A DNA stretch of 64,000 nucleotides from Branchiostoma floridae (lineage: Eukaryota > Chordata > Leptocardii > Amphioxiformes > Branchiostomatidae), in assembly GCF_000003815.2 (NCBI RefSeq), contig NC_049985.1:11971472-12035471 (forward strand), in the 5' to 3' direction. The first letter of the stretch is position 1. Every line of letters begins with the position of its first letter. Shown here piece by piece: positions 1 to 64,000 of the stretch. The notes under the pieces are model-generated. The model was given only the letters and a program-made list of their open reading frames with translations. It had not been told where the DNA came from and ran no database searches. Position numbers and translations under genes: made by a program.

Positions 1-786
1 TTATTGTGTCATCCTGCACTGCTGGGCTGTTTTCAAATTGGGATTCCTCAAGATCGCCATGCATGGACTTAATACCGTCCCTACGGAGAGACTTCTTGAG
101 CTTTGTCGCATCTTCATCATTTCCTCCTTCACTTAGAGTTCTTGGGAAGGTTTTTTGCTGGCGAGGGAGGTTACGCGGTTTTGGCGTCGGCTTCGGTCTG
201 TTGGGTTGAAGCAATTTACCATCATTCTGAACCGGCTTTGGTGGAAGGTTTCTCGGTTTTGGAGTAGGCTTAGGTTTGGATGGCAGCTGCCCATCTTGTG
301 GTGCATTTGGGGGAGAGGCTTGCGGAGGGAAAACTGGTGGGGAAACAACCTTTTTCTCTTCTTCGGGCGTTGGAGAGGGTGATGGTGACTTATCATTCGA
401 AGCTTTCCTCATCTTAGGTGGAAGTTTCGGCGGCACAAGCTGATCCACAGCGCTATCCACGCTGCTTGTGCTTCCCGACAACAAACCTAGGGGGCTCGCC
501 TCTATCGGGGAGGCGGCAGGCATCTTGACGTGACCTTCGCAGGAGATCGGCAAGTGTTTAAGGATTCGGCGGCAGTGACCCGGTCGGTTGATCCCAATCT
601 GATGGAGGGTGTCGTCGTTGAGGTTGCAGCAGTCGCTGAGCTGCGTGTAGCCCTGGTTGGTGAAGAGTTGGACGTACACCTCGAGCTGGATGGCCTGCAG
701 CCACTCCTGCACACTGGTCACCTCCACCTCCATGTTGGGGTCCATCTCAGCTCAACCCCGGGGGGACGCCATCAGTAGTGAAACAC
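1..786 (-). CDS. ARAP-like protein, first coding exon (SAM domain + proline-rich linker), partial
   Basis: An uninterrupted frame runs from ATG at 745 to the left edge, giving the first 248 residues of a protein that continues outside the window. Residues about 10-68 form a SAM domain: EWLQAIQLEVY near the start, QIGI in the middle and PGHCRRILKHL at the end. This matches the N-terminal SAM of ARAP proteins (ArfGAP/RhoGAP/PH/ankyrin adaptors acting on Arf and Rho GTPases at membranes). Residues about 105-195 are proline-rich, with PTPKPR at 161-166 and again at 187-192, fitting the PxPxxR/PxPxPR class bound by CIN85/CD2AP SH3 domains. Start choice: in-frame TGA nine bases upstream, G at -3 and +4. 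A pyrimidine-rich acceptor ends at 787, so 786-746 is 5' UTR spliced to an upstream exon. The ArfGAP, PH and RhoGAP domains are not visible, so another SAM adaptor remains possible. Confidence 0.75.
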
Positions 787-987
787 CTGCAGGTCAAAGG
801 AGGAGGAGTTGTCAGCATTGGTCCAGGAATAATTACTCATATTGATGTAACTACTAGTGCGACTGTTACACAAGGCAATCATGATCAAAGATGGTAGACT
901 CCATCTGCACCCCACTGCTTTGCATCACAGAGAACAATAATACAGGACTGAGGATGCACATGAATGGCAATCCTGCACTGCGTGTGT

Positions 988-990
<3 letters not shown>

Positions 991-1045
<55 letters not shown>

Positions 1046-1046
1046 A
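991..1046. repeat. Compound (CT)n-(CA)n microsatellite
   Basis: About 15 CT units run directly into about 13 CA units. Open frames of Ser-Leu and Thr-His repeats over it are artefacts of the repeat. Confidence 0.95.
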
Positions 1047-1928
1047 AACACTGTAACTGCTTTTATCATAAATAACAGCTTAATTTAAGATCAAAAGCCT
1101 AGCATTATGATGGCAGAATTTTTCAATATGAATGATGCATATCATGCTGCAGAGTTAACGTTACGCTCACTTTACGTAAAACCATTGAAAGATAAAGGAA
1201 GTGGTAGATTTACACATGTACCCAGGACTTAATGCTGTTTATATATTACTGGGCGATATAATTGCAAGCAATTTCATGTAATTACGCTCACAACAGGTAA
1301 GAAGTATGATATCATCTATCTTATTACTTTCAAACACCATTTGTATATACAACAGCTACAAAATGTACCTTTCCTTAAGCTTGGTCTGCGCCGTTTCGTA
1401 CTCAACACAAGAAATGCACAATTAATGCAATATTCATTTTTGATACTAGATACCTGCAGCTAACACTTCTTCCAAAACCAGAGCCCCAAAAAATTGTTTA
1501 AAATTTATGCATTTCAGGTTTTAAGATAAAATTCAGCTAAAATATATATCAACTACATGTACATGTAGCATTCCAAACATGCATAAAAAGTGACAAAACT
1601 CTTTTGATAGGATCTTTCTATATTTTAGGTACAATAATCAGTGATATCCTTCAGTGGTCGCAGGCAATCAAATCCTGCCACAGGCTATAGCTATGACGCA
1701 TGTTGTAACGTCACATTCTAAAGAGGAAGCTGTTCAAATTTGAGTAGTCTGGAAATTACTTTTGAGATGGAAAACAGGACTGCATCATTGAACTATAGAA
1801 ATGTATATACATGTACCAGGTACCAGGTACTGTGCCTTGCATTTACAACATGAATGGTTCACATAAACTATTGAATAGACCACAAATGTAGAGGAAGTTA
1901 TGGGAAGCAAATATGATATGGAAGATGT

Positions 1929-2002
1929 AAAATATATCCAATAATTGGCATAAAATATATCCAAATGAATAATTGGCATAAAATATATCCAATAATTGGC
2001 AT
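1929..2002. repeat. Three-copy AT-rich tandem repeat (23/28/23 bp)
   Basis: Copies at 1929-1951, 1952-1979 and 1980-2002 share AAAATATATCC at the start and AATTGGCAT at the end. The outer copies are identical; the middle one carries a 5-bp insertion. Confidence 0.9.
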
Positions 2003-2678
2003 AAAACACTGAGCTGTAGTTTGGTGAAATAAAATGTTATCAAATTGTAAGGTTACATTTTCAAACCATATTTGGAAGTCCATTGCTGTTTGAAAGCTTA
2101 CCCTCATCAAGTAATGAGAATTACAAATATACATAATTAAAGTGTACTACTGTATGATAGGGAATGGGTCATTAAGTGTCTGTATTTATAAGGGTGATTT
2201 TACGGTAGCTCACACTTTTATTGGAGCCATTAAATCAGCCGTACATGTCTGCCACAAAGAGAAAGGTCAGAACAGTTTAACTTTAACCCTCTCACATCTG
2301 AGCCAGACTTAGGCACCAGATTTGCATTGATTATAGGGTTATGTTGCAGTGTGAAGGTTAATTTTGCATTGATTCTGAACTTAAGTTCAACTGCTCTTAA
2401 CAGGAAAAACTATTTCTCCCTTTACATGAAAGAATTTGAATTCCTGCATGCGTCCGGTATGTGCAACTCCAGAGCAAATTTTGAGGAGTCTAACAATATC
2501 TCTCTCTTGATTAAAAACGTCACATTCTAAGCACGTTTAAGAGCTCCAAATCAATTATTCTTTTACGGTTTCTCACTGAAGTGGTACCGCTAGACTTCAA
2601 AGACATTGTTACTGACTCCCGGCCCCTAGTGGTTAATTTGTTTGGACAGATTCCCACTGAGAGTTGTGTGATGGTGTT

Positions 2679-2824
2679 CAGCACCAAGGACAGAGCTAAC
2701 CCTCCAGAACGCATAAGTAGGCCGGTGGATGTGCAATCAGCACCAAGGACAGAGCTCCAGAACATATAAGTAGGTCTGTAGATGTGCAATCAGCACCAAG
2801 GACAGGCTAAGAACACACATAAGC
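2679..2824. repeat. Minisatellite, 53-59 bp period, about 2.6 copies
   Basis: CAGCACCAAGGACAG recurs at 2679, 2738 and 2791, each time followed by a related CCAGAACRYATAAGTAGG block. The third copy is partial. Confidence 0.85.
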
Positions 2825-3694
2825 ATAGAAGTACAGAAGTACTGAAATATTTTCATATTGTGTGATGGATACTATACGTTATGATACTCAAATGGCTTGA
2901 TTCAAACTAAGTATGTCTTGTTCTAGTTCATGATGCTCCTAATGATATACTATAACACTACCACAATGTCTGCATATGCTTCAAGCAATGGAAGTAAATA
3001 CAACGACATTACATTACAACTAAAAATCTTCCAGGTTCTAGCAACTCCTTTAGTTTTGTCTAACTCATATGTTAAGAAAATATAACATTGTATGTTAGAT
3101 TCACTGCATTCTAACTATTTTAGTATTTATAGTATTCCTTTATAACCCTGTCCTTTCAATATGAAAGCTGCTGCAATATATTTCTATCAAGGGAAAGGGA
3201 AGTAAATTTGGACACTGCAACATTGATATGGTGCTAACATGACGTACATCGGGATGTACATTGTAGAAGGTGGATCCTGGACCTATCACACCAACATGAC
3301 CTTATAAGGCATTGGCCTGCTTTTACGATGTGTACCATCAATCAAGTATTCACTACTTTACACATGTACTTTGTAGGTGGTCGTGGTGCACCAGTTATAG
3401 GAAATTGAAGGGCCTGTTCTCAAGCGTTGTTTTATATCCACCTCAAAATTCAGTTCTGTGAGTTCTTTTTATCTTTAACTTATTATAAGTATTGGGTATT
3501 TTTGGAATGTTGTTAATTTGAAGATGAAAAACACAGTAAACACATTTGACAAAATCTGTTTTGCTACAGTCTGTAGATAAAACAAACACATCAAATATAA
3601 TCAAAATTGTTCCTTATTTTCTAATTATTACTTGCTATATTTTTAAGAAATATAACATTATGACATTATACTATTTATAGATCAAACTCCAGTG

Positions 3695-3914
3695 ACGCTA
3701 GTTCACCTCTATCCATTGGGTAACCTATATCTGTTGTTTTTCAAAACAGAGTATTAGGCACATCAAGCCGGCGGAGGGTAGTTTTAAACTGCAATATACT
3801 GAAAATATTGCAACTTGAAACCAACGTCCATCGACGTAATATCCCCCAATACCCTGTTTTTAAAACCAAAGCAATGGATATAGGTTACCCAAAGATAAAG
3901 GTAAAATAGCGTTA
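3695..3914. mobile_element. Fold-back MITE family A, copy 1
   Basis: Terminal GACGCTAGTTCACC is matched by a degenerate inverted copy ending GCGTTA. The whole ~220 bp is an imperfect palindrome: GGTAACCTATATC on the left mirrors GATATAGGTTACC on the right, and the arms meet near 3798. It carries no coding capacity. Six related copies occur in this window. Confidence 0.85.
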
Positions 3915-3939
3915 CATGTACCGAAGTGACTTCAATACA

Positions 3940-4013
3940 CACAGGTGGCTCTGGTATGCAAATGAGATAGAAAGCTAGGCACAGGTGGCTTTCATATGCA
4001 AATGAGATAGCAA
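3940..4013. repeat. 40-bp tandem duplication carrying two POU octamers
   Basis: The 40-bp unit at 3940-3979 is repeated at 3980-4013 (truncated). Each copy has the sequence TATGCAAATGAGATAG, so ATGCAAAT octamers lie at 3956-3963 and 3996-4003. It starts 26 bp beyond MITE A copy 1. Confidence 0.85.
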
Positions 4014-6926
4014 CCCATCTATCTGTGACCGATCTGGAGGACTAACTTCCACTTTCGTCTACAAATCACCCATAATCCTTTACCCATGGGTAGCGTTTAC
4101 CTAAAAATCACGCCCGGATTTCTGCACTGGGGAACACTAAAACATCACAGGGCAAAATTTTATGTTTGTGTATAGGTCAAAAAATGTATCAACCTGTAAG
4201 TCGCTTTCCCTGGTGTGAAATTTCCAGAGGTAACGTGAGAAATCACAATGTCTCAGCAGAATAGTCTACACTCTCTCAGCAATGTTGAATCGATTGTACT
4301 TGATCACCTATAGATCAAAATTTTGGTTACGTTTTAGACATCTCTAATGATGTTATTTTAGTACTATGATGATAAGCTTGTTTAAGCATGATATCAAAGG
4401 TTCCATACAACACTAGCTTAAAAAGTAACACTTGAACCTTGAAATAATGCTAGAAGCAATATTGGTTAACAATAAAGAAATAACTTCCAATTCTACTTAC
4501 AGTTTCAAATACAGAACATAAGCTTGGCATAAGTGTAGATGGTCTATGTGCTCAAATTGCTTGACTGTTCCCTCTTTTTCTCAAGGATTGTACATCACAT
4601 GTACTGTTAGCACGACCTGGCTAAAAATTTAACAGTCACTGTGGTAAATACATCACAACTATTTCTATACAAATATAGTGTGCACCCATAACTATTTGTA
4701 TAGAATACCTTACCTTGCACCAAAACGGCACAGTCTGAAATGACATTTCCTCCAGTGTTACCTGTTGTGCCGGGAGACATGCAACTTATGAATATGACAA
4801 TTTAATCTACTTTTGCATACCTCGTCCTTTGTTAAAGGAAAAGGGGGGGATTCCGGGGCCAACGCCCTCCTCGGAATGAGAATAGTCATGAAGTGCATGA
4901 TGCCATCTATGTGCAGAAGTGCCCCAGAGGCATGGAAAGGTGCAATTAGATTAAATGGCACAGGGCAATAAAGACGGATAGGCAATATGCCGAAACAGCT
5001 TCCTATCGATACACCAAATGGATGGTTGCGAGTGATGCCGATACAGCAGAATAATTGCGCTGCCGTCTGGGCTTTATGGTAAGGTCATCCACGGTAACAG
5101 GCAGGATCCATGTGACCATACGTGGCTTTGGGCCTTATGATGACAACATAGTACAGTCGGTCCAATATCAATACAGAAGGATATTCTGCACTAGATATAA
5201 TCAGAGATTTTTCTAAGAGCATCCTGAGGGAGTGAAGCTACAGAGTGAGGGGATGTTATTTTTTCCCCTTTTCATGTGGAGTTTTATAATTTTATTTTTA
5301 GTTAAAATGGGGTTAAGATGGGGAATTCTATCTCTTAGAAAGGCTTCTGAATGTAAGGGGGGAATTACTATCAGACAGGTCACAGTTAAAGACCTTTAGG
5401 CTAGTTTTATTCCCTGGACAATCAGAATTTTATGCTTGTTGGAGAATCTACTCAGCTCAGTAATTATGGGGCATAGGGTTAGAATCTGAGGGCACATATA
5501 GCACCCCTCTTCCCCTATTGGCCTCTTCAGAAAAAAAACCCCTGATACTCAGGGCTATCAAGGCTGTCACACATTTTGTAATCGAATGACTATACATTAC
5601 TGATGTCTACAGGGTATGTTCATATAAAATGTAATCCACTTCTTTTAACATGTACTTTGTAAGCCGGACCTGATCATGCTCTCAACAGAGGATGACGGCC
5701 AAACTGACCCTTGGAAGGTGAACTACTGTACTTCCATTACTCCTATCACTATAACCTTTGGTTTCAAGGTTTCTAAACACAAAGAATCTGCAGCACTGTA
5801 CATGTACCCCTATGCTTTTGACCTGGATCATGCTATTGGGGCAAATTCAGCCAGATCTGGAAAATTCAGTTTGACCAAGCACCAGGCCTAGGCCTAGGCC
5901 TGTAGAGACAAACTAGTACCATTTCCAACTTTGGCAACTATTTTCCATTGCCTTTAGTCATGTTCAGCGTATTTCTGCTCTGAAAGGTGGTTAAACTTTA
6001 AAGCTCGCCTACCAATCCAACGTGATGAAATATCCGATTCTCAGAGTAACACAATATCACGGCCATGTATGTTGGCAGCTTGGGTGAAACAGCTGTAAAT
6101 GTTACTTTCCATGAAACTGTTCTGCTGCACGTCAATAAATCACGCTTATCAAGATGAGACGGTTCACCTTCAGGGTGACCATGGGGGAGGGAATACAAAT
6201 GAGTTTGGCTGACATTTCACTGAAAGGTTCTAACACTGTAAGGACAAAGAAGAATCTCACAGATAGAAGAGGTAGACTAAGTGATAAAGAATGGGTTGAC
6301 AGGGGGTGCAACTTTTCCAGTGCAATATTTCACATTTTGCACATTTATGTGCAAGCACGTCTAAGCCTAAGCATGATGGGGAACGATATATGACAAAGCG
6401 GATAGTGAGTGTGTGAGTCCACAGTTAAACTGAACTTATCAGTGCTTCTAGTATGGGTAAGAAAAACATTCTAGACAAAAATACGCACACTCCCTCAGTG
6501 TCAACAGATCAGACTTTGGTTCAAAACTACATGTCTGTAAATATTGTTATTCCATTGATATATATACAAAATGTATAGCCTAGCAAAATGTTTCTTGGAT
6601 ATCATTTCTGTTCAAATCAAAGTACATTGTAATCGAAATTACTTTCATTCAAACAGAAAAGAAACTGCATATTACAATGCATAATTTCTATCAGGCATTG
6701 AATGGAAAATTACGTTTACTGAATTGTTTACTGAAATCAATGTGATTTTTCTAGAAGGCAATATTGATCTATGAACATAGATATATGTTATTATCATATT
6801 GATCTAAAATAATCATCAATATGTCTTGTTAACTGAATTTGCTGAAAAGTACAATCAATAACTAAATTATATCCCCAGACAATTCAACTTTCAAGCTACA
6901 ATAAACTGAATTACTGGATATACATG

Positions 6927-7147
6927 TAACGCTAGTTCACCTTTATTCGCAGGGTAACCTTTATCCGTCCTACCTAAAAACAGGATATTTAGAAATATCA
7001 CATAGATGGACGATCGTTTCAAATTGCTTGTTTTTTTCAATGTAATGCAGTTTGAGACCACCATCAGTCGACTGGCTATCCCGAAATACACTGGTGTTAG
7101 ATACAACGGATAAAGGTTAACTCACGAATAAAGGTGAACTAGCGTTA
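6927..7147. mobile_element. Fold-back MITE family A, copy 2
   Basis: Near-perfect termini: TAACGCTAGTTCACCTTTAT at 6927 and its inverted match ending at 7147. Both ends are flanked by TACATG/CATGTA, so the inverted repeat may extend further outward. Internal arms are palindromic as in copy 1. Confidence 0.9.
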
Positions 7148-7599
7148 CATGTATAACTTTAAGGTACAGAGATTGCTTTGGAACATTTTAGTGACATCCA
7201 TGGTTTACATGTACTTCAGCATCACTATAATCAAACAATAGACATTCTACACAGCAGTGATGTTAAGAAGAGTGATGGCTGTCACTCAAATGTCTAGATT
7301 AGCAATCTCCATAATTTTACCTACTTTGTATAAAGAAATCATGGTTGAATTTTGTTATTTCCCAAATGTCTAACCTTCCTGTAGTTCTCCAGTAAAGAGT
7401 TAAGAAATTTTAAGCTATGCTTCATGATATATTATGCATTGATAAGTAGGATTCCAACATCATTGCAGAGCGGCATTATCATGTTTATACATGATCGTAT
7501 GTTACATGTAAGACCTAAATACATTTATGTACATATATCATTCTCCTTTTCCATGCATTGGATATTGGTCTGCTTTGTGCTTGCTATGACCCTTAGCAA

Positions 7600-7640
7600 A
7601 AAAAAATGGAAAAATGCTCCTCCCCCCCCCCCCCAAAAAA
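7600..7640. repeat. Poly-A / poly-C homopolymer tract
   Basis: Runs of A, then C (about 13), then A. Likely length-variable and prone to sequencing error. Confidence 0.9.
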
Positions 7641-7984
7641 ATGCTCAACCAAACAATAATGATCACAGTTATTATGTTTTGCACTAAAAACTCTCCCAAA
7701 ACAATACTGATCAACTGTAAATCATACACCTACGTATACAAGTTATCATTGACAAAACACTTATCACAAAACACTTATCATGCTGGACAGAAGTTACTGA
7801 CAAGATCTGCACTGAAATCTAACAAGAGTTTAGAGTGCCAAAGACTACATGTGTAAGTAGGCTTGATGTCTTAAACATGCATGTACTAGAACCAGTAATA
7901 CTGTTAGTATCCACATGGCATGCCCATTAAAAATGGAAATCCACATTGTCCTGGAATCAGCGCATGGCTACAACAATGGCTAGT

Positions 7985-8206
7985 ATGTAATGCCAATTCA
8001 CCTTTATCCGCGGGGTAACCTATATCCGTTGTCTCTAAACATAAGACATCTAGGGACATCAAGTAAATGGACGGCAATGTCAAATTGCAACATTTTCACA
8101 GTTGTATAGTTTGGAACCGCCGTCCGTCGACATGATGTCCATAAGTACCGTGTTTTTAGAAACAACGGATATAGGTTATCCGCGGATAAAGGTGAACTAA
8201 CGTTAG
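7985..8206. mobile_element. Fold-back MITE family A, copy 3
   Basis: AATTCACCTTTATCCGCGG at the left and the inverted match ending GAACTAACGTTA at the right. The two ~105-bp arms can be aligned as reverse complements along nearly their full length, so single strands would form a long hairpin. Confidence 0.9.
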
Positions 8207-8483
8207 CACAATTTCCATCCAGATCAATGTTTTTATGAGCGACAACCACTACATACCTCATAAACCTGGCATGTTGTACCACATGCGGGTATTCTATCAC
8301 AGTATCGGATTGTTAGCTGCATGGCTGAGGTTTCAGGTATACAATCTTCCATCTATCACTCTTCACTTGATATCAGAGGACATCTCAAGTTCAATAGGAA
8401 CCATCATACATCAGCCCTCCAGGAAAGATTGGAGGAAGGTTGTGCGCGCTAACCTATTGATTCACGAATCTGTCTTTGCATTA

Positions 8484-8580
8484 TAACGCTAGTTCACCTT
8501 TATCTGCGGAGTAACCTATATCCGTTGTTTCTGAAAACGGGTATTTAGGGATATCAAGTCGACAGACGGTGGTTTCTACA
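8484..8580. mobile_element. Fold-back MITE family A, copy 4 (left arm only)
   Basis: Begins TAACGCTAGTTCACC and follows the family to about 8580, where similarity stops before the central dyad. The right arm is absent, so this is a truncated or half-deleted copy, only 278 bp beyond copy 3. Confidence 0.8.
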
Positions 8581-9375
8581 TCACAAAACAATGTCAATAA
8601 TCATGGTAACACCTGCATATTTTAGGGCAAGTTAATTTGCATATCATGATTGGGGTTTAATTTGTCAAAGACTGTAAAACAGCACTGTACTCATCAAATT
8701 CTAGTCACTCGGCATTTTATTAACTTGAGGCTTCTTGCAATTGTATGACCTTGGGGGCAACTTCAAGTTCAAATCTACAAAATGGACAGTCATTACGAAG
8801 ACCTCATCCTCTGGATTGTAAAATATACGAGGGGGATTGGTCACTAACGTGTACAGAAGGGGCCATCTACATGTACATCAGGACATACCAAGTATCAACA
8901 GAAAGGGGCATGGTATGATTATACCTTTAAGTTATCAAGTCCAGCTAATAAATGAAGTAAAAAAATTAAGATAACATTCTGCAATATTCACCAGTTCTAC
9001 ATCCAAGAATATGCATAACATGATACATAATCCAGTCTATACCTTAACGGTACAGTAAGTTAAGTGCATTCAGTTTTGTGATAAAGTAGCTGTCTCCTCA
9101 TTTTGACAGGGCTTGGTTTCAGGAATTTGTCGCTGGTTCTTGCTATCTTGCAAAATATTGAAATTGATGGGAGGGCATAATAGGGGTCATACCATACCCC
9201 AGTGGGTGATATGGCAGTGTCCTAATATTTGTCTGAGGCCTCATAAAGAGTCAGAGATGTATCCAGCATTTATGGACAGTGTACATTTATCATTTCATAC
9301 TATTTTCCTACATTGATTTCAGTTATAAATGGTACCAAATATGAACAGAGGTTTTCTGAAGACTGGTACTGTCCC

Positions 9376-9516
9376 TGTGTTGGGTAGCCTGGGTACCATA
9401 TGATTTCTAATGGGGCTCCTTACACTCACTACCCTTATAAAATACTTATATTTTTTATGGTAGCAAGTGTAAGGAGCCCCAGTAGAAATCGGATGGTAAC
9501 CAGGCTATGTGTTGGT
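9376..9516. mobile_element. MITE family B (TAGCCTGG termini), copy 1, with target duplication
   Basis: The element is 9385-9507, with long inverted arms running from TAGCCTGGGTACCA to TGGTAACCAGGCTA and GGGGCTCCTTACACT mirrored by AGTGTAAGGAGCCCC. Flanks are TGTGTTGGG on the left and TGTGTTGGT on the right: a 9-bp direct repeat with one mismatch, consistent with a target-site duplication. Confidence 0.85.
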
Positions 9517-10344
9517 GGTCTGGACAAGTGATTTGCTTCCTTTCTGGCCTAGAGATTGACATATTGAACAGATGAAGACCACTTCTTGAGTTGCATCCTG
9601 CTTTCTAATGTCTTTCCCAATCCCTTCTTGAGTTCTTCTACTTTCTAAGAAAACTCCCTTTGATGACTCACTGAACATCTGATGCTAGTGTTATTATAAT
9701 GGTGACATTCCAATACAACTGCCTGGCTTCATCCAAAGGTTTTGGATGATTAACCCAGTTCAGCAACTGTGAATTACTATCAGCTTTCATGAACATTTTG
9801 GGGCCTTTTCCTTTGGATACCGAATATGAAAAGAATTCGGAAATCATCAATTAAAAAGGAGCAACTGTCAACCTTTTGATTATTCAGATTCTATATTTTA
9901 CCCTTCATTTACAAATTTATTGAATTGTAGCTTGCAATAATAGGAGCGCATAACTCAATTGTCTGTGTATGACACTACTAGCATGCACAATTGCTTTAAT
10001 GGAATTGAAATGACAATTTGGTCTGACAATTTCTCCTTTTTATAACTATATTATCACATTGTACAATGGAATATAGAAAGTCACTGTCTCCAACCCTTCT
10101 AATGAAATGTTCCTTAACACCCCTCCAATTTTCAAATGGTACAGCCCTTAGAGGAGTATGAAATATGGATGAAAGTATGGCATTGATGAATACAAACTAC
10201 AAGAAACTCCAAAGGATATCATTCATAGTTCAAGACCTACACAGGCAGTATCCATTTCCATTTGTTACAAATATACAATACAATAATGTTTGAAAAAGAA
10301 TATAAGCAAAGACAAGAAAGTTTATATGAATGAATGAATGAATT

Positions 10345-10540
10345 TATGTTAGTTCACCTATATCCGTGGGATAACTTATATTCGTTGTTTTAAAGAATAG
10401 GTATCTAGGGTATATGAACCCGACAGACATGTGGTTTTAAATTGTAACATTGTCAAAATATTACAGTTTGAAACCACCGTCCATCGGCTCGATAACCCTT
10501 TAATACCTTGTTTTTAAAAACAACGAACATATGGCAGTTA
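10345..10540. mobile_element. Fold-back MITE family A, copy 5 (decayed right arm)
   Basis: ATGTTAGTTCACCTATATCCG marks the left end. The central dyad is intact (GTGGTTTTAAA mirrored by TTTGAAACCACC), but the right terminus diverges after the AACAACGAACATA segment. Confidence 0.75.
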
Positions 10541-13517
10541 TGTACATATTATCAGTTTACAATTATAAATTTATGTAATGAAGTTTTAAAAGAAGCTAAA
10601 AAGAAGACTTAAACATTCAGCCAGCAATGAGCCAAAATATCTGTTACTGTAGTAACAGTATACTCAGGAAAACATGGGATGAAATGTTCTTAGTAGTTTC
10701 CATTACTTGCCTCAACAACACAGCGACCGGATTTCCAACATGTTGGAGTGTGCTCATCCTTCCTTGATATGCACTATGCGGCACGTTGCCTCGTACATTA
10801 GTGGCACTTTAACGGCACAAATGGACGGATCTTCAAGCACAAGGACTTATTCGTTCCCATTAGAGCCCTCCATATTGCAAATGGCTGGCATTACGGAAAA
10901 GCCCCAACCTACATAGGGGTGGTAATTTCTGCATCGGTTCACCACTGCCTCCCTTCAAACAATTATGATACAGGCTATTCAGCAATAGATGCAGAACACA
11001 GTGACTGATGATGATTCAGCAATGGCAGAATAATCTGACTTGAGCCTATCTCGTCATTTTAGAGCTGCACATTTTGCTGCAAAGGGTATGGAGGGGTTAC
11101 AAAACTGCACAAGTGTGAAATTAAAGTATATCATAATCATTAATTTTTGACGATGCTTTAAACTCACAGGCCTTAACTAGTAACTTCAATCATAGGCCTC
11201 AAAATAGTATAATATTGTGGCTGCAACATTAACTCCCCACATTCAGTTGCTTAAATATTCCGAAAAAGTAACGGTAATAGGATCCTGAAAGAACACATTT
11301 AGTTTTTCATTACCGCCACTAGATTAGAATAACGTTATAAAGATTAGAAAGTTTCATTTCAGATTCAGACCAAAGTCAAGACAAGAAAAATATCCTTTTT
11401 TATATTTTGTACTTAAAAATACATGGTTGTCCCTACATTCTTTTGTTAAGGCCAGCCCAACCTAACAACAGACTTTACTGGACTGGGTATAATGTTGGTA
11501 GCAAGTAAGCCCACATGGCTTAAGTGGTTTAAGGATCTGACAGCATGTACAAGGCACCCACTGGAGTCATCTGTCCAGGGATTACTGTACATTAAACCTG
11601 TCTTAATCAATAGTACTGGGAGGGGGGTGAAGTCCTGAACTCACTGTGATGTAAAATCGCTATGAGTATGGTGGGTCTTTTCTTCCTGAACATTCTGTTC
11701 TAATTGTCTGAAAACCCCTTCAATCAAAAGAATTTTCAAAGTACACATAACAACATGGGATACTTCTATTCTCCCAGGCATTTCCTACAACGGCCAATGT
11801 CAAATTTGTTGTACGATATAAGGTATATGACATTCTTGGGAGCTGGGACAGTTGAGAATATACCATGTACAAATTTCATCTGTCTCAATGTGGTAGAAAA
11901 GCTTCAAAATCCAGCTTGTCAATAGCTGGTTCGGTCATAGCCTTGCTGAAAATCAAACAACAATTACACAAGAAAAATCGCACAATAAACGTGACACATG
12001 CACCTTATAAAAAGGCAAGGAAAAGAGAGAAAGAGCTAAAAAGCTTGCGTACTCACCATGTTGCCTGTACATTTTGTACATGTATGTTCAAGTGAATTTC
12101 ACAACAATGGATTCAGTACAAGCTATTGCATGGCTACAACCACTAGATAGAGGCTGCCATGTGCATATGAATGACTTGGATGAAAAATTACTGAAGATTG
12201 GAATGTGACAGACCAGGGAAATGAGTCTAGCAGTCCTACTTTAATATGTAACACCCTTGTTGCCTTGCAAAATGATAGAACAGAGCAACACTGAATGGCT
12301 GCCCAGATACTAGGAGTTTCACCTGCAGCCATGGTTGGCAAATCTCCAAGAACAACTTGGAAAGTGCTCAACACTCTTACAGAACTGTCCTCTGGGGTTC
12401 TGGGGTTCTCAAGGTTACAGTCATCTTAAACTGATGAGTCTTATACTGCTGGTGCACTCAAGGACAAGCTCTGACCTAGAAAATCCCTGATCCCAGGAAT
12501 TTTGTGCGTGTCATAATCATATTTGAGAATGTTCAAAAACTGTATATGACGCAAAATCTATTCCACAAAACAGCCCTGTATCTGTAATGCCATATATTGT
12601 TCTCACGGATCCTTTGGAGTAGCAAGCTAATTCAGTAAACGCACCTACGACAGTTAAAATGGCTGAGTATCAGATGCTGGCATTGTAGTGTTATATGACA
12701 TATGTATACGCATTCTGATCATGTGTATAGTAGACACTCAGAGTCAGAGACATATTTTTGTCCCTTTGAAAGGAAAGTTGATCAAATGAAAGCTATTATG
12801 AGTCACTGGGTGGTAATTCTAATGAAAAGGCTATATCATCATGTATTGGAATATATTAAAGAAAAAGGGCAATTGCAATTGCTATTACCAGTATGTATGG
12901 GCATGATGGTTCAAGTAGCTTTAAGTCTGGCAAACAATTTTTGAAATTTTGATTCGTTACCCTCCCCACACATCAAGATTCCTAAATGGAATATTCCAAA
13001 GTCTCCAGTCATACAATAGTATATATCTATTAGGTAATGTTATATGCCTGACTTTAAAATTCTATAGACTGATGTCTCATCTGGTCTAACTTTCTTTTTG
13101 CTGGCTAACAAATTAAAAATATCACTAAATATTTTATGCAAAAAAAAAACTACCTCGGCATGGAGCAGGTTAAACAACACTACGTGACCAGGATATTATC
13201 TCCAGCAGTGTGCATCAATACAGATGAAACATTCCTACGGGTCGATAAAGTGATCATTGCCATAAATTATTGGTCAGGTTTCAATCTATAGGGGAGGGGG
13301 GCAAAGTACCACCACAGAATTCAGCCTGGTGTAAAAAGATGTCAGTCATTGAATGTAGAAATTTCAAAGCAACAAACCACAAACAGTTGGAAACTTTTTT
13401 TTTTTAAAGTATACTTGTGTTTAAGCTTTGACTGTGACAGTTTATGTGTCCAACCCTTTTTTCCACATAACACTAACAAGTTAATCTGTTTCAATGACCA
13501 AGATTGGTATAGAATAA

Positions 13518-13616
13518 CCAGGACTCTAGCCTGGTTACCAAACCCCAGCCCGATCTCAAGTATCTATCGTGAAAGATATCTGAGGTTGGGGTATGGTCTC
13601 CAGGCTACCAGGACTC
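13518..13616. mobile_element. MITE family B, copy 2, with perfect 9-bp target duplication
   Basis: The element is 13527-13607 (81 bp), starting TAGCCTGGTTACCA and ending CCAGGCTA, with CCAACCTCAG-type inner arms. CCAGGACTC is repeated exactly at 13518-13526 and 13608-13616. Confidence 0.88.
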
Positions 13617-15894
13617 TAACTCCATCCATGTTAATAATTTCCAGTAAAGATGCACACCTGTTATAAAACTTAATTACAATTACTTAACAGCTATCTAGCT
13701 TTGTTTGCACACAGGTTATATTACCAGACAACTTTGTACAGGGGAGATCTAAAGTTAACTGAACCATATTGTGTAACAATCAGGTTTATTGTAAAACACA
13801 ACTTTTCTTGTAAAGAAAATACAACTTCTAAGCTAAAATTAAAAAAGACAGTGAAAAACATGAACTTTACACTGTTTTTTTTGCAGGAAGATACTAGAGG
13901 ATTTGGTTATGTTTTATTTTTGTGGCGGAAATGTAATTCTGTAGACAAATTTGCTGTGGTTTGAATCTGTGGTTGAGAAGTCACGGCACAGCAAAAATAC
14001 AACCATCGCAGAAATTTTAAGGTTCATGGTCTTTGCTTGATTTCAGCGGAATGTGTTAGTCGACTATCCATTTGATCTTTGAGCCATGCTTTGTTTAAGA
14101 ACTGATCACCTTACACATATTCAGCCAAGGCTCAGTCTATATTCAGAACATAAAATAACTTAAGATGAGCTTAACCAACTTTTAATTTGCACTCACAAAA
14201 AGTCTAGCAATAGTAGCATATAATATAGTTTGAAACAATGTATTCACAGATGATCTGTCTCAACACAAACACTTGAAAATTGTGGCGTGACTGGTCAAAC
14301 CGTCTACAATACACTCAAACAATACACCGCTAACCCCTAAACCAACAAGAATGTCAACATAATACTTCCCGTTACATACTTGTCAGACGTGACGTTCCTT
14401 ATAAATAATGATTATGTATCCCAGCCCTAGGCAAACAGGAAACACTTCAGTGTTCTAACCAGACTACTGTAAGGCCAGACAAACTTTCCCCCCATTACCC
14501 CCGAAGCAAAACTTGTTTCAGCTGGCTTTATTACACCTACACATGCTTATCACTTCTAAACTTTTCGCGCCAAAGCTCTAAGCATGTGTCGTGTGTTAGA
14601 TCAAGGAGCTTATATGGTTAGATGAAATGAAACTGAGTTTATAGTTCCTTGATCAAACAAGATCGTATTTTCAGAGGAAATCTGAAATGTCCTTAAAACA
14701 AGCACCTGAATGTGAAATGTTTTAAGATTTGAAATTTCGGTGGTCTGACTTCTTATTTTTGAAGAGAGTAAGAATTGAAGCTTCTATATTGTTAGTAATA
14801 AAGTTATATGATGACAGAGCTCCAGAAAGATGGGAGACCTGTTACACTTTTTAATTGGATATGGTGACCCTGTAAATGTCATCACTAATTAGAGTCACGA
14901 CTGATGTAATAAAATATTTCATTAGCACTAGCAGTCCCCCTATGACACAATCTAAATCAGAACATTAATTTCTTACCTTCTATATTCCCATTGAATTCAT
15001 TAACTTATAGTCTTAAAGAGACATCAGAAAGTCTGAGAAATACAAGGAAGTCTGGTAATATGGAGATAATAGCTGAATCATGCAATGTTTGATAAGTACA
15101 ACAGTTGCTGTACTTTTTCTAAAAAATGTTTAGAATGCTCTAATACATGTGCTACTAGTACTAGTACATGAGTCAGGCACTTACTGTTGCCCAAGCTTTG
15201 TCATGGTATCAATAGTCTAGATTTAACTATCAAAGTCTCACTTTCATATATGACTTTGTTTGCACCATTTACACTTACAGCGTCACTGTTAACTCTGTAA
15301 TAATTTACAGTTTCACTGTTCTTAACTAGATAATATTGATTTTTGTTTGAGGAGCAAAGGTCTGCTAGTAGTAACTCCCACTTTGTATAAACAAAACAAG
15401 GGTGCGGGAGCCAAGATGCCCTGAGAAAGGTCAGATTTCCTGTCCTTCAAGTACACTGTATTGTTTTTCCATGGAGAGTCATGAATGTTGATCAAGCTTT
15501 AATACAAAGACAGACGTATCTATTAAAGAAGCTGTGCATGTCAAATAGCTTTTCTTGTCTTTCCAATGAATCCAATGTACAGTTTCTTCCACTCTTATCT
15601 CACTGTATCAAACCTACTTTTTCTACCACATTTCCTTCTGTATATACATCCCCTTACCATTCCATAATGATTTACTCCTCAGGAAGAACAATACAACATC
15701 GTTTCTCAAGCTGTAAACTATGGCAAACAATAGGTAACCAGTATTTGTGTAAGAAGACAATGCATTTTCGAATGGCGTGAAATGGACTATAATGTTATAT
15801 GATGTGAGAGCGTGAAATTTTGTTGTGCACCATGATTGCTGGGGTTTCTATTTAACAAGAAATCTTTAAGATGTAACATGTAATACTCTCCTGG

Positions 15895-16076
15895 TACAGT
15901 CAAACCTGTATTAGGGGCCACCTCTACAGAGGGGCCACCTGTCCATAGTGGCCACTTTTTGTCGGTCCCTTGGGTATTTTATCTACAAGTTACCACCTCT
16001 ATACAGAGGCCACCTGTCTATAGTGGCCACATTTGTCCGGTCCCTTGAGTGGCCGCTATAGACAGGTTTGACTGTA
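15895..16076. mobile_element. MITE with TACAGTCAAACCTGT termini
   Basis: TACAGTCAAACCTGT at 15895 and ACAGGTTTGACTGTA ending at 16076 are perfect inverted repeats bounded by TA. The inside holds repeated GGCCACCTSTCYATAGTGGCCAC modules. TA boundaries fit a Tc1/mariner-like non-autonomous element; this assignment is inferred. Confidence 0.88.
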
Positions 16077-16899
16077 TCAGCATTTGTTCTAACGTTATAT
16101 GGTGCTCCAGTATAGGGGAATTGGATAGAACATGCATATCAGTCTCATAGGTGTTTAAAACTGCTGGTTATTTTGGATTATTGTTATCTGATTTCCTGAT
16201 TACTACTTGTACCGCTAACTGATCATTTCAACCACCTGATAATTGTTTTCTCGCTGAAACCATTGTGCCATTTGTGGGATACATAAAGGCCTGCTATCAC
16301 AAAACCGTTGCAACAAGAATTGACAAAACAAAAGTGAACAGACAGAAAGAATATCAAAACATTGACCAGTGACTAATATAACTTAATTGTATGTTTTGTC
16401 AAGGTGATTAGCCATATAACAAGATTTTAGGGTCTAAAACGAAACCTGTTGACAACAAAAGAAAACAACAAACTACTATCGTTTTCTTATGAGGAGAAAT
16501 AACATGATGCGTAATTGCGAGGAAAAATCAGATGTGTCTCAGGAAATGTTTGTTTTGTCCCAATCTGATGGCGCCCCAAACAGGAAGTTAAATAACCCTC
16601 CCACCCCGAAAGGCTCTTATTCTTAAGGGTCATTTACAACATTCTACAATAAGTTGCTTTAAGACAAAAGTAAGAGAGCACAATTTCTGAAACATTTACT
16701 TTACGATACTTCTCTAGATCGTTTCTTGACGTTATCAATAATACTTGGGACACGAGCTGAAGCTATGATACCGAAACCCCCCATAGTGGACCCTCAAAAG
16801 GCCAAAATGCGACCTGTACCCAAAATTTTCATTGATTCCCACACAGCACACTGACCTTATAAACCTATTTCTGCAAAATCTACAGAAGACACAGTCTAA

Positions 16900-17240
16900 A
16901 ACAACGCATTTTACATATTGAAAAGGACCCTCTAACCTTCTGTCAACGTAGGAGCGTCAGTAACTGCGGAGATCTCTCAAACTTGAGCTGGAATTTCGCG
17001 GAAATCGCGAGTTTTTCGCCCACACGTACGAAGGAGGGAGGTGCTTTATGCTGATCAACTTCCTGGTCTGATTGCGCATGTCAGGTCAGCTGACAGCGGG
17101 GGTCCCGGGCCGATGTGCTGCAGGGTTCGACTGAATCGCAAGAGGACGTTATTGATCGACTTAATATGCTCATTATGAAAATCTCCACACAGTTCGCGGT
17201 AGCGGAGATGAAGTGCACTTCGTTGTAATGTTGATTGCAC
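16900..17240 (-). promoter_or_regulatory. CpG-bearing block, possible 5' region of the ARAP-like gene
   Basis: Compared with neighbouring AT-rich DNA this block is richer in G+C and CpG, with an ETS-like core (CAGGAAGT on the minus strand near 17060) and GCGCATG. No initiator or TATA is clear. Its position upstream of the minus-strand ARAP-like exon, and downstream of the OTU gene, makes a promoter or first untranslated exon possible. Confidence 0.25.
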
Positions 17241-17633
17241 TATGTATGTTCATGATAGATATACTCTATTTAGCTATATAGAATGTAGATTCCTTCACTC
17301 AAACATATGAGTAGCACTGACAAATTCATATTCCTCATGAGTTTTGACAAACCGATTATTGCTATTATAAAACCCATACAGTCCGGCTACATTTTCACCA
17401 TTACCAAGAAGCGTGAAGAAGCAGAACTTTTGTGGTAGACATATGTTCTGTATTTGTTGTGACCTGTACCTAGCTTGGTTGGTCTTCATCATCAATTGAC
17501 CGAACAACATTATAAGGCAAATAAAAATGTATTTGCCGGAGATATACAAAAGGATCTCTACTCCATATGGACGCAATGCATTGCGAACAAACAGCAAAAT
17601 ACTGTGAACGATAGACCAAGCCATCTTACCTTA

Positions 17634-18080
17634 TATAACGTTAAGGTTAAGTACTCCTCTCACTCCTTCTCCACACTCCGGATCAGTCCCCTCCACTTCA
17701 GAACTTGATCTTCACTCCGGCTCCTCCACTCCACGAATCAGCACTTCCCATTGGAAGTAGTACTCCTTTATAGTACTGGTCGATCCGAGTCCACACTCTG
17801 CATCCGCAGTACATTGCACAGCTCTGTCCGGATTAGTCCTCCACGGATACCGCTTCCGAAGTCTTCACTCCTGCTCCTTCCCTCTAGGATCAAGTCAGCC
17901 GATGATTTCTCACTTTTCCCTCCGCTTCAGAGTACTTCATTCCCGACCGGCTCTTCATCGCTTCGAACCATACAGCACTCCTCATTCCGCCAGGTTAGTG
18001 CTCTTTATCAGAAATATACTGCCCAGTCCTCATCACTTCGCCCGTATGCCCGCGACCAGCACTCCGTCTCCCCCACCCCG
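17634..18080. other. Purine-rich (minus) tract 3' of the OTU coding region
   Basis: Read on the minus strand this is rich in GGAGTG/GGAAGC-like words and follows the OTU stop codon, so it may be 3' UTR. It ends at an AAG|GTAAGA donor-like site near 17634. Plus-strand frames across it (Ser/Pro/Leu-rich) show no domain and look like shadows of the tract. Confidence 0.4.
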
Positions 18081-18096
18081 AGACGGATCCCCTCCC

Positions 18097-20281
18097 TCAG
18101 CCCCCCACGTATTTGAGTGCATCATAATGCTCGCCGCCAGGTATGTCGATATACGACATCGCCAAAGGAGTGCCTGACTGCTCGCCCTCTGGCGCCAGAA
18201 TCATGACCGGCATGTCCGTACGGCTGGTAATCAGGGCGACTTCCCTCGAGGTGAAATCCGCCAAAGCCACCGGCAGGGTGTCTGCTAGGTCTGAGCACCA
18301 GTGACCCTGCCTCGACAAGTTGTCGAGCTGCTGTTGGAACGCCCAGAAACCGCCCGTAACTGCTACAGAGAACTTCTCTGAGTGAGCTCGAATGTACTGG
18401 ACCAGGTGTTGCCTTAACTGCTGGGCGGTGGTGACGACACTGGGGTCTCCTCTACCGAGTTGTCTGGCGGCGCTGGCGAAGAAACAATCCCCGTTACGGG
18501 GTACCGGGTCCAACTCATAACCACACATGGCTATGTTTTCTAGAAGGATTTCTTCTCGTGTCTTCTGGCTGAGTGTAGTCTGTCCACGTGATGGTCGAGG
18601 GGGCGAAACGGGGAGATTCACAGGTGCTTCAACGATTGATGAGCTACTTGTCAGTGAGGAGATGTCCACAACACTGTCAGCGCCTGAGAAGGCGTCCGAG
18701 GATGAGACTGAGCTGCTTGTGATGGCTACTGTGGAGGTGTCGAAATTACTACCAGCGTCTGTGAGGGTGTCCGGGACTTCATCTTCACATACTGAGCTGC
18801 TTGTGCTCCATGTTACTGTGGAGGAGTCGGAATTACTACCAGCGTCTGTGAGGGTGTCCGGGGCTTCATCTTCACATACTGAGCTGCTTGTGCTCCATGT
18901 TACTGTGGAGGAGTCGGAATTACTACCAGCGTATGAGAAGGTGTCCGGGGCTTCATCTTCACATACTGAGCTGCTTGTGCTCCATGTTACTGTGGAGGTG
19001 TCGGAATTACTACCAGCGTCAGTGAGGGTGTCCGGGCCTTCATCTTCAAAGACGGAGCTGCTTGTGCTGGTTACTGTGGAGGTGTCAGAGTCTGAGGGTG
19101 ATGCAAGGACTGATCTACTTTCTACTGTTGATTTGGAGGTATAAGAGAAAGTATCAGCTTCTGAGTCGGCATCTGGATGTGCTTCAACTGGGGCGTCTTT
19201 GTTATCTTGTGTACCTGGCACACTGACTTGGTCAGAGCTCGCACTATCCTTCTTGCCTTTCAACTCACTGTTGAAGCACTTGTTCCATCCCCTCTTCAAT
19301 TTTCTTGCTCGGGCTTTAATCTTTCTTTCAAACCTGCATGCACAGAAAATATCGTAACCTCATGCATCTACTCGTGTACATAACTTTGACGTGAGAGTCT
19401 TGTTATCAAGGCAAGCACAGAAGACAAAAAATAGACCGAAACATAGCAAACGTGAATCCAATAGTCAAGTATGAAAGGGTCTCGATATAACGTTAATTGA
19501 AACATTATATGACATTTTGGAACGTTGTATACAATGTACAATGATACGTTAAGTCGAAAACAACCTTCGGCAACCTATATCACGTACTCTTAAAACTGAA
19601 ATGAGCAAACGCCAAGCGTCTACGCAGTGAACAGGTGTAACTAAACAGGTAATTGTTGCGCCAAGGAAGTTATAGGTTACGTTGAGCAACAAACATGCAA
19701 AAATATGAACATCCCAAATCGCAGAAACTACAAAATCTGTCTAAGTTCTGTCTTGCATAGTTTGTATATGAAGGAAGGAAATAAAACTGGCAGGACTTTT
19801 CGTCAGGTACTAGTATTTGGAAATCACCAACTTTGTTCATCCAACCCCCACTTAGGATGGGGCTACGAAATGTTTTCAAATGTGTCCCTGTATTGTTTCC
19901 ATCTAGATATACAGTATTATCACAACCATATGTATATTTTCATAAGCTTGGTAGATCAAAGGATATGACATCTAAAAGTACTAACTTTGACCGGTTCTAC
20001 TTCTCGTGTCAAATAACTACAATCCACACATCATTACGAGATTAGTGTAGAATGTACGAAGAAGCTATGCCTTTCGTCAGACGTCTGCCTTCATTTCACA
20101 TCATCAAGTGAAATCTAAGTCGACATGACAATGAAGTGCATGACTAGATGAATGTATCTGAAAACTTCGTAGTCATGTTAACGTTACCCGTGTGTTTTAC
20201 TTACCAACTCTCCTTCCACTGAGCCGGTACAACATCAATATCGACCGGGTGAACCCGGTTTTTAGATAACTTACAACCCAT
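18097..20281 (-). CDS. OTU-family cysteine protease with N-terminal acylation signal (2 exons)
   Basis: Join on the minus strand: exon 1 20281-20205, exon 2 19333-18097; total 1314 nt, 437 residues. Exon 1 starts ATG with an in-frame TAG 12 bases upstream, and ends at TTG|GTAAGT (phase 2). Exon 2 begins after TGCATGCAG, restoring frame. The N-terminus is MGCKLSKNR, a Gly2 myristoylation / Cys3 palmitoylation pattern followed by basic residues. A basic stretch (ERKIKARARKLKRGWNK) spans the splice. The middle is Ser/Thr/Asp-rich with three full 29-residue repeats plus partial ones. The C-terminal OTU domain, about residues 280-437, has NGDCFF (Asp308, Cys309) and EHYDAL (His428), the expected catalytic set. 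OTU proteases cleave ubiquitin chains; membrane anchoring here is predicted, and substrate and linkage type are unknown. Confidence 0.85.
18767..19027 (-). repeat. 87-bp in-frame coding tandem repeat in the OTU gene
   Basis: GTGTCCGGG (plus strand) recurs at 18767, 18854, 18941 and 19028, exactly 87 bp apart. It encodes three full copies of a 29-residue unit (DTLTDAGSN...SSSVCEDEAP) with degenerate copies on both sides. Each unit has one Cys, one Trp and an acidic cluster. Confidence 0.93.
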
Positions 20282-20342
20282 AATTGAGGGCTATCTTTGC
20301 GATCCCTATTCTTATTAGAAATAGAGAACTTCGTATTTATCA

Positions 20343-20460
20343 AGCGCTAGCGCTGTATCTGCGTGGCCAGGTTTGTTGACGTGGCTCATAAATCGCGATG
20401 AGTTGTTGTGATGACGTTCTAAGGAGACGTTTGTGACGTTCCAGAACGGCATACAGATAG
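20343..20460 (-). promoter_or_regulatory. Putative OTU gene promoter region with three CRE-type half-sites
   Basis: TGACGT occurs at 20377-20382, 20412-20417 and 20434-20439, 60-160 bp upstream of the OTU start codon, next to the perfect palindrome AGCGCTAGCGCT at 20343-20354. The density and position fit a CREB/ATF-type proximal promoter; this is inference. Confidence 0.4.
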
Positions 20461-21154
20461 CGCGAGCTTCCCATCATGCTTTTCGCACCCCGTAGTCCAT
20501 TTCCAAACATAGAATTCAGAAAATTGATAATTGAACGTATGATAAGTCTGTAAAGAGCTTGATGTTCATTTCTTTTTTCAACTTATTCGACCTGAGTGTG
20601 GTATAATGATTCAATGATTGCCTGTATATGTGTATGTGTGGGCGAATGTGTGAGAAACTTTTGCTTTACTTTGCCTCGTTAGTTGAAATCTTGGCACTGT
20701 TGTACCTCTGCAAAGTGCGATTTTAATGATAAACCCCCATGCGCCTGGTACATTCATAACCTTACAGACAGGAATGACATCCGCCCGAGTTGCAGTTCAT
20801 CGCGATTTTACTGGGAGGCGTGCATGAGGTCCGAATTCTTTCACTGCAACTTTGTTTGGCATTGATGTTCACAGCAAGCATTGAATTCGTTTTTGGACCT
20901 AATTCAAAGCCAAGTTGTTTTTCAGTCCCGTATCTAATGCATTAGTCTTAGAGGATTAGGGTCAAGCGTTTAACTCACTGAACATGACCTTGGAGATTAA
21001 GTACACCTGTTCTAGCTAGCGCGAGTCGGTTAGGGTCATGCACTTGGAAATATTTTGAGATACCGACAATATGTTTTCGCATATGCCATTTGAACACAAC
21101 AATTTGTATAGATGAGGATGTAACAGCAATCACTACTACTCAATTGAGTGTTAA

Positions 21155-21497
21155 TTTTGTAAAATCATAAAAGATTTCATCGACAATTTTCGAAGACAGT
21201 TGACATGAAAAAAGTCTTGTGTTTTCTTTTGACATGTCAACAGGAAGAACGATTGTCTTTAAATTTTTGTAAAAGAACAAAAGATTTCAGAGAACGTTTT
21301 CCAAGACAGCTGACATCAAAAGGGTGTCTTCTTTTGACTGGAATAACGATTGTCCTTGCATTTTTGTAAAAGCACAAAATATTTCAAAGAAGGTTTTCCA
21401 AGACAGCTGACATGAAAAAAAAAGAGGGCTGTGTTTTCTTCCGTCAGGAAGAGCGATTGTCCTTGAATTTTTGTAAAAAGCACACAAAAAATTCATG
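21155..21497. repeat. Degenerate ~100-bp tandem repeat, about 3.3 copies
   Basis: Units begin TTTTTGTAAAA at about 21155, 21264, 21361 and 21468. Each contains AAGACAGYTGACATSAAAA and GAAKARCGATTGTC. Unit length varies (109, 97, 107 bp). Confidence 0.88.
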
Positions 21498-22604
21498 AGC
21501 AATATGAGGTGTTCAGGGGCACTAATTTGACAAGAAACATTCCCTATATGAAGTGTTTGTCTGGATATCTTTACCCCCCTGCACCAGCCATACGCTAACA
21601 GAGCGAACCACACACATTAATCACGCGGTAACACCACACGGAGGAAGGGCTGTCTGACAGGGCCAGGAAGCTCCCAGCACGTTCGTGCTCCAACCTGAAA
21701 CTACTTCAGTAGCTCGGTGGCCTGAGGCTCTCTTCCTGAAGACTTGATACCGATCTTGTGTATACATATTTCTACGGTAGTCAGTCACGATCTGGAAGGA
21801 GCCCGGAAGAGAAATATGATTGGCGGTGACAGGCAGGGCGTTATGAACATTACGCTGCGGTGTCACGAGGAGTATGAGATGTCTGTGTAATTTGTAGTTA
21901 TGTTTTAAAAAAAGATTGGCCTTCATCAGTCAGTTTCCTTTATGAGAAGAACCGCAGACCTGCTCCTGGGGTGAAGCAAAGTAGAAAGGTTACCCACATC
22001 GCCACAGCACCAACTACAGACTCATCATCCTTACATTACACATCATCCTTGTTAGCCACAAGCGCCCATGCGCCAGAAGTGACAATCCCTTTAATCTTTG
22101 TTAGCGAAGTCAAAAAGAAAGGTACAATCATGTACTAGTATTTCGCGTTTTCGAACGCCTCTTCTTTAAGAGTTCAAGAAGACTAGTTTTCTTCATTGGT
22201 AGTTGTTTTCTTACACGTTTGATCATGACTTGTTTGAGTATTGTTTCGATACCAAAAGGCTTATGTAAGAAAGCATGACGAATACATCAAATGTACCACG
22301 TTTCAATGATAACTTGCACTTAGGAGTCACTGTGACTTAAGTCAAAAGCCAAAAGGCAAAAAGAGCTTCAAACTGGCATTACTGATAATATCTAACAGCT
22401 GGTAAGCCATGTCAGATTCGCTGAATGTGACTATTAGTCTAAACTACCTGGGTGTCCCAGCACTGCCATATTCCCAGTCGACAGGTAATAAAGAAACGAG
22501 GGGGCAAGAACAAGTGACCGTTAAACTTATAGGTCTCAAATGTTACAGAGAAGACGAGGTCGAGAGCATGGAGGCATTTGGCATTCGTTTGGTAGCACAC
22601 ACAG

Positions 22605-22680
22605 AGAAACAAACACACACAATCTCACACACAGAGACACACACAGACACAGACACACACACACACACACACACACATAC
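22605..22680. repeat. CA-rich microsatellite
   Basis: Interrupted (CA)n with AGA and TCT interruptions, ending in about 13 uninterrupted CA units. Confidence 0.93.
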
Positions 22681-23689
22681 GTGTCGAAACTTTATATCAA
22701 AGGCATTTTGTCTGTGGCAGCAATATTCGGTAACGTCTGCAGAAAATCAAATTCCCCTCGGACCAATTACTGCCCTAGACTGACAGTTCGTCAGACCTAC
22801 TCTATTTGTTAAAGTATCGTTAAGACTTTCCAGACAAGGAGTCATTGGAAGTTCACGGCGGGCAAGACGTCTGATCTGAACGAATCTGTCACATGATCTT
22901 ACGTTACATACATAGTTTGACCAGATCATATCCTTGGCTCTGACCTGACATATACACATGGAAAATACGTGATATCGTACAAAATATATTTCTGGAGTCT
23001 TTCCTCTGGTGGCACGACTGTGATGACACAGAAAATAAAGTCAGTAAGAGTCTGCCGTTTTTAAGTGGACTTGAAAAACCCTTTGGGCTCTGGGAAAGGC
23101 AAGCCTCAAAGCCAAATCCAACAAGTTCAAGTTCACAGCACACTGTAAAGTTACCACTGGGAGAGCAGTTCACGTAAGGTGATGAGAGCTAGGTTCAAAC
23201 CACGGATGTTGATCTCACTTAGAAAACAGGGGACATCTTTGAAATTGTAGGATATGTGTATGTCAGGTTTCTACAACGTAAACAGATCCTGTGCGCTTCT
23301 TCGAATTCATCGTGGCATATCTCAACAAAGGACTTTTTTCGGGGAATCTGGAAAGACAACGTTACAGCTTAGTTGATCAAAATGCGAAGTCTTCGTCTCA
23401 AGCTATAATTCTAGTTGATATTTTAATCAACATTGCTATGAATGATTATCGTTGACTCCAATAACGTTGAGTCATCTAGAGGGACAGCTTTTTCACCATA
23501 GAAGAGATTACGTTTTGAATGTGATGATCATGATGAAATGACTATTTGTCTGCTGCAGTGAGTTGATCCAAGCCTTGGGACCTACTACAGTAATCCCATC
23601 GCATTTGACCTTCACCTGAACCTCGGAGATCGCTTATCACCTCTTCTCGTCAACAAGGACCTGGGGCGCTGTTTCCACAAATAAAACAG

Positions 23690-23881
23690 CGGCAACACTC
23701 GCGGGTAATCAACTATGAACCTGGCTCAGATCCAAGGGGAGTTGGCACAGCGTACGCACGGGCTACTGCGCCTGCGCGAGAAGTTGGTTAACACGCGGGC
23801 TTCCACACTGTTGATTGTATTCTTCCATCTTCAGGAGAACACCGCTGCGTCTGATGTTGGCCTAGCATTGTACTTCTTCAG
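23690..23881 (+). other. Possible upstream exon of the receptor gene (ends at CAG|GTACGG)
   Basis: A G+C-richer block on the plus strand contains an NRF1-like GCGCCTGCGC and an open frame from ATG at 23715 that reaches a donor-like CAG|GTACGG at 23881/23882. I do not recognise the translated segment (it includes LLRLREKLVNTRA). Joined to the acceptor before 26428 the frame would stop at the TGA overlapping the receptor ATGs, so it would behave as an upstream open frame. Low confidence. Confidence 0.25.
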
Positions 23882-26507
23882 GTACGGCTCATTTCATGAA
23901 TATTAACCTACATGTTGCTATAGCTATAGGTCATTACGACCATACTTTGGATGTTCTACGGAATTAACCACAGGTGTTACAGCTTGCGGTTGAATGTTTT
24001 GGTGTCTGTGTCACAAGTGCTTATATGAGAGGACGCTAATGCATTGTTTAGCTACCCACAATAAAGTCTGTCAGATTGATTTTTGTCATAGAAATGGAAT
24101 AACAAGCATATTGCATATGGTAGTAGAATATAGTAGTATTAGTAGAATATAACTTAGTAGTAGTAGTAGAATATAACTTAGATATCAAAATCGAGTGTAG
24201 ATATGGTGAATTGATTCCATTTTACTTTCCTCAGTGTTTAATCAGGAAGATCCGAAAGTCATATTTTGGATCTATTGAACCTATAAGCTTATTTGCAGGT
24301 GCATTTTGTAAGAAAAGAACATTTTGAATGTCCTGTATGATTATAATACTAGTAGTATAGTCCCAATATTGAACGTATTCAGTATTCATCATTACCCAAG
24401 GATTTATACAGTACTGTCGAACATACGTATTAGTTCACTACATATACATTTTCCTCGAGTTTACCCTTTGTACAAGAGGACGTTATGATTTGTTTTACGA
24501 AGCTTGTATGTAACAGTTACCGGATAGCACTGCCGTGTTTTTACATAGCCTACAGAATGCGGGTAAGCTAAAACGGGAAGCGTGGTGACCCCGATCGGTC
24601 TGGGTAGACATTTACGACAGTTGTTTCGCCTCAAATGGGGCAACATACTGGTAAACATCAAAATACCATTTCGCCACGGCGAGTTATTTCATAATCATTG
24701 ATATTTCTAAGAAGCCGCCACCCTCTCTATCCTGTTAAATATGCTGTTTTTCCAAGATCTGGACTTCTAAGACGTGTGTTTATGAATGCCCTTGACTGAG
24801 TTTAACTCGCACTTTCGTGCCATATAAATACTGTGGTCACCCAAGATCGGTGTTGTTATGACTGTCACGAGTGTGTTTTGATATTGAATGCCCCCAACAA
24901 TAATAGCCCATACGACAAGAGGATATTCCTAGAATCACTTGTAGTGCGAAAGCGATATTTGGCACAAGTTGACTTGCGTGTGAGAAACCACATGTGAGTA
25001 ACAAATATCCATGTATGGGACTTGCGGTCATTGTTGTAAACAGTAATCTTTCAGTTGTCACATTGTTGCAAGCCTATCAAACGATGTTTATAACCCCACA
25101 CAAAGCATTGGCGACTGTTACCTATTAAACGAACCATATCGGCAAATGTTTGTTAGATCTATCAGTTCCTTGTAGTTTACCTAAGTTTATTTATGCACTT
25201 TTCACTGTGTATATTGCGGTTAGTCGGTTACAGTAGCGACCGAATGTTGCGTATCACAAAGCTACGGCTACCTTGGCTCTCAACCTTGTAACATTGCATA
25301 TCACGGACTCTGTGATGCCTGAAACAAAGACTTCAAAAGTAACGACTGGAATAGTACTTTTGATACATACGACTTATTACACGAATAACTGACATTTTTT
25401 TAATACTGAGGGTTGTGCGCATCCCTATATGCAATAAGGTGGCTTTTGAAGTTGTCAAGACACCAGAAAAACACTTTGTCTGGCAATTGTACATGAAGTT
25501 AAATGTGCTGGAACTTTCGTAATCAGGGACCCAGTCCCCCAAATACAATTCCTAGTTTATTTTAGTATTGCGATGAGATCATAGAAAGATATAAAATGTA
25601 TAAACCATAAGTTGAGATACGAATGGCGTATCCATTCTAAGAATCACTGTATATGGAGCATGTGTTTCCGTCTAGTTCCTGTCGCTTGTTTCTCGCAAAC
25701 CCGACCGCCAGAACCTTTAAATAGCACCGGGCCAAGGTTGGTCTGACAGCTCATCTCTCGTGTTATTATGAAGGTTCTACATCTGTGTGTGTTTCCTCTT
25801 TCTTCGTGACTGGGCAAGCCGACCATTGTATCTGTAGTAAACGTCTCACAGACGTAAATCTTCCAATTTCGACAACCTCTGTGAGATGGTGGAGAAGGTT
25901 TTGTCCTTACTTAGACTTTTCCAAAAGAAGACAAACCAAAGATCATGTCTTAAGATCCCAGACGTCCTACAAATCAGCCACAGTGTCTGCTGAAAACGTG
26001 AAAGAAGTTAGCAGACTTTTGGGACATGTAATTTTGTCGCCTAAAGGCACAAAAGTACCCCAGAAAGGTTATCAAGGGTTCATCGTTTGTCTTGCTTCCA
26101 GACTTCATAATTAAACTGAGCTGGCCTTGAAAAGAAACTGCAATTTTACCCAGCCACGGCCGTGTGGTAGCTGGTTCAACTTTGGTACTACATTTCTCAA
26201 GGCTACGACCACTGTATGTTGCTTTTACTAGGTTGTTTTATGTACCAGTGTTTCTGTTATCGTTTGAAATGTCCTGCGGTCGTAATTTTACTGAGCAAAA
26301 TTAGGAGTTCAACAATCCTGCTACGTATACGTGCCTGTCAGAGTGACGGTAAGGTAGGATGGTGCCTGACTTAATACACAGCTAAAAAAACCTTTAACGT
26401 TGTTGTTTTGTGATCGTATTTTACAGAATTACAGACAAGTTGGCACTGCAGAATAATGACCGGACCAATGACTGTTCACCACACTCGAGTCACGTGAGCA
26501 GACGAGC

Positions 26508-26565
26508 ATGATGATGGTCTTACCCATAATCCTCATCGCTACGTGGATGACATCAGCTACTACGG
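26508..26565 (+). CDS. Receptor exon 1: signal peptide
   Basis: Three consecutive ATGs, the third followed by G. The translation [19 protein letters not shown] is hydrophobic and ends in small residues suited to signal peptidase. It ends G|GTAGGT, phase 1. An acceptor-like TTTTACAG at 26427 suggests that an untranslated exon lies upstream. Confidence 0.8.
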
Positions 26566-29500
26566 GTAGGTCCTGTAGTCAAGATAGTTATTTTTGTCAG
26601 AAGTAAAAAAAAGATACGGTTTAACTATAAAAAATAAAACTCAATCAGAATCATATCATTTCCAATGCTGGAAATGATAGCCCTCAGGAAGAAAGGTTTT
26701 GTACAGTGGATCAAAGTTACTCAAACTCTCTCCCATTGTTAACTCTCTCTTGTATCCTGCTCACAATGTTCACAACTTTTCCCACAAGAGTATTGAGTAA
26801 TGTAATGTCATGAGACGCAAAATGTAACAGCAGTCAATATCTGTTAGTTGGATTATCAGATTAAGCACGGCTGAAACTCAGGTCAAGAAAGGATTCAGGT
26901 TTTTGTCATCAAATCGTCACCACTTGACAAAAACCCCATTCATATCATGCCTCTTTCTCAACCTCACGTTTGTGAACCTCACGTTTGTAAGCTCCTCCTT
27001 CAACTGTGTGTTATCATACATGAACTTTATTGCACGACATTTGCACATGGCACAAAGTATGGCAACGAATATTACACAAAGTACAAAGATAGGTATAAAG
27101 AATAAGTCTTAACATCTTAGTCCTTGAAATGGATCTAAAGGTGGTATCTCGCTGCACTTAGGGAACCGGTGAGGCACTGCAGGGTTCGTTCACTGCGGAA
27201 CTGTTGCGTAATGCATAAAAGTATAACTTACGAGACAACAAAATACACAAAACGCAAGAATTCGTTCTTTATCTCTGAAATTAGTTGAGTAATCTTTCGA
27301 ACCCACACCGGTGCCCCAAATACAGTGAGATGCCACCTCAAAAGCTACGATTTTATCTTGACCACAGATATAAAAAAATCACATCCAATCCTATCCGATC
27401 AAATCCAAACATATACACTTGTAATCATGTCGTACTGAGCCAACACCTGACTGTGGTGTTTTGAAAAGTTGCCATGCATCATTTCATCCACTCATTTTTA
27501 ATAGCAACTTCACTGTCATGTCTAGATTTATTTTTCTTTGGTGGCGAAAAACGTATTTTACTCTCCTCAAATTCATAGCTCGCACTCTACTGTTGCATGG
27601 AATACTGAGGTTTAAATGAATGAAGACCTTTATTGTACAATTTTGCCCAACCGGGCTAATACTAAAAAATGAGAGGAACGTGTTTGGCGGTACAGAATAT
27701 TTATTAAGGAGAGTTGAACACATTTCGACAACATGGAGGATCCCCAATTAGAAAACCTGACTGTGGTGTTTTAAAAAGTCGCATTGCATCATTTCATCAA
27801 CTCTATCTTTGATGGGAACGTCACTGTCACGTCTATATATATATATTTCGGACACGAAGGACACAAATAGAAGTCAGTTGTCCAACCACCCAGTATGTCT
27901 AAAGTTGTATATGCCATGCCACGTATGTTATTTAATGTTCTCTAGTCGGGAAAGAGTGGAGCCTAACAGTGCATAAGATTGATACGTCAGGTGGTTGACC
28001 AGAAATGTCCAGAAGTTTGTCAAACGCCATGTGTGCTTGGGTACAACATGTGCCTTGTTTTAGGACGTTCACCCGAGCACACATTCCCGGCCAGCAAATC
28101 GGGCTCACAGCCAAAACCAAAACAAGCTGAGTCTTTGCGGTCTCTTGGAGTGTGTCAGGCATGCTGACCGAGAAAGAGTTACGAGGATATGTAGGCTACG
28201 TACATGTTTTACACTTACAGTCTATACTGGTTGAACTTTCATGTACATTTGCATATGGCGTTATATAATATATAAGTTTTATTGCAAGTTCTTGCCCGAG
28301 GGCTTATTGCAAGTGACAAAAATGACATACAAATAATGGTAAACAGTATAGTGAGCGACTACTCTAGTCTAATTTAAAACTAGTTAAAGATGTAACTTAT
28401 TGGGTTTGACTTATTTTTCCGAAACAGTGGAAAACGAAAGATCCCACTTTTTCTGTAATGTGTGGGTTTTGCGACGTTAAAGGGAGAATAGTTTTCTTTT
28501 TGTCTGTAAACATGGAGATATTAGGATAAAATTTGGTGACTTTTTTCAAGAGCTCTTTTCTCTCTTGATTATAGAAGGGGCAGTTTGAGATAAAATGTGT
28601 TTCGTCTTCTACCATATCTAACGTACAGTATTTACAAGTTCTTTCATACACGGATAACTTCTTGTATCGCCCTTTTTCTATTTCAAGGGGGTGGGCACTA
28701 ATTCTGATTTTAGTAATAGCACAACGCAGATCAAAATCAAATGTACATGAAAGAGAATGTAAGAACGAATCCAAATTTTCCTGCCAGATTCCAGGTTTAA
28801 CCATCAAACATGGCAGACAATACTTACGTCACAGTCACGTGAGTGCAAACACCTCTATCTTGTTTGTGTACCAGGAAATTAGAAGTGGATGATTGACATC
28901 GGTCTACTTCTTTTAGCCTTTAATAATACTACAACGTTATGAAGCAGCTCAGTATTTTATGACGTTTTGTTAAGGCAGTTCAGTGAGTCTCTATTCGGCT
29001 CCTGCCGTCGCAGGTCAGCCCAGCCCGTCCCCCTCCCCCTGTCCCCTGGGAGAGTTCCCGTGCGGGAACCTGTCCCTCTGCCTGCCGCAGAGACTGCACT
29101 GTAACGGGCGGGACGACTGCGGCAACAACGCTGACGAGGAAAGATGTGGTAAGTGAAAAATTCACAGAAACGAATTTCATTTTCTTTCAACATATTTCAT
29201 ACCTCAGTCATAGAATAACTAACTTTAAGAAACAAACCTGGTAATGATGGGTTTATTCAATTCATCTGGTTTCCATTCTATTGTAGAATTAGTCTTATCC
29301 TCTGATCGCTGCAGTGACAGGGAAAAATGCAGAAAGAGTATAGACGTGTACATGTAGGTCATTTAGGGTTGATACCAACCTAACGCTGGTATCTTCGTGT
29401 GAAGCCCCCCCCCCTTCAGTGTAAGATGTTAAGGGAAATTTTGGTGTTGAATAAGATTCGCACTTTCAGCTTTAAGTTCTTTAGGTCCCACTTTTCAAAT

Positions 29501-32500
29501 TTCATGCCAAGAAAAACACATTTTGTTCAAGTACATTTTTGCCCCCAACAAGATCTTGACAGTGTGGATTAACGGTTGTTGGACAACACATGTCCGTCCA
29601 CAGCACGCAACTTCCGCTGGGAGGGGAAAGAAACAGAGTCACTGACATCGGGGAATCCGAACCAGTGCCAAGATGGGAGCTGTCCAAGTTTGTTAAGTCC
29701 TGACCGTGTTTTGTGTTTTCTCCAGGTGACAATAATGGATGGGCCGATGACTTTGATGCGTTTCACGCCACAAGAATCCGTGAAGGAAATTCGAGGGAGA
29801 GCGACTCATGCAGTAAGTTGGGTGCTGCTTGGTCCTAAAATGACGATCCAATTTGTGTTTGGGACTGTATACTGTATGATTTCCAAGCAAATATGAGAAG
29901 GCAAAAGCGCAATCTCTGGGCAGATTTTTCGGAGGCATAAGAATGAAATAAAGCAAACGGAGATGAATGTGTTTGGCAGTACAGAATATTTGATAAGGAG
30001 AGTTGAACAAGAATCTAAAATGGAGGATCTCCAATTGGAAAACCTGGCTCTGGTGTTTTAAAAGATTTCGTCATGTATCATTTCATCAACTCTATCTTTG
30101 ATCAATATCACATTTACATTTTTTCTGACACGAAGAAATAAGCCGGCTAATAGCCACTCCTTGGAAACTTTTTACCTGGTGATGTCCAGATTTGTAAACC
30201 AAACATGGCGGACAATACCATCAAATGTAGTCACGAGGGTGCCAGAATCTTATAGGGGGAGCTTTCATCCATGTGTTGTACATACTTATCAACAAGGTTA
30301 AACTTTGTAACGTTTTCAGCAAGATATTTTACTGTTTGCTATAATTTCATATCCCCAGCTCTCATGTCGGTACCCGCTCTGTGCACGTGTGAAAAGAAGA
30401 CCCGGGTTACCTGTAACAACACCGGGCTTTACAACATACCTGCGGATATCTCCATCAACGTCACCAGATTGTGAGTATGATGTCACCAAATATGTGTACT
30501 TCGTAATGGCAGCACCTGGATTGTTTTGGTAAAACCTGTACCTTGTCAAAGAACTTTCGTCTTTTTGCAATTTTGTTCCGCTGTCAACTGCGTTGCTTGG
30601 CTCCAAAATGAAATTTAGTAAGAGATGAAATCGTGGGTGGTCATTCTGTGGTTGTACCAAGGACAAGACTCTCATTTTTGTTTTTTGTTGTAACTTTGAT
30701 TACAAGAAATTGGAGAAACTCGCACGGTTTCAGTGGGCATCAGTTGCATTTGTGCATGACATAATGGTCCAAATTAACTGCTTTCCTAGCATTCTTCTTG
30801 AGATGCCAATATTGTTCCAGCGTTAGATAACATTGTATTGTTAAGCAACGTTTAATTTTCATTCCTGCTAGCAACAGCAACTTGCCAACGGGGCATTTTC
30901 TTATTCCTTTAAGTGGTAACTCCATGCTTTTTACACACAAAAAGTACGCTATGCAAAATATGTCGCTTCATTATCACTTTTGTGTTCTAAAACGACTGTA
31001 GACTCAAGTATCTTCCAATGACTCAAAGGAATGAAAGCTGCTGTTTTTGCCACCCTAACGCTATTGCATAACACGTTATTTTGAGAACAAACGGCCACTT
31101 GTGTGAAAACACTGCCTTTGAAAAACAGTCAGTCAGGGTTTCCCGTACTTGCTGCTTTCCCACAGCGACTATAATGCTAGGAAAGGCAAGCGTAAATGAA
31201 AAGTTGGAAACACCCCGTACAAATCACCTCCTCCAGTTGATACACAGTGGAACAAAGGACCTTCAAGTGTCAGCCTGATACTGTGCATACCTTCTGTCGT
31301 CTTTCATCGCATGGAGCTCTAATGGCAACGGGTTAGAGCGGCATCAAGGAGGGATGCCTGTGGGACCTGATAAGGCAACGACATGGAGTGGATGTTGTGT
31401 AGAAAAAAACGTCTTGGAACACAAACAACACCATAGATCACATGTCACGAGTGCACTCCCAGAGCGACTTGAACGTACTTGTTTGTAAGCCTGAACACTG
31501 TTGTACTCTATGATAACCGTTCCCACCTTACCACACACACTCACTCATACAGTCACCTCAACAGGCAACTGTTACATGATTTTGATCAACTATTTTCTTA
31601 ATAGCATCAGAAACGCGGATTTCAAAAGATTTGTAGGTTAGGACCACCAATGTTCTGAGAATATTATTATATATATATTATAATAATATTCCATTAGGTT
31701 ATATACAAAACAATACTCTCGTTATAAGCAAGCAATTCCCATGTACTGAGAAGTGTCTACGATATAGATTTAGAGAACTCTTTCATTGCCTCTGAAAGAT
31801 GCCTCTCTTGAAAATAAACGACCGCTATGAATTGAGCGCATATATATGTTTTTATCAAAGCCTTAGCAACACATCCAAGGAACTGTCATGTTACGGCGGG
31901 TGCCATTATAAACAGATTTGAACAGTATTGTCATGCATCACTAAACCTAAAAAGCACGATGTGATGTTGTCGTTAAAGTCTGGATCGAATCAAACTAGAC
32001 AGGAGAGAATTTCTTGCAGTTTGTTTAAAAGGTTGTTTCTCAAGTGTACGATTGAGTGCCTTGGGAACCACAATGACCTGTAACTATTGTTCTACATCTG
32101 GATTTCATCAGATGGGATTCATTAGGAAATGCCTTGGTGCCACGGGCCTCGACGAAAACTAACAATGAAACTTTTCATTTGAACTGAATGTCTTGATAGA
32201 TATCAAGACGCTTTAAGGAGGGCGTGTTTTATTGCAACTTCAAAAGATGAAATTCCATTGGCTAACGAAGGATTCAAAATCATCGAAAAAAAATTCTTTA
32301 GTTTTATCTGTTCCTTGGTAGTTCAGCATGCAGTAACATACTCTGGAGCACTGCCAACATTGCACGTGCACTCGACAAGTGGTGGCTTTATATCATCAAC
32401 TAATTAGACACCATCTGGAGCTAGTTATCGGTTAAGCCTTAACATAATGAAGAAAGCCACTTGTTAACTACATGCCTTCACAAGAATTCAGAATCCTGAC

Positions 32501-35500
32501 GCGCCAGATAGTAAGACTTTTAAAAAACCGTTTCCTATCGTTCAGGCAGTCGTGAGTGATACGCACCAAGTGTGATGGAGGAAATGCTGACATTGACTTA
32601 ACCTCCCTAGGCCTCGCTGATCGATACATTTGAAATTGGTGTACTAAGCCTGTGCGAATAATCATAAATCATTACTTAGAAAGTTGGACCGTAAAAATAT
32701 GTTTGTGCACTACAAGAAAAAGAGACAAAATGAGTTTCAACATCGTAACATATTTATCAATAGTGATTAGGTTTTTCCGTTCTTTCATTTCAAGTAGCTG
32801 CTCGAAATTTTGTTGGTTTGATTGTGTTTGTTTACCTTCGTGTCGCTTCACTCAGCAATATCATTTCGGGTACTTAAAGCAGCATGTGCTAAAATTTCAT
32901 CATTGATTGATAATAATGGTACAATTTTCTTTCTTTGTTTTACCTTTGTGCTTCTTATTCAATTCTAGGAAAATTGACAACGAGAACATCAAAACGTTAC
33001 AGAATGACTCCTTCATGCGCTACATCAACTTAGAATCACTGTAAGTACCTTCTATAATGAACACAATATGTATCAGGCTGACAAGATTACTTACTCATTT
33101 GGAAAAAAAGATACCATCGCCTAAAGGTTTTGCCTAAACCTGTCCTTTGACTTTAACATTTGCTTTGTACGTATCAGTACGTTTATCAAATAGTTATGAT
33201 CATATTTAGTATCAAACGAATATCAAATGCAGTTTCGCAATCGCCCATTTTGATAGGACAATGCTATCGATGGGCTTCGTTGAGGAGCGATGTTATATTT
33301 GAACCGGTACTGTGAAGAGTTTACGTCATACTTCGACACTACATCTCCACCTCCTAAACGGGAGTAGGCCAAACGTGAATGTCCCCACCCGCGCTGGGAG
33401 CACGGCGTCCCCTCTCTAACCTTCCTCTCAACATTTCAGGAATTTGCCGAGAAACCAGATCCAGCTCATCGAGCCAACCGCCTTCAGGGGATTACGCAAT
33501 CTCGCCAAGCTGTAGGTCTTCATTGTTGTTTCACCAAACATAGCTTGGCTTTTGTCCTAACGTTAGGATCTCCCGTAATTACCTTTCATCGAACTAACGC
33601 CTTTATGCATTTTAATTGTTTAACGTTTGTTATCTGATAACTACTGGTTTGACAAACTATTGTTGTTGAGAGAGCTTGTAGCTGCGAAACAATAGCGTCG
33701 TCTCTAAAACCTTTGAACTACGTGCTAAGTATTTGCATGATATTCAAATGCAAATTAGTCTTATAGAGCTTCTGGGTTTAAACATCCAACATGGCGGACA
33801 GAACACTACATGGAATGTGCGTCGTCTCTAAAACCTTTGAACTACGTACTAAGTATTTACATGATATTCAAAAGCAAATTAGTCTTATAAAGCTTCTGGG
33901 TTTAACCATCCAACATGGCGGACAGAAGACTACATGGAATGTTCCGCATATACAGCTGTCAGGATGGCCGAGCGGTCTAAGGCGCTGCGTTCAGGTCGCA
34001 GTCTGGTTCTCCAGGCGTGGGTTCGAATCCCACTTCTGACAGACCTTCCTTTTGTTTCCACAATTTGTTTTCTTTCTGAAAGGTTGTATCTACTTCTTCT
34101 TTGCTTTAGAAATCTTCAGGAAAATCGGATTAGATCCTTTCACGTGGATACCTTTGCAGAACTACACAAACTTGCTCGGCTGTAAGTAGGATGATTTTTA
34201 TGCTTCATCGTTTGTAGAAATTATGTCCAGTCATTCCTACGGTTAGAGGGAAGCAATGCGGAGTCTGATATTCTCCTTCCTTACAGATTCCTTTCACACA
34301 ATGAAATAGAGACACTGATGCCAGGGACCTTCAGAAATCTGCACGAGCTCCAATGGTTGTAAGTCAGACTCTTAGTTGCATACTAGCATTTGCATTGACG
34401 TGGCCAAGACGTATGTATTATCCACCATCTTAGGTTGTTTGAACCTTGAAGTTGCACGGGTAAACTCTGTAGATGTTGGTACAGCCGCGCAATTACACAC
34501 TATCCACATAAAATGATTAATACGGTATTATGGCTGTGTGGTCATTGCATTTGCTTCAACCATACACTAAGAGAGATGTGTTATAATGAAATTCGTGTTA
34601 ATATTTTGCAGGTATCTTGAAGACAACAAGCTGACGACAATACACCCTGGCACCTTTAGTGGACTGGGAAACGTTCACTGGTTGTAAGTTCACTTGGTTG
34701 TAATTTTTCTGTTATTCATACAATATATATCACATAAAGATATAAACAAACACAGTTGAACATGCCATATCCCGTATCCCATATCTTTTTTTGAGCAATT
34801 GTATCATCATCATCATCATCCGGGCGTGCTGGTTCGTCCAAGTGGCCACGGTGAAGCTCATAGTGAATACTGACGACCGAAACGCTCATCAATTCTATGT
34901 GGTTTAGAAAACTGGGCAATGTTCCAACGTTCCTCACCGACTCTTTGTAAACAAGTCTTAATTTATACAGCTGATATATAGAACGATCCTCTTGAGTGAG
35001 TTTGAAGCAGCCGCTAGCTGTTCTCTCGTGCGGTAACCATGCCCACCCACTGTTAGTCTGAGGGAATACACTCAAATATAACGTAGCTGATGAAGTCCAG
35101 CGGGCCAGTTTGAGCCAATCCCCAAGNNNNNNNNNNNNNNNNNNNNNNNNNNNNNNNNNNNNNNNNNNNNNNNNNNNNNNNNNNNNNNNNNNNNNNNNNN
35201 NNNNNNNNNNNNNNNNNNNNNNNNNNAGTGAGTTTGAAGCAGCCGCTAGCTGTTCTCTCGTGCGGTAACCATGCCCACCCACTGTTAGTCTGAGGGAATA
35301 CACTCAAATATAACGTAGCTGATGAAGTCCAGCGGGCCAGTTTGAGCCTATACCACCAAGTGGGGATTTCCGGCGAAAATCAAACCCACCTTCTTTATTG
35401 ACATATACACAAAGCTTGACTAAGATCAGGTAACATTGTTCACATGGGAGTCGTTCAAGTTCAAAAATAAAGTTCTTTCACATCGCCATTAAACTGACTG

Positions 35501-38500
35501 GAATTGCCGTTGGGATTTCAAAAATCATATTAATGAATGACAGTGCGACTAACATTACGTTGTTTTCTCTCCCATATGGTTTCAGAGGCCTTATGGGGAA
35601 CAGGTTGCAGACATTAGATGGTGGGGGGATCTGCCATGACGCACCTTCCATCAGATGGCTGTAAGAAATGTTATATGTACTGTTGTATAGATACTGTAAA
35701 ATATTTAGTACAGAGTGTTAGTACTTCAACCAACGTAAAGTATCTGTCAGACATGCCGACCTTGACTGTCCGACCTTCTCCATACCATGGTTGGAAGCTA
35801 ACCGTGAGATACTAGAAAGGTCATGAGCTTATATTTGGTCAGGAGTTGGTCAGCGAGGTTGTCTGGTAGTCTTTCAAAATTTTGAAAATTTGATAAGTCG
35901 AAAGTCATATATTTTGTTTTGGTGCGATCAGGGGTGAGAACTGAAGGTAAGATAGGTAACATTCCAGCCTACTCTCTCTCGAACGATGACATTGATTGGG
36001 GAGTGGTCGAAAGCAAAGCCGTGGGAAAGTCCTGAGAGTGTCACGGGGGCTCTACGAGCAAAATAATCTACACAATTGCATCCATACTTGTACATCAAAC
36101 ACTACAGTAAGTATACCTATATATCATCAATGACAACGNNNNNNNNNNNNNNNNNNNNNNNNNNNNNNNNNNNNNNNNNNNNNNNNNNNNNNNNNNNNNN
36201 NNNNNNNNNNNNNNNNNNNNNNNNNNNNNNNNNNNNNNNNNNNNNNNNNNNNNNNNNNNNNNNNNNNNNNNNNNNNNNNNNNNNNNNNNNNNNNNNNNNN
36301 NNNNNNNNNNNNNNNNNNNNNNNNNNNNNNNNNNNNNNNNNNNNNNNNNNNNNNNNNNNNNNNNNNNNNNNNNNNNNNNNNTATTTCCATCAGCTATGGC
36401 AGTCGATGTATACTGCATTACGTATAGTTGAAGAGAGTATACTGTATAACGTATAGTCGAAGATTTTCGTAGTCTCATTGGTGATTAGCAAAAGGTTAGA
36501 GATGCACTATTTGGGTGACAGTATACGTGACTTTTTTGTTACCATAATTTTCTCCGTGGTTGTATTGTTGTCTTCACGTTTTTCATCATTTGTCTTTTTG
36601 ACAGATCTCTTGGGAACAACAAAATATCAACGATCGAGCCCCATGCGTTCGACTGTTTGTCACAGCTTAGCGACCTGTGAGTATGAAATGTCACGTAGAA
36701 TGCAATGTATGCTTTGGGATGCTTTAGAGAACAGCACTTTTTGAAACTTGGAGTTTGAAACTTGGACATAATATTATTGGTGAAACATGCAAGAAAATTG
36801 TTTAAAAGGACGTCTCTCTCTTTTTCACCATCCAGGGACCTCTCAGCGAACAACATCTCAACATTCCCACCCAAGCCGTTCGTCAAGTTGAAGATGTTGG
36901 ACAATCTGTAAGCATGGTCTTGCTTTTATTGTATTACATGATGATGTTGTTTCACTGCTATCTAGAACTTGTATCCAGTAAAACATGTATGTGCTGCCTT
37001 GAGCAAAACTTGATTTATTACTCGATTCTGTCCGCTAGCTCCATATGTTGTGCTTCATATGTTGCGCTTCATGTGACTATGACCGTACTGTATATAGTTT
37101 GACTGAGTAAAATTCCTACAGTGTATATTAGAATATTTTCTTAAACTATAGAGCAAATCTTGTCTTTAAGGAACATCTCGCTCAATCCACTGCAATCGAT
37201 GGACGAAGATGTCTTTGAAGGACTCGACAGAATTAAGTCGCTGTACGTATACATTATATTTTTTTTTTTTTTTACTCAACGGTCACCACGTTGTTACACG
37301 GTTGTGACTTCACAGTATTTATCACATGTTTTCAAAACCAATCATCAACTGCATTAATGGACATATTCTTGGATGTTATACTGGAGAGTCTAAATGTTAT
37401 ATATGTACATATTATATACATCATACTGATATGAGATGAGATGATATCATAACACAAGTATCATTTGACTAACTTAATTACAACGTTTTATGTTATAGTA
37501 ATTTCAATGTATGCAAAATAGTAGTTCACCTCTTCATGTGTTTGTAAATGTTTATGTTTCATTTACAGAGCGATTGTTGATGTGGGCGTCGCCGGGAAGG
37601 ACTTTTCCACAGCTATGTTTGATAACACCACGAACCTGGACCATGTGTAAGTCAGGTCTAATTTAGAATCGTCAAACTTTCGTTTAAGATATCTAATTGG
37701 TTTGACCACTATGCCAATGGTTATCTCAATGGTAGTTTCTCTACATTTAAGTCAACGAGACAGCGTATTCAGTATTGTGCTGGGTACTCTGGGTTCGTCG
37801 GTTACAAATATTTTGAAAAATATTTGCTGGCTGAATTTTCTACTCACAAGGGTTTAAGATGATAACTAACTTGTATTCGCTACATCTCAAAGCACATATT
37901 CGTTCAACATGTTAATGACCTCATGTCTGTAACACAATTACTATTGCAGATACTTCAGCAAGTTCCGATACTGTAACTTCGCCCTGCACGTGCGCCACTG
38001 TGAGCCGAACTCTGACGGTATCTCCTCCCTGGAGCACCTCCTGGCGCGGGGCGTGTTACGGGTGTGTGTGTGGGTCATCGCCGTGCTGACCTGCACCGGG
38101 AACACGTGCGTCATGATCGGCAGGTCACTCATGAAACACGAGAACAAGGTCCACTCGCTCTTCATCAAGAATCTCTGTGGTAAGATGGCGCTTCTTTTTG
38201 TGATAGGGTGTTCGCAATCACGTGACTGTGACGTCGTATTCATCCGTGGAGTAACATATATCCGTTGTTTTTATAAACATTTAGGAATATCAGGTCAATG
38301 ACAATGGACGGTGTGTTTGAATGGTAATAATTTGAAAACATTGCAGTTTGAAATCACTGTCTTTGATATCCCTAAATACGGATATGGGTTACCGCCGATA
38401 AAGGTAATCTTGCGTCACTGTCCGCCATGTTGGATGGTTAAACCGGGAATTTTCCAAGTAAATCTGAGCATGTCTAAGTGTTGGCTCTTGTCCGCCGTGA

Positions 38501-40291
38501 TTGTGTATCACATGCAAAAGTTAACATAATGTCACTAAAATATCTCACTGCATTGTATCACGTTTTCAGCGTCAGATCTCGTGATGGGAGTCTACCTGAT
38601 CATCATCGGCACGAAAGACGTCGTCTACCGAGGCATCTACAACCGGCACGCGTTGGAATGGAAGGAAAGCTTCGGCTGCCAGTTTACAGGGTTCCTCGCC
38701 ATGCTCTCCTCGGAGGTGTCGGTTCTCCTTCTAACCTACATGTCCGTGGAGAGATTTCTCTGCGTCGTGTTCCCGTACCGCGACAGGAGACCCAACGTGC
38801 GGCAAGCAGCCGTCGTGCTCATTGCGATATGGCTGACTGGGTTCTTTCTTGCCTTCTCGCCGCTGATTGGTCACGGGTTGGGTTACTTTGACAGTTTCTA
38901 TGGCAACAACGGCGTGTGTTTCCCCCTGCATCTGCACCAGCCGTACTTGAGGGGATGGGAGTACAGTGCGTTCATCTTTCTCGGGGTCAATTTCACCTCC
39001 TTGTTGATCATCCTGTCAGCTTACACCGGCATGTTCATCTCCATCCAGCGCACACGGCGGTCCATCGCCTCCTCTTTCACTACGTTTGGGGACATGTCCT
39101 TTGCTACCCGGTTCTTCTTCATCGTGCTCACGGACTCCCTGGTCTGGATTCCCATCACTGCACTCAAGTTCCTGGCGTTCACTTCTCTCAAATTTCAGGT
39201 AAATTCGCTGAGCCCCAAAGTTTTAAAAAGAGAGATATGAAACATAGGTGTTATGTCTGTGACTAGTGCTGTAATTTCATACCTAAAAATTATGTATTAT
39301 GATTGATATCGCTCATACATTTAACCGTTTTCCTGCAAGCGTTTAAGGTATTTAATCGAGTAACCTGGAATCCTGTCATTCGAGGCTTGCCAAACCGTAA
39401 AGCTAGTGGACGTGAAAATCCTACCGGGTGTAGACGATTACCCCGGCGGCAGAGAGCTCCATCTGCCCCGTAAAGAGCTCACACTAGCTACGTAGGGCAA
39501 GCCACGAATGGCTGGATTCCAGGTTACGAACCTAGCTAATAAGACATTCAGAGAAAAAACCTAAGAACGACTGCTCTTTCAGGTTCCATGTACGCTTGGA
39601 TCGTGATCTTCATCCTGCCGATCAACAGCGCCATCAACCCCATCCTGTACTCCCTCACCACACGGACCTTCAGCGGCGTGCTGTGCAGCTTCGTCAAAAA
39701 GATCCACCTAAAACGCTTTCGTGCGTCCACCAACAGGCCGTTAGTACTCAGGCAACAAGGTAAGACAGTTGTAGGAATGACACAACCCTTCGTAAACTGC
39801 CAATAAAACCTCACAAACGTTGAGCGGTAGACTTACGACAGAAAATCACATTTTAGGCAGTCTTGAATGCGTTGTTCTAATTTTATTCAGCTGAAACGGT
39901 TGCCAGAGTGTTTTGTAGTTGGTGTCGTCTTTTTTGGCTTCGGCGTTCGCTACAAGTAACAAGACACCTTACGATGCACTTGTATCATTTAGCCTTTTCC
40001 TTAAGTTTTCGGTGCATCTATAGCAAGTGATTCTCTTTATGAAAAATTTTTCTCCAAATTGTAGTGAAGCGTTCGTCGGATTCCGATACGTCAGCTGGTA
40101 CCACCTGTACGACTGCGTCAGCGTTAAACAGCACACCCAACAGGACGCCCTCTTCCAGTACAGTAAACGGCACGACTTCTGTCGGTTTGGGGAAGAACTG
40201 CACACTTGACAGCGTCCCGGAACGGAATTCAAGCGAGGATGGTGGTTGGGAGTCCATTAAAACAAACGGAGACGACGTTTTTGAACCGTGA
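26508..40291 (+). CDS. RXFP1/2-like: Relaxin-family receptor-like GPCR (LDLa-LRR-7TM), 18 exons, 804 aa
   Basis: Exons: 26508-26565, 29014-29148, 29726-29812, 30359-30470, 32969-33040, 33440-33511, 34110-34181, 34287-34358, 34612-34683, 35586-35660, 36605-36676, 36836-36907, 37171-37242, 37569-37646, 37950-38179, 38570-39198, 39552-39759, 40065-40291. The order is signal peptide (1-19), LDLa (29-64), GDNNGW linker (65-93), LRRNT (94-131), ten LRRs (131-374), Cys-rich hinge, seven TM helices (about 409-695), and Ser/Thr-rich tail with FEP* end. This is the RXFP1/2 architecture: surface receptors for relaxin-type peptides that signal through Gs, where the LDLa module is needed for activation. 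All junctions are GT-AG and phases agree, except doubt at the 39551 acceptor. Vertebrate RXFP1/2 are about 755 residues. An LRR exon is probably hidden in the gap at 36139-36381. Whether it is an RXFP1/2 orthologue or one of several lancelet paralogues needs a tree. Confidence 0.9.
27018..27115. repeat. Retroposon 3'-tail-like fragment
   Basis: TGAACTTTATTGCACGACATTTGCACATGG resembles the reverse complement of a LINE tail, with the AATAAAGTTC signal on the minus strand. Family not identified. Confidence 0.4.
27137..27340. mobile_element. MITE family C (AAAGGTGG termini), copy 1
   Basis: AAAGGTGGTATCTCGCTGCAC on the left and CAGTGAGATGCCACCT on the right, with CACCGGTGCCCC and AATTCGTTCTTTATCTCT inside. 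It is the same family as 58867-59097. It lies in receptor intron 1. Confidence 0.85.
27446..27522. repeat. Dispersed repeat R1, partial copy
   Basis: CCTGACTGTGGTGTTTTGAAA through CATCATTTCATC to TCACTGTCATGTCT matches only the right half of R1. Confidence 0.75.
27680..27832. repeat. Dispersed repeat R1, copy 1
   Basis: GTGTTTGGCGGTACAGAATAT to TTTCATCAACTCTATCTTTGAT. A second copy is at 29969-30102 and a partial one at 27446-27522, all within introns around the receptor LDLa exon. Confidence 0.85.
28270..28807 (-). pseudogene. 3' fragment of a non-LTR retrotransposon (LINE) ORF2
   Basis: The minus-strand frame 28807-28397 encodes 136 residues with [16 protein letters not shown], then ERTCKYC and [17 protein letters not shown]. 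This is the Cys/His (CxxC-x9-H-x4-C) region that follows reverse transcriptase in many non-LTR elements. No RT or endonuclease domain precedes it, so the copy is 5'-truncated. Minus-strand 28396-28270 would be the 3' UTR, ending near an AATAAAAC signal. It lies in receptor intron 1. Confidence 0.75.
28790..28862. repeat. Dispersed repeat R2 (intact copy)
   Basis: GGTTTAACCATCAAACATGG through GTCACAGTCACGTGAGTGCAAACACC. Related copies: 30187-30245, both units of 33695-33941 (core only), and the two halves around the MITE at 38205-38470. Confidence 0.7.
29014..29148 (+). CDS. Receptor exon 2: LDLa module
   Basis: Phase 1 at both ends. Six cysteines (29, 36, 42, 49, 55, 64) are in LDLa spacing: [10 protein letters not shown] at the start, then [16 protein letters not shown] and ADEERC. 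The [14 protein letters not shown] segment supplies the calcium ligands. Very close to the RXFP LDLa. Confidence 0.95.
29726..29812 (+). CDS. Receptor exon 3: LDLa-LRR linker
   Basis: Encodes [18 protein letters not shown] and a short tail ending in Cys93. Phase 1 at both ends. GDNNGW directly after the LDLa is the linker signature of RXFP1/2, where the linker contributes to ligand binding and activation. Confidence 0.92.
29969..30102. repeat. Dispersed repeat R1, copy 2
   Basis: GTGTTTGGCAGTACAGAATAT to TTTGATCAATATC. It matches 27680-27832 along its length; both copies are followed by related DNA containing GACACGAAG and TGTCCAGA. Confidence 0.85.
30187..30245. repeat. Dispersed repeat R2, diverged copy
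   Basis: TGTCCAGATTTGTAAACC, then AAACATGGCGGACAATACC and GTAGTCACGAGGGTGCC, in the same order as at 28790-28862. Confidence 0.6.
30359..30470 (+). CDS. Receptor exon 4: LRR N-terminal cap
   Basis: Starts after ATCCCCAG and ends TT|GTGAGT (phase 2). Cys residues in [14 protein letters not shown] form the LRRNT cap; then [16 protein letters not shown] leads into the first LRR. NVT and NNT are possible N-glycosylation sites. Confidence 0.92.
32969..33040 (+). CDS. Receptor exon 5: LRR 1
   Basis: 72 nt, phase 2 to phase 2, [10 protein letters not shown]...LESL. This is the weakest LRR consensus, as is usual for the first repeat. Confidence 0.9.
33440..33511 (+). CDS. Receptor exon 6: LRR 2
   Basis: 72 nt, phase 2 to 2; [18 protein letters not shown] is a typical LxxNxI repeat and aligns with the second repeat of RXFP1. 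Confidence 0.93.
33695..33941. repeat. 124-bp tandem duplication upstream of the tRNA gene
   Basis: GCGTCGTCTCTAAAACC occurs at 33695 and 33819, and both copies end with CAACATGGCGGACAGAA and TACATGGAATG. The two copies differ at only a few positions. The duplication ends 17 bp before the tRNA. Confidence 0.9.
33958..34041 (+). tRNA. tRNA-Leu (anticodon CAG)
   Basis: 84 nt including discriminator A. The acceptor stem GTCAGGA pairs with TTCTGAC (one G-U). Box A is TGGCCGAGCGG and box B is GGTTCGAATCC. The anticodon arm is CTGCG-TTCAGGT-CGCAG with CAG at the centre, and the long variable arm is that of a class II tRNA. No intron and no encoded CCA, as in eukaryotes. It lies within a receptor intron in the same orientation. 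Confidence 0.96.
34110..34181 (+). CDS. Receptor exon 7: LRR 3 (extra relative to vertebrate RXFP1)
   Basis: 72 nt, phase 2 to 2; [18 protein letters not shown]. The repeats on either side align with RXFP1 LRR2 and LRR3, leaving this one unpaired. It is most like LRR 2 (N-L-x-x-N-x-I) and may be a duplicated exon. Confidence 0.92.
34287..34358 (+). CDS. Receptor exon 8: LRR 4
   Basis: 72 nt, phase 2 to 2; [18 protein letters not shown] ending LQWL. Aligns with RXFP1 LRR3 (LSHN core). Confidence 0.93.
34612..34683 (+). CDS. Receptor exon 9: LRR 5
   Basis: 72 nt, phase 2 to 2; [18 protein letters not shown] ending VHWL. The EDN core aligns with RXFP1 LRR4. Confidence 0.93.
34800..34820. repeat. 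(ATC)n microsatellite at a LINE/SINE-like 3' end
   Basis: About seven ATC units abut a block (34821-35116) which, read on the minus strand, resembles a retroposon tail ending in (GAT)n. Exact family unknown. Confidence 0.7.
34995..35348. repeat. Identical 122-bp segments on both sides of an assembly gap
   Basis: 34995-35116 and 35227-35348 appear identical by eye, flanking exactly 100 N. This is more likely an unmerged contig overlap than a real duplication. Confidence 0.85.
35127..35226. other. Assembly gap (100 N)
   Basis: Exactly 100 N, the usual placeholder for unknown length. It lies in the intron between receptor LRR exons 5 and 6. Confidence 0.99.
35586..35660 (+). CDS. Receptor exon 10: LRR 6 (25-residue type)
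   Basis: 75 nt, one codon longer than its neighbours; [20 protein letters not shown] ending IRWL. The extra residue and the Cys match the single 25-residue LRR of RXFP1 (its LRR5), which fixes the register of the alignment. Confidence 0.92.
36139..36381. other. Assembly gap (243 N)
   Basis: Lies between receptor LRR exons 35586-35660 and 36605-36676, where comparison with RXFP1 predicts a further 72-nt LRR exon. Confidence 0.99.
36408..36465. repeat. ~29-bp tandem duplication
   Basis: GTATACTGCATTACGTATAG and GTATACTGTATAACGTATAG, both followed by TYGAAGA, lie in tandem just right of the 243-N gap. Confidence 0.8.
36605..36676 (+). CDS. Receptor exon 11: LRR 7
   Basis: 72 nt, phase 2 to 2; [18 protein letters not shown] ending LSDL. 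It aligns best with RXFP1 LRR7 (RKNKINHL), not LRR6. Confidence 0.93.
36836..36907 (+). CDS. Receptor exon 12: LRR 8
   Basis: 72 nt, phase 2 to 2; [18 protein letters not shown], a clear match to RXFP1 LRR8 including the PP after the beta strand. Confidence 0.93.
37171..37242 (+). CDS. Receptor exon 13: LRR 9
   Basis: 72 nt, phase 2 to 2; [18 protein letters not shown] ending IKSL, matching RXFP1 LRR9 (NPIQ core). The donor is CT|GTACGT. Confidence 0.92.
37569..37646 (+). CDS. Receptor exon 14: LRR 10
   Basis: 78 nt, phase 2 to 2; [17 protein letters not shown] ending LDHV. A degenerate last repeat, as in RXFP1, two codons longer than the others. Confidence 0.9.
37950..38179 (+). CDS. Receptor exon 15: hinge and TM1
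   Basis: 230 nt, phase 2 to phase 1. [17 protein letters not shown] is the Cys-containing cap after the LRRs and matches the RXFP YFKKFQYC...C hinge. It is followed by [14 protein letters not shown] and then TM1 (about residues 409-431), with GN in TM1 conserved. Confidence 0.95.
38236..38415. mobile_element. Fold-back MITE family A, copy 6, in receptor intron 15
   Basis: GTAACATATATCCGTTGTTTTTAT on the left and CGGATATGGGTTACCGCCGATAAAGG on the right, with the central GTTTGAA dyad. It interrupts another dispersed repeat whose halves flank it (CACGTGACTGTGACG left, GTCCGCCATGTTGGATGG right). Confidence 0.82.
38570..39198 (+). CDS. Receptor exon 16: TM2 to TM6
   Basis: 629 nt, phase 1 to phase 0. 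[12 protein letters not shown] is TM2; Cys487 at the top of TM3 and the Cys in GVCFPLH in ECL2 form the expected disulfide. The E/DRY position is [11 protein letters not shown], the non-DRY form usual in this receptor group. TM6 is [16 protein letters not shown] continuous open frame makes this the longest exon. Confidence 0.96.
39361..39526. mobile_element. MITE family E (TAACCTGGAATCC termini), copy 1
   Basis: TAACCTGGAATCC at 39361 and GGATTCCAGGTTA ending at 39526 are inverted repeats, with GGCTTGCC/GGCAAGCC inside. It lies in the last TM intron, 25 bp before the 39551 acceptor. A diverged relative is at 55965-56101. Confidence 0.85.
39552..39759 (+). CDS. Receptor exon 17: TM7 and start of C-tail
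   Basis: [20 protein letters not shown] then [13 protein letters not shown] gives TM7 with NPILY (about 689-693) and helix 8. The stronger-looking acceptor (CTGCTCTTTCAG, ending 39582) would break the frame with the phase-0 donor at 39198. The weaker acceptor ending at 39551 keeps frame but adds about ten residues ([10 protein letters not shown]) to ECL3. The 5' edge is therefore uncertain; the 3' edge (CAA G|GTAAGA) is clear. Confidence 0.75.
40065..40291 (+). CDS. Receptor exon 18: cytoplasmic tail
   Basis: Begins after AAATTGTAG, phase 1, and encodes [14 protein letters not shown]... to DDVFEP and TGA. Rich in Ser/Thr, suited to phosphorylation and arrestin binding. A possible ATTAAA polyadenylation signal lies at 40890. 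Confidence 0.85.
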
Positions 40292-41886
40292 CATTTAAGG
40301 AACTTGCTCTATGGAAACAATACCATATCGTCAGGGACTTTCTGCAAATCTGTCAACGCAGTTGTTACAAATAACAGCTTTTGTCGATGTGAGCCGTAAC
40401 GCCATTTTCAACGTCAATGTAGTGTATCATATCAACAATCATTGTCATATTTACTAACAGATATGAAACTTTTCCTACCTAACTATAACATTAGGGCACG
40501 AAATGTATTTGTATTTGACACGCATAGTTTTTTTTTTACTCACCGCTTGAGGAATGGGGATAGTAGAGCAGGCCGGCAGAATGCAATCATAATATTAACG
40601 TTAAATTGTATCAAATCTATTCATTAACACGTCGTGTTTAATGTTCCCTTTGGCGAGTAAAATGGGGACCAAACGTACAAACAAATTGTACGGAATCTAC
40701 CTCAACAACCTGGATATGTGGTTAAAATGAATGACATTTCTCTATTTGTTATCCATGAAATGCAGCCATAGACATAGTAGCAGACTGTATTTTGTATTTC
40801 TTTATTATTCTAAATATTTGTATTACATTTGTATATAGGTTTTAAGGGCCCAGTGGCTTCAATATATGCTTATTGCATCAGTCAGTTTCATTAAACCGTT
40901 ATATGATAACTATGACTAAGGCTGAGACTTGTGTGCGAGCACGAGTTAATTTTGCCACATCGCTGAGGCTTTTGAAACACACGCTGCGAGAGCGACATCT
41001 AGCGGTTGTTAGTATGATCGCACGTGTAAAGCAAGAGTTTGACCGAAGTTTCACTTACGCACCATGTAGTTACATATAGGAAACTTGCCATGTCTACCAA
41101 CAGTCAAAACCATGGGTGTGTTTTTTTAGTGTCTTGTTTCACAAAATTGAAATTTGATGGCAGCCCTACATAGAGGAACAATGTACAGGAAATGTACACT
41201 CGACCATTTCTATTCGTAAGATGTAGATAAACCATCTATGACACACTGCCTTGTTTGCGAAAGGTCTTAGAGAATTCGTTCTTGATTTTGAATGGCCAAA
41301 TCAACAAAATCTACGTCGAAAAAAGTTTTTAAAACCTTTGCAAGCCTTTCGATATTTCCCCATTCCCGAAAAGACGGAGTTTGTCACTTGTTACCATAAT
41401 GGTGGTTTCGAGCGGTACTGCGGATAAGGCTGTGATAGGGTATTTGGTCCTCACTTGCAAATATAGATGGACACCTCGCTCGCTTTCCCTTCACAACTTT
41501 AGCCTTCTGCTGAACTGTAGTCTTGTTTCAGAAAACAGTGTAACAAACTGCCCTCTACATTTATTTCACAAGATGTTTGTACATACTGGCATTATTAATT
41601 TTCCGTTTTTGTTTTAAAGCCTTGTAAATAGGTCATCGCGCCAATCGCATTACGTATCATATCCGCAATTTCCGAGAACAAATATCATCTCTATGAGTAG
41701 TTAGTGTAGAAAAACAACACCCGGTCTCACAGCAAGATGACATCTGTCCCACTCCGTAATATGATATGTGTATTTTAGCGGAATTAACCAGTCTAAGAGG
41801 TATTAAAAGGCAAATTTGACCCAAATAAACATCAGACAGAAATTAATTTTCCGGGAACGCACCATGTAGTTTATATGAAACCTCTT

Positions 41887-41909
41887 TGATTGATTGATTG
41901 ATTGATTGT
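41887..41909. repeat. (GATT)n microsatellite
   Basis: Five to six GATT units in a row. Confidence 0.9.
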
Positions 41910-42570
41910 ATTTGCATAAAAAGACACAGGAAGTTGATCCAAACTCTACGCATCTGCTCATCGTTTGGTAATTAGATATTCTCACTCACTAATTACATAT
42001 TAGCAACGCATTTATCGTTTCCGACTACATTACAATTACAAAAACCTCTCTATAATAAAGTAGAGTAATCTTCAAGCAAATGTTAAGCTTCCTTAGCTGC
42101 CCTTTTCCTGTGGCATACCGTCTTCTCAACACAGAATATGGCAGCTAGGAAAATGTAACGATTTTACCCACCAACATCTGCTTGGAGATTAAAGCTAGTC
42201 TGCGTCATCAGACTGGAGTACTGACATCTCCTGCTGACATATGGACGCAGCGGATCATGAGATTAATCAACTGCGCTGATTGCCGCACAACTTAGATTAA
42301 TAGCTTTAACTGCTGTGAAGATTCGTTAATTTCCCCAAGGAAATGAGTGCATTATCATTCTTTAATAATAGTTTAAAGACGTTCTGGGACAATGGCAGTA
42401 TAGATTAAGGAAGACAGCACCTTCAGTACCAGGCTTTATAGACTAGCTTGTTTGTTTGAGCTTTATAGGGCCTTCACACTGAAACCGAATCAAGCCGAAC
42501 CAGCCGGAATGAATTATTTGCAAAATTCGTGCCACATTCGGGGCCATTCGAGTGGGCATTCCAAATGGGC

Positions 42571-42976
42571 CTAAAATCCCCTTCACAGGAGAAGGAATGA
42601 GCCAGAATGCTGTCAGAATGAAAATTCTTTTCTATTCCTGTGCATTCGCAGTGTATTCTAGACATTCCGATTATATTCCAGATACACATTCTGGCAGGAT
42701 TCAAGATGGTTTGCCGTTTTGATTCTCCATCGAATGAGATAAGAATGTTTCTAATAATGTTGGAATGCCGCAGAATAGTTAAAATACACTTAGAATACAC
42801 TATTAATGTCATTCGGTAACATGTCTAAAACTTTCGGGCTATCCAAAAGAACGGGCACAAATAGCTGGAATGCAGTTAAAACACACTACGAATTGCCAGG
42901 TTTTGCCAGGAATAGAAAAGGATTTTCATTCCGACCGCATTCCGGCTCATTCGTGCTCTCGTGTGAAGGGGGCTTT
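42571..42976. mobile_element. MITE family F (CCCCTTCACA termini)
   Basis: ATCCCCTTCACAGGAGAAGG on the left and CTCTCGTGTGAAGGGGGCTT on the right. Arms of at least 60 bp are inverted: GGAATGAGCCAGAATGCTG mirrors GCATTCCGGCTCATTC, and AAAATTCTTTTCTATTCCTG mirrors CAGGAATAGAAAAGGATTTT. A related partial end (GGGCCTTCACACTGAAACC) precedes it at 42469, so two elements may be nested. No coding capacity. Confidence 0.85.
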
Positions 42977-42979
42977 ACC

Positions 42980-43070
42980 TATTCATGAGAAGCTCAAATC
43001 GGCCTGCATGCCGCTTTTCATTGAGGTCATGAGGGAGGTAAGGGTCAAATAGAATATAACAGAGATACAG
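42980..43070 (-). repeat. LINE 3'-tail repeat R3, minus copy
   Basis: On the minus strand, GATACAGATT's complement through TTACCTCCCTCATGACC to GAGCTTCTCATGAATA. An inverted copy is at 52630-52745. MITE F ends four bases away. Confidence 0.8.
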
Positions 43071-44490
43071 ATTGCTTCGTCGCCACAATAGAGAAAAAAA
43101 GATATAAAAAGATTAGCATTGTCATTGACTATGGAGCACAGTTCTTTATCACTTTTTTTACATACATGTTGGTGAGATAAGTAGAATATATTGATAGCTG
43201 TAGAGAAACCGTAATTTTTCAACGGTGTACAAATTCTCGGGTTGGACCCCAATCAATTTCCAAATGATGCCCATAAAACTCATTATTACGAAGGAATTCG
43301 AAGGCGATTAATATTAAGAAAAGATGTAAATATAACTTTGAGTGTACCCAAGTATGACTTGAAATGTCTAGCAAGCTTAAGGACCTACAATAATACGCTT
43401 AAACGCCTACAAGGGGGCTTGCTTTTCAGAGAGCGAATTTGCAGAGATTCTAGTATCTACTCGGTAGCCTACTGTACAGCACACAGATTGGGATCTTTTC
43501 ATTCACCGAGAGAAAACATCAAATAATCAAGTGTAACTGTTAAACACCTTCTGTCGCATTGCCCTGATTACAGGAAGGTCAAGCGTTTAGCGTACGTATG
43601 TCTACGTCAATCTACGTCAAAATGTGCAAAGATCTGCTTGATCATGTTTTAGTTTCCACCCGACTTACAGTTTCTAATGAGGTAGCTTGACACGTTTGAA
43701 AGGGTAATATAAATCTTAATCGACAAGAAATGCACAATCGTGATGAGATTACAAACTTTGGTAGAATATGGATGGGGAAGAAAACGCTATTTGACATTTC
43801 TTATTGAAAAAAATGATCCCTTTGGAGGAATCAATACCAAGATGATAACACATGCCTTCACTGACGGCGAGATGTTGACCTAAGACGTGTTTGAAAAGGT
43901 CACATCTTAGAAAATGTGGATTTGAAAAGGCCAGGTGTACTATCCCGTCTCCCGTAAGCCCAGGTGCGGAGTAATTATAGTGAAATTGAAAAGAAGATCA
44001 GATTACATCAGTATATCATAGTGATCTGCTAACCAACACTTCAGGAGCATGGTCAATTCTACCCAACTTTTCCCGACTTTACATGTTTTGCGTTACTGTC
44101 GAGGCAATCTGCTTCATTAATTTAGCACATTACGCCATACTACGCACAGCAGGCAAGAAACAGGTTGTCTCTCGCGCGGTTTCATTGTCCTCCACACTGG
44201 TTGGTCTGACTGAAAACATATATATTTTCTATATCTTTACCTACCTGGAAATGGAGGTACTATTTTCCATCTGTGTGTTTGTTTATCTGCTGGTCTTGAT
44301 GTGTGTCCGTAGTTATATCTTACAGTGACAGGATGTGAGGCGGAAGATGGTGTGACTAGAGACTGGCAGGATGAGAAGGCTGGCGTGCCCCTGATCCAAA
44401 GTTGCCAGGAGAATGCATAGAGAGAATCAGCGAGAAAATCACGATGATACAGCACCTCGAGACTAGAGGGAAAATAGACGTTAAGCAAGG

Positions 44491-44514
44491 ACAACAACAA
44501 CAACAACAACAACA
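44491..44514. repeat. (CAA)n microsatellite
   Basis: About eight CAA units; the opposite strand gives a poly-Leu shadow frame. Confidence 0.93.
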
Positions 44515-47500
44515 GATAGATATAACAAGCAATTCACAAAACTTATGAATGTAGGTATTTCATAAAGCGATGAGGTCTTCCATCCCTTGCTGTATTTGCC
44601 GGGTATTTGCATTTACGTTCACACAATGTGGGAATGTACTCAGACAAATCGATAGATGTCCCCAGTTGAAACGCCTAAAACCTGTCCTGCAGCGCGCCGA
44701 GCATTAACTTGTCTACTGCTATCCTTTAACACCGTGTTCTGCTGCTGATGTGTTCTTTAAGGGTTTAGCAGCTCAAGCACAAAATCGTGACCAAAGTGCA
44801 GAAAGAAGTAAGTATGTAAGACTGAGATCAGCACATCTCAAGATAAGACATTACTCTCACAGTTTGAAGGGCTTTAGAAATCCATCAACCAATAAAGGTG
44901 ATGGCTAGATAAAGAGGAGGTACTTGTAGCAATGCTCGCCTGAGTATATCACTTAATAGGACGGTGAATTCATAATAGCTAACGAAAGAATTCATTATTC
45001 ATATACATGCAGCGCAATAGCTGTATGTTATATAATTTATTCTGACAGAAGTGTGATAAGTAGTCTATATCCACACTTTGATATGTTGTCTATATAACAT
45101 ATTAATATTGATTATTTGAAAACACCCCAGTTTCTTTCAGGTTTCAATTTGAGGGTGCACACCCTTAAGTCCAGCGACTATCTCGTCCATGGAAATGTCC
45201 TGAAACAAGATAACTGTATATGAGATGAGAGGATATTCATTCAGCTACAAGACCAACTGAGTTCGGACCCTTCAACGTCTCTAATTTAAAAAAAGATAGG
45301 GGTGAAAAATCTTTATTTCCATGTCAAAAATACTGCACAAAATTGGATAAAACCCATTAAAAGATTTTGCCGGCAAACACGGCTGATGTTGTCAGAAAGA
45401 GAAAACCCTTGCGAGTAATCCAGCCAATTTATAGAGAAAATTCTAGTGCTACAGTTTTTTAATCATCCACGACGCATGCGCACGGCATTGCAACTTCCCT
45501 TACACAGCACCTCATAGGTCAATCTAGGTCAGGGAACCGCTTCGCATTCAAAGCGTATGGATACCGGAAATGAGGCTGGGGCCAAAACACCACCTCCTAC
45601 GCTTTTCAGCCATGCTAGTATTTAATGTTATTTCGCAGTTAATAATGAGAAATCTAAACCCAGACCTAGACCCTCGAAAGCCTTTCGACACTTTTTTGTC
45701 ACGCACTATATTAGCTACAACGGAAGAATTGGGGTGTGCACCGTTTACTCAGTGTGTGTATAATCTAAGAATTAGGAAGCTGAGGCACGTCTGTGCTAAG
45801 AAGAAACTCACGACAGACAGTGTTTTTTTCTTCAAATCAGCCTCGAAGGAAGATTTCTATCTATATAACAGATAGCTAGAAAAAGCAACGTCTAAAGTTT
45901 TCTTTATGTCCCAAAGGTCAGTGCATTAGTGTGTTCACTCACTTCGCCCACCCTGTAATCGCAGTCCAACTGGTGCAGTTTTTCCTGCATTCAAGAAGAT
46001 ATAGTAGAGCCCATAAGGTTTAGGGGTCCCTACGGTTTGGCATGTGATGCCGTTAGATACTACATGAATTGTCATTACCGACCTTAGACAGGAAATTGCT
46101 CCAGGTAGTAACATCACGTCCTGAGTGTCCGACTGATGAGTGATTCCGACGTTGAGTTGCTCCCAGAAGTAGATATGAACTCTCATCGGCGAACAAATCT
46201 TTATTACAGTTATGGTCAGTGCACATGAGCTCGTAAGCGCATTTTACATTTCAAACAACCAGATCACAGCTCAGTTTTGATGTTATGAGACTACCATTTT
46301 GTTTCAGATCTTTCTATCTAGCTTTCAAAGCAACGCGCTAATAACTCCCGAGTCAATGACACACCAAGTACATAGCAGTAAGCGAGTATTGTGGTCTTGA
46401 TCCTCTAATCAACGTATAAGGAAGTTGGTATAGTAACCTTCACCGCCGAGTTCAACGCTAAGATGTAGTGCCATCGAGCACTTGACATTGTTTACACTCC
46501 ACAATTCATCAAGGGAAGGCAGACTGGCTGCAGCTGGTGATGTTTCCATAACACCCGCGGAAGGACAAAGATCATCGCTGTCTGCATGTGCCTACATTAC
46601 GGCTGGACAGGTGCTTACGGGTCAGTCACACGAGTGCGCATCAAAGTAGCATAGAAATGCTCAATCTGATGTATAAAATAGTTCCCTTTATTACCTACCG
46701 TAGACCCCATTTGATGTAGTCCGTTAGTATTACAGCATCAGTGAAATCGTTGTGATATATCGTGTAGTATTCTACTGTAACTTTTGTTATCTATACATTG
46801 TCATTCATTGTCACTGATGCAATTGTTGCGCAATAAATCAACTATTGATATATATTCAGGTCTGTATGAGTTGCTTATTGACATTATATTGAATAGGTAA
46901 AGTTTTCTGGAAAAAAAGATATTCTTTACTTTGACCCACCGTTTTAAAGCACCGAAAACACTTAGTACTACTTCGTCGGCCTCAACGTGTACCCGAGCTA
47001 ATTAACCGTACGCGTGCTGCTAATTATCGTCCGATTTATTCAGAAAATTATTTTTCTAAATACCCCAGCAACAGAGACCCATAGGAATCGATATCAGCTT
47101 TTCTAAAACAAAGCAGACATGATCTGTAACTCTTTCTCCGCCTTTCGAGCATATACTTACACTGATGTCTATGATGAGGTCTGTGCTAGGGTAACCCGTT
47201 ATCATCAACTTGAATGAGTCTTTGCCCTTCTAGCGCTCTACTTGAAGAACATGAATCAGAGTGAAATGCATATAAGTTGTCCAAAGAAGTATTGAGATAA
47301 ATGATGGTAAAGTCATACACTTGGGTCTCTGGGTGCTGCAGCAAGTTCTTAAGTCAATAATAGCGTCACAAAACAGGAAAAGTGGAGGAAACAAGAGTAA
47401 ACTATCGAATGAAGTAAAGGCCGATGAATCCATCCATAAATAGGACATATGTGTACAGCATAGGAACAGTACGTCCGTTTCACAATGTGTCTGTTTCAAA

Positions 47501-47550
47501 ACTTTGCAGAACATGTACAAGTACGATAGTCTCACAACTAACGTAACCAT

Positions 47551-47580
47551 GTTACGTAACGTAACGTAACGTAACGTAAC
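47551..47580. repeat. (GTAAC)n pentanucleotide repeat
   Basis: Six nearly perfect GTAAC units (TTACGTAACGTAACGTAACG...). Each unit junction forms the palindrome TTACGTAA or ACGT. Confidence 0.92.
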
Positions 47581-49487
47581 CAAGCAAAGAAAGTCTATAC
47601 GGTAATATGATAGGAAAACTCCATCACAATAGAATTTTCTAGTCTGTGAAAAGGAACTCCTGGTGACCATACTGGATTTCCAAAAGGGGGTGCTGGATAA
47701 TTGTATTACAGACTCAATGGTCGGTGTTTGCTCGCTTCATTAATCCGCCGTCTATTTCGGTCAACAGTAAATCCAATTATTGCTGCCAAACGAGACTGGT
47801 CCTTGTGGCGACGGATTGACTTTTATTCATGTGGGAAACGTTTCGGCCACAGCAATTAGTGTCGAAAAGATCTGCTGTCGTCAAGCGACAAGGCGATTTT
47901 GTTGCTAAGATGGGGAAGAAGAAATGCAAAACAAACCTGGGTGTCAAGGGGGCACATTTGAGGTCAAGGTACGGACGAGTGAAGGACTTGGTAGGGTAAT
48001 ACTTGTCACCAGAATCAAGTGAATTTGATCAGGCTTCATTTCGAGTAACCCCCGGGGTATAAAAATCTTGCACATCAAATGCGAAATTCACAAAGTCTTG
48101 AATACATAGTATTTCAGTAGCAAATGCCACTAATCATTAACATTACATACTCTTGAGACAATTAGAGGACGCCTGTCGTTACCGTCACAGCAAAATGTTG
48201 GCGAATGTCACCCAGACACAACAACGATGAAGAGATTGCAAACATTCAGTCGATGTCTTAGGTTTTGTTCTTCGTGCACAATCTATGGTTTCGGAAACGA
48301 TTAGCGCGTGTTACTTAAGAGTGAAAAGGTAAAGAATAGATGAGAAAATATACCTGTCGTATGTATTTTGGAATTCTGTTCCTTTTCGAATCTTAGATTC
48401 ATAGCCTATGCCCCTGTAGCTGTTTTCAGAAAACTTTTAAGGTAAAAAAGTACATGGGGGTGGTAGATCAAAGAGCACAGTTGGTGGCCCTTATCCGTAG
48501 GCGAGCTACTCACATGTGTACATGTCAAAATGTATATGTATGAACAACAACAGGTCACGTCATGGATAACCTCATTACGGCAATCTGGGAACGAGAAAAA
48601 CATCGCTGACCTTTGAACCGCGAAGATCCAACCAATGGGCTGAAAGCAACAAGTGCTGTTTTCGTAGCTGTGCTACAAAATGTAGGTGTACCGAGACTCT
48701 GTAAATAATAAGAGAAGGCATCTAAGAAAGGGAAAATCAGGAAATATTACTTGGATTCGGCACAATACTGACTTACGAAATGCTATGAAATCACCTTTAA
48801 CAAATTAGCCCCGCCCCATGTAATTAAGACACCAAATGTATCCTGCAAAAACGATAATCGAAGGACAACTATAAATTGTATTCAGTAAGACGTCGACACG
48901 CTTTTAGATGTCACCATAAACTCTTCTTTAAGGACACGCATTTTGTCACTGACGGAAACATTTTAGTGGTTACATCTTACATGCGTATATTGTACAATGG
49001 GTGTCGTTTAACTAGTCCATGATTAAGGTACATATCTTTCTCCTGTAAATTTTCCTGAGCCAGTAATTGTTGTATCAGTATTTCCACCACATGTCAGATT
49101 GCTGTAGAATATTGTTTGCAGCATCAGTGGCACGCCCACGTAATTCTCCTACACAAATGAATAAGTCTACCTCATCATAGCAATCTCCACAGGATTTACC
49201 ATTATAATAGCAGACATTAATTCAAGAACCTGCCTTCAGTAGTAGTGTATCAAAACTGCTGGTATGGCGATGTAAAAAATGATCTATCACAGACTACCTA
49301 AAGCAAATTATGACGATTCTAAAACCTAGCTTTCCAAGATTTGATCATCATTGTATCGGTGAAGAGAATGCACAGTTTTGTCCAGAACACGTATGAGTAG
49401 AAAGTAAAAAGGTAAAGCGAGACCCCCCTCTCGGTTAGTTCAGTTGGTACGTCCCATTTTCGCTACTGTGCCGTATAATCGGAGGGT

Positions 49488-49704
49488 TTGTTGGCAGGCA
49501 CGTCTTTCTTTGTGTGCTCCAGGTACGCCCTCCTGCTCACATTAAGGTTCACTTCTCCTACCCTTCTCTCTCGACTCGTGACGTTCGAGGCACTGCCAGC
49601 GCACACACGCCCAGAACAACCCTCGACAGAACGACCGAACACCAGGGGAAGCACCGCTCACGTCGCCCGGTGTGTCACCAACCTACAGTCACCGTACACT
49701 ACAG
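49488..49704 (+). other. Possible 5' untranslated exon (ends ACAG|GTGAGA)
   Basis: A C-rich, CpG-containing block unlike its AT-rich surroundings, ending in a good donor at 49705. Three short frames cross it with no domain. It could be a first exon of the gene whose signal-peptide exon is at 62901, 13 kb downstream, but nothing links them directly. Confidence 0.25.
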
Positions 49705-52629
49705 GTGAGACCGCTTAGTCTACTCTTCCTTTAGTTTGTATGCACTAACACTAAAACAAACGTTTTCATAACTTTCTTGTACACTTTAGTGTCAGTTGTG
49801 CATGTCATGTTGCAGTGCCTTGCAGATCTGACCATGAGCAATACCATGAGCAGTATATATACATGCATGTCCAGTTCATTCTGCGTGTCATACTGGAAAC
49901 AATGTCTTCCGCCTGTGGTTTTAGTAGCTACTACCGGGGCCAATGGGAGTTTCATTGGTACAGCCTGACCGAAATTTACCATTATGTTGTCTGGAGCGGG
50001 ACGTAATGCTGTTGTAGGCGGCAAATTAGTTGGTCACAAATGGATCTTTTCGGAAGTTCGTACGCGACATGCATTCAGTTGTAGGCATGTTACCTTGGAG
50101 GAATGCACGAAGGAGCGGAAAGCACATTTTTATTTGACTTGCGTGGTCTTGACTCTGCGCTGTCGCGGCCAAGGTCGGCACGTCACAAAATTGTTGACTT
50201 TCCCTTCGGGGTAGAAGAACGAGAGCTTTACAGTATGTCAGGAATTATATACTCCTTGAATTCAGCAAACAAAATTGAAGCAACACATATTATGGGTATT
50301 TTCTCAAATCTAATGTAAAAGAAATGCGACGAACGTATACGTACGTGTTCTGAGCTGAAATTGTTCAAATAATAAAAATGCTTGCTCTGTCGAGTGGGTG
50401 GATTTTTGTTTCACCTATTGTTTACATAGACACGTACAGTGTGCTGCGCCGAACACTCCACTGGGTTTCATGGACATCGACACACTTTCTAAATAACTAC
50501 TAACTGCACTGCAGTAAGAGGAGCAAGATTATTAAGAGGAGCATGAATCAATCAGACTAGTGTTGTGCTTTAATCCATACATCAAATAGGCTATACGGTG
50601 GACTTTTAAATGATCACTGACAAGGGGATTGTGCCTTGACTTCATTTTCTTTATTCTACGATTAGATTCTTGGAACTTATTTGTGATCCGTCTAATGTCG
50701 ATTATTTTCTATTTTTCATTGAAATGCGAGGATCATTACGGTGTGTTAGCGCACTCAAATTAACATAATTACATTAGCGTCTTATTCGCTATTTAGTTTC
50801 ACTCAATGAAGTTGCCAATTAATAATCGTTCTGCTCCATTGAGTAACAGGCAGATATACAGAGATAATGGAGAATTATGGTTACTTATTTGTTGAATTTT
50901 CAGACCCATTAAATTCATCTATTTTGCAGCTACACCAACAATACGGTATTCAGTAGGAACACGAAAAAACACTCGTTACAAATTGTAATATAAGTAATAC
51001 AGTACTTTAAACACATAACCAAAGGTGTACATAAAAAGAACAATTATGCATAAACAAGTTAAGAAGGCTATTTATATAGAATACAAGTACACAGAGTATA
51101 TGCATAGAAAATCAAACAATCACGTAATAGAAACTCTGGTCTTCTCATCTCACTCTGTGACTAGTGTTGGCTGTTTGGAAACATTTAAGTTGGCTAATTT
51201 TACACGTTTGTGATTGAATTTTATTTGGCATTCGACTATGTAAAGACTTAACAAATGATAGCCAACTACTTTTGACAAACAAACACTTCTCAAAGGAAGT
51301 TAAGGTTAATATTTTACTTACATCTATTTCCGTAATTTGAAAAACAACAAAAGCTTCATGCCACGGTACAATAAGATTTACTTCTCACGATGATTTCTAG
51401 TACTTCCAAGAATCTTTTGCTTTCTTTCGAGCTGTGACTTTCAAACTAGTCTGACGTAATAGGGCTATTGACAGATGGGGCTTTTATTAGAGGCTCCACA
51501 TTGCTACATAAACAACAGGTGTACCTGTCTATCTCCCGAAGCAACTTCTCGCAAGTTGGCAACAGCAAGACGTTATCAAGAACTTACCCATTCAACCGGT
51601 TGGCACAAAAGCACTACATGGCCATGATTGATGGTATTTCATGAAACATGTATGCCGTATGTTTCAGCAAAGCTGTCACGAGTTGGCAGGGGTCCTACAT
51701 TTCTACGACCTGGCATGTACCATTCGTGACTAAGTACTCTAAACGTGTCGAAATCCCGTGGCGTAGTCTATCATATAGATTTGATAGTGCGGACACTTTT
51801 AGCGGTCACTTAAATGCAAATGTTGCATTTCAAAACCTTTTCAGCAAAACTGTCATGATCGTCCCCGTTACAATAGTTGTCTCTATCTACCTATTATCAT
51901 AATATACATTTTCATGTGGTGTACAAAACTGGAGGACATAGAATATCTACAAAAAGGGAAGACAGAGAAGTAAGAATGCAGCAGACAACTTTTAAAACTG
52001 TAAAAGTTAGCAATAGATAATACGTTTCATCCGTCAGCTTTCTAATTATGTTACTTACACGGAAACCATCACCAAACGCACGTGGTATACATTACTTTGA
52101 AAGGTCAAACTAAATACGGGCCCAGCTGCTTTTATAACGTAATATCAGGCACTTAAGATGATCGCCTACAGTGTTTAATTGTGGTGAGAATTAATACGCC
52201 TCCGGGGGACATCACAATCAATCGGGCCTTCTCTTGAACAAGAGGAAAAGAATTCTCTCTGAAGCGTTACAACATCGTCTTACAGCAATGAATGGGCCGA
52301 TGAATTTCTTCCGCCCATCTGACAACTGGTTGCCCTTGGTCAAAGAGAAGCAAGGAGAAGGTAGCTGGCGCCTTTACTCGCGTTATAATCAAAGGATTCT
52401 GCAGCTCAAGAGTAGACGTTGCGGGCAACACTTAGGCGAGATCAAAGAACTCTTACACAGACAGGACACTACCGCCAGACACATGTCTAGTCCCAAATAT
52501 GACCTGCTTTAAGAGACTCTTGAAGTAAAGTAAATGACCAAAACGAACGGACATGGATTGTGAACGCTGAGCATTCGCTCTACTAAAAATGTTCTGTACC
52601 ATGTATGTAGTGATACATGTTGATAGATT

Positions 52630-52745
52630 TATTGGGACTCGATGTAATCTGTATCTCTGTTATATTTTACCTGACTCTTACCTCCCTCATGGCCTCAATG
52701 AAAAGCGGCCTGCAGACCAATTTGAGCTTCTCATGGATAAATAAA
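52630..52745 (+). repeat. LINE 3'-tail repeat R3, plus copy
   Basis: GATGTAATCTGTATCTCTG through TTACCTCCCTCATGGCCTC and GCTTCTCATGGATAAATAAAAG. An AATAAA signal at the end supports a retroposon tail. No RT fragment is recognisable upstream. Confidence 0.8.
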
Positions 52746-55700
52746 AGTTCAAAGAAACAAACAAAAACAAACAAGACGACAAGTCTACGACAAGTCCATA
52801 GACGGGCGATCCTCTGTACTAACATCCCCTTCCCACCTAAGCCTACTACTGCAGATGTTTCAGATCGCTCAACATGTTTCAGTTTTTACATTTTGTGTGT
52901 TTTACTGTTATATTTGGCATCCTTTTCCAGTCATAAAATCAAAGATACATGTAAATGATATACAGTTTTGGTCACTGTACGCGAAGGTCAGATACCTTTG
53001 ATAAAAAAGCTGCAATATGTGCAACATGAGTCAGTTGGGCAACATGCGGATATAGTGAGGCCATGCTGATTTGATTATATGAATGACATCGACACCAGCA
53101 TTGCTTTTTGTCCTTCTCTAAAAATGTTTTTGACCATACAAAGCTGCTGCAAAATGAGCACATGCATGCCATGAATTGAAAAAAGATTTGAAATGATATT
53201 AATATCATGGAAAGTAATTTCCAAAGTCAGAGAAGATTATCTAATTGTTCGATGTATCATACTCTGTGGTTTTAGTCATTTGTTCGACCTTCCTGACTAC
53301 TTGCATTTCATACTGACGGCAACTTTTTTTGTGTCCAAACGTTTTGAATCGCACGGTCTCATCAGTTTTGGGGTTCCCGGAGGATTTTATCCATATAATC
53401 AAATCAACATGGCCTAACCTTGCGCAATGCTAATTGCATCCATGTTAGAACCATGTAAGAAGCATGTCCAGTGTTTGTGTAGCAGATGCAGATCATTGAA
53501 AAAGTTTTGATCTCGAATTGTATGGCATCTTTGCCGGATCAAATTTTGCTCGTGAGAATCTGTAGACTATGTAAGCAATTTTAAAAGGCTACATAAGGTA
53601 GTGACTTTAAAGTATTTCATTTACATGTAGCATTTGCGTTAGGCAAGGGGGTGGCCTGATGCCCAAGACTTCATGTTACTATACAGTCTATCTGCTCAAA
53701 ATCAAGCTCGTTACAGAGGGTTTGCGTACCCCATACTTCCCGTTATATGACTGTGATTCCCTGCAGTCGATGAAGTTTAAAACCTGACATTACATTAGTA
53801 GATTATTTAACGTTCGAGGCCGTTCTGTTGTTCTTTATGTGCCAATCAAAGGCCTCAATCGTCTTGTAAAGTATGGACTCTCATTCATCTTTGATTTTAC
53901 CTGGTGCTGCGACATATCAATCAGTAGTTACTTAGTCTATACTTGTAGCTTGGAGCTTTATTGAGTTGTTCTGTTACTTGATTAGGTACGCGAAATACGC
54001 ATACTAAGTGAACTTTTATGTACGGCATGAATAGATAGATTAACATTTAACTTTTTCAACCGAGTTTAAGGAACCCATTCGCCTACCAGCATAACTTTTA
54101 TTTTTCTGTTTTTCCACTCGTTCTAAAGCTTCAGTACGGATATGTGGGCGGTAGTGTGACATTTGATGACAGCCGTCAAGTGCGTTTCTATGGAACACAC
54201 ACTGGCTAAAATTGTCGCTGTGCGTAGCTCAATGTTTACGAGTTTCAGTCGACTGATGTTTTTGATTAGCCTATTCAATAGAATACATATACATCAGTTC
54301 TTGAACGTTGATAGACGCACATAAACGTGATAATTACCGCGTGGGAGTTGCGGGTGTTGCTCAAATAGTCTTTGAATGAAGGGAATTCGTGATTATTACT
54401 CTTGAAAGTTCTTCACGTTAATTAACTATGAGCACGTGTATGCGACACATAACATGCCGCGTGTGCACTTGAAATTGACGTCAGGTGCAGTTGGAGCACT
54501 CGTAGGGGGTTAGAATTAGAAGAAGAGCACCGTTTTCATCGCTTAATGGTAACGTACAAGTGTGTGATACTTGAACTTGCATTAAGTTTTTATTTAGTAT
54601 CCTCCTAGTTGGGGCAAAGTGCTTTATGGTTTGCGCTGAAACCATCTACATGTAGACGCATTTCGTGGAGAGTGCTGTCTGTACATTCAGCCCAAAGTCC
54701 AAAATTCAAATCTTAGGAACGCTTTGACGTAGTTGAACATAACCTGCATAGAACAGCAAAGTAAGAAGTCTTTTACAGATGGAGCGAAATGAATTCCTCT
54801 CCGTAACATACAAAACTTACCATGCCATCTTTGTATTTCTGACGTCTTCTTCACTTCAAGTTACCAATACAGGTTTTGATTACATGCAATTTGTTTATTA
54901 CATGAAAATAGAGTCCTGTCGCTCCCAAAGCGCTCTGCCCTGGCCCAGATTTTTCTAAGATCACTTCATTTCAGATAAAAGTCCATCTAACAGATTACAC
55001 GTTGCAGATCAGCAATCTATTTCTTCAACCCGTTGTTAATGAAAGGACGCTGGTAGGAAGAAATAGAAGTGGTGTTTATTGTGCCAAAAGAAAGTAAAAC
55101 GTCATACATTTTAAGATAACTGTACGTGTTGCTTCTCTCTCTTGGTGTTCAATATGGTGGGATCACAGTCTTTGTAGCTCGTCGATATCGCGATTTGATG
55201 TAGTACATGGGGACGTTTTCTTACAAGCACGATGTGACCTAACCAGACTGAAACTACAGCGTCTTCACCAACAAGACAGCCGAGTTTTGTACGACACAAA
55301 CACAAGACCATCCTAAGGATACCCACAGTCTACAATCGTACGACAATTGTACGACGAATGTGACCGAGCCGCTACTGAAAGAAGAAAGTTTCTTCCAATG
55401 ACAGAACTAAACCTTCTCAAATACAGGTAGGAACACGGAAACACAAGAACGCGGGAAACTTACTCGGTATGCAACAGTGAGTCATTACATCTCTTGTAAT
55501 CTCTTGACGTGTTTTCCCTACATAAACTCATGGTGTCTCCCTAGTCAGCAACAATTGTACGATTTACTATGCAATAAACAAACATGTTTCAAGCCTGCGG
55601 TATCTGCCCCACGCCATAAAAAAAATTAAAAGGTCGACGCCCTGAGTGTTTAGACCTTCCCTGCCCTTGAATGGTGTTAACTGTTTAAAGAACGCTGGTG

Positions 55701-55964
55701 CGAACACGGTGTTTATTTTACAGCGCCCTCTCTGGTGATTTCGATCGCGGCATTTCATTAATTCTGCCATTCGTCTCTGCCATGCTGGCGGCAAATCCTA
55801 AATCCTATCTGCTGAAATATTGTCGATAGTTTCGCGCCTTTATTGTTTATGGGCATCACTGAGGGGGTGACACATCAGAGAAATTATTAATCGGCGAGGA
55901 TAGCAATGTTGGCAGCTTCTCCCTATTGTATAACTATTGGGATTTAGCAAGAAGTAAGTCCAGG

Positions 55965-56101
55965 CTTTTCATGCTGGCGGCTAATTAAACTCCTACCTCG
56001 TAAAATCCGACCGGGTGCGAAAGATAACCTCGGCGGGAGAGATCTTCATCTGTCCCGAAGCGAGCCTGGCCGAGCCACGATAGATTGGATACCAAGTTAT
56101 T
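55965..56101. mobile_element. MITE family E, diverged copy 2
   Basis: Shares ACCGGGTG, AACCTCGGCGG-AGAGAT, CATCTGTCCCG and GATTGGATACCAAGTTA with 39361-39526. Its left terminus is poorly preserved. Confidence 0.65.
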
Positions 56102-56202
56102 GTGACATGTCGATAGCTAGAAAAGATACGTAAGTGATCATGATGTTAGGAGTACGATTTCTAATGCTATTAAGCCATCTAGAGATATAAAATTTAAATG
56201 TA

Positions 56203-56334
56203 GCGAAATGACTTGTACTTTGTTGCAAACGACTTGTGCTTTGTTGCCAAACGACCTGTTCTTTGTTGCGAAACGACTTACCTTGTGGCGAAATGACGTT
56301 GGCGAACTGACATTGTGGCGAAACGACCTGTAAC
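56203..56334. repeat. Degenerate GCGAAACGACTTGT tandem array
   Basis: Seven units of 14-24 bp: GCGAAATGACTTGTACTTTG, then GCAAACGACTTGTGC, GCCAAACGACCTGTTC, GCGAAACGACTTACC, GCGAAATGACGTT, GCGAACTGACATTG and GCGAAACGACCTG. Confidence 0.85.
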
Positions 56335-58866
56335 CGTCATGGTAGTTGAGAAAGGTATACTTTAATGTAGGTGTTATCTAAAAGCTTTGCTGTACGGGTG
56401 GAAACTTGAACGGTTACATATGTTTCTACCAAGAGATAAGTATCTGGTATCCTCCTACGTTATCTACACTTCCTATCTGTCAAGTCTTGATCGCAACTCT
56501 GCAGTTTTCCGTTGCGATCAATGTACAGCAAGCGATAGCATTTTGATGGCATGGCTTAAGAGGTTATCACCCCATACTTATAGAGAGATGTCATCCTCTC
56601 AGGTTCTTAGTTGTACGGTGATGTCGTGATTTGACATTGGTGGCTGAGAAATTCATTGAGGAAAGCGCTTATCATTTCCATACACACTGTTGGAGCCCTT
56701 ACTGTATGTCATTGTACTATGATACTCCCTGCTACTTAGAGATAAACGCATGAATTCAGTGGCCATGACGCCAGACGTCACCCACGTTTCCTGCTGTCTG
56801 TAAATCCTGGGTCACAACTTTTCAACCTTTTGATGCGGTCTGTGTACAGCACGCTTGTACATGCTTTGTGGCTTTCATGACATGACGCAAAAGGTGTCGC
56901 ATTGACGTTCGGCAAGTTTTGCATTGCGGTGTCTGGGAATTATTGAGTGAAGTGCCTTCGTATTCGATTTTTATCAGTAGCACTGACAGGCACTTCTGTG
57001 TACGATTAATGTCATACCTGGTCTCACCAACAACTACTCACGGGACCGAGGAAAAAGGGCGAGGTGAGTGGTTGCTCCAGATAAATGGGTTGCTTGGCCT
57101 GAAAAAAAGAAAGCGCCATATTTGCATGACCTCCACCTTTTCCCCCCATAAACATGTCTGCACGAGATGTCTACAACTTATGAACTGCTACGTACTGAAT
57201 GAAAGTCTTCTTTGACCATCAGAGCAATGTTGGTCTCGTAATAAAATGCGGTCTGAGTAGGCTGTTCCCACAACAGCAAAAGTGCTTCCAGTTTTCTATG
57301 TCAAGAGTCAACTTGTACTTCGGACAATAGTAATGTGCTTCACTGATATTGCCTTGTGTATCAAATTTGGTTGTTGATTAGGATATGAATACCACCGGGG
57401 ACTTTCAAATGGTTGCTGGTTAGGTTAATGATGAGACAGTCGGTTAGGGGAGGATCTTAACAACGTAGCATTGGAAGACGGAGCTGTTTTTCTATGTGGT
57501 TAATGACTTGATGTAGTTTGCTGCGCTGCGCCAGGTAGCTGGAGGCTAGGTTTGACTGTACTCTGTGACCAAAACCTCCTACACAATTCTCGATTCCTGT
57601 TTACAAAGCTAGGTTACAGTCTCTTGATATAGTTGACGTATGGAACGAGCTTCGGAGCTGAGATTAACGTATTTGGCAAAGATTAACAGTGGTGTGATTC
57701 AAATCTTCATATCCTACCGCTTGATCGCACATCCAAACCCTACCCTATGGTAAGTCCCTACAACGCCCAGGTGATGGTAGCACATGCATCATTGCGCATG
57801 CACACCTAGCGGGGACAGGCACGACCTTCTCGGCATAGGAACCTGACACAGGTTGAAAATTGCGATTCGCCCTCATACATGTACCAACAATAACCACCAG
57901 AGCTCGTGGAAGGCCACGAAGGAGGTCCTGTAATGTATTGCGAACACCGCACACCCACCATGTAACTCCCGAGGTGTCTAATATACACCGTGGAGAGATA
58001 ACATCTGCTTTGAGATTCGCTCTTTTGAATCTTAATGAAGCTAGTCGCGGTGTTTAGGGAGGCCTCTAGCTGAGTGGGCCATCACCCTGATTCCGCCCTT
58101 TTAGCAGGGCTACAAGGGTCTTCTGGGGGCATCCAGGGACTGCGTACAGAATTGTAAACAGACAGGGTGATATTTAGAGCTTGACAGCTGCTTGCTTGGA
58201 CTCCAGATTTCTGCTCGATAAGTTGATGAAGGTTTAAGATAAGGAGGAAAGAGTTTGTTTCCGACAGACTGTAGGGCGTTGGCTTTGTGCAATGACCGCT
58301 TGAATGGTTCGTGCGCTTACTACACATATACACTATCAAATTTTGAACGTGTTGACTGGGTGGATATAGCACCTAATAGCAACAGCAATTTATATTAAGG
58401 GTTATAAAAATGAAACAATGAAACAATTTTAAAGCATTTCCATATTGTAATACACCGTGTCCTTGATATAACGTAGGGGTCTACCACCTATATATAATAT
58501 ACTGTTCTAAATTTACCTTCGCAGAGAAATACCTCCTTTGGTATTCAAGGAACTCTTCAAACCGTTTCCATTTTGCAAAAAATACTGCCTATACACTGGA
58601 CAAAATGTATGCTGCTAAGTTTCATCTCTACGACACACAGTGATGGACGACACATATGCAGTGCTTGTGAAGTTAATGTCTCCCACGAGTAGACTTCCCG
58701 CCATGAGTTGTCCTCTAGGGTTTGATAATGGCGGAGTCTTCAAGCCGGCCGTTTCCGCAGAATGTATAACTTTGTACATATCGAAATGGAGTTCTGCATA
58801 ATCGAGTGCCTATCTCTAATGTCAACTTGTTTTAGGTATTGTACACTTTTGATCTTTGGCAACACT

Positions 58867-59097
58867 AAAGGTGGACTCTCACTGCGCTTGCGGCACCGGT
58901 GCGGCACTGCTCGGTTCGTTCACTGCGGCACTGCTTTGTTATTTTCGCGATTTTCGATAATTTAGATCGCGTAATAAGTAAACGTATGGCTTAGAAAACA
59001 ACAGAATACAATAAACGGAAGAAAATTCGTTCTTTATCTCTATCTACGAACCCCACAGTGCCGCATCGGTGCCCCAAGTGCAGTGAGAGTCCACCTT
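58867..59097. mobile_element. MITE family C, copy 2
   Basis: AAAGGTGGACTCTCACTGC at 58867 and GCAGTGAGAGTCCACCTT ending 59097, an almost perfect inverted repeat extending about 45 bp (CGGTGCGGCACTG mirrored by CAGTGCCGCATCGG). Same family as 27137-27340. Confidence 0.9.
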
Positions 59098-59215
59098 GAC
59101 ACATACAAACACACGCGCGCACAAATATACACATACACACACGGACACACACATACAAACATACACGCGCACTCACAGAGAGAGTGTGGAGAGTGAGTGA
59201 GAGGGGGAGAGAGGG
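59098..59215. repeat. CA-rich then GA-rich simple sequence
   Basis: Interrupted ACACAY repeats followed by GAGAGTGAG-type repeats, directly abutting the right end of MITE C copy 2. Confidence 0.85.
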
Positions 59216-60228
59216 GAAGGCAGATGGCGTTCTGGCAAAATCTGCCTGTAATACTTCAAGGGACCGTAATGAATTCACTTCCCACAAAGGCAACGTTACA
59301 CAAATTACCTTCTTACGAGGGGATAAACCGTGGCATGTAAGGTAGGTTGAGTAATAGGTATCAAGAGGCAAGTGTTAGACATCATCATTCATTCCTCCTC
59401 AGTTTACTACAGGTAAGGGTTTGTACATATAAGAAACAATACAAAGTCCTCGAAAACTTCATTTTCCTTGCAGCCTTTTTACCAATACGCATATTAAAAG
59501 TCTGATGCCATTTTTCTATTTCGGAGGGACAAATTTGAATTTCACTATACCGTTGGTATAAAAAAAAATGGCACGTCAGCGAGTCAATTCTTACCAGTAG
59601 CAAACGCTGCACTCCTATTTGTCAATCAATTATGTCAGCTTTTCACACAGTTGTAAATCTTACATATCTAACATGTATTGCACTATGCAGTGACTAGGTT
59701 TCTAGTATATTTATAGCCCTCAGAAGTTAAGCCCACGGAAAATGCAAGCAATCAGCAGTTGTTGCTGATGCGTGTTGACATGTTCGGCTGGCCTTGTGCT
59801 GGGTCGAGGGCGAGGACTATTTCAGAAGCAGCGGGACCAGATTTACATATCTTCATCAAAGGCAAGAAAATGTTGTATTGCCTTTGAAGAGGCTTTCGAC
59901 AAGGATCAAATCGTCACCCGTGCTCATTGGAATCTTTCAGAGAGGGGAGATGCCGCGGCCGAAAACAGCGAAAGCAGAGGCTTCTTACACGTTAAAAAGT
60001 ATTTGTATTTTAGCATTTGCTTCTGGTAGATAGCTCAATTATATTATTGGTCTGACATAGGACAGTAATGGCCTATGCGGTTTATCAAAGGACGAATTTT
60101 GATCAGAATTAAAACGAGTTTTATTTTAAAAGTGAATCTTTAAAAACAATTGATTACATTTTTCTGCCCCAGAAAAATAACGATGCGCCATCCCATAATC
60201 ATTATCAGTCAGAAACCGAAGGTGTCAT

Positions 60229-60479
60229 NNNNNNNNNNNNNNNNNNNNNNNNNNNNNNNNNNNNNNNNNNNNNNNNNNNNNNNNNNNNNNNNNNNNNNNN
60301 NNNNNNNNNNNNNNNNNNNNNNNNNNNNNNNNNNNNNNNNNNNNNNNNNNNNNNNNNNNNNNNNNNNNNNNNNNNNNNNNNNNNNNNNNNNNNNNNNNNN
60401 NNNNNNNNNNNNNNNNNNNNNNNNNNNNNNNNNNNNNNNNNNNNNNNNNNNNNNNNNNNNNNNNNNNNNNNNNNNNNNN
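60229..60479. other. Assembly gap (251 N)
   Basis: Run of N in non-coding DNA. Confidence 0.99.
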
Positions 60480-61025
60480 CGAAACGTAAGCCAAGTGAGT
60501 ACCTACTGGGTTGTGAAAAAGAATTCTCCTAAACCCTCCATGCTATGCAGTTTTCTCCATGATTGATTCCTTGTCACAGCACGTGCAGTTTCATCAAAGG
60601 GAGTGCATGAACGATTGGACAGAATTTCTCACTTGACTCGGGGTCACGGTTTAATCAAAGTTTTGCTATAGCATATGAAAGGTTGTCCAAGATTATGGAG
60701 TACGGTTTTATGTTCTTCATCAAGCCAGATTATGATATGTCTATCACATGACTTCCAGAGGTTAGGGGTCTGCTTTGCGAGGCAATTCCATTTTTTTCAT
60801 ATCGTTCATAGCTTTCCTAATTGTGCCCCGGCAGCCTGCCCCTGTATTGTTTGCCTGGATGCACGCATTGATCGATATTGCTCTTACTTTCACTGTGCCA
60901 AAGTTGAAGACTCGCGTTATTAATTCTCATAAAGCACCTGACGTCTTAATCGTAACGTTTGGGTCTTCTATAGAGTACCATTTGTTTGGTCAGCAATTAA
61001 CTCTGTGTGTTTGTTGGTTTTGTAG

Positions 61026-61046
61026 AGGGGGGAGGGGGGGGGGGGG
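61026..61046. repeat. Poly-G tract
   Basis: GGGGGGAGG followed by about 13 G. A potential G-quadruplex and a sequencing-error hotspot. Confidence 0.9.
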
Positions 61047-62671
61047 CTGGCATGTTTGTGTTAGTCTGGAACTTCAAGCTTTAATCCGTGACCAACCGAT
61101 GTTTGAATTATATAAGAAGTTACTAAAGGGAGGCCTTCTTATAAGCAAAAGCTTTTGGTCTCTCTTGCACTGTTGTGTTCTTTTATATTTCATTGTCATG
61201 TATTTATTGTCCTCTTTTCTTTAAGCGCGAAACTAAAAGAACAAATAAAAAAAAACCGAGAAACCTAGGATTACTGCTACTAATAACGATTTAACTGGTT
61301 ATAAAATCTCACATCATCAAAGGAAGTTACATTGCATTGAAAGTAGTGCCTGTGTTGCATTTGGTTAGGTAAAAAGGTAACAACTACTATTGATTAAGTG
61401 CACTTCAGCATGTTATAGAAAAAGGCCAAGAAAATCTATGTAACTCCTGATGAATAACAATATTATTCCCAACGTATTACGCGACCCAACGGACCGTATA
61501 TGTATTTTTCGATTAAGCCCCATTGTCCTTGAAAGTGCAGATTTGAATTCGGCTTGATGAATATCTACAACAAGGTAATGAAGCATGGCGCCACTGCCAA
61601 TACAGATAAGTTGTCTCACTACGAACTACATGTCTGATGACAGGAAAAATCAGTGAAAGAGGAATGTAAGAGTGATATATTGCTATCGTGACCTAAAAAG
61701 ACATTTAATCTTTACATATACAGCATAATCTAAACGAAACACCTATGCATATAGGTAGTCAGGTATATAGAATATGCCGATGTGAAAGCCTCCGCTAAGA
61801 CGGAATGAGATTTGAACATGGGGGACAGAGAAGTTGGCAAGCGTTTCTTGTACAACGATAGATCTTGTTGTTGTAAGTCAACGTTGGCATAAGTACTTGA
61901 TTTTGATTCCAATTTTTATCTTATAACAGAGCTATGGAAGCTTTCGATACCACTTGAAGTCAGGTAGCAATCTTGAAATCGTCATGTAGTTAATTTAATT
62001 CGGCATGTCAAAAACTTGTTAATGCTTCACTATGCTGGCGAATACTGTCCTCCATATTTCTATGCCCTCCCATTCGTGTAATGTTGGGAACTAGAAAACT
62101 GGAGCAAGAAAATTTACATTTAGTTGTGGCAAAAATTCCCATCACACAGCGATTCAGTCTTTAACATCCCCCCGACAACCTATTGCTGCCAACCAACAGT
62201 TCTTATAAAAGACGTCACTATCCCGCCCGCCTTGTTACATAAGGTGGTTGTTATAGGTAGTCTTACCTCCTTAGGGCATGGGCAGGGTGTGTGAGTAAAA
62301 CGACTGAGGTGAATGCAAAGACGTTGAAGTAATAGTAAGTCGAAGCTGGTTCAACAAGTATGAACCTATTGACCACTAGAAGCAAGGGTCGGCCAGATTA
62401 CACCATTACATCTACATGACTTGCCCATTTCCGGCTGGACGTGCTATACGTACAAAAAGAAGACAGGTCTCGGGATTTTCCTACAAAATTATCGCAATTG
62501 TAGAAAGGGAAGCGTTAAAACCTAAGGCTTATCTGCGATTGTGACAATAAAATGACAATAAGAGAGTTGACAATTATAGTAACTCTTTTTAGGGGGTCAT
62601 ATACATCAGGGCACTACTGAGCCATCACTAAACTGAGACAGTAGGCGTTATAAACGTCCTGGAAAGGTTGA

Positions 62672-62762
62672 CCAATTGCTGACGTCATGTATACGCAAGA
62701 TCACGTGTCAATAACGTCACGTGCTTGTAGCTCTCGCGACTTTACGTTCGGAAGTGATTGGT
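62672..62762 (+). promoter_or_regulatory. CRE / E-box / CCAAT cluster, putative promoter of the 62951 gene
   Basis: Within 91 bp: CCAAT 62672-62676, full CRE TGACGTCA 62680-62687, E-boxes CACGTG at 62702-62707 and 62718-62723 (the second overlaps an ACGTCA half-CRE), and an inverted CCAAT (ATTGG) at 62758-62762. About 190-280 bp upstream of the signal-peptide ATG. Confidence 0.5.
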
Positions 62763-62900
62763 CATTAGTGATCCTGAAGAAGGCAACAGTGTACGTTAAA
62801 CATTTTATCCGTGTTGGAAGAAAGTTAAGCATTGTGATAAAATTACTACCCGCACATGTACAGATGAGCTTTTATAATAATTATGATTTTTATGTTGCAG

Positions 62901-63017
62901 GTGCCCCGAACTGAGGTTTCTCTGCACTGCAGTCCACGCCTGTACCAGAAATGTTGGGTCTGACTGGAACAGTCACATTTGTATTAGCCACTGCATTCAT
63001 GGCGTTGCAAACCGAAG
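62901..63017 (+). CDS. Signal-peptide exon of a further secreted or membrane protein (partial gene)
   Basis: ATG at 62951 opens MLGLTGTVTFVLATAFMALQ then TE, a hydrophobic signal peptide, and the frame ends at GAA G|GTAAGT (phase 1) at 63017. TTATGTTGCAG before 62901 looks like an acceptor, so 62901-62950 may be spliced 5' UTR; alternatively transcription starts in this block from the promoter-like cluster upstream. The first exon of the receptor gene has the same plan (signal peptide, phase-1 end), so a tandem paralogue is possible, but any secreted protein would fit. Later exons lie beyond 64000. Confidence 0.6.
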
Positions 63018-64000
63018 GTAAGTGAGAATGTATTTACTTAGTAACAGCGTTTGACGCCACGTAAGCCACAGACATAGTAGAGCATGTAAAAGCTTCTAAA
63101 ATAGCACTGTTTTCAGATGGTCGAAAGGATAGAAATGGAAAGAGGCGCAATCCACTTCAATTACATTTTTGCGTGAATTGTGAGCAGCCTGCAATATCCT
63201 TTCAAAATAGAATCAATGGAAACTGGAATAAAGGTCAGAGGGGTGGCTATATGGCATGTATTTTGTTCATAGACCTAGGCAATGACGTTGTCTCAACGTC
63301 AAACGTACCCTCAAGAAAGCTTTAAATGACGATAGATCAAGACCCTTTGACGTCTGGGCATTAATGGATGAAAACATTCCAGGGAAAATCTACTAGATAA
63401 GTCATTGTACCTTACGTACAATACTGTAGAGACTGTCACCCAATGTTTTCAAGTCGTAGAAGACGAGTAGACGATATTCAACAGTTGCTGAGACGCTGAT
63501 CTGGCCGGCCAACATTTCAAAAGTCAACGACTTGTCAAAATTGAGCCCCAATATTGTAATAACGCTGCTATTTCCAAACGCACAGCAGTTCCCCTTGAAT
63601 GACTTCTTTAACCATAGAACGAAGCACAATAAATGCAGTAAAATGCCAACGAACGCGAATGACCAGAAACTAAGATATTCAATTTCCACGGCCGGCGTAC
63701 GGTAGACTAGAGTTTGCAACGAAACAAAAACCTAGATGCTACCAGTACTCAATCATGATATCTTCATACAGTTGGTGAAAGATATACGTTGAGACAATAA
63801 TGGCACTTTTAACTTTGAGAAACCATCTGTTTCCTCATTAAGACTCATAGGAGTGTATCTGGTTGAAAACAGCTTTTATTGATTGAGAAAGAGAAATATG
63901 CAGCCATGCACGGAATTAGTTTTCTGCTCCGTAAGTCGACTTGATATCATACAGCAATCTACCCTAATAATCCTCCTCATCTTCAAAGTGATCGTTATTA
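63018..64000. other. Intron after the signal-peptide exon
   Basis: No second exon is recognisable before the window ends. The 105-codon minus-strand frame at 63402-63719 has hydrophobic stretches but no domain or splice support. Confidence 0.5.

Follow-up and report, generated by a model that had tools for sequence, protein, structure and literature searches.

One leucine-rich repeat (LRR) appears to be missing from a relaxin-receptor-like gene of the lancelet, and the question is whether its exon was lost or lies hidden in an assembly gap. The window that we analyzed covers 64,000 nucleotides of contig C7 (G000:C7:11971472-12035471), one of the 431 contigs that make up an assembly of 513,431,437 bases. 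The receptor gene lies on its plus strand. It begins with a presumed signal peptide exon (26508..26565, ending in phase 1), followed by an LDLa exon (29014..29148; Pfam Ldl_recept_a, 6.9e-08), a linker exon (29726..29812) with a GDNNGW motif beginning at the junction to the LDLa exon, and an LRRNT exon (30359..30470). Ten LRR exons are visible, and the introns that separate them are in phase 2 throughout. They encode LRR1 (32969..33040), LRR2 (33440..33511), an extra LRR2-like repeat (34110..34181), LRR3 (34287..34358), LRR4 (34612..34683), LRR5 (35586..35660; 75 nt, 25 residues), LRR7 (36605..36676), LRR8 (36836..36907), LRR9 (37171..37242) and LRR10 (37569..37646; 78 nt). The gene ends with a hinge and TM1 exon (37950..38179), a TM2-TM6 exon (38570..39198) and a TM7 exon (39583..39759). 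A tRNA-Leu (CAG) gene at 33957-34042 is located within one of the receptor-gene introns on the same strand, and the same intron contains a 124-nt tandem duplication (33695-33942) with 95% identity between the copies.

The original prediction held that an LRR6 exon is concealed in a gap between LRR5 and the next visible repeat. A run of 243 N at 36139-36381 indeed interrupts the intron at 35661..36604, which measures 944 nt including the gap. Its statement that the flanking introns are in phase 2 also holds: the 75-nt exon 35586-35660 and the 72-nt exons 36605-36676, 36836-36907 and 37171-37242 are each bordered by AG and GT and flanked by phase-2 introns.

Judged by its predicted protein, the gene encodes a leucine-rich-repeat receptor of the RXFP1/2 type (type C1). 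An N-terminal LDLa is followed by the GDNNGW linker, as expected for the RXFP/LGR3 branch of type C1 LGRs, and the LRR domain is linked by a short hinge to a rhodopsin-type 7TM region. The passages of PMC11863921 on intron positions give a phase-1 intron in TM2 as a mark of this branch. Exon 37950-38179 ends in phase 1 at a position that the RXFP1 alignment places in TM2. Because of this intron, together with the LDLa, we assign the gene to the RXFP/LGR3 branch as outlined there. A phase-1 intron in TM5 is described in the same passages for the human and starfish genes and is not among the introns they list for the annelid gene. In contrast to the human and starfish genes, the window gene lacks it and encodes TM2-6 in one exon (38570-39198). 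A phase-0 intron after the TM7 exon is given there as a mark of LGR4-type genes. The donor after 39759 ends in phase 1 by arithmetic, in one TM7 frame, with the TM6/TM7 junction one base off in the assembly. The end of the TM2-6 exon (39150-39199) is in phase 0 in the window gene, while in four C7 paralogues a Gly codon is split there in phase 1. This one-base offset could stem from an error in the assembly or mean that the frame is truly broken.

The closest known system is human RXFP1 (LGR7; chain 7tmw_R), which phmmer aligned to query residues 8-637 with an E-value of 2.9e-153. Both proteins share the LDLa, the GDNNGW linker, the LRRNT, an LRR array with a 25-residue LRR5, the hinge and the 7TM region. 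The 75-nt exon at 35586 had been identified as LRR5 of RXFP1, and this repeat is its best match. Two differences concern the repeats: the window gene has one extra LRR2-like repeat before LRR3, and LRR6 is not visible. The extra repeat upstream of LRR5, which the original prediction left out along with a 100-N gap in the preceding intron, brings the visible total to ten, equal to RXFP1. In a full-length phmmer alignment ten repeats were aligned to the ten RXFP1 repeats with none dropped. In another phmmer alignment the LRR region was divided into overlapping parts, and exon 36605 took the place of LRR6 in one of them and of LRR7 in another. A repeat-by-repeat alignment to RXFP1 scored highest when LRR6 was omitted (398), compared to 386 for omission of LRR7 and 319 without a shift. 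In the preferred alignment an additional repeat of the window gene stands near the start and RXFP1 LRR6 is left unpartnered; after centring, the score of this alignment was reached by 2 of 3000 random repeat orders. Exon 36605 itself shares seven identities with RXFP1 LRR6 and seven with LRR7 (scores 18 and 30), a weak margin that is too small to rely on. The RXFP1-based case of the original prediction was therefore weaker than it looked, since exon 36605, if it were LRR6, would put the missing repeat into the fully sequenced intron 36677-36835.

Paralogues were searched with the TM2-6 exon as query in the same assembly only. The 17 matches comprised the window gene, four close C7 paralogues (68-71% identity), a fifth gene on C3 in several intron-split rows, and more distant receptors. 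Including the window gene, we counted six RXFP-type genes. Five amphioxus rxfp1/2-type genes are reported in the section of PMC3310001 that covers them, and the two sets may not coincide. The five C7 genes, window gene included, are 65-73% identical in TM2-6; the C3 gene stands outside this comparison. A TM2-6 tree did not resolve the nearest paralogue of the window gene, with three of the four inner branches open. Among genome contigs and viral contigs, 53 and 3 pattern matches to the TM2-6 exon were returned and none was confirmed. On contig C7 the RXFP-type genes form two clusters: one of three equally oriented genes within and near the window (C7:11.93-12.05 Mb), the other, some 3.2 Mb distant, of two convergent genes (C7:8.71-8.73 Mb).

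The exons were read from 20 kb of DNA per paralogue in four cases and from 13 kb in the remaining one; eight GPCR loci retrieved along with the search were left out of the comparison. All five (C7:11.93, C7:12.04, C7:8.716, C7:8.725 and C3:17.72 Mb) resemble the window gene in the exon-per-repeat layout and in the 75-nt LRR5 exon (5/5). They differ from it in that LRR6 is visible and that the extra upstream repeat was not found at its position, and the additional LRR2-like repeat (33440-34181 region) is probably a gain in the window gene. LRR1-10 were located in 49 of 50 slots across the five genes, the exception being LRR10 of the C3 gene, which was not resolved. Between the 75-nt LRR5 exon and LRR7, every paralogue has an exon at the LRR6 position. 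Three of these exons measure 72 nt and read ELDQNRIQRLCPEMFAGCANLTI- (C7:12042206), ELERNSISSIGPETLQGCQVLTV- (C7:8728961, minus strand) and EMEGNDIEQLTSSSFTRCSSLTV- (C3:17717021). The exon at C7:11931487, DLESNLLSSLEMFRGYRNFAAT-, has 69 nt. At C7:8711889, FLQANQIEILRRKAFIGCGHLEI- has its GT donor one base beyond the frame; this off-phase donor is either an assembly slip or marks a damaged exon, and LRR6 may be decaying there. The predicted size of 72 nt is thus matched in four of five paralogues, counting the one with the shifted donor, but not in the 69-nt gene, and 72 nt remains the likeliest size of a hidden exon.

These paralogues also bear on the identity of exon 36605. If this exon were LRR6, LRR7 would be the missing repeat, and nothing would be hidden, since intron 36677-36835 is fully sequenced. 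An N-anchored phmmer alignment (domain 2) does put exon 36605 on RXFP1 LRR6, and the margin against RXFP1 is small, as described above. However, with profiles that include the paralogues exon 36605 scored 26.8 as LRR7 and only 8.4 as LRR6. The scores as LRR2 (27.0) and LRR8 (22.9) were similar to that as LRR7, so that among these three classes the order in the gene decides for LRR7. In a leave-out test of the profiles, run without two later-found LRR6 exons (the 69-nt exon and the one that is one base off), the own class was assigned in 41 of 49 cases (LRR6 4/4, LRR7 4/5). Summed BLOSUM62 scores of exon 36605 were 30, 46, 40, 28, 27 and 44 against six LRR7s, and 18, 25, 26, 19 and 9 against five LRR6s, a set that does not contain the 69-nt LRR6. 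The Cys-x-x-Leu-Thr ending of four of six LRR6 repeats is absent from exon 36605, which instead ends in Ser-Asp-Leu; an acidic residue precedes the last Leu in five of six LRR7s and in none of five LRR6s. An assignment of exon 36605 to LRR6 is hence highly improbable. The original prediction had read the next visible exons as LRR7 to LRR10, and the paralogues favor LRR7 over LRR6 for the first of them where RXFP1 alone was indecisive.

If LRR6 is the repeat without a visible exon, it could still lie in the sequenced part of the intron. A gap in the right intron alone is not evidence for an exon; the exon must also fall wholly inside the gap. An LRR profile run on both strands of the visible 701 nt of intron 35661-36604 gave a best score of only -5.9. 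The eight 24-residue LRR exons of the gene scored 10.5-39.6 with the same profile, each left out in turn, and elsewhere in the window two unrelated frames reached 12.7 and 12.6. LRR6 and LRR7 profiles gave no match on the plus strand of the visible intron (best -6.1). A fixed 24-residue profile can miss odd repeats, and the real 69-nt paralogue LRR6 exon scores just -3.9. We therefore also listed all plus-strand exons in the visible intron that are open in phase 2 and 60-90 nt long; none of the six candidates had an LxxNxLxxL start. This motif is met by eight of the ten LRR exons of the window gene, and in a control listing of 16 candidates from the paralogue interval it flagged the real 69-nt LRR6 exon alone. 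On neither side of the 243-N gap did we find an LRR-like frame that could be a partial exon.

The window contains three N runs, at 35127-35226 (100), 36139-36381 (243) and 60229-60479 (251). We rejected the 100-N gap as the hiding place of the exon, because it precedes LRR5 and seems to separate two overlapping ends that were left unmerged. An identical 122 nt stands on each side of it (34995-35116 and 35227-35348), as would be expected of contig ends that failed to merge or of a tandem copy. The real length of this intron is probably about 670 nt rather than 902 nt, since these 122 nt are duplicated around the gap. Around the 243-N gap, a 29-bp tandem repeat (1.9 copies, 36408-36463) begins 26 nt to the right, and the left flank shares repeats with other places in the assembly. 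Both are a possible alternative reason for the gap. A haplotig search of the assembly with the left flank revealed no second copy; of its 38 matches, the window alone was full-length and the others spanned at most 203 nt.

We infer a hidden LRR6 exon from the observed exon order and phases, the gap, the lack of a detected LRR exon in the visible intron and the exons at the LRR6 position of the paralogues. The repeat would be encoded by one phase-2 exon, roughly 72 nt long, within the 243-N gap, and the complete receptor would have eleven LRRs, not ten. Alternatively, LRR6 was truly lost, the gap is coincidental, and ten LRRs remain after an upstream gain and one loss. The extra upstream repeat lends some weight to such a loss, as the repeat number of the window gene has already been altered once, and the visible total of ten, as in RXFP1, aligns in full length without a dropped repeat. 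The nearby tandem repeat would offer another cause for the gap, and PMC7682835 gives nine LRRs, from domain prediction, for a starfish relative. Against a loss, the LRR6 position is empty in none of the five paralogues, and repeat loss appears rare because 49 of 50 repeat slots are filled.

Spacing was considered as well. Taken as one LRR intron, 944 nt would be long, with 3 of 50 reaching this length, while the distances from LRR5 end to LRR7 start in the paralogues are 1090, 932, 668, 589 and 1264 nt. The 944-nt interval fits a hidden exon because it falls within this range of 589-1264 nt. A lognormal intron-length model gave likelihood ratios of 0.95 (50 introns) and of 2.38, 0.66 and 0.56 (three sets from the window gene alone). 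Since this model is near neutral, the weight rests on the paralogues. With loss rates derived from them, the roughly estimated posterior for a hidden LRR6 was 0.77-0.99; with a pessimistic prior of 30-50% loss it was 0.36-0.85. Taken together, the presence of LRR6 in all five paralogues, the spacing and the lack of a detected LRR exon in the visible intron make it very likely that the LRR6 exon is hidden in the 243-N gap, as had been proposed, and leave a true loss an unlikely alternative.

In RXFP1, the repeat in question takes part in relaxin binding. The relaxin B-chain residues Arg13, Arg17 and Ile20 bind Asp231, Asp279, Glu233 and Glu277, according to the binding-site description in PMC4837482, and the part of PMC4561518 that treats this site assigns the acidic partners of Arg13 and Arg17 to LRR6 and LRR8. 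We counted the RXFP1 residues from GDNNGW in the chain, with the mature number being the chain number minus 21. By this numbering Asp231 opens LRR6 and Glu233 is its third residue, in line with the earlier claim that LRR6 carries relaxin-binding acids; Glu277 is residue 23 of LRR7, and Asp279 is the first residue of LRR8. At the two positions aligned with Glu277 and Asp279, in exons 36605 and 36836, the window gene has Asp in each case. Four of five paralogues have acidic residues at both the Asp231 and Glu233 positions (E/D, E/E, E/E and D/E); the fifth has Phe/Gln. Because of these four, we predict that the hidden exon starts with acidic-Leu-acidic-x-Asn. Going by these sequence comparisons, the acidic-x-acidic pair of the hidden LRR6 would hold one arginine of a relaxin-type B-chain, like Asp231/Glu233, and the acids of LRR7 and LRR8 (Asp/Asp) would hold the other. 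By analogy with RXFP1 work, capture of the ligand might be followed by LDLa-driven activation.

Very probably, then, an ordinary assembly gap hides an ordinary conserved exon, which is mainly a gap to close and not a biological novelty. If the exon lies in the gap, the gene and homology models built from the assembly are without the repeat that bears one half of the site for the relaxin B-chain, and any conclusions about ligand loss would be mistaken. The paralogue evidence is the useful outcome: it renders the claim testable and gives a prediction of exon size and start. That this paralogue truly lacks LRR6 besides having acquired a repeat near its N-terminus seems improbable. If LRR6 were truly absent, the ligand-binding surface would be shifted by one repeat and the Asp231/Glu233-type clamp lost, and the protein, though relaxin-receptor-like, would serve a ligand that lacks the usual arginine cassette.

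Elsewhere in the window, the minus strand contains two further open frames. One (18097-19359) encodes an OTU-like cysteine protease domain with a Ser/Thr-rich repeated N-terminal part, and the other (2-751), which combines a SAM domain with a proline-rich tail, runs past the window edge.
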